Assembly (NCBI GenBank): GCA_016215105.1
Contig: JACRLJ010000019.1
Location: 1 to 39,506, forward strand
Direction of reading: 5' to 3'
DNA: 39,506 bases
Source: Candidatus Hydrogenedentota bacterium
GTDB taxonomy: Bacteria > Hydrogenedentota > Hydrogenedentia > Hydrogenedentales > SLHB01
Shown here: one piece after another, positions 1-39,506 of the stretch
Position numbering within the stretch: the first letter of the stretch is position 1
Layout of the letters: every line of letters starts with the position of its first letter
Notes under the pieces: model-generated
What the model saw: only the letters and a program-made list of their open reading frames with translations
Databases searched by the model: none
Told to the model about the DNA's origin: nothing
Made by a program: the position numbers and the translations under genes

Positions 1-1
1 A

Positions 2-82
2 CTCAAAGAGCGGGTCGATAAGCTGTTTGCGCTTCCCAACGCAAAGCTCGCCCGCCCCAAGCGCGCCACCCCGTCCCTGTAG
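2..82 (+). CDS. C-terminal end of an unidentified protein (partial)
   Basis: An open frame runs in from the window edge and stops at TAG 80-82. It encodes 26 residues ending in a basic, proline-containing tail (ARPKRATPSL). This is too short to assign a family. The folD promoter begins about 100 bp further on, so this gene is probably in a separate transcription unit. It could also be a chance open frame. Confidence 0.35.
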   Translation, partial: LKERVDKLFALPNAKLARPKRATPSL

Positions 83-182
83 ACCCGCGAAAGTCTCTCA
101 AGAGACCGGCGCCCATTTTCGGGACGAACCCTGCCTCGCTCCTGTCCGACCTTTCCGACCTGTCCGATTTGCACCGGCCGTC

Positions 183-211
183 TTGACCACCCTCCGTCCG
201 TCGTCTATCAT
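183..211 (+). promoter_or_regulatory. Sigma-70-type promoter for folD
   Basis: TTGACC at 183-188 and TATCAT at 206-211 are separated by 17 bp, close to the housekeeping consensus. A start site near 218 would leave an untranslated leader of about 35-40 nt before folD. No other element is visible between 83 and 182 apart from three loose 9-bp iterations of TGTCCGACC. Confidence 0.6.
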
Positions 212-259
212 CCGTGCAGGCTTATTGGAAAATGGAAGGAATCGGACGGGATGGGCGCT

Positions 260-1141
260 ATGAAGGCAAAAATCATTGACGGAAAGAAGATTGCGGAAGA
301 GATACGGGCCGAGTTGAAGGGAGAGGTCGAGGCGCTGTCTGAGCAGGGTGTCATACCCGGGCTCGCAGTCGTTCTAGTGGGCAACGATCCGGCCAGCGAA
401 AGCTACGTCCGCGCCAAGAAGAAAGCGTGCGCGGATCTCGGCATCGCGTCGTTCGACCACTCGCTGCCCGCGGACACCTCCGAAGCCGACCTGCTGGCCC
501 TCATCGCTCGGCTGAACGCAGACAGTGCGGTGGACGGCATCCTAGTTCAATTGCCCCTTCCCAAACACATCAACGAGAACAGCGTGATCAACGCGATCAG
601 TCCGGACAAAGACGTGGACGGGTTCCATCCGGTCAGCGTGGGCCGCATGCTGATTGGCGAACCCGGATTCCTTCCCTGCACTCCGCACGGATGCCAGCAG
701 TTGCTGGTGCGCTCGGGCTTTGACCCCGCGGGAAAACATGTGGTCGTCGTTGGACGCTCGAACATCGTGGGAAAGCCCGTCGCCGCAATCCTGATGCAAA
801 AAGCCCCCGGCGCCAACGCTACGGTCACCGTCTGTCATTCGCGCAGCGCCGACCTTCCATCACTCACCCGGCAAGCGGACATACTCATCGCCGCGATTGG
901 CCAGCGCGAGTTCATCACCGCCGATATGGTGCGCGAAGGCGCCGTCGTGATCGACGTTGGGGTCAACCGGGTCGAAGACGCATCCGCGCCGAGGGGCTAC
1001 CGGCTCGTCGGTGATGTCGCGTTCGAGACCGTCAGCCGGAAGGCCGCCGCCATCACGCCGGTTCCCGGCGGCGTCGGCCCTATGACCATCACTATGTTGA
1101 TGAAGAACACCATCGAATCGGCAAAACGTGGACGCAGTTAG
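260..1141 (+). CDS. folD: Bifunctional methylenetetrahydrofolate dehydrogenase / methenyltetrahydrofolate cyclohydrolase FolD
   Basis: This cytosolic enzyme of one-carbon metabolism oxidises 5,10-methylene-THF with NADP and hydrolyses the methenyl form to 10-formyl-THF. Numbering from ATG 260, the catalytic pair Tyr49 and Lys53 lie in the YVRAKKKAC segment. VDGILVQLPLP, the PDKDVDGFHP substrate loop, the GRSNIVGKP Rossmann motif and the C-terminal ITPVPGGVGPMT signature are all intact. The length of 293 residues is normal. An ATG at 251 would add MGA; GGAAGGA at about 235-241 could serve either start, but MKAKIIDGKK is the usual N-terminus of the family. The next gene starts 3 bp after its stop, so the two are probably cotranscribed although unrelated in function. 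Confidence 0.96.
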   Translation: MKAKIIDGKKIAEEIRAELKGEVEALSEQGVIPGLAVVLVGNDPASESYVRAKKKACADLGIASFDHSLPADTSEADLLALIARLNADSAVDGILVQLPLPKHINENSVINAISPDKDVDGFHPVSVGRMLIGEPGFLPCTPHGCQQLLVRSGFDPAGKHVVVVGRSNIVGKPVAAILMQKAPGANATVTVCHSRSADLPSLTRQADILIAAIGQREFITADMVREGAVVIDVGVNRVEDASAPRGYRLVGDVAFETVSRKAAAITPVPGGVGPMTITMLMKNTIESAKRGRS

Positions 1142-1144
1142 ACA

Positions 1145-2266
1145 ATGGTAACGGGCGTATTGTGGATCATGGCGGCAGCAGCTCTTGGCGCGCAGGAGGC
1201 GCCGGTTGTGGAACACGTGATTGTCTACAAAGAACCGGGGCGCTTTGGCGGTTGGCCGGCCAACCACGGAATGTGGGCCTGGGGCGACGAACTGCTCGTC
1301 GGGTTCAGTGTCGGGTACTTCAAGGACCTTGGACCGGAGAAGCACGCCATCGACCGCGAGAAGCCGGAGGAACCCGTCTTGGCCCGCAGCCTCGACGGCG
1401 GCAAGACCTGGTCAATCGAACATCCAAACGCCAAACACATTCTGGCTCCGAGGAAAGGCGTAATTCACGGCACGGTAGCGCCGAACGCCACCGAACCAGA
1501 TGCCGTTGATTGTCCGGGCGGCGTCAGCTTCACCCACCCCGATTTCGCGATGACGTTGCGCATGTCGGACCTGAACGAGGGTACGTCCCGCCTGTACTAC
1601 TCGTATGATCGCGGCAAAGACTGGAAAGGACCCTTCAAGGTACCGCTGTTTGGCCAGAAAGGCATCGCCGCGCGCACGGACTATGTCGTCGATGGTCCGC
1701 ACGACTGTACCGTATTCTTGACGGCCTCAAAATCGAACGGCAAGGAAGGCCGCGTGCTATGCGCCCGGACCACCGACGGCGCGAAGACCTGGAAGATGCT
1801 GTCGTTCATCGGGCCGGAGCCGGAAGGCTATTCGATCATGCCTTCTTCCGTCCGTGTGTCGGAAACCAGCCTTCTGACGACCATCCGCCGCCGGGACGGC
1901 GACCCCAGTTGGATCGAAGAATACCGGTCCGATGACAACGGCGTGTCGTGGACCTTTGTCAATCGCCCCGTCCCGAGCACGGGCGAGGGCAATCCGCCCG
2001 CGCTGCTCAAACTCCGCGACGGGCGCTTGTGCCTGATCTACGGGTACCGCGCCGCGCCGTTCGCCATTTGCGCGCGCCTCAGCACGGACGGAGGAAAGAC
2101 GTGGGGCGAAGCAATCACTTTGCGCGGCAATGCGGGAGGACGGGATATCGGCTATCCGCGGGCAATTCAGCGGCCCGACGGAAAGGTCGTGTGCGTTTAC
2201 TATATTTGCGACGACCCCAATAAGGAGCGGTACATTGAAGCCGCGGTGTGGGACCCCGCGTCATGA
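1145..2266 (+). CDS. Exported sialidase-fold (BNR/Asp-box) protein
   Basis: The predicted 373-residue protein has a short hydrophobic N-terminus ending in ALGAQEA, probably a signal peptide. It carries five Asp-box repeats of the S/T-x-D-x-G-x-x-W type at about residues 82-89, 153-160, 209-216, 262-269 and 313-320, spaced as in a six-bladed beta-propeller. Asp-boxes are structural, so they show the fold and not the substrate. An Arg triad typical of true sialidases cannot be assigned by eye. Exo-alpha-sialidase is a common label for such proteins, but the substrate is unknown. It sits 3 bp behind folD and ends 25 bp before the convergent response-regulator gene. Confidence 0.8.
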   Translation: MVTGVLWIMAAAALGAQEAPVVEHVIVYKEPGRFGGWPANHGMWAWGDELLVGFSVGYFKDLGPEKHAIDREKPEEPVLARSLDGGKTWSIEHPNAKHILAPRKGVIHGTVAPNATEPDAVDCPGGVSFTHPDFAMTLRMSDLNEGTSRLYYSYDRGKDWKGPFKVPLFGQKGIAARTDYVVDGPHDCTVFLTASKSNGKEGRVLCARTTDGAKTWKMLSFIGPEPEGYSIMPSSVRVSETSLLTTIRRRDGDPSWIEEYRSDDNGVSWTFVNRPVPSTGEGNPPALLKLRDGRLCLIYGYRAAPFAICARLSTDGGKTWGEAITLRGNAGGRDIGYPRAIQRPDGKVVCVYYICDDPNKERYIEAAVWDPAS

Positions 2267-2290
2267 AGGGATTCTTCCGGTCGAGATGAA

Positions 2291-3802
2291 CTACGGCGTG
2301 TGATGCCCGATTTCACCGTCCTGCATCAGTTTGATGAAGAGTTCGGCGACCTTCGGATCGAATTGCTTCTCCGCGCACCGTTTGATTTCGCTGGCCACAT
2401 AGTCCAGCGAGAGCTGTCTCCGGTAGGCCCGGCTCGACGTCATGGCGTCGTAGGAGTCGGCCACGGCGATGATCCGCACCTTGAGCGACTGGTCTTCGGC
2501 CTTGAGGCCGTCCGGATACCCGGAACCGTCGAGCCGTTCGTGGTGCGACCGCACCAGTTCGAGATGTTCCCGCGTAAGAAAGCGCACCGGCGCCAGCACA
2601 TCGTAGCCAATCACCGGGTGCTGCTTGATCAACTCCCACTCTTCCTGAGTGAGCTTTTCGGTCTTGTTCAGTATCGAGTCCTTGACGCCGATCTTTCCAA
2701 TATCGTGCAATGCGGCGCCCAGACGCAGTGTCTCCACGTCTTGCTCGTTCATGCCGAGACGCTTCGCCGCCATCACGGAATAGTCGCTGACCCGCTGGCT
2801 GTGACCGTGGGTATAAGCATCTTTCGCTTCCAAGAGCAGCGCCATGGATTCGAGGGTCGTCAGGTGCGCGTCTTGGATATCTCGAATGAGGCGCACATTC
2901 TCGAGCGCGACCGAGGCGTGATTCGCGACGATGCTGAGAATCTTGAGATCGCTCTCCGTGAATTGGCCGCCGCCCTTCTTTTGCGTGACGTTCATCACGG
3001 CGATGACGCGCTGTCCGTCACTCAGTCCGCTGGGCGCGCTCTCACCGTGCGCTTTCCGCTCCAACGGCACCGAAATAAACGACGGGTCACGCAGACGCCG
3101 GCTGATTTCGACCAAGTCAGGCGTTTCCTGAATATCGCCTACCAATAATGGCTTGGCGTTTTGCGCCACCCAGCCGGAAATGCCCGATCCCACTTGCACG
3201 GTGGTTTTCGCCGCTGCGTCAGGCACACCGATACTGGTGGCCACTTCGAGAGTCTTGCCATCCGGTGTGGTGATCATGAGCGAACCGCGCTCGGCGCTGA
3301 CACGATCCAGAGCCGCTTTCAGCACGAAATTGAGCAGCAGGCTCTCGTCGCGGATCGCGGCAATGTTCTCGCTGATGTTGAACAGTTCCGTCAACTCGAG
3401 CAGGCGGGCGTTTTCGTTCGCGAGGTTATACCGCTCCAGCGCATTCGACACCGCCAGCTTGATTTCGCCCAGGCTAAACGGTTTGAGCACGTAATCGTAC
3501 GCGCCTTCTTTGACAGCGGCGCGCGCTGTCTCTAAAGTGGCAAAACCGGTCATGACAATGGGAATCAGTGTCGGACGTATTTTGCGGGCTTCGCGAATGA
3601 GTTGGATGCCGTCCATGTCGGGCATCATGATGTCGGTGAATAGGAGAACGTACTCGGGATGATCGCGCAGGACGTCTAACGCGCGGATCGGGCTCGCGAC
3701 AGACTCCACCGCATACCCCTCGTCAGTGAGGATATCGGTCATGAGTTCGCGGATGACCGCCTCGTCATCCACAATCAGTATTTTATTCTTGCCGTTTACC
3801 AT
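2291..3802 (-). CDS. Response regulator with receiver, GAF and HD-GYP domains (putative c-di-GMP phosphodiesterase)
   Basis: The 503-residue protein has three parts. Residues 1-120 form a CheY-like receiver with Asp12/13, phospho-acceptor Asp57 (TDIMMPDMDG), Thr85 and Lys107. Residues about 150-305 form a GAF sensory domain. Residues about 318-500 form an HD-GYP domain with LHDIGK (His365-Asp366), HHERLDGSGYP at 419-429 and VADSYDAMTS. All metal-binding and GYP residues are present, so hydrolysis of c-di-GMP is likely. No histidine kinase or DNA-binding domain is adjacent, so it is an orphan regulator. It is transcribed from right to left, starts 98 bp beyond the argH stop, and converges on the sialidase-fold gene. 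Confidence 0.9.
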   Translation of the reverse strand: MVNGKNKILIVDDEAVIRELMTDILTDEGYAVESVASPIRALDVLRDHPEYVLLFTDIMMPDMDGIQLIREARKIRPTLIPIVMTGFATLETARAAVKEGAYDYVLKPFSLGEIKLAVSNALERYNLANENARLLELTELFNISENIAAIRDESLLLNFVLKAALDRVSAERGSLMITTPDGKTLEVATSIGVPDAAAKTTVQVGSGISGWVAQNAKPLLVGDIQETPDLVEISRRLRDPSFISVPLERKAHGESAPSGLSDGQRVIAVMNVTQKKGGGQFTESDLKILSIVANHASVALENVRLIRDIQDAHLTTLESMALLLEAKDAYTHGHSQRVSDYSVMAAKRLGMNEQDVETLRLGAALHDIGKIGVKDSILNKTEKLTQEEWELIKQHPVIGYDVLAPVRFLTREHLELVRSHHERLDGSGYPDGLKAEDQSLKVRIIAVADSYDAMTSSRAYRRQLSLDYVASEIKRCAEKQFDPKVAELFIKLMQDGEIGHHTP

Positions 3803-3899
3803 ATCGGGATCGCTTGGATCTTAGGCATGATAACACATTCAACCGGCCAATCCACCCGAATATTCCACGCCAAGCGGAAAACGCGGGATCGAGATCGCC

Positions 3900-5273
3900 T
3901 CACTTGAGCGCGCGCCGGGCTTGCCGCAGCGCGTGACGCACGCGTGACGGCGCGGTGCCACCAAAGGTGTTCCGGCGCGAGACAATCGACTGAGGCGTGA
4001 GCTGCGCACGGAGATCGGAGCCGAACAACCCCGAAAACGAGCGAAACTCATCGAGCGAAAGTTCCGGAAGGCGTCTCTGATTCTTCGCGCAATACAACAC
4101 AAGCTTCCCCGTGATCTCGTGCGCCTCGCGAAACGGCAGGCCCTTCCCCACGAGGTAATCGGCCACGTCCGTCGCCTCGAGAAATCCCTCGCTGGCCGCC
4201 GCCGCCATCCGCTTCCGGTTCACCCGGATGGACGGTATCATGCGCGCGACTACGCGCAGGCACACGCGCAAGGTGTCCGCCGCGTCGAAAACCGGCTCCT
4301 TGTCTTCCTGCATATCCCGATTGTACGTCAGCGGAAGACCCTTCATCAGGGTCAGCAACGCCGTCAAGTCGCCGTACACCCGGCCCACTTTGCCGCGCAC
4401 AAGTTCGGCCACGTCGGGATTCTTCTTTTGCGGCATGATGCTCGAACCGGTCGTGAATGCGTCGCCAATCTCGACGTAGCCAAACGCCGATGACGACCAC
4501 AGCACCAGTTCTTCGCTCAACCGTGACAGATGCATCATGGCTATCGAAGCGGCGGAGCAGAACTCAATCAGGTAGTCGCGATCGGATACCGCGTCCATAC
4601 TGTTGCGCGAGACAGCATCAAACCCAAGTTCTTTGGCCACCTGATCCCGATCTATGGGGTATGTCGTGCCGGCCAGCGCCGCGGAACCGAGCGGAAGCAC
4701 GTTCACGCGTTTCCGCAACTCGGCAAATCGCTCGCGGTCCCGCCCAAACATCTCGAAATAGGCAAGGTAGTGGTGCGCCAGGAGTACCGGCTGTGCGTGT
4801 TGCAGGTGGGTCATCCCCGGCAAGATGACATCCATGTGCGCCTCGGCGAAGTCCGCCAGCGCGCGCTGCAAGTCCCGAAGTTCATCGCCAACGGCGTCCA
4901 CCTGATCCCGCGTCCAGAGCCGGACATCCAGGGCGACCTGGTCATTCCGGCTTCGGCCCGTGTGCAAGCGCTTGCCCGCGTCCCCGATCCGTTCGGTTAA
5001 CGCCGACTCGATGTTCATGTGAACGTCTTCTAGCGCGGGATCGAAGACGAACGTGCCGTCCTCGATTTCCTTGGCGATGACCTTCAGCCCCGCGATGATC
5101 TTTTTGGCGTCCGCGGCGCGAATGATTCCCTGCGCGCCCAGCATGCGCGCGTGCGCTATGCTGCCGCGGATATCCCAAGGGGCCAGGCGCGCGTCAAACG
5201 AGACCGACTCGCTGAAGCTCTCAACGAGTTTGTCCGTAGCGCCTTCAAACCGGCCGCCCCACAGTTTTTTCAT
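3900..5273 (-). CDS. argH: Argininosuccinate lyase
   Basis: ArgH splits argininosuccinate into arginine and fumarate, the last step of arginine synthesis. The N-terminus [11 protein letters not shown], the segments [11 protein letters not shown] and [11 protein letters not shown], and the catalytic-loop signature [12 protein letters not shown] are intact, and the length of 457 residues is normal. The start is taken at ATG 5273 because AAGGA lies 6 bp upstream; a TTG at 5279 has no comparable site. It is the last gene of the argD-argF-argG-argH operon and lies 33 bp downstream of the argG stop. Because argG is broken just upstream, argH may lack its substrate unless a second argG exists. Confidence 0.96.
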
Positions 5274-5306
5274 CCGCAATCCTTACGCGCGTGGCGCATC
5301 GCTGAT

Positions 5307-6367
5307 CTACAGGTCGAACAGGCCCGCGTTCTTCCGCACGCGCAACCGCAACGCGTTCAATTTGATGAACGCCGCCGCGTCGGCCTGCTGGTACGCGCCT
5401 TGGTCCTCTTCAAACGTCGTAATCTTCGAATCGTACAAAGTCTTCGGCGCCTTGCGCCCGACTACGTCGCAGTTCCCTTTGTACAAGCGCACCCGCGCGG
5501 TTCCAGTGACGTTCTCCTGGGTCTTCTTGACCAGGTCCATCATCAATTCCATCTCCGGCGAGTACCAGAAGCCGTTGTAGATCAATTGCGCGATTTTGGG
5601 GGACATCTGATCCCGCATCAACATCACTTCACGGTCCATGGTGATGGATTCGACCGCGCGATGAGCCTTGTAGAGGATCGTGCCGCCGGGAGTCTCGTAC
5701 ACCCCGCGCGACTTCATGCCCACAAAACGGTTCTCGACCATGTCCACGCGGCCTACGCCGTTTGAGCCGCCCAATTCATTGAGCCGCATCATCAGGTTCG
5801 CCGGCGAAAGCCGCTCGCCGTCCACGGCGACGGGCGTTCCTTCTTCGAAGTCGATTTCGACGTAGGACGGGTTTTCCGGGGCCTTCCGGGGATCCACCGA
5901 CAAAATGAACATATCTTCGGGCGGCTCGGCCCAGGGATCCTCGAGAATGCCGCCTTCGAACGATATGTGAAGCAGGTTGCGGTCGCTCGAATAGGGTTTT
6001 TCGGTCGTCACCGGCACGGGGATACCGTTCCGCTTCGCATAGTCTATGAGCGCGCTGCGGCTGTTCAGGTCCCACTCGCGCCAGGGCGCGATGATCCGCA
6101 CGTTGGGTTCGAGCGCAAAATAGGTCAACTCGAATCGGACCTGGTCGTTGCCCTTGCCCGTCGCGCCGTGGGACACCGCGTCCGCATTTTCCTTGCGCAA
6201 TACGCCGATTTGCGCCTTGGCGATCAACGGACGCGCTACGCTCGTGCCAAGCAAGTAGGTCCCTTCGTACATCGCGTTGGCGCGCATCGCCGGGAACACA
6301 AAGTCCCGCGCAAAGAAGTGTCCAAGCCCCCGGAGTACGCCAACACGATCTTCTTTATCTTGCTCAT
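5307..6367 (-). pseudogene. argG: Argininosuccinate synthase with internal out-of-frame deletion
   Basis: ArgG condenses citrulline and aspartate using ATP. The ATG at 6367, with a GGA-type site upstream, opens a normal N-terminus containing the PP-loop ([11 protein letters not shown]). Within one codon the sequence jumps to [18 protein letters not shown] in another frame. From there to the stop at 5307 the protein is complete ([34 protein letters not shown] and so on). Against the family layout about 50 residues are missing, including the ADIGQG region, and the start-to-stop distance of 1061 nt is not a multiple of three. Translation from 6299 would give 330 residues without the ATP-binding loop. 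This could be a real inactivating deletion or an assembly collapse; the rest of the gene shows no decay, which favours a very recent event or an artefact. Confidence 0.9.
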
Positions 6368-6391
6368 TCTCGGTTCATCCTTTTTGAGACT

Positions 6392-7348
6392 TTATCCTCG
6401 CCGCGCCCGTTGCTTGGGACTCAGTCCGTCCTTGCTGCGGCTCATCAACGCAACCATAACCGCCTTTTGAACGTGCAGCCGGTTTTCCGCTTCATCAAAT
6501 ACTATCGAATTCGGCGCGTCCATCACGTCATCCGTGACTTCCGATCCCCGGTGGGCCGGCAAGCAGTGCATGAACAATGCGTCAGGCTTCGCCATCGCCA
6601 TCAACTTCGAGTTAACCTGATACGGCGCGAACACTCGCGCGCGCGCCGCCGTTTCTTCTTCTTGCCCCATGCTGGCCCATACGTCGGTGTACACCGCGTC
6701 GGCGCCGCGCAAGCCTTCCTCGATGTCGTTCGTGACCGTCACCACGCCCTTGGCATTGGCCTTCGCGAACTTCAGCGTCTCCGCGTCAATTTCGTATCCC
6801 TGCGGGCACACCAGCGACACGTTGATCGGAATCCGCGCGGCAAAGTGAAACCACGATGCGCACACGTTGTTGCCGTCACCCACGAATGCCAGCTTAATGT
6901 TGGCGAAATCGCCCCGGTGTTCCCGCAACGCCTGCGCGTCGGCCAGCACCTGGCATGGATGCTCCTTATCTGTCAAAGCGTTGATCACCGGCGCATCGGC
7001 GTAATCGGCCAACTCCCGGACGGCTTCGTGGCTGAACGTCCGCACCATGATACCATCCACCCAGCGATCGAGATTCCGCGCCACGTCCGGCACCGATTCC
7101 CGCTCACCCAACCGGGCCTTCTCGGATTGCATCACGACGCCATGCCCGCCCAATTGAAAGATACCCGTCTCGAATGTCACCCGGGTCCGCAGGCTCGGCT
7201 TGTCGAAAATCATGGCCAAGGTCTCGCCCTCGAGCGGACGATACGTCTTCCCTCCGCGCCGCATCCGTTTCATGTCGTCGGCTTGCTCAAGCAGGCCGAG
7301 AATCTCGTCGGTGGTCAGATCGGCGAGCGATACAAAATCGTGCAACAT
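6392..7348 (-). CDS. argF: Ornithine carbamoyltransferase
   Basis: This cytosolic enzyme forms citrulline from ornithine and carbamoyl phosphate. Numbering from ATG 7348, the carbamoyl-phosphate motif SLRTR is at 52-56, HPCQ at 130-133, the SMG ornithine loop within DVWASMGQE at 222-230, and HCLPAHRG at 261-268. At 318 residues it is full length. The open frame extends upstream to 7459, but the MLHDFVSLADLT start overlaps the argD stop as TGATG, which indicates translational coupling, and the extension does not resemble the family. The SMG loop supports an ornithine rather than an N-acetylornithine substrate. It ends 24 bp before the argG start. Confidence 0.95.
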   Translation of the reverse strand: MLHDFVSLADLTTDEILGLLEQADDMKRMRRGGKTYRPLEGETLAMIFDKPSLRTRVTFETGIFQLGGHGVVMQSEKARLGERESVPDVARNLDRWVDGIMVRTFSHEAVRELADYADAPVINALTDKEHPCQVLADAQALREHRGDFANIKLAFVGDGNNVCASWFHFAARIPINVSLVCPQGYEIDAETLKFAKANAKGVVTVTNDIEEGLRGADAVYTDVWASMGQEEETAARARVFAPYQVNSKLMAMAKPDALFMHCLPAHRGSEVTDDVMDAPNSIVFDEAENRLHVQKAVMVALMSRSKDGLSPKQRARRG

Positions 7349-8535
7349 CACCGCCCTCCCAAAATGTCGTCCAGTGTGGAGATCGCGCGATCCACGTGCG
7401 CTGTAGTAATAACGAGAGGGGGAAGGAAACGGAGTACATTCGGACCCGCCGGGCCGCAAATGATGCCCCGATCGAGCATCTTGCCAATTACGGGCGCCAC
7501 GGGCTCCTTCATTTCGACGCCGAACATCAGTCCTTTGCCCCGGACTTCGGTGATGACGGAATGGTTCTTGGCAAGGCCTTGCAGGCCGGACATAAGATAG
7601 GCGCCGGTCTTGACCACGTTTTCAAGAAATCCCGGCGCCAACAGTACGTTGAGGGTTGCGACCGCGGCCGCGCTGCTGAGGGGATTGCCGCCAAAGGTAC
7701 AGGCGTGTGAACCTACGCTGAATCCCGACGCCACATCCTCCGTACAGCCGAGCGCACCCATCGGTACGCCGTTCGCCAAGCCCTTGGCCAGGGTTACAAT
7801 GTCCGGCGTGATGCCATCGAGCTCGTGCGCCATGAACTTCCCGGTCCGGCCCATCCCGGTCTGCACTTCGTCAAATATCAGAAGCACATTGCGCTCGGTA
7901 CACAGAGCCCGGACCGCTTTCAAGTACCCCTCCGACGGAATCCGCACGCCGCCCTCGCCCTGAATAGGCTCGAGCATCACCGCGCCTACCTGCGGCGTTA
8001 TGGCGCCGGCAAGCGCGCCGATGTCGTCAAAGGGGACATGATGAATACCGGGCAGGAGAGGCTCGAAGCCTTCTTGGTACTTGGGCTGGCCGGTGGCGGT
8101 GATTGCCGCAATCGTGCGGCCGTGAAAGGACTGGTTCATTGCCACAAGCTCGGGCTTGGGCGTCCCCTTCTGAACCCAATAGCGCCGCGCGATCTTGATC
8201 GCGGCCTCGTTGGCCGTCGCGCCGCAATTACAGAAGAACCACCGGGGCGCAAAGGTGTGCTTCGCGAGCAGGGCCGCAAGTTCGACTTGCGGCTCGATGT
8301 AATACAAATTCGAGACGTGGACCAGCGTTCCCGCCTGCTTGCGGATCGCCTCCGTCACCTTAGGATGACAATGCCCCAGGTTCGTCACCGCGATCCCTGC
8401 GAAGAAGTCGAGGTATTCCTTGCCGTCGGCGTCCCACAACGTCACGCCTTCCCCACGGACCAGCGCCAGTTTCCGGGCGCCGTACGTATTGATTACATGC
8501 TTATCGTTCAGTTCCTTGATTTGGGCCGTATTCAT
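7348..8535 (-). CDS. argD: Acetylornithine aminotransferase (class III PLP enzyme)
   Basis: ArgD transfers an amino group from glutamate to N-acetylglutamate semialdehyde. The PLP-binding Lys251 lies in TLAKGLANGVP, the cofactor pair Asp222-Glu223 in LLIFDEVQTGMGRTG, and the substrate loop in SFHGRT and EPIQGEGG. The 395-residue length is typical. The motif around residues 102-111 reads CNCGATANEA, where most relatives have NSGAEANEA; the neighbours are normal. GGGAGGAG lies upstream of ATG 8535. It is the first gene of the argDFGH operon. Related class III transaminases (ornithine or succinylornithine) are alternatives, but the operon context favours ArgD. Confidence 0.94.
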   Translation of the reverse strand: MNTAQIKELNDKHVINTYGARKLALVRGEGVTLWDADGKEYLDFFAGIAVTNLGHCHPKVTEAIRKQAGTLVHVSNLYYIEPQVELAALLAKHTFAPRWFFCNCGATANEAAIKIARRYWVQKGTPKPELVAMNQSFHGRTIAAITATGQPKYQEGFEPLLPGIHHVPFDDIGALAGAITPQVGAVMLEPIQGEGGVRIPSEGYLKAVRALCTERNVLLIFDEVQTGMGRTGKFMAHELDGITPDIVTLAKGLANGVPMGALGCTEDVASGFSVGSHACTFGGNPLSSAAAVATLNVLLAPGFLENVVKTGAYLMSGLQGLAKNHSVITEVRGKGLMFGVEMKEPVAPVIGKMLDRGIICGPAGPNVLRFLPPLVITTAHVDRAISTLDDILGGR

Positions 8536-8613
8536 TGAGAAACACTCCTCCCGTCCTTTGCCGGCGCATCCGATACTGATTCACGATGTATGCGCAGTTG
8601 GAGTGGGATGCCT

Positions 8614-8633
8614 TGCCTGGACTTCGCCAGGCA
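8614..8633. other. Short perfect hairpin between fmdB-type gene and argD
   Basis: TGCCTGG at 8614-8620 and CCAGGCA at 8627-8633 form a 7-bp stem with a 6-nt loop. No T-run follows on the minus strand, so it is not a classical terminator. It could instead be part of the argD leader. Confidence 0.35.
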
Positions 8634-8697
8634 CGCCCTGTGGAATCCTGGACACACGCCATAGGCGTCATTGTCCGAAAAACTGGTGTGCTTGAAC

Positions 8698-9072
8698 CTA
8701 TTTTCTCGCGGACTTCGAGGCCTTCTCCGAACTCTTCGTCCCCGATCGAGATTCCGACTTCGTCTCGGATTTCGACTCGCTCTTGGTCTCTGGCTTGGAT
8801 TCGCTCTTGGTCTCCGGACTCGATTCAGACTTCGCCTCCGCCTTGGAGTCGGTCTTTCCGCCGCCGTTCCCGCTATCCGCCACGCCGGACTTCTTCTTGT
8901 AGTCCGTTTCGTAAAACCCGGACCCCTTAAAGATAAGCCCGGCGCCCCGGCCGATCAGCCGGCGGCACGGCCCGCCACAATCGACGCACTTCACCCGTGG
9001 GGTGGCGCTCATCGAATGGAACAATTCAAAACTACTGGTACACTTCTTGCACTCGTACGTATAGGTCGGCAC
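8698..9072 (-). CDS. FmdB-family zinc-ribbon protein with repetitive charged tail
   Basis: The start is GTG 9072, preceded by GGAGAA. The 124-residue protein begins MPTYTYECKKC and has Cys8, Cys11, Cys29 and Cys32 as two knuckles of a zinc ribbon, the CxxC_CXXC_SSSS/FmdB regulatory family. The conserved RLIGRGAGLIFKGSGFYETDY segment follows. From about residue 62 the tail is almost only Lys, Ser, Glu and Thr, with an 8-residue repeat. FmdB-family proteins have been linked to regulation of formamidase or methanol genes, but the cellular role here is unknown. It stands alone between argD and the first repeat element. Confidence 0.9.
   Translation of the reverse strand: MPTYTYECKKCTSSFELFHSMSATPRVKCVDCGGPCRRLIGRGAGLIFKGSGFYETDYKKKSGVADSGNGGGKTDSKAEAKSESSPETKSESKPETKSESKSETKSESRSGTKSSEKASKSARK
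8743..8814 (-). repeat. Three 24-bp repeats inside the FmdB-type tail
   Basis: Residues 87-110 read ETKSESKP, ETKSESKS and ETKSESRS, three consecutive 8-residue units encoded by near-identical 24-bp units. Weaker related units flank them. Such arrays change length easily by slippage. Confidence 0.75.
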
Positions 9073-9177
9073 GATTCAATTCTCCGATTCCCTTTTGGCG
9101 CACTCTCACTTGCTTGGCGAGAAACTCAGTAATTTAGCAGATTCAGCCCCGGATTTTCAAAAAAGCGGCTGGAGGCG

Positions 9178-9256
9178 CGGCCAGAAAGCCTCCTTATACC
9201 ATGACACTACACAAGGAAGCGCTGGTGTTAGACAACTTACAGATGCTTTCTGGCCG
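9178..9256. repeat. Palindromic repeat family A, copy 1 (79 bp, 12-bp terminal inverted repeats)
   Basis: CGGCCAGAAAGC at 9178-9189 is the exact inverse of GCTTTCTGGCCG at 9245-9256. A second copy with the same 75-bp core length lies at 36012-36096. The termini and an internal CAACTTACAGA near the right end are conserved, while the middle differs. It encodes nothing and has the size and shape of a small MITE or REP-type element. Confidence 0.85.
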
Positions 9257-9316
9257 AGTTCCTAGATGCCCAACCTACTTGTGACGCAGACTGAACTGCT
9301 GCTAGACTCCAGGTGT

Positions 9317-9544
9317 ATGGATAGGGACTTGGAATCGGTGATGAAGGAGGCCAACGCACTGGTAGATGAGTACCGGTCGCGATGCTTGTGGTTCTTGCGG
9401 GAGGACTACTATCCGCAGACCCCCGGCGAGGCGTGCCGCGTCCTCGACACCATCACGCGCCATGGAGACGCAATCGCGTTTCGGAAAGCCGCGGCGGTAC
9501 GACAATGGCTCTTACAGAATTCCAGCGAACCGTCTGCCGGCTAA
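9317..9544 (+). CDS. Small hypothetical protein upstream of AbiEii-like nucleotidyltransferase
   Basis: The predicted protein has 75 residues from ATG 9317 (MDRDLESVMKEA). The frame is open back to an ATG at 9266, which abuts the repeat element and has no ribosome site; ATG 9341 is also possible. It looks alpha-helical and charged, with the segment WFLREDYYPQTPGEACRVL in the middle. Its last 40 bp overlap the start of the nucleotidyltransferase gene, the coupling often seen between partner genes. It might be an antitoxin or specificity partner, but no known family was recognised. Confidence 0.6.
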   Translation: MDRDLESVMKEANALVDEYRSRCLWFLREDYYPQTPGEACRVLDTITRHGDAIAFRKAAAVRQWLLQNSSEPSAG

Positions 9545-10329
9545 TTGCCCGGCAGCGGCGTGAAAGCGGTGAAAGCTATGTGGCGGGCGGAACGGCCCTG
9601 AACGCCGCCACCGGCGCCGCGCGCATCTCCCGTGACATTGACTTGTTTCACGATTCCGCTGAGGCCGTGCATGTCTGCTGGCAGGCAGACCGTAAGCTGC
9701 TGGAAGAGGCCGGCTACCGGCTCCACGTCGAGCGCGAGCGCGAGGGGTACGTCGAAGCGCTCGTAAGCCACGCCGGCGAGAGCGTCGTAATGCAGTGGGC
9801 CGCCGACAGCGCATTCCGCTACTTTCCGCTCGTCGAGCACGAGGACTTCGGACTGGCCCTCCATCCTTTCGACCTCGCAACGAATAAGGTGCTGGCCTTG
9901 GTGGGACGCCTCGAAGCACGGGACTGGGTAGACGTTATCCACTGTCACGATCGTATACAGCAACTCGGATACCTCGCGTGGGCCGCATCAGGAAAGGATC
10001 CGGGGTTCAGCCCCGCCGCCATCCTCGAGCAGGCAGCCAGATCGGCCCGGTACTCCAGCGCGGAAATCGCAGCTTTGGCGTTCGCAGGGCCCGCGCCAGA
10101 CGCGGCCGATCTTTCGCGAAAGTGGCACGACATGCTCGATGAAGCTCGCGAACTTGTTGCGCTCTTACCGCCAGAGGAAACCGGGAAATGTGTGTTGGGA
10201 GCCACCCGCGAGTTCTTCCACGGCGGCCCTGTCCAGTTGCGCGCAGCGTTGAAGGACTTCGAGATCGCATTTCACGTGGGACGTATCCGTGGCGCCCTGC
10301 CACAGCCGCGCGAAAACGAGCGCCGGTAA
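9505..10329 (+). CDS. AbiEii/AbiGii-like nucleotidyltransferase (putative toxin)
   Basis: The 274-residue protein from ATG 9505 has the nucleotidyltransferase motif YVAGGTALNAA (Gly28-Gly29-Thr30), then SRDIDLFHD with Asp44 and Asp46 as metal ligands. A downstream segment, HPFDLATNKVLALVGRLEARDWVDVI, matches the Lys and RDxxD positions of the AbiEii (DUF1814) family. Members of this family serve as toxins in type IV toxin-antitoxin and phage-exclusion systems. The AbiEi-type winged-helix antitoxin is absent; the partner here is an unrelated 75-residue protein whose end overlaps this start. The pair lies between a family A and a family B repeat, consistent with an acquired segment. Confidence 0.8.
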   Translation: MALTEFQRTVCRLIARQRRESGESYVAGGTALNAATGAARISRDIDLFHDSAEAVHVCWQADRKLLEEAGYRLHVEREREGYVEALVSHAGESVVMQWAADSAFRYFPLVEHEDFGLALHPFDLATNKVLALVGRLEARDWVDVIHCHDRIQQLGYLAWAASGKDPGFSPAAILEQAARSARYSSAEIAALAFAGPAPDAADLSRKWHDMLDEARELVALLPPEETGKCVLGATREFFHGGPVQLRAALKDFEIAFHVGRIRGALPQPRENERR

Positions 10330-10393
10330 GAGAATCGTTGCCGATGGGCGCCGATTTCGGCGAACTCAGCGAGCAGCGAATCTTCCCGAATTC

Positions 10394-10514
10394 TCCTCTT
10401 CTAGTGTATTGATTCAGAGCTGAAGCAACTTAACTGAACACCGCAATCGAGCGAAAACCGGGGACTAACTCGCTTTTCGGCAGTTTGAAAAGCGTGTCTG
10501 TCCCCGCCTTTCGC
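10394..10514. repeat. Palindromic repeat family B, copy 1, with conserved leader
   Basis: The 64-bp core at 10451-10514 begins GCGAAAACCGGGGACT and ends TTTCGC. Outer arms GCGAAAA/TTTTCGC (one base altered here), middle arms GGGAC/GTCCC and inner arms CGCTTTTC/GAAAAGCG form one long stepped palindrome. The 56-bp leader from 10394 (TCCTCTTCTAGTG onward) also matches the sequence before copy 2 near 36779. No protein is encoded; the rest of 10330-10580 holds no gene. Confidence 0.85.
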
Positions 10515-10580
10515 GGCCTTCGCGACCAAGGATGAGATGCTATCAGCATGACTCACGACCCCGGTGTCTGGGGCTTGAAG

Positions 10581-11567
10581 TCAGTCCCGGCAAGTCCCGA
10601 AATTCACCACAAACGCTACTTTCAGCGCCTGACCTTTCGTGAGCAGCTCCACCGCCCGCGGATACTCAGACAGGGACATGGTATGGGTAACCAGACAGCG
10701 CAGATCGAGAGACCCCGTCTTGAGGCGCGCCAACGCATACTCGGCCGCCTGACGTGTATGCGGTTGGGTTCCAGCAACGGTAAGGCCCGCCCAGTGATGC
10801 GGCGAAAAAACATAGGGCTCACGTTGTACCGCGAATAACACCACCAGATGGGACGTGACGTCCATGGCGTGATGCACCACGTCGGGTTTGCCCACGCAGT
10901 CGAACGCGGTATGAAGCGCCCCCGGGGCGCCGCGCCACGAAAACCCCGTGGCTTCTGCGGACGCGCTGTCGAAGGCCTTGTCCGCGCCCAGAGTTTCCGC
11001 CAACGTCCGCCGATCGGGAAGCGGATCAAAGCCGATGATTTCTTCCGCTCCGGCGGCGCGCGCCAACTGAACACATACGAGCCCCGCGGGTCCCAACCCG
11101 AACACGCCGACGCGTTTGCCGGCGATCGCGTCGAGACGCTCGGCGTACATCACGTGCGCGCTGACACACATAGCCAATTCGAGCGAAGCGCACGCCTCGG
11201 GGGCTAGCGCTTCAGGGACCACAATAACGTTCGCCGCATCCGCAACCACGAACTCCGCGTAACACCCGGGCCGGTGATGGCCCTGGTCACGCCACATACA
11301 CACGCGCTGTCCCGCGCGCAGGTCCGTTACCGCCGAACCAACCGCGGCAATCTCGCCGCACGCCTCGTGTCCCGGTTGGCCGAGCGTGTACGGGTACGTA
11401 AGCTCGAAACCCGGAAACATGGGCACGCCGTTGAAGATGTGCATGTCCCAGTGAGGGCACGTCGTAACGGCCAGCACTCGTATCAACACCTGATCTGATG
11501 CCGGTTCAGGCACGGGCGCATCAATGATTTCGATATGTCCGGGACGCGTTATTTGGAGCGCTTTCAT
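10581..11567 (-). CDS. Zinc-dependent medium-chain alcohol dehydrogenase family protein
   Basis: From ATG 11567 the protein has 328 residues. The N-terminal GroES-like domain carries the catalytic-zinc residues in TTCPHWD and GHEACGE. The Rossmann domain has VGVFGLGPAGLV followed by an acidic residue at the end of strand two (IIGFDPLPDRR), which suggests NAD use. The structural zinc lobe with four cysteines is missing. Substrate cannot be read from the sequence; sorbitol, threonine or another polyol are family possibilities. An in-frame TTG at 11582 is less likely because the ribosome site lies against it. It lies 38 bp downstream of another dehydrogenase gene, so the two probably form an operon. 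Confidence 0.85.
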   Translation of the reverse strand: MKALQITRPGHIEIIDAPVPEPASDQVLIRVLAVTTCPHWDMHIFNGVPMFPGFELTYPYTLGQPGHEACGEIAAVGSAVTDLRAGQRVCMWRDQGHHRPGCYAEFVVADAANVIVVPEALAPEACASLELAMCVSAHVMYAERLDAIAGKRVGVFGLGPAGLVCVQLARAAGAEEIIGFDPLPDRRTLAETLGADKAFDSASAEATGFSWRGAPGALHTAFDCVGKPDVVHHAMDVTSHLVVLFAVQREPYVFSPHHWAGLTVAGTQPHTRQAAEYALARLKTGSLDLRCLVTHTMSLSEYPRAVELLTKGQALKVAFVVNFGTCRD

Positions 11568-11605
11568 ATACGTTCTCTGCAACCTTTCCGCGCAGTACAG
11601 GTTTC

Positions 11606-12604
11606 CTAGTCCCAGGTTAACAGAACCCCGAGCGATGGCTCACTCTTATCCAGAATGAGCTCCCACGCCTCGGCGGCCTTCTCCACGGGAAACCGGTGCG
11701 TGATGAGCGATTCCACCTCGAGATGACCGGCGGCGATCCAGTCCAGCGTTTCATCCATGCGTCGTTTCTCCCAGCCGGACGGCGAGTGCAACGTGCATTC
11801 TTTGAATCGCAGCAATTGAATATCCATCAAGCAGTCGGCGCCGTGAAATCCCGTCGAAACAATGTGGCTGTTGTGCGTCAACAGCGGAAACAACTCGCGA
11901 ATCGTAGCAATGGAACCAACCGTATCGACGAGAATGTGGACGCCTTCCGGAGCCAAGCGCCGGACCGCGGCAGCAAGATCCTCCGTCGCGGCGTTGACGC
12001 AGCGCCGGCCCGGCGAGTCGCGGAACAAGGCAAGGCGATCCGCATGTCTGCCAGCGAGAATCACATTCGCTCCCCGTTGATGCAGTGTCTGCGCGGTCCA
12101 GTGGCCTACAAGCCCGTCCCCAATAATCAACGCCGTATCGCCAGCCTTCACCTCTGGACGCGTTCCGCTGTTGTACCCGACTTGCGCCAGAACGAGGCCG
12201 CTCACCGCGACCGGGGAGACGCTCTCGGGAACCGCCCAGATCTGCGATCGGTCCGTTACCTTGGGCGAAATGTGCCCGCCCCACGGCTCGTACATACCCT
12301 CGACACGCCCAAGGGCGGCAAAAACCCATTGACCGGGATGGATATCCGTCACGGCGCTTCCGACGGATTCGACTATCCCCGTGCTTTGGTATCCGGGCGC
12401 GATGGGGAAAGGCCAGACGTCGCCGGGACGATACGCGGTTTCGCCGTTAATCCGCTCGCCCCGAAGGAACGAACCCTCGGTGCCGTTGCTGATGAACGAA
12501 TACTTCGTCTGTACAACAACGTCGCTGGGTCCAGGTTCCGGAACCGTCACATCGCCAAACTCGACGCGAAGCCGATCCGGAAAATAGACTGCTCTTGCTT
12601 TCAT
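11606..12604 (-). CDS. BchC-like medium-chain dehydrogenase lacking zinc ligands
   Basis: From ATG 12604, with GAGAGG upstream, the product has 332 residues beginning MKARAVYFPDRL. In place of the zinc-binding CGTD motif it has SNGTE within SFISNGTEGSFLRG, and no His-Glu zinc pair follows. This pattern is shared with the bacteriochlorophyllide-dehydrogenase-like branch of the superfamily. The Rossmann segment reads ALIIGDGLVGHWTAQ. It is presumably an NAD(P)-dependent oxidoreductase acting on a sugar or polyol, given its glycosidase neighbours, but that is inference. It is first in a two-gene operon and divergent from the GH42-like gene. Confidence 0.8.
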   Translation of the reverse strand: MKARAVYFPDRLRVEFGDVTVPEPGPSDVVVQTKYSFISNGTEGSFLRGERINGETAYRPGDVWPFPIAPGYQSTGIVESVGSAVTDIHPGQWVFAALGRVEGMYEPWGGHISPKVTDRSQIWAVPESVSPVAVSGLVLAQVGYNSGTRPEVKAGDTALIIGDGLVGHWTAQTLHQRGANVILAGRHADRLALFRDSPGRRCVNAATEDLAAAVRRLAPEGVHILVDTVGSIATIRELFPLLTHNSHIVSTGFHGADCLMDIQLLRFKECTLHSPSGWEKRRMDETLDWIAAGHLEVESLITHRFPVEKAAEAWELILDKSEPSLGVLLTWD

Positions 12605-12788
12605 GCTTGCTATCCTCTCCCGGACGAGAAAGACTTTCGCGATACTATGCACATTGCCCGCGGTTGTCAACGGCGATTGCCGTGGGCAACCAGGCCCGTG
12701 CTACACTCGCGTTCGCGATCGAGATTGAACGTGCCACGACACGCAAGGCGCGCAAACTTCAGCGCATGACATCACGGAGGGTATATAG

Positions 12789-14972
12789 ATGGTGGCGATA
12801 CTGACGCTGACCTTGCACTTGCTTGGCGCGCAGCCCGTGCCGCCCGTTGTGGCCGTGAAAGACTTTCACGGCGCGGCTACCCTGTTCATCAACGGCAAGC
12901 CCCAGTCCGCAATGAGTTACATGACCTACACCCCAATCGCCCACAACTTCAAGACCATGGGAGACGCCGGGGTCCATCTGTATTCGTTCTCCGCGACGCC
13001 AACGGATTCGACCTACGAACTCGCGCCGCTCTGCTGGAAAGGGTCCGGCGAATTTGATTACGCCAATCTGGACGAACGCGCGCATCTGCTTCTGTCGAAC
13101 GACCCGAAGGCTCTGTTCTTTCCCCGCGTGTATCTGGGCACGCCACCCTGGTGGGCGGACGCCAATCCGGATGACCTCGTACAAGTAGCCGCCCCTGACG
13201 GGACCATAAAGGTGTTGTCGGGCATTGAGTACGCTCCCAAAGACAAGCGCGTCGCGGCCTGGGCCTCGGAACGCTGGCGTCAAGACACGGCCGACGCGCT
13301 GCGAAAGTTCATTCAGCACGTGGAGCACTCGGACTATGCGGACCGCGTCATCGGCTATCACCTGACGTCCGGCACGACCGAAGAATGGATGCAGTGGGGC
13401 AGCAACGAGGATCTTTGGGCGGACTACAGCCCCGTGAACCTGGCCCGCTTCCGCGAATGGTTGAAAACGAAGTACCGGAACGACGCCGCGCTTCGAGTGG
13501 CCTGGAACGACGCCGCCGTGACTTTCCTATCCGCCGCGATTCCCTTGCGGCCGGCGCGCGCGGCGAGTGAGCGCGGTTTCCTGCGCGACCCGAAACAGGC
13601 GCAGAACTGCATCGACTACGCGCTATACACGTCGTGGCTCGTCTCCGACACCATGCGCTTCTTCGCTCGAACCGTCAAAGATGAGACCGCCGGCAAGCGG
13701 ATAGTCGGAGTGTATTACGGATACGTTCTCCAACTGGCCGGAGGACAGCGCGACCAGAACGCAGGACACCTGGCCTTGCGGGAAGTGTTTTCGTGTCCCG
13801 ATATCGACTTCATCAGCAGCCCCTCGAGTTATATGTTTCGCGAACTCGGAACCGGTTTCCCGCACACCATGTCGCTTGTTGATTCCGCAAAACAACACGG
13901 CAAACTGTGGTTTGACGAGAACGACTACCGCACTTGGCTCACGCCCGGCGTGAAAGCCGGTGAGTTCGGCAAGACCGCCACCTACGAGGAATCCCTGCTG
14001 GTGCAGCAGCGGGAGTTTGCGTGGGTACTGGCGAACCGGCTGGGCATGTGGTGGTTCGACATGGGCGGCGGCTGGTATGACGACCCTCGCATGCTGGGCG
14101 AGATCGGCAAGATGCAGCGCATTGCCGACGGCTGCGTTGGGGTAAATGGCGCTCCCACAGCCGAGATCGCCTTTGTCGTGGACGGTAAGAGTACCGCATA
14201 TACGAAACTTGGGAATGCGTACGGATGGGAAGCGTTGATCAAGCAACTGCCGCAGCTCGCGCGTATTGGAGCCCCGTTCGATCTCATTCTTGTGAGCGAT
14301 CTCGACCGTGCGCGCAAATACAAGCTGTACATCTTCCCGAACTGCTTCGCGCCAACGGACGTGGAACGCAGGATCATAAAGGCCAAAGTCCAGCGCCGCG
14401 GAGCGGTGGTGGTATGGATAGGTCCCGCGGGAATCTATCGTAATGGCCAACTGGATACCGCCGCCATGGAGGAACTGACCGGCGTCCATCTCGAACTCGC
14501 CCCGGACGCCGCTTTGTCGCACGCAGTACCTTTGCCGAACGCCGCGCAGTGGGGCTGGAGGAATCCCGCTGCCTATGGGCCGAACATCAACATGGAAACG
14601 GCGGCATTTTCTGTCGACTCCAAGAGCCAGACGCTCGCGTGGCTCGAAGGCACGAAAAGACCCGCGTTAACGGCCAAGGATAACGGCGGGCGCCTGACGC
14701 TGCATTCAGCCGTACCGACACTACCCACCGAACTGCTGCGCTCTATTGCCGAAAAAGCAGGTGTCCACCTCTACGTTGACTCCAGGGACATCGTGTGGGC
14801 GAGCCATGACCTGCTGGCCGTCAGCGTCAACGCTGGAGGTCCCCGCACTGTCCACCTCCCCCGTCGTTGCACCGTGACCGACCTGTGGACAGATCAGAAG
14901 GTCGCAAACAACACACGTCAGTTCGAAGTCAACATACCCGACAAGGGAACCGCCCTATTTCGTTTGCGATAG
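12789..14972 (+). CDS. Exported GH42-like glycoside hydrolase (putative beta-galactosidase)
   Basis: The 727-residue protein starts at ATG 12789 behind GGAGGG, and has a short hydrophobic leader ending near GAQPVPP. Residues about 30-430 look like a TIM barrel. Candidate acid/base Glu198 or Glu199 is in GYHLTSGTTEEW and candidate nucleophile Glu377 in KLWFDENDY, the order and spacing expected for clan GH-A. Residues about 450-600 resemble the trimerisation (glutamine-amidotransferase-like) domain of GH42, and a small beta domain ends the protein. Exact specificity is unknown. The GH2 gene follows 111 bp downstream on the same strand, so the pair may process the same beta-galactoside-containing glycan. 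Confidence 0.72.
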   Translation: MVAILTLTLHLLGAQPVPPVVAVKDFHGAATLFINGKPQSAMSYMTYTPIAHNFKTMGDAGVHLYSFSATPTDSTYELAPLCWKGSGEFDYANLDERAHLLLSNDPKALFFPRVYLGTPPWWADANPDDLVQVAAPDGTIKVLSGIEYAPKDKRVAAWASERWRQDTADALRKFIQHVEHSDYADRVIGYHLTSGTTEEWMQWGSNEDLWADYSPVNLARFREWLKTKYRNDAALRVAWNDAAVTFLSAAIPLRPARAASERGFLRDPKQAQNCIDYALYTSWLVSDTMRFFARTVKDETAGKRIVGVYYGYVLQLAGGQRDQNAGHLALREVFSCPDIDFISSPSSYMFRELGTGFPHTMSLVDSAKQHGKLWFDENDYRTWLTPGVKAGEFGKTATYEESLLVQQREFAWVLANRLGMWWFDMGGGWYDDPRMLGEIGKMQRIADGCVGVNGAPTAEIAFVVDGKSTAYTKLGNAYGWEALIKQLPQLARIGAPFDLILVSDLDRARKYKLYIFPNCFAPTDVERRIIKAKVQRRGAVVVWIGPAGIYRNGQLDTAAMEELTGVHLELAPDAALSHAVPLPNAAQWGWRNPAAYGPNINMETAAFSVDSKSQTLAWLEGTKRPALTAKDNGGRLTLHSAVPTLPTELLRSIAEKAGVHLYVDSRDIVWASHDLLAVSVNAGGPRTVHLPRRCTVTDLWTDQKVANNTRQFEVNIPDKGTALFRLR

Positions 14973-15004
14973 ACGCCAACCTCGCGGATACCGGTAGAAA
15001 TGAG

Positions 15005-15032
15005 TTGACGCGCTCCCGTGGGTCGGTAAATG
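15005..15032 (+). promoter_or_regulatory. Possible promoter for the GH2 gene
   Basis: TTGACG at 15005-15010 and TAAATG at 15027-15032 are 16 bp apart, about 50 bp before the GH2 start. The -35 box is good and the -10 box only fair. Confidence 0.35.
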
Positions 15033-15083
15033 GTATGCTGCGGTCTGTTATGGCGAAGCTGGCGGGACGCGGGGAGAACACGA

Positions 15084-18000
15084 ATGGACGAACGCGGCAT
15101 TGAATCATTCTCGCAGGTCGGCATATTGCTGCTGGCCATAGGTCTGTTCCTGCTACCGGGACGCGCCATCGCGGCGCCAAGACCCGAGACCGCGCTTTCG
15201 CAGATGCCCGCCGGTTACAGATTACAAGCCTACGACGATTGCGGCGTACAAGGACGCCAGCCCCACGCGCCGAGCGACCGAAAGGCTGTGTTCGCCAAAG
15301 AACAGGTCGAGGGCGACGAACGGCAGCGGAGCGTTACCTTCGGCGTCCCGCATTTCGACATGGTGTACGAGAATCTGAACTCTGCCGTCCCCTGCGCGCT
15401 TGCGATCACCTACGCCAGCGAACGCGGCAACCGGCGCGTGCAAAGCCTATTCGCGGGGAAGGTCCTGCTCCATGGTCCGCGCGTCCTGCCGGACGGCAAG
15501 ACCGAGCGGCTACTGTTCTCTGTCCCGCCAGATGCAATCGAGAATGGCCGTCTCATACTTCACTTCGAATGCAACGAAGGCCCCAACGCCGTCGTGTCCA
15601 TCGTCGAACTGTGGGCGCCGCTCCCCGCGCAGAAGGCTCTCCACCTTAGTCTCGTTCCGCACCCAGACGGCAGGCTCGAGGGTCACATATCAAACATCGC
15701 ATTCGACGGTATCGGTCCGGCGGAAATCGCGCTTCGGGTATCCACCGGAGCCTGGGAAAGCAGGACGGCCACTACCAAAGACGGTACGTTTGCGGTGAAT
15801 CTGTCGGAACGCGTCAAGCCCGGCGAGGAGGGCACTGTGGACGTAACGGCAACGTTTGAGGGAGCATCGGCCAACGCTTCGGCAGCGTTGACGGACCTCT
15901 ACTTCATTCCGCCAAACTTTGTTCCGATTCCATTGAAGACGCCCGGCCTCGCGCGAGCAACTATCTCGATGGACGGCGTATGGCGCATCAATCCCAAGCC
16001 TGGCGCCGCGTTTGCCACCGAGCCCACGGACGGCGCGGCTTGGTCGGATTTTCACGTGCCCGGCCAGTTCCTGCAGCAGGGGTTTGACGTCCCGCGCGAG
16101 AAACCCGTGACGCTTGCGACGGATTTCGTGGCGCCCGCATCGTGGCGAGACCGGCGGGTTTTCCTCCGCTTCGATGCAGTTCACGGCGGCGTCGATTACT
16201 GGCTGAACGGTAAACGTCTGGGCTACAGCGAAAACCTGTTCACGCCGGTCGAGTTTGATATCACGGACAGCGTCCGAGTCGGAGAAAGCAACCACTTGGC
16301 GCTCTCGGTCAATGTGGAGACGGCTTCGGAGCTCGCATCCTTCAGCTCCAATTACGCGTTCCACAGCCTAGGTGGCGTCGACCGTTCGGTTCACGTTTTC
16401 GCTCTTCCCAGCGTCCACATCGCCGAGCTGCGGCACGAAGTCACCCTCGATGCGCAGTACAAAGATGCGATACTGACCGTCGATCTGCTCGTCGCCAACA
16501 AAAGGAATCAAAAGACGGAGCCGCTGTCCGTTGAGTTGAGCCTGATTGGCGCGGATGGCCGCGTGGTCCCGCTCGATGGGACGCGGCGCAAACTGGCGTG
16601 CATCGAGCGCGGTGAACAACACCTCGACTTCGAAATCCCCGTCCCCAGCCCCCTGCTCTGGAACGCCGAGCGCCCAAACCTGTACACGCTGCGGGCCGAA
16701 CTCCGAAGCGCAGGAAAACTGTTGGAGCGTGTCGAACGGAGTATCGGATTCCGTGTCATTGAGACACGCAACGGACAGCTCTTGATCAATGGGAAGTCCG
16801 TCAAACTCGCCGGCATCAATCGGCACGAGATTGATCCGCTCACCGGCCGGGCCGCAACCGCCAAACACGGCGAGGAAGACGCGCGCCTGCTCAAGGAGGC
16901 GAACTACAACTTCGTCCGCACATCGCATTATCCGCCGACGCAAGAATTCCTCGATGCGTGCGACCGCCTCGGTCTGTATGTCGAGTGCGAAGCCCCCTTC
17001 TGCTGGACGCGCACCGGCCGAGGCGAGGACGACCCCGCACTCACGAAGTCATTCCTGACGCCCACCGCGGCGATGTTGGCCTACCACCGCGCGCACCCAT
17101 CCATCATTGTCTGGTCGCTGGCCAATGAGTCCGGCCAAGGACCCGACGGCGAGAACGCGCTTCCGTCGAACTTCGCCGCCACGCGCGCGTTCTGCAAACA
17201 TCAGGACCCGTCGCGGCCGCTGCTCTTCAACAACGAATGGGCCCGAGAAGGCGGCGCTTGCGATATCGCCGTACTCCACTACCCGCCATTTCCGCCGGAG
17301 CAGTACAAATACGTGAAAGATGACCCGCGGCCGATTTTGATTGACGAATACTTCCCGCCGCAGACCTTCACCTTCGCCGACGAGTTGTACCTCAATCCCG
17401 GCCTCGATGTCGTGAATTGGTCGACGGGACAGAACAGCCCCACTTCGTACTGGAACCAGATATACCAATCCAAGAATATCGTTGGCGGCTCGATCTGGGC
17501 CGGCATCGACGAGGAGTTTATCTTCAAGGACGGTAAAACGCTCGGCTACGGGCCCTGGGGATTTCTCGACGTGTGGCGCAGGAAGAAGAGCCTGTGGTGG
17601 GACACAAAGCTCATCCATTCGCCGATTTGGATTCCGATCCGCCGTATCGAGGTTCCGGCGGACCAATCTGCGGTATCGATTCCTGTCGAGAACCGCTATT
17701 CGTTCACCAATCTGAGCGAACTCAAAACAACATGGGAACTCGGGAACCGACGCGGCGCCTGCCGCCTCGACATTCCGCCGCAGACCGCGGGCGCTATCGC
17801 AGTGCCCGTTTCAAAGAACCTGGCCCCCGGTTCACTTCTCGTATTACGTTTCTTCGACACGAAAGGGACGCTGGTCACGGCGCACGGCATTACATTCGGC
17901 GCGCCAACGCTGGTCACACCGCCAAAGCCTTCAGCAGGCTGTCCCAACTGGCATGACAACGGAAAGACAATCGTCGTGCGCGGAAAAGAGTTCGATTTCG

Positions 18001-18740
18001 AGCTAGACAAATCGACCGGCGCCCTCAGCCAGAGTTCGCCTGGCCTCAAGCGCTTCCCGACCCTGTTCGCGACGCGCCGGGAGGATAAGAACGCGTTCAA
18101 CCCGAATGGGCTGCCGTACGCGCAGTATCCCGACGCGGCCACGCGGGTGATTGACGCAGTGACTGCCGAGGCGTGCGCCGAGGGACTTTGCATCATCCTC
18201 CGCGACCACTACAAGGACTTCAGCGGCGCGGTCAAAATGGTGTTGGACAACGACGGCCAGCTTTCCTCGTCCTTTGACTACACCTACTCGGGTCAGGCCT
18301 TCAACGTGAGCGAACTGGGTCTCCGCTTTCTAGTGGACGAACGCTACCACGAAATTCGGTGGCGGCGCCTCACCGAGTGGGACGTGTATCCCACAGACCA
18401 CATCGGTCGCCCGCAGGGAACTGCGCTCGCGTACCACACGAAGACGAGCGCGCCGTTTCCGCCCTATCACGAACCGCCCAAGCACGCGTGGTACCTGGAC
18501 GCCAACGAATACGGCACGCGCGACTTCCGTTGCACAAAGTACAACATCCTCGAGGCGCAATTGCTCGCACACGACCGTACCGGCATCCGCGTGGATTCCG
18601 ACGGCTCGGCCAACGTCCGCGCCTGCCTCGCGCCGGACGGCGTACAGTTTCATTTGCTGCTCTCGGCGCCGCCCGCGCAACTCACGCCCGGTTGCAAGTT
18701 TTCGGGAAACTTCTCAGCGCGGCTTTGCGGGCGTTCTTAG
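15084..18740 (+). CDS. Exported glycoside hydrolase family 2 beta-galactosidase-type enzyme
   Basis: The start at ATG 15084 has GGGGAGAA 7 bp upstream and gives 1218 residues with a clear signal peptide (hydrophobic core VGILLLAIGLFLL, end RAIAA). About 270 extra residues precede the GH2 core. From about residue 290 the sugar-binding domain, immunoglobulin-like domain and TIM barrel follow, with the GINRHEID signature near 575-582, acid/base Glu682 in WSLANESGQG, and nucleophile Glu755 in ILIDEYF. The 73-residue gap between the two glutamates is close to that in E. coli LacZ. A C-terminal bgal-small-chain-like beta-sandwich ends the protein. It acts outside the cytoplasm on beta-galactosides or related glycans. 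Confidence 0.92.
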   Translation: MDERGIESFSQVGILLLAIGLFLLPGRAIAAPRPETALSQMPAGYRLQAYDDCGVQGRQPHAPSDRKAVFAKEQVEGDERQRSVTFGVPHFDMVYENLNSAVPCALAITYASERGNRRVQSLFAGKVLLHGPRVLPDGKTERLLFSVPPDAIENGRLILHFECNEGPNAVVSIVELWAPLPAQKALHLSLVPHPDGRLEGHISNIAFDGIGPAEIALRVSTGAWESRTATTKDGTFAVNLSERVKPGEEGTVDVTATFEGASANASAALTDLYFIPPNFVPIPLKTPGLARATISMDGVWRINPKPGAAFATEPTDGAAWSDFHVPGQFLQQGFDVPREKPVTLATDFVAPASWRDRRVFLRFDAVHGGVDYWLNGKRLGYSENLFTPVEFDITDSVRVGESNHLALSVNVETASELASFSSNYAFHSLGGVDRSVHVFALPSVHIAELRHEVTLDAQYKDAILTVDLLVANKRNQKTEPLSVELSLIGADGRVVPLDGTRRKLACIERGEQHLDFEIPVPSPLLWNAERPNLYTLRAELRSAGKLLERVERSIGFRVIETRNGQLLINGKSVKLAGINRHEIDPLTGRAATAKHGEEDARLLKEANYNFVRTSHYPPTQEFLDACDRLGLYVECEAPFCWTRTGRGEDDPALTKSFLTPTAAMLAYHRAHPSIIVWSLANESGQGPDGENALPSNFAATRAFCKHQDPSRPLLFNNEWAREGGACDIAVLHYPPFPPEQYKYVKDDPRPILIDEYFPPQTFTFADELYLNPGLDVVNWSTGQNSPTSYWNQIYQSKNIVGGSIWAGIDEEFIFKDGKTLGYGPWGFLDVWRRKKSLWWDTKLIHSPIWIPIRRIEVPADQSAVSIPVENRYSFTNLSELKTTWELGNRRGACRLDIPPQTAGAIAVPVSKNLAPGSLLVLRFFDTKGTLVTAHGITFGAPTLVTPPKPSAGCPNWHDNGKTIVVRGKEFDFELDKSTGALSQSSPGLKRFPTLFATRREDKNAFNPNGLPYAQYPDAATRVIDAVTAEACAEGLCIILRDHYKDFSGAVKMVLDNDGQLSSSFDYTYSGQAFNVSELGLRFLVDERYHEIRWRRLTEWDVYPTDHIGRPQGTALAYHTKTSAPFPPYHEPPKHAWYLDANEYGTRDFRCTKYNILEAQLLAHDRTGIRVDSDGSANVRACLAPDGVQFHLLLSAPPAQLTPGCKFSGNFSARLCGRS

Positions 18741-18798
18741 GCGCGGAATCCGAATTGGACGTGCGGTTGGCGTATCCTCGTGTTGATAAGGAGCCGAT

Positions 18799-19065
18799 AT
18801 GACCTCGACCAGTAAAGGCGCTCCGAAAGCCGCGGACCCTCGCTTCGTCAGCACGCACTGGACCGTCGTGCTGTCGGCCTGCGCCCCAGGTTCACCGCAC
18901 GCGGCCGCGGCGCTGGAGTCGCTCTGCCGCGCGTATTGGTATCCCCTCTACGCCTATGTTCGCAGACGAGGACACACGACGGCCGACGCGCAGGACTTGA
19001 CGCAGGAATTCTTCGCGCAATTGCTCGAACACAACTGGATCGCGCGCGGTTGTCCCCCAATGTAG
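18799..19065 (+). pseudogene. Truncated ECF-type RNA polymerase sigma factor (N-terminus only)
   Basis: A good AAGGAG site precedes ATG 18799. The product begins like the large ECF sigma group of planctomycete-type bacteria: RFVSTHWTVVLSA, LCRAYWYPLYAYVRRRGH, and the sigma region 2 segment DAQDLTQEFFAQLLEHNW. After about residue 82 similarity stops abruptly and the frame closes at 88 residues, where about 200 would be expected. Region 4, which contacts the -35 box, is absent. The remaining part was not found in the following 740 bp in any frame by eye, so the gene was probably cut by a rearrangement with a breakpoint near 19045. Confidence 0.8.
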
Positions 19066-19805
19066 GCGCGGAGTCTCGCCGCGCCGCCGGGGCGCTACAT
19101 CTTTACCCGCGCCCAAAAATGACCCCAGGCGACGTCACCCAAGACTAGACACGGATTCCCCGCCGCGTCAGATAGCCTGCCCGGATGGTATCGGCCCCGA
19201 CACACCCACAAAGTCCAGCCGCGCCGCCGGGGCCCCACTACTACCCAACAACACGCCAGCATAGCCATAGGCGCGCTCACCCCGCCCCGCGCATTCACAC
19301 CGCGCCCTCCCCGCTAAAGGCGAGACCTATCACAGCCCTGCATTGGACGCCGTACGCTTTGCGAAAGCGGCCTACCCAGGGAAACGCTGGGAGAGAAGAA
19401 CTGGGAAATGATGACATTGGAGATGGAGGCAAGTTTCGCCGGCCAGCTCAATCAGTGGGATACGCTCTCGTCTCAAGAAGTCATCATGGTCTTTGCGAAA
19501 AAGGATGCCGAGGGCTTCGTCAGAACCGACGTCCCGGAGTGCTCCGGTGGACACAGCTACCGCGACGGATTCGGCTCATTCGACGCCTTTAGGACACGAG
19601 GCAATACAATGGGCGTTTGCCAGTTCGAGGGGATCGAAAACAGCGCCAGACACGGCGTCGGCATTCGCTACAAGCTGGTGCAAGCGTCACCTTCAAATTC
19701 GATGGACGCAGTACCCCGCGGTTCTGCCGAGACGACGGCTCATCCCGCCGAAACCCTACCGTAGAACACCGCCCCAGCCTTCTGCCCCACGCAGCGCACC
19801 CCCTC
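19066..19805. other. 740-bp segment without a recognisable gene, downstream of the broken sigma gene
   Basis: Several open frames of 60-135 codons exist, but none resembles a known protein and none has a convincing ribosome site. A 16-bp string GCCGCGCCGCCGGGGC occurs at 19078-19093 and again at 19218-19233, each followed by a similar CTAC/TACC stretch, suggesting decayed repeats. The segment probably represents rearranged or degenerating sequence. Confidence 0.5.
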
Positions 19806-19833
19806 TTGACATCTACTGTGTTTACAGTATATC
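19806..19833 (+). promoter_or_regulatory. Promoter of the blaI-M56 operon
   Basis: Consensus TTGACA at 19806-19811 and TATATC at 19828-19833 are 16 bp apart. A BlaI-type operator fills the spacer, and a second one covers the region just downstream of the -10 box. Confidence 0.7.
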
Positions 19834-19851
19834 CTACTGCAAGCACAGTAG
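19814..19851. promoter_or_regulatory. Two phased BlaI-type operators
   Basis: TACTG-N6-CAGTA occurs at 19814-19829 and again at 19835-19850. Both are perfect dyads, and their centres lie 21 bp apart, about two helical turns, so two repressor dimers would sit on the same DNA face. Binding would cover the promoter spacer and the start site, implying autorepression of the operon. The assignment is inferred from position and symmetry. Confidence 0.75.
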
Positions 19852-19865
19852 AAGGAGACCGCATC

Positions 19866-20267
19866 GTGCGCGCCAAGCAGCCCTCGAAATTGGAAATGGC
19901 TATTCTCAGCCTCTTGTGGGAACACGGCGGCATGACCTCGCGCGAAGTGTTGGACGCGTTGCCCGACGGCAAGCAGCGGGCATACACGTCGGTGTTGTCC
20001 GTGTTGCAGGTGATGGAGCGCAAGAAGCTGGTGCGCCACACACGACGCGGCAACACCAACGTGTATCATGCCGTGGCCGCGCAGACGGCCACGTTGGGCG
20101 GCGCGCTTCGCGACATGGTGCGCGACATGTTTGGTGGGTCGCCTGCCGCGGCGGTGCAGCGCTTGTTGAGCGAGGGTAAAGTGTCCGAAGCGGAGCTTAC
20201 GGAAGTGGAGAAGCTCATCGCCAGCCTCCGCAAACAGCAGGGGCGCCGCGACGAGGGCAAGCCATGA
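19866..20267 (+). CDS. BlaI/MecI/CopY-family transcriptional repressor
   Basis: The start is GTG 19866, 7 bp after AGAAGGAGA, giving 133 residues. The winged helix covers KLEMAILSLLWEHGGMTSREVLDAL, QRAYTSVLSVLQVMERKKLV and GNTNVYHA. The C-terminal dimerisation part includes RDMFGGSPAAAVQRLL, the region in which BlaI proteins are cut by their partner protease. Repression of its own operon through the two upstream dyads is expected, with relief when the M56 sensor is activated. The stop overlaps the sensor start as ATGA, so the two are translationally coupled. The inducing signal need not be a beta-lactam. Confidence 0.93.
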   Translation: MRAKQPSKLEMAILSLLWEHGGMTSREVLDALPDGKQRAYTSVLSVLQVMERKKLVRHTRRGNTNVYHAVAAQTATLGGALRDMVRDMFGGSPAAAVQRLLSEGKVSEAELTEVEKLIASLRKQQGRRDEGKP

Positions 20268-23200
20268 ACCAATTCATTTACCTGCCCGGCGCCGCGATCG
20301 AGCATCTGCCCGCTGCGTTGATGCACAGCCTCTGGCAAGGTCTGCTCGTGACGCTGTTGGTTTTCCTGCTCTTGCGCCGCATACCGGTCACGCGTCCGGA
20401 CCTTCGGTACGGCGTGGCGGTGGCCGGATTGTTGGGCGTCGTGCTTGCGCTATTGCTGACGTGGTCCGTTCTCGAACACCCGCTCAAAGCCGAGAACGCG
20501 CCCGCAGTGGCTGCGTCCACCCCGTCCACCTCGTCCACCTCGTCCACCGCCCCCACCGCGTCCACCGCGTCCACTCCGTCCACTCCGTCCACCGCGTCCA
20601 CTCCGTCCACCGCGTCCACTCCGTCCACCCCGTCCACTCCGTCCACCCCGTCCACCCCATCTGCATCCGACTATCTCCTGCGCGTATGGCTCGCCGGCGC
20701 AGCGCTGATGCTGTTGCGGGTGCTCCGGCTCACGCGCGGGACACGACGCTTGCGCCGGCGCTGCCGGGTCCTGGACGACCCGCGGATATGCGAACTGCTG
20801 GACAACATCAAAACGGTGATGGGGATTTCCCGCCGCGTAGCCATATTGGTTGCCGATGGTCTGGCCTCGCCGGTCGCGATGGGACTGCTTTGGCCCGCCG
20901 TGGCGCTGCCCGCCTCCATGGTCACTGGCTTGTCGCCGGACCAACTCCGCGCGGTGCTCGCCCACGAACTCGCCCACATCCGCCGCTACGACTACCTGGT
21001 CAATTTCGTCCAACTGGTTATCGAGGCGGTCCTGTACTTCAACCCCGCCGTGTGGTGGTTGAGCCGTCAGATCCGCATCGAGCGCGAGGCCTGTTGCGAC
21101 GCGTTGGCCGCGCGGGTAACCGGCGGCGCCGTGGATTACGCCGCCGCCCTGGCGCAGGTCGCGCGCGGTCTCCAAACGCCGCCGCTGCCGACCCTGGCCC
21201 AGACATTCGGCGCGGAACGAGGCCCCGGCGGACTCCTCGACCGGACGCGCCGCCTGCTCCTGCCCGGCTACTGGCCCAAGCTCCGCCTGCACTGGTACAG
21301 CCTCGCCCTCGGCGCGCTCATCACCCTCGCCATGCTTCTCGGCCTCTTCCAAAGCTCCGTGATGAGCGTCGCGTTCATGGGTTGGCTCCTATCCGACAAG
21401 GAACGCATCCAGGTCATGTCGCACTTGGCACAAGAGTACAACCCTCCATCAGAACCGGCGGACCACGACAAGCGTGAGCAGGTCGAGGTATCGGGTGTGC
21501 TGATCACGACCGATGGAAAGCCCTTGCCTATATCCGGCGACAAAACAAACCTCTTCGCAATTGTACAAAGCGCAGACTCTCACTGCACGTACTCCTCATC
21601 CGTATGCCCTGATCTCAATGGCAACCGCTTCCGCGTGCGCTTTACGAAGGGCGATATCTACGTCTTCGCCGAGTTTCCCGGATACGAACCAGTCAGCGTC
21701 GGACCGCTGCATGGAGACAGACAGCATCCAGTCAAGGATGTCGAGATTCGTCTTGAGCCCTGTCAGCCGGCCACTATTCGCTTCGTAGACGTGAATGGCG
21801 CGCCCATTCCCGGCGCAAAGGTTGAGGGGTTCTACAGATTCCTACCCAATGCGGGATTCCGGACGCTCCGCCTGCACTCCGATGAGCGGGGAAGGGTTCA
21901 AATCGATCAGGCCCAGAAACCAGTACCAGTCCACTTCGAGGTGAAGGCCGCGGGCTATCAGTACGCCCGCAACCAACAGCTTATTGTCAAAGCGGGCGAA
22001 ACCTTCGATTGGGTGTTGCAGCCAGACGAACCCCTCGACGTACTCATCGTGGATAAGACAAACGGCGCCCCAATCGTCGGCGCGGAGGTGGCTCTGGCGT
22101 ATGAGCGAGGTAGAGACTTTCCAAATAATGGCGAGGGCGAACTCCTGGCCACGTCTGGTAGCGATGGACGCGCAACGTTGCGTGGATTGAACCGGAATCA
22201 ATTCTACGCGTTCCTCGTTCGCGCGCACGGCTTCGGAACAGAACTGGCGCTTAACCCCCATGGCACAGACACGCACTGGAAGGTGGCGATGGGACCACGG
22301 TACGTTCGCGGAACGATTCGAGGCGATCTCGCCCTGCTCAAACAGGGTAAAGACCACTCGGGACCGATCATCACAAGCAGCATGATGTTGTTCATTCCCG
22401 GGGAAAGCAGTAGTTGCGGGGTTGGGGCAGACGAAACGCCGGTTTCAGTGAGCGAAGGCGTGGGCTCGTTCACGATTGAGGACTTGCGCGCCGGTGAACT
22501 CTGCATCAATGCCGGGCCGGAACAAATTCAGATTCCTGTGAGTGAACCCGTCGAGAACTTGGAAATCACCGTGGGCGCGGTCAGGAAAAAAGCGGAACGC
22601 ACCCTCGTTATCGATCTTCCCGCGCCCAAAGGAGCGCCGCCGGCAACAGGCATCGTAACGGTTCGACTTGTCGACAACCCGGCGCAGTCTGATTCGGACA
22701 AACGCGCCGTCGACGTTGTGGAGGGCCGAGCGCAAACATCGATCCCGGTCCCCGCGCGAGTCATGATTTACGCCGACGGACTGCCTGGTTATATTCCGAA
22801 ACCGCTGGCCAGAGAAGATAGGGAAAAGGTAAGTCTAGGTTGGGAAATCCCGGAAGGCGCGGAGCCTTTCGTGATCACGCTGCCGCTCGATCGGGCTGGC
22901 GCGATCTATGGAAAGGTGCTCCGGTGGGATGGGAGTCCCGCGTCCAACGCCCACATCAATGTGCTCACATCTCAATCTGGAGAGGCCCCTCAGTGGCCCT
23001 ATGACTACTTGTGTCCCAACGTCACGAACTTCAACTGTAACCAACAAGGCGAATTCGCGCTGCTGCCTCTGCCGTTAAATATGACTTTCGACGTCTTTGC
23101 TTCCTTGGATTTCGCTCGAGACGAGAAACAGTTCAAACTCGCTGCCTGGAAACCCATCGTCCGCGAACAATTCCAACTTCCGCAAGGGACAGACGCCACG

Positions 23201-23746
23201 GTCCGAGTGCTCAAACCCGATGGAAGCCCCGCGCAGGAAACCCCGCTTGTTATTGAGACCGCGAGCGCCGGATATTCGGGCCTGCGCACCGACAGTGAAG
23301 GTCTCTTTGTGCTCCACGGCGTGAACCCGCGCCAGGAATGGTGGGTATCGGTAGATTCAGACGTATCGTTCCAACACACTCGGGTAAAGTTGTCCATGGA
23401 CGGAAACGAAACCGTCGTTCGCTTGGTTGCCGGGCTGCACGTCGAGGGCGTCGTGCTCGTATCTGGAACGAACGCGCCAGTTCCGAACCATTCCATTTCC
23501 GCCCTCGCTAGATCCGATTCCGGGCTACCGCAGCAGCCCAGATACGAAGTCAAGACCATAACGGACCATGAGGGCAAGTTTCGCTTCACCAACCTCGCTC
23601 CAGGCGCCTACACCATCAACGCCGATCCCATACGGAACATATCGGACGATACGACGGAACAGGCCAGAACCTTCACCGCCGCACAAAAGGCGCCTGTGGT
23701 CATCCACGTCCGCCCTGCGAACCCGCCCGTTTTCGCGACGCATTAA
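20264..23746 (+). CDS. M56 (BlaR1-like) membrane metalloprotease sensor with carboxypeptidase-regulatory-like repeats
   Basis: The 1160-residue protein has membrane segments near 22-39, 50-70, 137-155 and 347-375. Between the third and fourth lies the M56 protease domain with zinc motif HELAH at 234-238 and the third ligand in the RIEREACCDA segment (Glu273 or Glu275). After the last membrane segment there are about 780 residues of repeated beta-sandwich domains of the carboxypeptidase-regulatory/Cna-B kind (for example GVLITTDGKPLP, VNGAPIPGAKV, RWDGSPASNAH, TNLAPGAYTI). There is no penicillin-binding SxxK/SxN/KTG domain, so the ligand is not an obvious beta-lactam. Residues 85-132 are a Ser-Thr-Pro array. 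It presumably cleaves the adjacent BlaI-type repressor upon sensing an extracytoplasmic signal. Confidence 0.88.
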   Translation: MNQFIYLPGAAIEHLPAALMHSLWQGLLVTLLVFLLLRRIPVTRPDLRYGVAVAGLLGVVLALLLTWSVLEHPLKAENAPAVAASTPSTSSTSSTAPTASTASTPSTPSTASTPSTASTPSTPSTPSTPSTPSASDYLLRVWLAGAALMLLRVLRLTRGTRRLRRRCRVLDDPRICELLDNIKTVMGISRRVAILVADGLASPVAMGLLWPAVALPASMVTGLSPDQLRAVLAHELAHIRRYDYLVNFVQLVIEAVLYFNPAVWWLSRQIRIEREACCDALAARVTGGAVDYAAALAQVARGLQTPPLPTLAQTFGAERGPGGLLDRTRRLLLPGYWPKLRLHWYSLALGALITLAMLLGLFQSSVMSVAFMGWLLSDKERIQVMSHLAQEYNPPSEPADHDKREQVEVSGVLITTDGKPLPISGDKTNLFAIVQSADSHCTYSSSVCPDLNGNRFRVRFTKGDIYVFAEFPGYEPVSVGPLHGDRQHPVKDVEIRLEPCQPATIRFVDVNGAPIPGAKVEGFYRFLPNAGFRTLRLHSDERGRVQIDQAQKPVPVHFEVKAAGYQYARNQQLIVKAGETFDWVLQPDEPLDVLIVDKTNGAPIVGAEVALAYERGRDFPNNGEGELLATSGSDGRATLRGLNRNQFYAFLVRAHGFGTELALNPHGTDTHWKVAMGPRYVRGTIRGDLALLKQGKDHSGPIITSSMMLFIPGESSSCGVGADETPVSVSEGVGSFTIEDLRAGELCINAGPEQIQIPVSEPVENLEITVGAVRKKAERTLVIDLPAPKGAPPATGIVTVRLVDNPAQSDSDKRAVDVVEGRAQTSIPVPARVMIYADGLPGYIPKPLAREDREKVSLGWEIPEGAEPFVITLPLDRAGAIYGKVLRWDGSPASNAHINVLTSQSGEAPQWPYDYLCPNVTNFNCNQQGEFALLPLPLNMTFDVFASLDFARDEKQFKLAAWKPIVREQFQLPQGTDATVRVLKPDGSPAQETPLVIETASAGYSGLRTDSEGLFVLHGVNPRQEWWVSVDSDVSFQHTRVKLSMDGNETVVRLVAGLHVEGVVLVSGTNAPVPNHSISALARSDSGLPQQPRYEVKTITDHEGKFRFTNLAPGAYTINADPIRNISDDTTEQARTFTAAQKAPVVIHVRPANPPVFATH
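20516..20659 (+). repeat. 16-unit 9-bp minisatellite encoding Ser-Thr-Pro/Ala/Ser
   Basis: Sixteen uninterrupted 9-bp units of the form TCCACNNCG lie in frame within the M56 gene. Unit variants (TCCACTCCG, TCCACCGCG, TCCACCCCG) alternate, as expected from slippage or unequal exchange. The peptide lies between the second and third membrane segments. Confidence 0.95.
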
Positions 23747-23846
23747 GGAATCGATTTTGCGCGCTGTCGTTACACGTCGGAGAAAGATACTTCGCGACTG
23801 CGCCTCAGGACGCACTCAAGCAAGTGCCAGTCCAGGCGCTCCGACC

Positions 23847-23866
23847 GGCGGATGAGGACATCCGCC
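23847..23866. other. Perfect 8-bp hairpin after the M56 gene
   Basis: GGCGGATG at 23847-23854 pairs with CATCCGCC at 23859-23866 around AGGA. There is no T-run after it, so it is either a weak terminator for the blaI-M56 operon or a REP-like palindrome. The remainder of 23747-23959 holds no gene. Confidence 0.5.
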
Positions 23867-23959
23867 CTCCCAAACGCGCAGGTCGCATAGCGGTGGATGG
23901 ATTTAATTGAATCTAATCCGCTTGAAACCACACCACCCTCCAATACACACTAGCGGGAG

Positions 23960-24637
23960 ATGGACCTAAGCCCCGATCTCATTCCGTTCGATCATGTGCC
24001 GAAGCTGACCGAGCTGTCCGCTTCCGGCGCAAACGCCGCCGTCGCCGCGGCAGTGGCGGTCGGAACCCTGTACTGTTTCCTCGGCTACCGCGTCCTCAAG
24101 TTTATTATCGGCCTGACCGGCTTCATCCTGGCCGGCGCCTCGGCCGCGTTCCTTGCAGGCTGGCTCAGCCAAGGCAATCCGATCGCGATGGCGGCCGGCG
24201 CGGTGTTGGGCGGGCTCGCGGGGGCCATGGCCCTCTTCTTCCTCTATCACGTTGGCATCTTCAGTCTGGGACTGCTGGCCGGAATTCTGATCGCGTTCAA
24301 CGTCCTCGCCGACAGCGTCGAACCGTGGGCGCCGTGGGCCATCCTGGGCGCGGGCGCGGCGGGCGGGCTCGTGGCCCTTCTCATCGAACGCCCCGTCATC
24401 CCCATCGCGACCGGCGCGCTCGGCGCGTGGATGGTCGTCTGCGGCATTGCCCACTTCCTGCTCGGCCCGGATTTCCTCACCGCACTTCGCGGCCCGCTTC
24501 AGTTCGGCGAAACCCGCTGGTATATCGTTGTCAGTTGGGCAGTCCTCGCTGTCGCGGGCACACTGGCCCAATTCGCGACCTACAGGCGTCCGCGCACCGA
24601 GATTAAAGAAGTTGTAGTGCGGGAGGTCGAGCGTTAA
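23960..24637 (+). CDS. Polytopic membrane protein, DUF4203/TMEM198-like
   Basis: The 225-residue protein has about seven hydrophobic segments rich in Gly and Ala (for example FIIGLTGFILAGASAAF, AILGAGAAGGLVALLIE). The glycine-zipper spacing and the alternating pattern resemble the DUF4203/TMEM198 group, whose function is not established. A short charged cytoplasmic tail (RRPRTEIKEVVVREVER) ends it. GGGAG directly abuts ATG 23960, which is poor spacing, but no better start was seen nearby. It stands between two small hairpins and is probably transcribed on its own. Confidence 0.7.
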   Translation: MDLSPDLIPFDHVPKLTELSASGANAAVAAAVAVGTLYCFLGYRVLKFIIGLTGFILAGASAAFLAGWLSQGNPIAMAAGAVLGGLAGAMALFFLYHVGIFSLGLLAGILIAFNVLADSVEPWAPWAILGAGAAGGLVALLIERPVIPIATGALGAWMVVCGIAHFLLGPDFLTALRGPLQFGETRWYIVVSWAVLAVAGTLAQFATYRRPRTEIKEVVVREVER

Positions 24638-24700
24638 GTCCTACCGCCGCCGGTTCTCATGTCTGATCGGTCCGATCCAACGCGCCGCTCAACGCCTTGA

Positions 24701-24719
24701 CACCGGCGTAACGCCGGTG
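24701..24719. other. Perfect 8-bp hairpin between membrane protein and acyl-CoA synthetase genes
   Basis: CACCGGCG at 24701-24708 and CGCCGGTG at 24712-24719 pair around TAA. No T-run follows. It may be a transcript end for the membrane protein gene. Confidence 0.5.
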
Positions 24720-24783
24720 GAAGAATCGTGCTCGCGGCGCAGTGCTCAGAACAACGTTTTACACCCGCAGGGAGACGCGTTTC

Positions 24784-26334
24784 ATGCTCAATTTGGCAAG
24801 CGTACTCGAAGACAGCGCGAAGGAATATCCCGACAAGACAGCCGTCGTATTTCGGGAATATCGTATGAGCTTTGCGATGATAAACGCCTTCGCGTGCCAG
24901 ATCGCGCATATGCTGCGCGAGGCCGGCGTCGAGCGGGGCGACAAAGTCGCGCTCTGCTGCCCCAACATCCCCTACTTCCCGATGGCTTACTACGGGATAC
25001 TCAAGACCGGCGCCGTGGTCGTCCCGCTCAACGTGCTCTACAAGCGCCGGGAAATCGAGTACAACCTCGCCGATGCGGACGCTAAGGCGTTTCTATGCTT
25101 TGAAGGCACGCCACACTTGCCGTTGCTGGAGCACGCCTGGCCGGCATTCAACGACACGCCCACATGCGAGAAAATGTGGGTCATCGCTGCGAGCCCGTCC
25201 GGCCCCTCCCCTCTTCCCGGAATTCCCACGATGCAAGAGGATATGAGCGGACGCCCAACCAACTTCGACACCGTGCAGACCGACCCCGATGATACCGCGG
25301 TCATCCTCTACACTTCAGGCACGACCGGACATCCCAAGGGCGCCGAGTTGACACACTCGAATCTCGTGATGAACGCAATCGTATCTCGAGACCTGAGCCA
25401 CGGCACGCCGGACGACATCCAGTTGGTGGCGCTTCCGCTCTTTCACTCGTTTGGACAGACCTCGCAGATGAACGCCGGCTTTCTTGGCGGATGCACGTTG
25501 GTCCTGCTGCCGCGCTTCGAAGCCACCGAGGTCCTCGAGGCCATGCAGAACGAGAGCGTCACCATTTTTTGCGGGGTGCCCACGATGTACTGGGAATTGT
25601 TGCATCAGGCCGGCGCCGGAAATCACGACATCGAAAAGATCGGCAAACACTTGCGCCTGGGCGTGTCGGGCGGCGCCGCCATGCCGGTCGAATTGTTGCG
25701 GCAATTCGAGGAGAAGTTTAAGGTGACGATCCTCGAAGGGTACGGCTTGTCGGAGACGTCGCCCACCGCGACGTTCAACCGCATGGATCGCCCCCGGAAA
25801 GTAGGCTCCATCGGTTTACCGGTGTGGGGCGTCGAGATGCGTGTCGTGGACGATGACATGAATGACGCGCCCGCCGACACGCCGGGTGAAATTGTCATTC
25901 GCGGACATAACGTGATGAAGGCGTACTATCAGAATCCCACCGCCACCGAGGAAGCGTTTCGAGGCGGTTGGTTTCACACCGGAGACATCGGAAAGAAAGA
26001 CTCGGACGGGTACTTCTATATCGTGGATCGCTCAAAGGACATGATTATCCGCGGCGGATTCAACGTCTACCCGCGCGAGGTCGAAGAAACGTTGATGACA
26101 CATCCGAAAATCTCGCTGGCGGCCGTGATCGGCGTGCCGCATGACGAGTACGGCGAAGAAGTGAAGGCGTTCATCGTCCCGAAGGAAGGCGCCAGCGTTA
26201 CTCCGGACGAAATCATCGCCTGGGCAAAGAAGGAAATGGCCGGATTCAAGTACCCGCGCTGCGTCGAGATTCGCTCGTCACTGCCAATGGGCGCGACGGG
26301 AAAGATTCTGAAAACCGAATTGCGCCGCCACTAG
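24784..26334 (+). CDS. Long-chain fatty-acid-CoA ligase-type AMP-forming synthetase
   Basis: The 516-residue protein starts at ATG 24784 with GGGAG 8-9 bp upstream. An in-frame ATG at 24742 exists but would add an arginine-rich extension. It belongs to the adenylate-forming superfamily: phosphate loop YTSGTTGHPKGAE, GYGLSETSP, hinge segment GWFHTGDIG, DRSKDMIIRGGFNVYPREVE, and the catalytic C-terminal Lys in ATGKILKTEL. These enzymes activate a carboxylic acid as acyl-AMP and transfer it to CoA in the cytosol. The long-chain assignment comes from overall resemblance; medium-chain acids are possible. The fucosidase gene starts 18 bp after its stop. Confidence 0.88.
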   Translation: MLNLASVLEDSAKEYPDKTAVVFREYRMSFAMINAFACQIAHMLREAGVERGDKVALCCPNIPYFPMAYYGILKTGAVVVPLNVLYKRREIEYNLADADAKAFLCFEGTPHLPLLEHAWPAFNDTPTCEKMWVIAASPSGPSPLPGIPTMQEDMSGRPTNFDTVQTDPDDTAVILYTSGTTGHPKGAELTHSNLVMNAIVSRDLSHGTPDDIQLVALPLFHSFGQTSQMNAGFLGGCTLVLLPRFEATEVLEAMQNESVTIFCGVPTMYWELLHQAGAGNHDIEKIGKHLRLGVSGGAAMPVELLRQFEEKFKVTILEGYGLSETSPTATFNRMDRPRKVGSIGLPVWGVEMRVVDDDMNDAPADTPGEIVIRGHNVMKAYYQNPTATEEAFRGGWFHTGDIGKKDSDGYFYIVDRSKDMIIRGGFNVYPREVEETLMTHPKISLAAVIGVPHDEYGEEVKAFIVPKEGASVTPDEIIAWAKKEMAGFKYPRCVEIRSSLPMGATGKILKTELRRH

Positions 26335-26352
26335 AATTACAAGGAGACACAG

Positions 26353-27612
26353 ATGCCAGAGAAAACCTTGACATACACGCAACGGATGAAGTGGTTTCAC
26401 GAGGCGCGGTTCGGAATGTTCATTCACTGGGGACTCTACTCACTCACGGAGCGCGGCGAATGGACCATGTTCGTGGAACGCATCCCCAAGAAGGATTATG
26501 CGAAACTCGCGAATCAATTCAACCCACGCAAGTTTGACGCTGATGCCTGGGCGGGGCTTGCCGCCGAAGCCGGGATGAAATACGTGGTGCTCACGACGCG
26601 CCACCATGATGGCTTCTGCCTGTTCGACAGCCAGGCCTCGGATTTCACGTCCGTGAAAACCCGCGCCAAACGGGATTTCGTCGCCGAATATGTGGCGGCA
26701 GTGCGCCGCGCCGGACTCAAAGTCGGATTCTACTACTCGCTGCTCGATTGGCGATTCCCCGGCTACTTCATGCCCGACAAACACCCCGAAAGCAAGGAAG
26801 CCATGGTGCAGCAGTACCACGCTCAGGTGAAAGAACTGATGTCCAACTACGGCAAGATCGACGTGCTCTGGTATGACGGACATTGGATGCCCAACTTTGT
26901 GGAGGGCGTAGATCTGCCGGCGTTCTGGCGCTCCGCCGAGGTCAACGCCATGGCGCGCAGCCTTCAGCCCCACATCCTCATCAACAACCGCTCCGGAATC
27001 GACGAAGACCTCGATACCCCGGAGCAGCACGTTACCGCCTCAAAAGCAGGCCGCGGTTGGGAGTCGTGCATGACCATGGGCGACTCCTGCGGCTGGGGAT
27101 ACATTCGCAACAACCCCAATATGAAAACCGAACCCCAGTTGCTCCAGCACCTCGTTACCGCGGCGGCGGGCGAAGGAAATCTCCTGCTCAATGTCGGCCC
27201 GAAACCCGATGGTTCGATCCGTGGCCGTGAACGAAAGCGCCTCAAGGCCATGGGAAAATGGATGAAAGTCAACGGCGAGGCCATCTACGGTTCCGAACGG
27301 TGTCCGCTCAGCGGCGGCATGCTGGGTTTGTGGACTGGGAAAGGCAAGACCGGATACTTCCACATCTTCCGCTGGCCCGGCGAAACCGCCGTCGTTCCGC
27401 TCGTCAAAACCAAAGCGGTCTCAGCAACGCTGCTGGCCACCGGCAAGAAAGTCCGCATCAAACAAGAGTACAACGGACGCCTGGTCCTGACCGGGCTGCC
27501 AAAAGACCCGCCCGATCCAAATGCGGCGGTCATCAAGATCGAGTTTGCGAGCAAGCCCCAGCCGATGGTGGAAGAAGACCGCGCGGCGTGGCTCGACGGA
27601 AAAGCGAAGTAA
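26353..27612 (+). CDS. GH29 alpha-L-fucosidase, apparently cytoplasmic
   Basis: The 419-residue protein starts at ATG 26353 behind AAGGAGA. It begins directly with the GH29 barrel (MKWFHEARFGMFIHWGLYSL), has HHDGF at 84-88, and the likely nucleophile Asp175 in VLWYDGHW. The C-terminal part is a short beta domain. It retains the stereochemistry and releases alpha-linked L-fucose. The acid/base residue varies in this family and could not be fixed by eye. No signal peptide is present, unlike the GH2 and GH42-like enzymes in this window, so it probably acts on imported oligosaccharides. It is cotranscribed with the acyl-CoA ligase upstream and the HAD phosphatase 21 bp downstream. Confidence 0.9.
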   Translation: MPEKTLTYTQRMKWFHEARFGMFIHWGLYSLTERGEWTMFVERIPKKDYAKLANQFNPRKFDADAWAGLAAEAGMKYVVLTTRHHDGFCLFDSQASDFTSVKTRAKRDFVAEYVAAVRRAGLKVGFYYSLLDWRFPGYFMPDKHPESKEAMVQQYHAQVKELMSNYGKIDVLWYDGHWMPNFVEGVDLPAFWRSAEVNAMARSLQPHILINNRSGIDEDLDTPEQHVTASKAGRGWESCMTMGDSCGWGYIRNNPNMKTEPQLLQHLVTAAAGEGNLLLNVGPKPDGSIRGRERKRLKAMGKWMKVNGEAIYGSERCPLSGGMLGLWTGKGKTGYFHIFRWPGETAVVPLVKTKAVSATLLATGKKVRIKQEYNGRLVLTGLPKDPPDPNAAVIKIEFASKPQPMVEEDRAAWLDGKAK

Positions 27613-27633
27613 CTGGCAGACAGGGGGCAGACC

Positions 27634-28401
27634 GTGTCCAGGTGGAAGGCGCTATCGCTTGACCTCGACGGCACATTATTGTCGAACGATAACTCCATTT
27701 CCGTTGAATCGCTTCAGGCCATTCGAGAACTGAACGCGAAGGGCTGCCGCATAATCATTTCCACGGCAAGGCCCCTTCGCGCGGTAACGCCGATTCTGCC
27801 CGGCTGGTTCGGTTCGTTCTACTGGATCACCTGCAACGGCGCATGGATTCTGCGAGACGGCGCCGTGCTCCACCGAAACGAGATTCCCCGCGCCGAAGCC
27901 CGCCGCATGGTCGAGACGTTCCTCCAGCACGATTTGTGGGTCCAAATCGAAGCCGACGACATCTATTACAGCGACAAACCACCGTTGTTCGGCTTTCCCG
28001 CCGATTGTCCGCCGTTGAGCGCCTTTCAGTCCGGAGACGCGTGCAAATTGCTCGTTACGATTTCGTCGCCGAACGAACTCTGCAAACTTCGCGCGTTGAT
28101 ACCCGATACGCTTTCGATGGTCGTCACCAACGGCGGCGCGCTCGCGCAGATATCCCGGCGCGATTGTGGAAAGCTCGATGCGGTGCGATTCGTTCTCGAC
28201 TCCGAGCGGATCGATATCGCCGATCTGATCGCCTTCGGTGACGACAACAACGACATCGAGTTGATTAAGGCCGCGGGGATGGGTGTCGCCATGCGCAATG
28301 CGACCGCCGAGGTCCTCAGCGTCGCCGATCATGTCACGAAATCCAACGACGACGACGGCGTCGGCTTGTTTCTCCGGGACCTCTTAGCAAACTGGCCCTG
28401 A
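27634..28401 (+). CDS. HAD-superfamily IIB (Cof-type) phosphatase
   Basis: The start is GTG 27634 behind GGGGG, giving 255 residues. Motif I is SLDLDGTLL with the nucleophile and acid/base aspartates, motif II is in IIISTARPL, and motif IV is GDDNNDIELIKAAG. The type IIB cap lies between. The lysine of motif III is probably in DCGKLDAVRF. Such enzymes dephosphorylate sugar phosphates and other small metabolites; substrate is not predictable. Its place behind a fucosidase suggests sugar-phosphate handling, which is inference. Confidence 0.9.
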   Translation: MSRWKALSLDLDGTLLSNDNSISVESLQAIRELNAKGCRIIISTARPLRAVTPILPGWFGSFYWITCNGAWILRDGAVLHRNEIPRAEARRMVETFLQHDLWVQIEADDIYYSDKPPLFGFPADCPPLSAFQSGDACKLLVTISSPNELCKLRALIPDTLSMVVTNGGALAQISRRDCGKLDAVRFVLDSERIDIADLIAFGDDNNDIELIKAAGMGVAMRNATAEVLSVADHVTKSNDDDGVGLFLRDLLANWP

Positions 28402-28432
28402 CGTTTGGGAGCGCCCGCGAGCGAAAACAGGA

Positions 28433-28520
28433 GAACTCCGGCGGGCTTACGGGCAAGGACCGTGGGCTAAGACTTAGTTGTGGCCCTTGTGACGTGTTTC
28501 CGTTACACCCGCCGGAGTTC
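28433..28520. repeat. Large inverted repeat with structured 62-nt loop
   Basis: GAACTCCGGCGGG at 28433-28445 is exactly inverted at 28508-28520. The loop contains further potential pairs, including CTAAG/CTTAG and CAAGG/CCTTG. It lies at the 3' side of both flanking genes, so it is not a leader. It could be a small palindromic mobile element or a transcript-stabilising structure. The other part of 28402-28836 shows no gene. Confidence 0.65.
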
Positions 28521-28836
28521 GCTCAAACAACTCGTTATCCGATTATCCGTGCTTCGTGGACAGCGTAGATCGGCTTTCCGCTTTCGTGACGTTTCTTCAC
28601 CGCAGTGTGCCGGATGTTGCTTCTCTGACAGGGACATCCGGGCCATTGGAAGACACGGGAACCCAACAACGAGAAGACCGGCGCTATGGAATCTTAGTGC
28701 GGGGGGATCGGCGCAACCATTCGGAAAACGGGACCCGCGACATAGATTGCTCTCCATGCTGTGGTGGACCCCGACGGCCGCCAGTTGTCTGTGCGCTCAA
28801 TTACTATACCCACAACAGAGGCGTCCGTTACGGGAC

Positions 28837-28876
28837 AAAAGCAAGAGTCCCCGCGGTTTCCCGCAGGGACTCTTGC
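28837..28876 (-). terminator. Rho-independent terminator of the porin gene
   Basis: On the minus strand an 11-bp perfect stem (GCAAGAGTCCC with GGGACTCTTGC, extended by GCGG/CCGC inside) is followed by TTTT. It lies about 30 nt after the porin stop. Confidence 0.8.
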
Positions 28877-28907
28877 AAACCGTTTCTAGATGCCTTGTAC
28901 CAAGACG

Positions 28908-30491
28908 CTAGAACTTGATCTCGGCCTCGAAGAAGATGCTATCGGCGTCACTATTGCCGCTGCCGCCGTTGAAGCCCAGGCCATTGGCGCCGCTATAGTT
29001 GCCGTCAGACAGACCGTCGCCGATGAACTGGTGCGCATACGCCAGCATGAAGCACAAGTCCTCGCTGTAATGATACTTTCCGATCAGGCCAACTTCGAAA
29101 CTCAGGTCCGAACTGTTGGTCTGATCCCAAAAACTAAGCGCCGGAGCGATCGGTACGCGGAACCGGCCCACATTGAACGTGCGCGGAGTCGAAAACGCAG
29201 ACAGCGTCTCGAAGTACGAAAGCATAAGGATTGCTTCGGTAGCCTCGGTCGGCTTGCACGATGCGCCCGCGCGAAGCACCCACGCATTGGACAAGTTCGA
29301 CGTCGTCCCATCGTCAAAAATCGCGTTGTATTCCCAGCTCGTGAACAAGCGGTTAAAGCTCACGCTCGCCTTGGGACGGTCAAACGGATTCAGCCACTTC
29401 CAGAAACTGATATCGCGGTTGTCCTCGCCACCCAAATAGGCCGCGCCCAAGTACACGCGGGGTGAATAGTTCATGTCGAACGTGTAACCCACTTCCAGGT
29501 TCCCGCCCCAGTTGCCGTCATAGTTGGCGCCCTGGTCGCCGTACGTGAACGGCTTGAACAAAATGCCCACCTGGTCGGCGTTGCCAAATTGGTACGCCAG
29601 TTCGGCGTTGTAGTCAAAACTTCCATACGTGCCGGCTCCGCGGAGGCCAATGGTATGCAAGTTGGTGACATCGTAATCGTCGATACCCGCAATGTCCTCA
29701 ACCCACTCCGGGAACCATGCAAAGTTCGTGTCGTTCAGCCGGCGCGCGTCGCGAACTAACAGCCAGTACGCATCGAGCGTAAGGTTCTCGATACCTTTGT
29801 AGCTGCCATATATACCGTAGAAATCGACATCACCGTCCTGCTCGAGCGGCGAATTCTCGACCAGCTTCGACCACCACGCGTCCACGCTGAATTGATCGGT
29901 CGCATAGGTCAGGCGAACCGCGTCAAAGGACCGCTTCCAGATGCCCGCCACCGAACCGCCCGTGCCCACGAGCCATTCGTTACCAAAGCTCAGCTCCTGA
30001 CGTCCGATGCGCGCGCGCAATGGATAGCCGAACATCTCGCGCGCTTCAATGTACCCTTGGTGCAGATCCACGTCGTTCAAGGTCGGCACATTGCGAAAAT
30101 CGAAGCCCGTGATGTAGTTCGACCGGAAATCCGTGCCCCACAGGCCATAGCTGTCGAACTCGATGAACGCGCTGACTTCATTCGTGAAATCCGCCCGGAC
30201 GTTCAGGCGCGTCAACTGCTCGATATTCGTCAGGTCATTGGAACGGTCTTCGTTCCAGCTGTAAATACTCGTTACCGTATTGCCACCAATCCGATCACCG
30301 ATCGCGCGCGCCGGCAAGAAAAAGCCCGGCCAACGAACTTCCACGGGACCCGGGGAAGCAAACCCGTTCATAAGATAATTGCCCCGGATCTTAATCGACC
30401 CGCCCACCACGACATTCTGCAGCTCCGCCGCCGCAGGCAATGCCGCGACGATAAACGCCACCGCAAGTAATATGGTTAGACTCTTACGCAT
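28908..30491 (-). CDS. Outer-membrane beta-barrel protein, alginate-export/porin type
   Basis: The 527-residue protein starts at ATG 30491 with GAAGGAGG 9 bp upstream. The signal peptide is MRKSLTILLAVAFIVAALPAAA. The mature part consists of alternating amphipathic strands rich in Tyr, Trp, Asp and Asn and ends in FEAEIKF, a C-terminal phenylalanine as used by the outer-membrane assembly machinery. Segments such as ARIGRQELSFGNEWLVG and FDAVRLTYATDQFSVDAWW are typical of the alginate-export (AlgE-like) family, although other substrates are possible. This implies an outer membrane. A strong terminator follows the gene, so it is probably monocistronic. Confidence 0.85.
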   Translation of the reverse strand: MRKSLTILLAVAFIVAALPAAAELQNVVVGGSIKIRGNYLMNGFASPGPVEVRWPGFFLPARAIGDRIGGNTVTSIYSWNEDRSNDLTNIEQLTRLNVRADFTNEVSAFIEFDSYGLWGTDFRSNYITGFDFRNVPTLNDVDLHQGYIEAREMFGYPLRARIGRQELSFGNEWLVGTGGSVAGIWKRSFDAVRLTYATDQFSVDAWWSKLVENSPLEQDGDVDFYGIYGSYKGIENLTLDAYWLLVRDARRLNDTNFAWFPEWVEDIAGIDDYDVTNLHTIGLRGAGTYGSFDYNAELAYQFGNADQVGILFKPFTYGDQGANYDGNWGGNLEVGYTFDMNYSPRVYLGAAYLGGEDNRDISFWKWLNPFDRPKASVSFNRLFTSWEYNAIFDDGTTSNLSNAWVLRAGASCKPTEATEAILMLSYFETLSAFSTPRTFNVGRFRVPIAPALSFWDQTNSSDLSFEVGLIGKYHYSEDLCFMLAYAHQFIGDGLSDGNYSGANGLGFNGGSGNSDADSIFFEAEIKF

Positions 30492-30859
30492 TCGCGTAAT
30501 CCTCCTTCAGGTAGTAGTGCGATACGGGACCCCGCCCGCCGCAGTAGCCAGCCGCGCCACGTGATATGGATTGATTCGGCTGCTTCCAATGATTCCCAAA
30601 CATATGATGTGCGTTATGTAAACACCGCCGTTGGCGATGATCCTGGAGGCGCGTCGCGCAATGGGTTTCCTCCCTCCTTTCCTCTCCTGGATACGGATCA
30701 CCCGCAGTGGAATTGGCTCCTCTCCGCTATCTCCCCGTGTCCCCGCGCCACAGACGGCTCACCCGCGCGCGCCGGACCGTGAAGTACTCCCCGTCAAACT
30801 ACCCAAACCAGTTTCTCCGTCGAAAAACCTAGCACACACTGGCCGAAGGATCAAGACCC
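30492..30859. other. Gene-free upstream region of the porin gene
   Basis: This stretch presumably holds the porin promoter on the minus strand, but no convincing -35/-10 pair was found. No coding frame or repeat was recognised. Confidence 0.5.
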
Positions 30860-30902
30860 AAAAAAAGGCGGCCTGCGATCCTGCATCGAAGACACGACCG
30901 CC
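30860..30902 (-). terminator. Rho-independent terminator of the isomerase gene
   Basis: On the minus strand GGCGG and CCGCC form the outer stem, CGAT and ATCG an inner one, and seven T residues follow at once. It begins 43 nt after the isomerase stop. A second small palindrome (GCGCGC, 7-nt loop, GCGCGC) overlaps the stop codon at 30927-30945. Confidence 0.75.
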
Positions 30903-30944
30903 AACGTGTCATTTTGAGCGCTAGAGGCGCGCTGCCCGTGCGCG

Positions 30945-31868
30945 CTAATCGGCAAAGGCATCGCGGAGATAGCACAACGACTCGCGCAACGCCGGTTCGA
31001 GCAGATGGTCCGTATAGTCCCGGCCGGTCTTCGGCCCGCCAATTTCGAGGTACCCGATGATCTCGTCTTCGGGAATGCGCGCCGCATTGGTCCGAAGCAT
31101 CTCCCGTACGGACGGGATGTCAACGACGCCCCGTGCGCGCTCCTGCCCGGAAAACCCAAAGGTGGAACTAAAGCGCGCATCGGTATTATTGAGGTGAATC
31201 TCCGCGAGATAGGGCAGCGCGCATTCGAGAAGCCGCATCGGTTCGTGGATAACCGCGCCACTCCCATCCGCGTATCCGTGCGACACGTCCGCGCAATAGC
31301 CAACTGGAACCGTATCGGCGTTCGCGCGGTGGTGCGCCAGCAGGTCCTCCGCCATCGCTTCAATTTCGTTCGGAAGGGTCGGCGGTTCAGCCAGGCACGA
31401 CATCGGCTCCATCGTCAACCGTTCGAGGCCGCGGTGCTTCGCGTAGGCCATGAGCTCCTTCATATGCCGCAGATAGCACGCCGTACCCGCAATCTTGTGG
31501 TCAATGTGGTCTCTCAAGACCGCTCCCGGATTGGAGCCGACCGATCGCGCGCCCACGATACCGCCCACCTCGATTAACCGCTCATAGTTACGCCGCGCCA
31601 CGTCCGCCCAGCCCGTCTCGCTCCGAAAGAATCCCCCCAACTCCCGATGAGCCGTAAACACGCTGGAAATGGCTATGCCGTGGTCCGCTGCCTGCCGGCG
31701 CAGCTCCAGAAAATACGCGTCCGGCAATTGGTAAAGTTCGAAGAAGGTCCCGAGTTGAAGATGGTGTATTCCCTCGTCGGCCATGATACGGAACAACCAC
31801 GCATACGAATACCGATACTCGATGGGATCGGCCTTCACGCCAAGCGTAAGCCGTAACGTGTCACTCAC
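30945..31868 (-). CDS. Sugar phosphate isomerase/epimerase-like TIM-barrel protein
   Basis: The most likely start is GTG 31868 (VSDTLRLTLGVKADP), with GAGGGA about 8-10 bp upstream; the frame is open to 31976, but that part is not protein-like. The 307 residues match the AP-endonuclease-2 (xylose-isomerase-like) barrel. Probable metal ligands are Glu in RLTMEPMS, Asp and His in GYCADVSHGY, and Glu in YLEIGGPK. Such enzymes interconvert keto- and aldo-sugars or epimers; substrate unknown. It is divergent from the methyltransferase gene with 145 bp between them. Confidence 0.85.
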   Translation of the reverse strand: MSDTLRLTLGVKADPIEYRYSYAWLFRIMADEGIHHLQLGTFFELYQLPDAYFLELRRQAADHGIAISSVFTAHRELGGFFRSETGWADVARRNYERLIEVGGIVGARSVGSNPGAVLRDHIDHKIAGTACYLRHMKELMAYAKHRGLERLTMEPMSCLAEPPTLPNEIEAMAEDLLAHHRANADTVPVGYCADVSHGYADGSGAVIHEPMRLLECALPYLAEIHLNNTDARFSSTFGFSGQERARGVVDIPSVREMLRTNAARIPEDEIIGYLEIGGPKTGRDYTDHLLEPALRESLCYLRDAFAD

Positions 31869-32013
31869 CTCGTTGTTCCCTCGCTTGGTTCTCGCAAGAC
31901 ATGCGTCGGGCCGGCGTGCAACGGCATCCTTGCATATGCGGCGAAAGTCTGTCAAGAATAGGCCCGCTGAAAACAATGGCGGGCGCCGCGCGGATCGGCG
32001 AGATCGGAAGACG

Positions 32014-32772
32014 ATGGACGCGAAACAACGCTTCTCGGACCGGGTTGAGCACTATATCAAGTACCGCCCCAGCTACCCGCCGCAAATCATTGACCTGCTT
32101 GGCGCCGAGCTGGGCCTCCAGCCGACGTGGGCCGTTGCCGACGTCGGCTCCGGTACGGGTATCTTGACGGATCTCCTTCTCCGTACCAACGTGCGCGTGT
32201 ACGCCGTCGAGCCCAACCGCGAAATGCGGGAAGCGGCGGAACGCCTCCTCGCGGCCCGTCCGAATTTCCACAGCGTGAACGGCGCTGCGGAAGCGACAAC
32301 TCTCGAACCCTCCAGCGTGGATCTCGTCACCGCGGGTCAAGCGTTTCACTGGTTCGACGGAGACAAAACCCGCGCCGAATTCACGCGCATTCTCAAACCG
32401 GATGGTAACGTCCTCTTGGTCTGGAACGACCGGAAAACGGCCTCCACACCGTTCCTCGAGGCGTACGATCACCTGTTGCGGACACGCGGCCTGGACTACG
32501 AACAGGTAAACCACCGGAATGTCGATCACACGCGCCTGCTCCGGTTCTTTGGCGCCGAGGGGTATCGAGAAGCGGTGTTTCCAAACGCGCAGCATTTCGA
32601 CTGGGAAGGATTGCGGGGACGCGCCCTGTCATCGTCATACGTGCCCCCCGAAGGCCATCCCAAACACGCCACCTTCATGGACGGCCTGGCCGAACTGCAT
32701 CGAACATACCAAAAGGACAGCTTCGTCCGCTTCGATTACGACACGCGGGTGTATTACGGAAGACTGTCCTGA
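32014..32772 (+). CDS. Class I SAM-dependent methyltransferase
   Basis: From ATG 32014, with GGAAG just upstream, the product has 252 residues. Motif I is VADVGSGTG at 41-49, followed by the acidic end of strand two (VYAVEPNREM), and then DLVTAGQAFHWFD. This layout is that of small-molecule methyltransferases of the Methyltransf_11/25 kind. The substrate is unknown. The open frame extends far upstream into the divergent isomerase gene, but without methyltransferase-like sequence. It converges on rplL with a shared terminator. Confidence 0.88.
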   Translation: MDAKQRFSDRVEHYIKYRPSYPPQIIDLLGAELGLQPTWAVADVGSGTGILTDLLLRTNVRVYAVEPNREMREAAERLLAARPNFHSVNGAAEATTLEPSSVDLVTAGQAFHWFDGDKTRAEFTRILKPDGNVLLVWNDRKTASTPFLEAYDHLLRTRGLDYEQVNHRNVDHTRLLRFFGAEGYREAVFPNAQHFDWEGLRGRALSSSYVPPEGHPKHATFMDGLAELHRTYQKDSFVRFDYDTRVYYGRLS

Positions 32773-32777
32773 AAGAA

Positions 32778-32809
32778 CGATGGGAGCCTCCCGAAGGAAG
32801 CTCCCATCG
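32778..32809. terminator. Bidirectional terminator between methyltransferase gene and rplL
   Basis: A 10-bp perfect stem CGATGGGAGC/GCTCCCATCG with an inner TCC/GGA pair lies 6 bp after the methyltransferase stop and 24 bp after the rplL stop. The minus strand continues with TTCTTTC. It ends the rplJL transcript before any rpoB gene could be reached. Confidence 0.75.
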
Positions 32810-32832
32810 ACAAACACTCAATAACGCGAGGC

Positions 32833-33213
32833 TTACTTGCCCTTCAATTCGACGGTCGCGCCCACGGCTTCGATCTTCGCCTTGATCGCCTTCGCCTCTT
32901 CGTCGTTCACGCCCTCTTTGATCGGCTTCGGAGCGCCGTCTACCAGGTCCTTGGCTTCCTTCAGGCCCAAGCCCGTGATCGCGCGCACTTCCTTGATCAC
33001 CTGAATCTTCTGCGAACCGGCGTCCTTCAAAATCACGTCGAAAGAGGTCGGAGCCTCTTCGACCGCCGCCGCGGCAGGCGCTGCGCCGGCCATCATCATC
33101 GGGGCCGCCGCCGTCACGCCAAACTTCTCTTCCAACGCCTTTACCAACTCGCTCAACTCGAGCACCGTCAGGCCGGCGATTTGATCGATAATCCCATTCA
33201 ACTTGTCAGACAT
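32833..33213 (-). CDS. rplL: 50S ribosomal protein L7/L12
   Basis: The 126-residue protein has the N-terminal dimerisation helix region ([28 protein letters not shown]), an Ala-rich hinge ([16 protein letters not shown]), and the C-terminal factor-binding domain with [24 protein letters not shown]. It forms the ribosomal stalk with L10 and recruits elongation factors. It follows rplJ by 48 bp and ends at the terminator at 32778-32809. Confidence 0.98.
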
Positions 33214-33261
33214 TGTCCGTTATTCCTCTTATCCATCATGCGGCATACGCGCCACACTGGG

Positions 33262-33798
33262 TTATGCGGCCGCGCCGCTTTCTTCCTTCTGTTTCCGAAT
33301 CTGATCCAGTACGTTGACCATGTTCCGCGGAAGCGCATTGAGCACTCCAACGAAATTGCGCAACGGAGCGGCAATCGTTCCAACCACTTGGCCCAGCAAC
33401 GCCTGGCGCGAAGGCAAATTCGCCAGCGCATCCAACTGCTCCCGTGATATCACGACGCCATCCAGAATACCGCCGACCATTTCGACGTTCTTCACGTCTT
33501 TCCCAAAATCCTTCAGAATCTTGGAAGGGGCCGCGGGATCGTCCGAGAACGCCCACGCCGTAGGTCCGTCCAAAAAGGCGGACGCGGCCGAGTAACCAAG
33601 CTCATCGAGCACACGCATGGCCAAGGTGTTCTTGTACACCTTCAACCGCACGTTGCTGTCGCGCAGCTTCTTGCGCAAGTCAGATACCTGACCCGCATTA
33701 ATCCCGACGTACTTCGTCATCACGATAATCGAACTGCTCTGGATTCGCTCCTTCAGTTCCGCAATCGCATCAATCTTGTCTTGTGTTGGCAAGCACAT
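33262..33798 (-). CDS. rplJ: 50S ribosomal protein L10
   Basis: The 178-residue protein begins MCLPTQDKIDAIAELKERI and has the rRNA-binding segment VRLKVYKNTLAMRVL and the C-terminal helix (VGVLNALPRNMVNVLDQIRKQKE) that binds L7/L12 dimers. GGGAGG lies only 3-4 bp before ATG 33798; a TTG at 33792 has better spacing and is an alternative. Upstream are its own promoter, an L10 leader and an attenuator hairpin, indicating feedback control by the L10-L12 complex. Confidence 0.97.
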   Translation of the reverse strand: MCLPTQDKIDAIAELKERIQSSSIIVMTKYVGINAGQVSDLRKKLRDSNVRLKVYKNTLAMRVLDELGYSAASAFLDGPTAWAFSDDPAAPSKILKDFGKDVKNVEMVGGILDGVVISREQLDALANLPSRQALLGQVVGTIAAPLRNFVGVLNALPRNMVNVLDQIRKQKEESGAAA

Positions 33799-33970
33799 TC
33801 ACCTCCCTTCGACACATAAAATAAATCGCCCCGCGCGGTCGTTCAGACAGCGCGGGACGATGATGTTTACACTCTGCAAAATCGGTCCGCGGTCTCGGCT
33901 GGCAACTTTAAGGCCTCACGGCCACCGGCTGTCTCTGACACGCACGACAGGGCTATCCTGTCTCGTAACG
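33799..33970 (-). ncRNA. L10 leader RNA (autoregulatory 5' UTR of rplJL)
   Basis: The core at 33933-33891 reads GACAGCCGGTG, then a GGCC-GTGA-GGCC hairpin, CTTAAA, and later CAGCCGAGAC, matching the conserved layout of the L10 leader to which the L10-L12 complex binds. It lies between the promoter at 33976-34005 and rplJ. The terminator-like hairpin downstream in the same leader suggests control by premature termination. Confidence 0.8.
33813..33861 (-). terminator. Attenuator hairpin in the rplJ leader
   Basis: On the minus strand ATCGTCCCGCGC (33861-33850) pairs with GCGCGGGGCGAT (33836-33825) with one G-T pair and a 13-nt loop, followed by TTATTTTATG. This intrinsic-terminator shape lies between the L10-binding core and the rplJ ribosome site. 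Confidence 0.75.
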
Positions 33971-33975
33971 GGTGT

Positions 33976-34005
33976 AGTCTACCGGAACGCGCCCCGCGCC
34001 GTCAA
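33976..34005 (-). promoter_or_regulatory. Promoter of rplJL
   Basis: On the minus strand TTGACG (34005-34000) and TAGACT (33981-33976) are 18 bp apart. Its presence explains how rplJL can be expressed without an upstream rplKA. Confidence 0.6.
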
Positions 34006-34085
34006 ATTGCCCTGTGACTCCGCGGCTCGCCCGGGAAACCGTGTTACTATGGAGCCATCAGCCGTTTCGGTTTGTCGTGCTCTTC

Positions 34086-34114
34086 TTACATCGTGTTTTC
34101 TCTATTTTTACTAT
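34086..34114 (+). promoter_or_regulatory. Possible promoter of the membrane glycosyltransferase gene
   Basis: TTACAT at 34086-34091 and TACTAT at 34109-34114 are 17 bp apart in a locally AT-rich stretch, about 38 bp before the ATG. Confidence 0.4.
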
Positions 34115-34151
34115 CGCCATGATCGATGCAGAAAAAGAGATGACGTGACGA

Positions 34152-35927
34152 ATGAGCGACGTACCGTCCCAGCGTGCGCCCAATATGTCCCCAGCCGAAA
34201 TCATCGCGCTCGGACTGCTTGTCCCGCTGATGGCTATTCTGTTGTACGCCGGTTGGCATACGTTCTGGTTTCTGACGGACGACGCCTATATCGCGTTTCG
34301 CTACGTCAGCAACAGTCAAATGGGCCACGGCTACGTATGGAACCCAGCCCCGTTCCGGCCCGTCGAAGGGTACACCAGCTTTCTATGGGTTGCGTTGCTG
34401 GACTGGGTCTGGTCAAATCTCGGCATCTCCCCTCCAGATGCGGCCAATGGAATTTCGCTGGGCTTCGCCGCCCTTACGCTCGTGATTGGAGCCTGCGCCG
34501 TCTTACAGATCACGTGGACAGACAGACTGAGACCGTATCGCGTCGTGTTCGTGGGGCTGGTGATGTTTGCGACGATTTCCAACCGGACATTCCTGGCGTG
34601 GACAAGTTCCGGCCTTGAAACCGCGATGTTCAACTTCCTGTTCACCGCCTGGCTGCTTCTTTGCCTGTCAATTCACGGCGCCAATCAAACACGCCGTATG
34701 ACCTGTCTCAGCGCGCTCGCATCCCTTGCAGCGCTAACCCGCCCTGATGGGTTGCCAATTGCGCTCGCCACGGCTTTACTGATTGGCGCCACGAGCCTTT
34801 ATCGCGCCCCGGCGTCCATTTCGATACTCAAGCGCCTCACGCCGCTGATGCCGCTGCTGGCCGTCCCCGCGCATCTCCTCTGGCGCAAGAATTTCTACGG
34901 AGAATGGCTGCCAAACTCGTACTACGCCAAGGTTGCGTCTCAAGCCTTCGGATGGGAGTTCGGATGGCGTTATCTTCTCTCGTTCGTGATGGAATACGCG
35001 CTTTGGCTGTGGCTCATCGCGGCCCTTGCGGCTGCTGTCCACACGTTGCGAAGGGCGCCGCAAACGCCACGCCGCTTCGCCCGCAAACCAGATGCTCACG
35101 GGATTGCGGCCGGTGTTGGAATTGGCTGCGTTCTATTCCAAGTTTCCTACTACGTCATCCGCGTCGGCGGGGATCACTTCGAGTTCCGCATATTCAGTTA
35201 TCTGATCTTGCTCGCCTTCATCTCCTACACCGGTTTTCTCAATAGAGTCTTCAGGAAACCCGGCCCCGCCATCCTGGCTTTCCTCTTCTTCATCGCCGTT
35301 TCTTGGGTGATTCCATGGACGCATTGGGCCGCCGCCAGGTCCATTAACCTGCCCACGCGCGTACGGATCTCAGTGGCCGATGCTCTCGGCAAATCAGCCG
35401 GTTGGACGCCATCTCCCCTGAAATCCTACGCGAAACTTTTCGACGAGCTTCAAGGTACTCTCATTGACCACGGGATTTGCATTCGGCATGAGGAGCATGT
35501 GCAGTTCAGCGAAGCGCAAAGGCGGTGGTGGCCAACGCGAGAGGAAGGCATGCGGATCGGGGGGGAAGGCTATCCCATCTTGGTGGAAGACTGCGTCGGA
35601 TACCCCGGTTGGGCGCTGCCGCGGATCAATATCATTGATTCATTGGGGTTGAATGACTACGTTGTGGCCCGTTCGGCTCCGGAAAAGAAAGTGCGGTTCA
35701 TGGCGCATGATCGGGTAGCGCCCCAAAGGTATCTGAAGTGCTTTTCGCCAAACGTTGAATTCAATAAGGCCGCCGGGACCGCTGAATTCCTCCGCGGCAA
35801 GATTGACCCTCGTGATTGGAAGGTTCGAGTTGCGCCACGCGACAAGGAACTTACCGCGGCGAAGATTTGCGAGTGCGAGCGGGACTTTGCGCTGATGCGC
35901 GGACTTACCCCGCCTCTCGCACGGTAG
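34152..35927 (+). CDS. GT-C-fold integral membrane glycosyltransferase (AftB/ZomB-like)
   Basis: The 591-residue protein has a cytoplasmic N-terminus, about ten membrane segments up to residue 395, and a soluble C-terminal domain of about 190 residues. The first extracytoplasmic loop contains WFLTDDAYIAFRY (Asp43-Asp44), followed by GHGYVWNP and VEGYTSFLWV. This is the signature of polyprenyl-phosphate-sugar-dependent GT-C enzymes such as the arabinofuranosyltransferase-like AftB/ZomB family. It would add a sugar to an envelope glycan or glycoprotein on the outer face of the inner membrane. Donor and acceptor are unknown. It is divergent from rplJ and stands alone. Confidence 0.8.
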   Translation: MSDVPSQRAPNMSPAEIIALGLLVPLMAILLYAGWHTFWFLTDDAYIAFRYVSNSQMGHGYVWNPAPFRPVEGYTSFLWVALLDWVWSNLGISPPDAANGISLGFAALTLVIGACAVLQITWTDRLRPYRVVFVGLVMFATISNRTFLAWTSSGLETAMFNFLFTAWLLLCLSIHGANQTRRMTCLSALASLAALTRPDGLPIALATALLIGATSLYRAPASISILKRLTPLMPLLAVPAHLLWRKNFYGEWLPNSYYAKVASQAFGWEFGWRYLLSFVMEYALWLWLIAALAAAVHTLRRAPQTPRRFARKPDAHGIAAGVGIGCVLFQVSYYVIRVGGDHFEFRIFSYLILLAFISYTGFLNRVFRKPGPAILAFLFFIAVSWVIPWTHWAAARSINLPTRVRISVADALGKSAGWTPSPLKSYAKLFDELQGTLIDHGICIRHEEHVQFSEAQRRWWPTREEGMRIGGEGYPILVEDCVGYPGWALPRINIIDSLGLNDYVVARSAPEKKVRFMAHDRVAPQRYLKCFSPNVEFNKAAGTAEFLRGKIDPRDWKVRVAPRDKELTAAKICECERDFALMRGLTPPLAR

Positions 35928-36011
35928 TCTTGCGCGAAACGCGGGGTCTGTCCCTCACCTGAATGGCGAGTACGGCATCAATGCAGACGCTTGCTCTGGA
36001 ACGAGCCAGAG

Positions 36012-36096
36012 GCGCAGCCAGAAAGCCTCCGTATAGTAAAACTCCGCACGAGCCGATGCCGGTATTGAACAACTTACAGACGCTTTCTGGCCGCGC
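36012..36096. repeat. Palindromic repeat family A, copy 2 (15-bp arms)
   Basis: GCGCAGCCAGAAAGC at 36012-36026 pairs with GCTTTCTGGCCGCGC at 36082-36096 with one mismatch. The 75-bp core (36017-36091) has exactly the same length as in copy 1 at 9180-9254. GCCTCC and TATA after the left arm, and CAACTTACAGA before the right arm, are shared; the interior differs. No coding potential. It lies in the 421-bp gap between the glycosyltransferase and STAS-like genes. Confidence 0.85.
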
Positions 36097-36236
36097 TGCG
36101 TCAAAAAGCCGACCTTCTGGCCGGATTCCGAGATCGTACTGCAATGCGCCAACTGCCGAATTCAGGGTTAACGGGGTCGCCCATTCCAGTTCGCCAGGAA
36201 TTCGCCGCTGATATCGCCCTTGCATCAACGTGCGGT

Positions 36237-36282
36237 GGCCAGTATTATTTGGCCCTTATCGCATATTTGTTAACTAATTAAC
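36237..36282. promoter_or_regulatory. AT-rich dyads upstream of the STAS-like gene
   Basis: GGCCA-N8-TGGCC at 36237-36254 is followed by GTTAA-CTAA-TTAAC at 36269-36282. The low GC content is unusual for this window and suggests a promoter with an operator. No exact -35/-10 pair could be fixed. Confidence 0.35.
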
Positions 36283-36348
36283 ACTGCCAAGGCGTGAGCG
36301 AACCGGTAGTACGCGCATCGGCTTGGCGCAACAACGAGGAGTGGCGCC

Positions 36349-36741
36349 TTGTATAAAATCGAGAAGAAAAGTTCCGGTTATTTGCTTACCTTTGGGGGTT
36401 TCATCGATGCGGCCGAGATGCAACGCTGGCTGGATGAGTCAAAACAGGTCCTTACCACGGCGCAAGCGCCGTACGGCGTTATTGTGGACATGCGTACCCT
36501 CAAGCCGTTGGCCCCTGACGTGCAAACTATCATGGTTACCGGCCAGGGTCTCTATAAGGAAAAAGGAATGCAACGTTCCGCCGTGGTCTTGAATGACGCG
36601 GTCACGACCATTCAATTCAAACGCCTAGCCCAACAATCGGGCATTTACGCGTTCGAACGGTATATTGACGCCTCCGCAACGCCCGAATGGGCCAAAGTCG
36701 CGGTCGCCTGGGTTCGAGACGCGGTCGACTGCGACAAGTAA
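36349..36741 (+). CDS. Small STAS/SpoIIAA-like domain protein
   Basis: The probable start is TTG 36349, 7 bp after GAGGAG, giving 130 residues. The order of beta-strands and helices (KIEKKSSGYLLTFGGFIDAAEM, GVIVDMRTLKPLAPD, RSAVVLNDAVTTIQFKRLA, YIDASATPEWAKVAVAWVRDA) resembles the SpoIIAA-like/STAS fold seen in small signalling and lipid-binding proteins. The serine phosphorylation site of true anti-sigma antagonists could not be identified. No anti-sigma factor or phosphatase lies next to it. It is bracketed by a family A repeat and two family B repeats. Confidence 0.65.
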   Translation: MYKIEKKSSGYLLTFGGFIDAAEMQRWLDESKQVLTTAQAPYGVIVDMRTLKPLAPDVQTIMVTGQGLYKEKGMQRSAVVLNDAVTTIQFKRLAQQSGIYAFERYIDASATPEWAKVAVAWVRDAVDCDK

Positions 36742-36832
36742 TCACCCGGCGAGAACTCGAGACTACGTTCTGGCCGAACTCCTACTGTAGTGAATCAAGG
36801 TTTGAAGCGCCTTGAATGAACATGGAGCTAAA

Positions 36833-36896
36833 GCGAAAACCAGGGACTGACTCGCTTTTCGGCAGTTTGAAAAGCGTGTCTGTCCCTGCTTTTCGC
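36833..36896. repeat. Palindromic repeat family B, copy 2
   Basis: This is a 64-bp stepped palindrome with all three arm pairs intact (GCGAAAA/TTTTCGC, GGGAC/GTCCC, CGCTTTTC/GAAAAGCG). It differs from copy 1 at only a few positions. The preceding 50-55 bp (from about 36779, TCCTACTGTAGTG) also align with the leader of copy 1. Confidence 0.9.
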
Positions 36897-36925
36897 GGCA
36901 ATCGCGCAACATACACAGAGCTCAA

Positions 36926-36989
36926 GCGAAAACCGGGGACTGACTCGCTTTTCGGTAGTTTGAAATGCGTGTCTGTCCCTGCTTTTCGC
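36926..36989. repeat. Palindromic repeat family B, copy 3
   Basis: This is a direct copy of the 64-bp palindrome, 29 bp after copy 2. It lacks the conserved leader. One inner-arm base is changed (GAAATGCG). The remainder of 36990-37089 shows nothing else recognisable on the plus strand. Confidence 0.9.
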
Positions 36990-37089
36990 ACTACGCTGGA
37001 CAGGGTCGTCTCCTCGGCGGCTTCTGATGTCGCTGCGGAAGACGCGCCAAGGATCTGCGGCGCAACCGTCTCGCTTCCGTCAATACTTC

Positions 37090-37118
37090 TTGACTCGTCG
37101 CGTGAACGCGTATACAGT
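37090..37118 (+). promoter_or_regulatory. Promoter of the nikR-nickel transporter operon
   Basis: TTGACT at 37090-37095 and TACAGT at 37113-37118 are 17 bp apart (TATACA at 37111 would give 15). The -10 box lies inside the left arm of the NikR operator, so NikR binding would block polymerase. Confidence 0.55.
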
Positions 37119-37148
37119 ATTACGAATAGGGCCACAAGTAATACTGTA
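37113..37148. promoter_or_regulatory. NikR operator
   Basis: TACAGTATTAC and GTAATACTGTA form an 11-bp perfect inverted repeat with a 14-bp spacer, directly before nikR. It contains GTATTAC-N14-GTAATAC, which fits the GTRTTAC-N14-GTAAYAC type described for Geobacter NikR. Nickel-bound NikR should repress its own gene and the transporter genes that follow. Confidence 0.85.
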
Positions 37149-37161
37149 AGAGATGTCACCC

Positions 37162-37578
37162 ATGCCAAACCTCGTCCGTATGAGCTTCTCCATCGAGGAG
37201 CCCCTCCTCAAGAAGTTCGAGAAGATCCTCAAGGAACGATCCAACTCCAATCGCTCCGAGTTTGTCCGCGACCTCATTCGCGATCAACTGGTCCAGGACG
37301 AGTGGCAACGCAACGAAGAGGCGCTGGGAACCATCACGCTCATCTACAACCACCAGGCGCGGCAATTAAACGACCGCCTCATCGAAGTCCAGCACCATCA
37401 TCATGACGCAATCCTCGCCACTACGCACGTACACCTCGACGAGCACACCTGCGCCGAGATGATCATGGTGCGCGGCAAGGCGAGCGAGATTCGCCACATT
37501 GCTGACGCGCTGCAGGACCAGAAGGGCGTGCTGCATACCGCGCTTTCCATGAGCTCCACCGGCAAGAAACTCTCCTGA
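37162..37578 (+). CDS. nikR: Nickel-responsive transcriptional regulator NikR
   Basis: The N-terminal ribbon-helix-helix (VRMSFSIEEPLLKKFEKILKE and SNRSEFVRDLIRDQL) binds DNA; the C-terminal ACT-like domain binds nickel. The four high-affinity ligands are all present with E. coli spacing: the first His of QHHHHD, then HVH eleven residues on, then Cys in DEHTCAE. ATG 37162 is preferred because AAGAG is about 10 bp upstream; at ATG 37153 that site would touch the start codon. The length of 138 residues is normal. Its operator overlaps its promoter, and nikM follows 14 bp downstream. Confidence 0.95.
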   Translation: MPNLVRMSFSIEEPLLKKFEKILKERSNSNRSEFVRDLIRDQLVQDEWQRNEEALGTITLIYNHQARQLNDRLIEVQHHHHDAILATTHVHLDEHTCAEMIMVRGKASEIRHIADALQDQKGVLHTALSMSSTGKKLS

Positions 37579-37592
37579 CGGAGGCACGCAAG

Positions 37593-38264
37593 ATGCACAT
37601 CCCCGACGGATTCGTCAGCGCGCCAATCAACGCGGCCGCCTTTGCCGTGTCTGTGGCGGTGTGCGGGGCCGCCGTCGTTCGCGCCAACCACACCCTGGGT
37701 GAACGCCAAGTACCGCTGCTCGGAATGACCGCCGCGTTCATCTTCGCCGCGCAAATGCTGAACTTTCCAGTGCTGACGGGAACCAGCGGCCACTTTCTCG
37801 GAGCGGTCCTGGCCGCCGTGCTGCTCGGCCCGCTCAACGCCTGCCTCATCCTGGCGCTCGTCTTGCTCGTGCAATGTCTCCTCTTCAGCGACGGCGGGCT
37901 CACCGCGCTCGGCAGCAATGTCTTCAACATGGGCGTCGTGGGCGGTATCGGAGGCTACGCCGTATTTCGCCTTCTGCTCTCCCTACTTCCGAAGACGCGC
38001 GCGGGATTCATGGCCGCCGCCGCAGCCGCTTCGTGGACTTCCATCGTAGCCGCCGCTATCAGTTGCGCAGTCGAACTCGCAATTTCCGGCACTTCGCCAC
38101 TAGCGCTTGCCTTGCCCGCCATGGCTGGCGTACACGCCCTAATCGGTATCGGGGAAGCGTTTATCACCTGCGCGACACTGTCGGTCATCTTGGCGTCACG
38201 TCCGGACTTGGTCGGCGCGTGGACCAAATCCGCCGTTTCGCCCCAGTTGGAGGGCGAACGATGA
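37593..38264 (+). CDS. nikM: Nickel ECF transporter substrate-binding membrane subunit NikM/CbiM
   Basis: The 223-residue membrane protein begins MHIPDGF, whose N-terminal amine and His2 hold the metal in this family. It has about seven membrane segments and the conserved TGTSGHFLGA loop and GSNVFNMG segment. CbiM (cobalt) and NikM (nickel) are close relatives; the NikR gene and operator before it favour nickel. GGAGG lies 9 bp before the ATG. Its stop overlaps the next start as ATGA. Confidence 0.93.
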   Translation: MHIPDGFVSAPINAAAFAVSVAVCGAAVVRANHTLGERQVPLLGMTAAFIFAAQMLNFPVLTGTSGHFLGAVLAAVLLGPLNACLILALVLLVQCLLFSDGGLTALGSNVFNMGVVGGIGGYAVFRLLLSLLPKTRAGFMAAAAAASWTSIVAAAISCAVELAISGTSPLALALPAMAGVHALIGIGEAFITCATLSVILASRPDLVGAWTKSAVSPQLEGER

Positions 38265-38578
38265 CACGCGCCTCAAAGTTCTTCGTCATCGCCGGCATGG
38301 CAATCGCCGTGCTTGCTCTGCTCGCCCCGTTTGCATCCAAGACCCCAGATGGCCTCGAAAAAGTCGCGCAAGACGCCGGCTTCGCCGAACGCGGCGAGGC
38401 GGGCCCGGCGGGACGATTCACGCTACTGCGGGACTACGCCATCCCTGGCGTTCACAACAAATTCGCCTCGACTGCGCTGGCCGGACTTATCGGCGCCGCG
38501 CTGGTGTTTGGCGTCACCTTCGGAGTCGGCAGGATGCTGGCGCGCAGACCGTCGCCCCAGAACGGCAAGAAACCGTGA
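38261..38578 (+). CDS. nikN: Nickel ECF transporter accessory subunit NikN (PDGLE domain)
   Basis: The 105-residue protein has one membrane segment near each end (FFVIAGMAIAVLALLAPF and ALAGLIGAALVFGVTFGVG). The motif TPDGLEKVAQDAGF in the extracytoplasmic loop defines the PDGLE/NikN group, which replaces CbiN in nickel transporters. Starting at ATG 38261 it overlaps nikM by 4 bp, and it overlaps cbiQ as GTGA at its end. Confidence 0.88.
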   Translation: MTRASKFFVIAGMAIAVLALLAPFASKTPDGLEKVAQDAGFAERGEAGPAGRFTLLRDYAIPGVHNKFASTALAGLIGAALVFGVTFGVGRMLARRPSPQNGKKP

Positions 38579-39339
38579 TCAGCGCCACCATAGACGAAAT
38601 CGCGGCACAGAATAGCCCGATCCACCGACTCGACGCGCGCGTCAAGATCTGCGCCTTCGTGGGCACGATATTCGTCTCTGTGTCTACAAGACCCGCCGCC
38701 TTCGCTGCCTTCGCCGGCTATCTCCTCCTCGCGCTGGTCATCCTTCTCTGCGCCCGAGTTCCTCTCGTTTACGCGGCCAAGCGCTCTCTGGTGGTCATTC
38801 CGTTTGCCCTGCTGGCCGCCATCTCGATCCCCTTCATGCCCCACCCGCATTCCATCCACCCGCTGCTGAGTGTGGGCAGGCTCCAAGTCACGCGCGAAGG
38901 CCTGCTCGCGATGTGGAACGTCGCCATCAAGGCGTACGTCGGCGTCGTTTGCCTCATCACCTTGTCAACGACTACACCCTTTCCAAAGCTCCTCCAAGGA
39001 CTCGAACAACTTTGGACACCCAAACTGGTCACCTTGCTCGTGAGTTTTCTGTATCGCTATCTGTTCGTGCTGACGGACGAGGCCCTGCGCATGAAACGCG
39101 CCGCCGTATCGCGCGGATATCGCGGACGCTGGATCTGGCAAGCCCGCACGGTCGGCCACCTCATCGGAACCCTGTTCCTGCGCAGTTACGAGCGCGGCGA
39201 ACGCGTCTGTCTCGCCATGGCGTCGCGCGGATTCACCGGCAAGCCCACCGGATTCGGAAGCGCTACACTGCGTCCGCGCGACTATGCGTTCCTGCTGGCG
39301 GCCCTGAGCATCGTCCTCCTGCTGAGGTGGCGCGCGTGA
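38575..39339 (+). CDS. nikQ: ECF transporter transmembrane component CbiQ/NikQ
   Basis: From GTG 38575 the protein has 254 residues and about five membrane segments. It has both coupling-helix motifs of EcfT proteins: AAVSRGYRG and [10 protein letters not shown], which contact the ATPase subunits. It links nickel passage through NikM to ATP hydrolysis. It overlaps nikN and the ATPase gene by 4 bp each, showing tight translational coupling. Confidence 0.92.
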
Positions 39340-39506
39340 ATCCCGCCGAAACCGCTGTGCAGATTACATCGCTGTCGTTCACCTATCCGGATACGACCCG
39401 AGCCTTGGACAACATCTCGCTCGATATCGCGGCAGGGGAACGCGTCGGTCTAATCGGAGCGAACGGCGCCGGCAAGTCCACCTTGCTCCTGCACCTCAAC
39501 GGCATC
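39336..39506 (+). CDS. nikO: ECF transporter ATPase CbiO/NikO (partial, cut by window end)
   Basis: GTG 39336 opens a frame of 57 codons reaching the window end. It starts with an ABC ATPase beta-sheet ([20 protein letters not shown]) and contains the Walker A motif GANGAGKST. The signature, Walker B and H-loop lie outside the window. It overlaps the cbiQ/nikQ stop as GTGA and powers the nickel transporter. Confidence 0.93.

Follow-up and report, generated by a model that had tools for sequence, protein, structure and literature searches.

Introduction

BlaR1 and BlaI are known chiefly as a beta-lactam alarm. As described in PMC9834060, BlaR1 has an N-out/C-out topology and cleaves BlaI directly at N101-F102, and the P1' Phe is reported to be almost invariant in BlaI. 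In cyanobacteria, PetP-PetR also consists of a BlaR-type membrane protease that controls a CopY/BlaI-type repressor, but by its published description the signal is copper and not a beta-lactam, and the known targets are petE and petJ (PMC10141476). Clostridium thermocellum has two BlaI paralogs, BlaI_0696 and BlaI_1845, whose inverted-repeat words differ (GTCTAT, GACTAT) and which are published as self-regulating, with regulons that are very small; the authors interpreted them as beta-lactam systems (PMC8457756). The CopY/CopR copper repressors belong to the same repressor family, often have two operators per promoter and, by the account in PMC7253601, carry a metal-binding CXC at the C-terminus.

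The window that we analyzed, a stretch of 39,506 nucleotides from a Candidatus Hydrogenedentota bacterium, holds a gene pair that can be compared with each of these. Like BlaR1-BlaI and MecR1-MecI of Staphylococcus aureus, the pair has an M56 protease of four predicted helices in which HExxH and ExxxD motifs are present, an adjoining gene for a BlaI/MecI-type repressor, and a promoter with paired palindromic operators. Unlike the S. aureus systems, the protease has no penicillin-binding domain and carries a tail of transthyretin/CnaB sandwiches instead, the operator is TACTG-N6-CAGTA as opposed to TACA/TGTA, the repressor has R-L where theirs have N-F at the aligned cleavage place, and no beta-lactamase gene was seen adjoining the pair. 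As a BlaR-type membrane protease matched with a repressor of the CopY/BlaI family, the window pair resembles PetP-PetR, whereas its exact operators occur only at the pair itself. With C. thermocellum this genome shares BlaI paralogs with differing words and, by prediction, self-regulation and small regulons. GACTAT is also the word of one pair here (C22), but there are 11 repressors in this genome and the words are otherwise different. The window repressor differs from CopY/CopR at the C-terminus, and the CopY_TcrY model scored it at 35 bits, below its cut-off of 122. We found no prior description of this pair in open-access PubMed Central, and other literature may hold one. We hold with moderate confidence that the pair is best read as an insulated, self-regulating, envelope-sensing antirepressor switch.

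Repressor and protease core

All features described here are on the forward strand. The repressor gene (19866-20267) encodes 133 amino acids with the recognition helix RAYTSVLSVLQVM, and its start is likely GTG at 19866 rather than TTG at 19617 of the program-made open reading frame. The protein matched PF03965 (Penicillinase_R) with an E value of 1.1e-22 and 81 bits (cut-off 22.6), and the profile of its family matched the structures of MecI and BlaI. This profile places it in the BlaI/MecI family; its operator departs from the TACA/TGTA of that family, where several operator words are present among the loci surveyed. R99-L100 of the repressor aligns with the N101-F102 cleavage place of BlaI, an observation that counts against the switch reading.

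The stop codon of the repressor gene overlaps the ATG of the second gene (20264-23746), an open reading frame of 1160 amino acids for an M56 protease with a carboxypeptidase-regulatory tail. Residues 28-305 matched Peptidase_M56 (PF05569; E 2.5e-36, 125.8 bits against a curated cut-off of 31). The protein keeps both the HELAH zinc motif (residues 234-238; 20963-20977) and the ExxxD motif with the third zinc ligand (residues 275-279; 21086-21100), which is described as a motif of BlaR1 (PMC9834060). H234, E235, H238, E275, and D279 are invariant in seven relatives, and judging from these residues the zinc site is intact. The protein is thus an M56 member by profile and by both motifs, and the matches to PF05569 and PF03965, each above its cut-off, bear out the M56 core and BlaI-type repressor of the preliminary description. 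A Ser/Thr/Pro-rich linker encoded by a 9-bp tandem repeat of 16.1 copies (20514-20658) lies between TM2 and TM3 as predicted from hydropathy and charge.

Promoter, operators, and regulon

Consensus scans predicted a sigma-70-type promoter for the operon at 19806-19833, with TTGACA at 19806-19811 and TATATC at 19828-19833. Two exact palindromes are its predicted operators. Operator 1, TACTGTGTTTACAGTA (19814-19829), is within the promoter spacer and its word was found in relatives at the matching place; operator 2, TACTGCAAGCACAGTA (19835-19850), is directly past the –10 hexamer, at a spacing of 21 bp from operator 1. The window contains three sites with no more than one mismatch compared to a shuffle mean of 0.19, and 0 of 100 shuffles reached three. 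The window operators exceed chance.

The preliminary description predicted an unknown regulon that could be defined by searching the genome for TACTG-N6-CAGTA. This search found two exact copies in 6.68 Mb, both at the operon's own promoter. Because exact palindromes occur only there, a regulon defined by exact sites comprises just this operon, and by sequence the pair appears mainly to control its own promoter. This settles part of the regulon question. There are 65 one-mismatch sites besides the two exact ones. These could serve a larger envelope regulon that works through degenerate or half-site operators, with the exact palindromes being only its strongest, autoregulatory sites, and BlaI proteins are reported to have bound single half-site probes in gel shifts (PMC8457756). 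We consider such a regulon unlikely since sites with up to one mismatch are rarer across the genome than those of the pattern read backwards (67 vs 231). Lacking an excess over this control, one-mismatch sites were rejected as a guide to further regulon members. Two mixed-word sites occur outside own promoters, C18:1436 and C30:51695, and the first of these falls within a reading frame, which also argues against a larger regulon.

A longer operon, in which the protease would be a mere sensor for a TM198-like membrane protein (23960-24637) and perhaps for the next gene, an acyl-CoA ligase, is improbable in our judgment. The gene at 23960-24637 is on the protease strand after a gap of 213 bases, and no terminator-like site is listed from 23746 to 23960. 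However, the gene 3' of the protease is not constant across the loci examined, several of which have an open reading frame on the opposite strand (raw open reading frames), and inspection of 19 loci by eye found no common downstream gene.

The protease tail

The tail (residues 372-1160; 21377-23743) makes up approximately 789 of the 1160 residues. The idea that carboxypeptidase-regulatory or CnaB sandwiches have replaced the penicillin-binding domain was upheld by Pfam, a structure model, and fold matches. Pfam found CarboxypepD_reg in four stretches (E 4.9e-27), with 94.5 bits for PF13620 against a cut-off of 32.3. The structure model of residues 372-1160 had a mean pLDDT of 74 and a pTM of 0.44; in it the tail is predicted to be almost entirely beta plus a juxtamembrane helix, which is followed by about eight beta-sandwiches as counted by eye on the model. 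The top fold match, 5aq0_B (Z 11.9, 79 residues, 1.9 A), is a transthyretin-like domain from carboxypeptidase D, and CnaB-type pilins were also among the best structural matches. The PF13620 profile and this fold together identify the tail as carboxypeptidase regulatory-like/CnaB.

A transpeptidase-like domain with an SxxK motif, the C-terminal sensor of BlaR1/MecR1 receptors, was looked for and not found. No transpeptidase family was listed by Pfam at E<=1 or among the fold-match rows listed, and the sole SxxK in the tail, SGDK at 424, is outside any recognized transpeptidase domain. A beta-lactam receptor with a diverged penicillin-binding part concealed in the tail, for which the BlaR1-like core and the one SxxK might speak, deserves next to no credence and was rejected for its domain content (Pfam, structure model, NCBIfam, and fold matches), the NCBIfam model blaR1_generic covering only residues 135-280 of the core with 88 bits, where the cut-off is 400. 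A search of plasmids with tblastn returned no match to the tail at 1e-5. A role in anti-phage defense was rejected when neither protein matched in PADLOC at 0.001.

Relatives and paralogs

The protease architecture is not unique and is widespread. Relatives of tail length are present in Hydrogenedentota, Planctomycetota, and Verrucomicrobia; one such relative (L086) has no BlaI gene within the stretch examined. Orthologs carry operator words of like kind, and operator word, recognition helix, and tail type are conserved jointly in relatives. The ortholog L077 has only a 5-of-6 site and failed the strict palindrome rule. A palindrome in which each of the five inner arm pairs is intact was found within 150 nt of 77 of 97 repressor genes, a set that includes the 11 of this genome, close relatives, one gene without upstream sequence, and one with unknown residues upstream, compared to a mononucleotide-shuffle mean of 14.9. 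Promoter and palindrome occurred together in 55 of 96 (shuffle mean 11.2).

This genome has 11 BlaI-M56 pairs, and every M56 gene (11/11) has a BlaI partner. The pairs have at least seven kinds of tails. Their operator words number about nine, most of them confined to the promoter of their own pair, and in all 11 cases the pair's own promoter is of the TTGAC[A/T] type and is overlapped by a palindrome. We counted TACTG-N6-CAGTA, TACTRW-N4-WYAGTA, and GACTAY-N4-RTAGTC genome-wide and the other words in 238,192 bases of the genome around the 11 pairs, where the words that occur exactly were each found solely at their own promoter. C66 and C146 have one common word, and C53 and C164 have similar words, by which these two could cross-talk. 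Tail type and operator word are imperfectly coupled because leucine-rich repeat (LRR) tails go with both GACTAC (C66, C146) and ACGAA (C53). Since word and recognition helix are conserved with tail type and the words of most of the ten paralogous pairs differ from its own, the window pair probably does not cross-talk with them.

In the carboxypeptidase-regulatory BlaI clade (RAYT-plus-Gln context), Ser at position 42 of the repressor, which aligns with T44 of MecI, occurred with G at operator base 5 in 12 of 12 rows and Thr42 with A in 7 of 7. For this scoring, the best site of each row was read by eye to assign its word, a rule fixed the start codons, and out-of-context rows were hand-chosen. 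Duplicate loci were scored once (L190 = L083, L194 = L082, L197 = L085, L198 = L089, L200 = L088, L204 = L115, L205 = L087) and L196 was left out because it mixes G and A half-sites. Each trait changes only three times on the tree, with two independent pairs on well-supported branches (an earlier tree of 21 rows had two changes and one pair), and these are too few for the association to be significant. A general Ser/Thr rule for base 5 was rejected; in 5 of 29 scored rows Ser goes with A, and none of these five is in the RAYT-plus-Gln context. LAYTSVMT repressors with TACTAA are an example.

It is conceivable, though we regard it as doubtful, that the genome holds a mutually insulated array of switches in which a tail, a helix, and a private word are passed on jointly as a cassette and in which, within the carboxypeptidase-regulatory clade, S42 or T42 sets base 5 to G or A. 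Because each switch in such an array would mainly control itself, the tail would be sensor and payload at once, and with one residue setting one base, new insulated channels could need very few substitutions.

Discussion

In the self-regulating switch that we favor for the window pair, a dimer of the BlaI-type repressor would occupy the two promoter-overlapping operators and keep the two-gene operon off. The second gene product would be a four-helix BlaR1-type membrane protease in the N-out/C-out orientation, with the zinc site in the cytoplasm and a transthyretin/CnaB-like rod outside it. If a cue acted on the rod or on the Ser/Thr/Pro-rich loop, the protease would be free to cut the repressor, and the operon would then induce itself and produce more receptor. 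A polymer, surface, or mechanical cue, as predicted in the preliminary description, is a hypothetical candidate. Induction would mainly yield the receptor with its rod, and transcription may perhaps run on into the gene at 23960-24637. Direct cleavage of the repressor and self-regulation with a very small regulon both have the published precedents given above.

The same machine appears here with very different tails, in up to 11 copies per genome, and with different DNA addresses. If so, M56-BlaI would be a general and multiplying family for signaling from the outside to DNA. A rule for recognition-helix specificity in the repressor is directly testable, and M56-BlaI pairs could be a source of orthogonal repressor-operator parts.

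Architecture of the protease and its repressor

The source assembly is a 6.68-Mb draft of 171 contigs, and the window is the contig designated C166. The ORF at 20264–23746 (+) encodes a protein of 1160 aa in which Pfam places an M56 domain at residues 28–305 and CarboxypepD_reg in four stretches. It is preceded by a BlaI/MecI-type repressor gene (133 aa, 19866–20267, +), the stop codon of which overlaps the protease ATG. We place the probable start of the repressor at GTG 19866 because homologs align from this codon. The repressor profile matched the structures of MecI and BlaI, and the solved protease matched by sequence was BlaR1 (8exp; residues 141–280, E 0.019). H234, E235, H238, D243, E275, D279, and Y292 do not vary across seven full-length protease relatives. 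Published work on BlaR1 reports the motifs HExxH and ExxxD, a topology that is N-out/C-out, and a direct cut in BlaI between N101 and F102 (PMC9834060). At the aligned place the window repressor has R99–L100.

The tail (residues 372–1160) was modelled from a seven-sequence alignment. The model (mean pLDDT 74, pTM 0.44) is almost entirely beta, with approximately eight predicted sandwiches counted by eye from its strand list. By structure it matched the transthyretin-like domains of carboxypeptidase D (Z 11.9 and 11.4) and the CnaB domains of pilins. No transpeptidase family was listed by Pfam in the protease at E ≤ 1, and the sole SxxK in the tail is SGDK at 424. These data confirm the preliminary description of an M56 core with a coupled BlaI-type repressor and sandwiches in place of the penicillin-binding domain, with no transpeptidase-like SxxK domain detected by Pfam in the C-terminal part. 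Within the limits of sequence and fold evidence, a beta-lactam receptor is excluded.

Predicted TM2 and TM3 are joined by a Ser/Thr/Pro linker encoded by a 9-bp tandem repeat (16 copies, 20514–20658). The linkers of aligned relatives are Ser/Thr/Ala/Pro-rich and do not have this repeat. Excess positive charge occurs in the predicted cytoplasmic loops and not in the N-terminus or linker.

Neighbouring features are a LacZ-type beta-galactosidase relative (15030–18740), an acyl-CoA ligase (24742–26334), and a putative alpha-L-fucosidase (26353–27612). A short ORF with an early stop (18799–19065) bears a weak likeness, below the Pfam cut-off, to sigma-70 region 2 and has the appearance of an ECF sigma factor gene that was truncated.

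Operators of the window pair

Two exact TACTG-N6-CAGTA palindromes (19814–19829 and 19835–19850), spaced 21 bp, overlap a TTGACA promoter. The genome search that had been proposed for this pattern returned just these two sites. One-mismatch sites numbered 67 genome-wide, below the 231 obtained with a backwards-pattern control. Because exact sites are confined to the operon promoter and one-mismatch sites fall below the control, the exact-site regulon consists of the operon itself. Two BlaI proteins of C. thermocellum provide experimental precedent for self-regulation with a very small regulon (PMC8457756).

Eleven pairs in one genome

The source genome contains 11 M56 and 11 BlaI genes, every one paired, and each pair promoter has its own palindrome, with about nine half-site words in total. 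The window pair has TACTGT. LRR tails occur in pairs C66 and C146 (both GACTAC) and C53 (ACGAA), HEAT repeats in C168 (TACTAA), and HEAT with CarboxypepD_reg in C22 (GACTAT). The remaining tails are secretin-like (C103b, GATTAC), Big_5 (C25, GCCTAC), CsgG/LpoB-like (C164, loosely ACGAA), or have no recognised domain (C103a, CGCGAA; C54, TCGCAC). The C22 word is identical to that reported for C. thermocellum BlaI_1845 (PMC8457756). The C22 protease (L031) is a 1614-residue M56 protein in which HEAT repeats are joined with carboxypeptidase-regulatory domains.

In the 238 kb around the 11 pairs, eight words had exact occurrences, at their own promoters only, and TACGAA, GACGAA, TACTAT, and TACGGT had none. 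Genome-wide, GACTAY-N4-RTAGTC gave two sites, both at own promoters, and TACTRW-N4-WYAGTA gave five, three at own promoters (one C166, two C168) and two elsewhere. One or more BlaI genes occur in 39 of 60 genomes (the source genome together with relatives); the source genome and G004 have 11 each and the rest 0 to 8.

Relatives and operator specificity

The architecture of the window protease is widespread. Some tail match was found in 22 of 40 genomes and a match over most of the tail in seven, counting the source genome. Scanning named genomes yielded 80 loci, 78 with a BlaI gene within the fetched stretch (all except L086 and L105); the tail-length matches among them occur in Sedimentisphaerales, Hydrogenedentota, Verrucomicrobia, Phycisphaerae, and Planctomycetaceae. 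CarboxypepD_reg was present in all four relatives tested by Pfam (L188, L082, L085, L087). One Sedimentisphaerales locus (L144) carries two BlaI genes along with a 2345-residue M56 protein frame.

Operators in relatives carry TACTGT (G038, G023, G062, L085, L087, L088, L115), TACTAT (G004, G007, G020, G024, L082, L089), or TACGGT (G057, L083), and TACTAA is kept in the three HEAT-tailed C168 relatives tested by Pfam (L191–L193). Among repressors with the helix RAYT[S/T] and Gln at the eleventh place (one mixed row dropped), Ser42 occurs with G at half-site base 5 (12/12) and Thr42 with A (7/7). MecI T44 is the aligned counterpart of position 42. The cleanest case is the sisters L195 (Ser, TACTGT) and L082 (Thr, TACTAT; support 99/96). 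In a tree computed with the helix left out, each trait changes three times and there are two independent pairs on branches with good support; therefore, the correlation is no more than suggestive. Beyond this context the Ser/Thr rule fails in five rows. Among the wider BlaI relatives in the named-genome loci (e.g. L094, L111, L117, L147), those with a GYTT.LK helix mostly have TACGAA-N4-TTCGTA operators, and a VVYTT.LKTMQ group has TACGAT. These pairings may reflect a wider helix-to-operator map.

Proposed mechanism and significance

By analogy with BlaR1, the rod or loop on the outside would be the target of a cue, for which the preliminary description proposed a polymer, surface or mechanical signal; the protease would then cleave the repressor, and the operon would thereby turn itself on. 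The main product is probably the receptor itself, since no downstream gene common to the loci was seen by eye among 19 listed loci (raw ORFs). Transcription may also continue into the TM198-like gene that follows (23960–24637). We found no description of such a switch array or helix rule in the open-access literature, and one may exist elsewhere. What appears to be new is an array of paired, differently addressed switches, together with a proposed helix rule.
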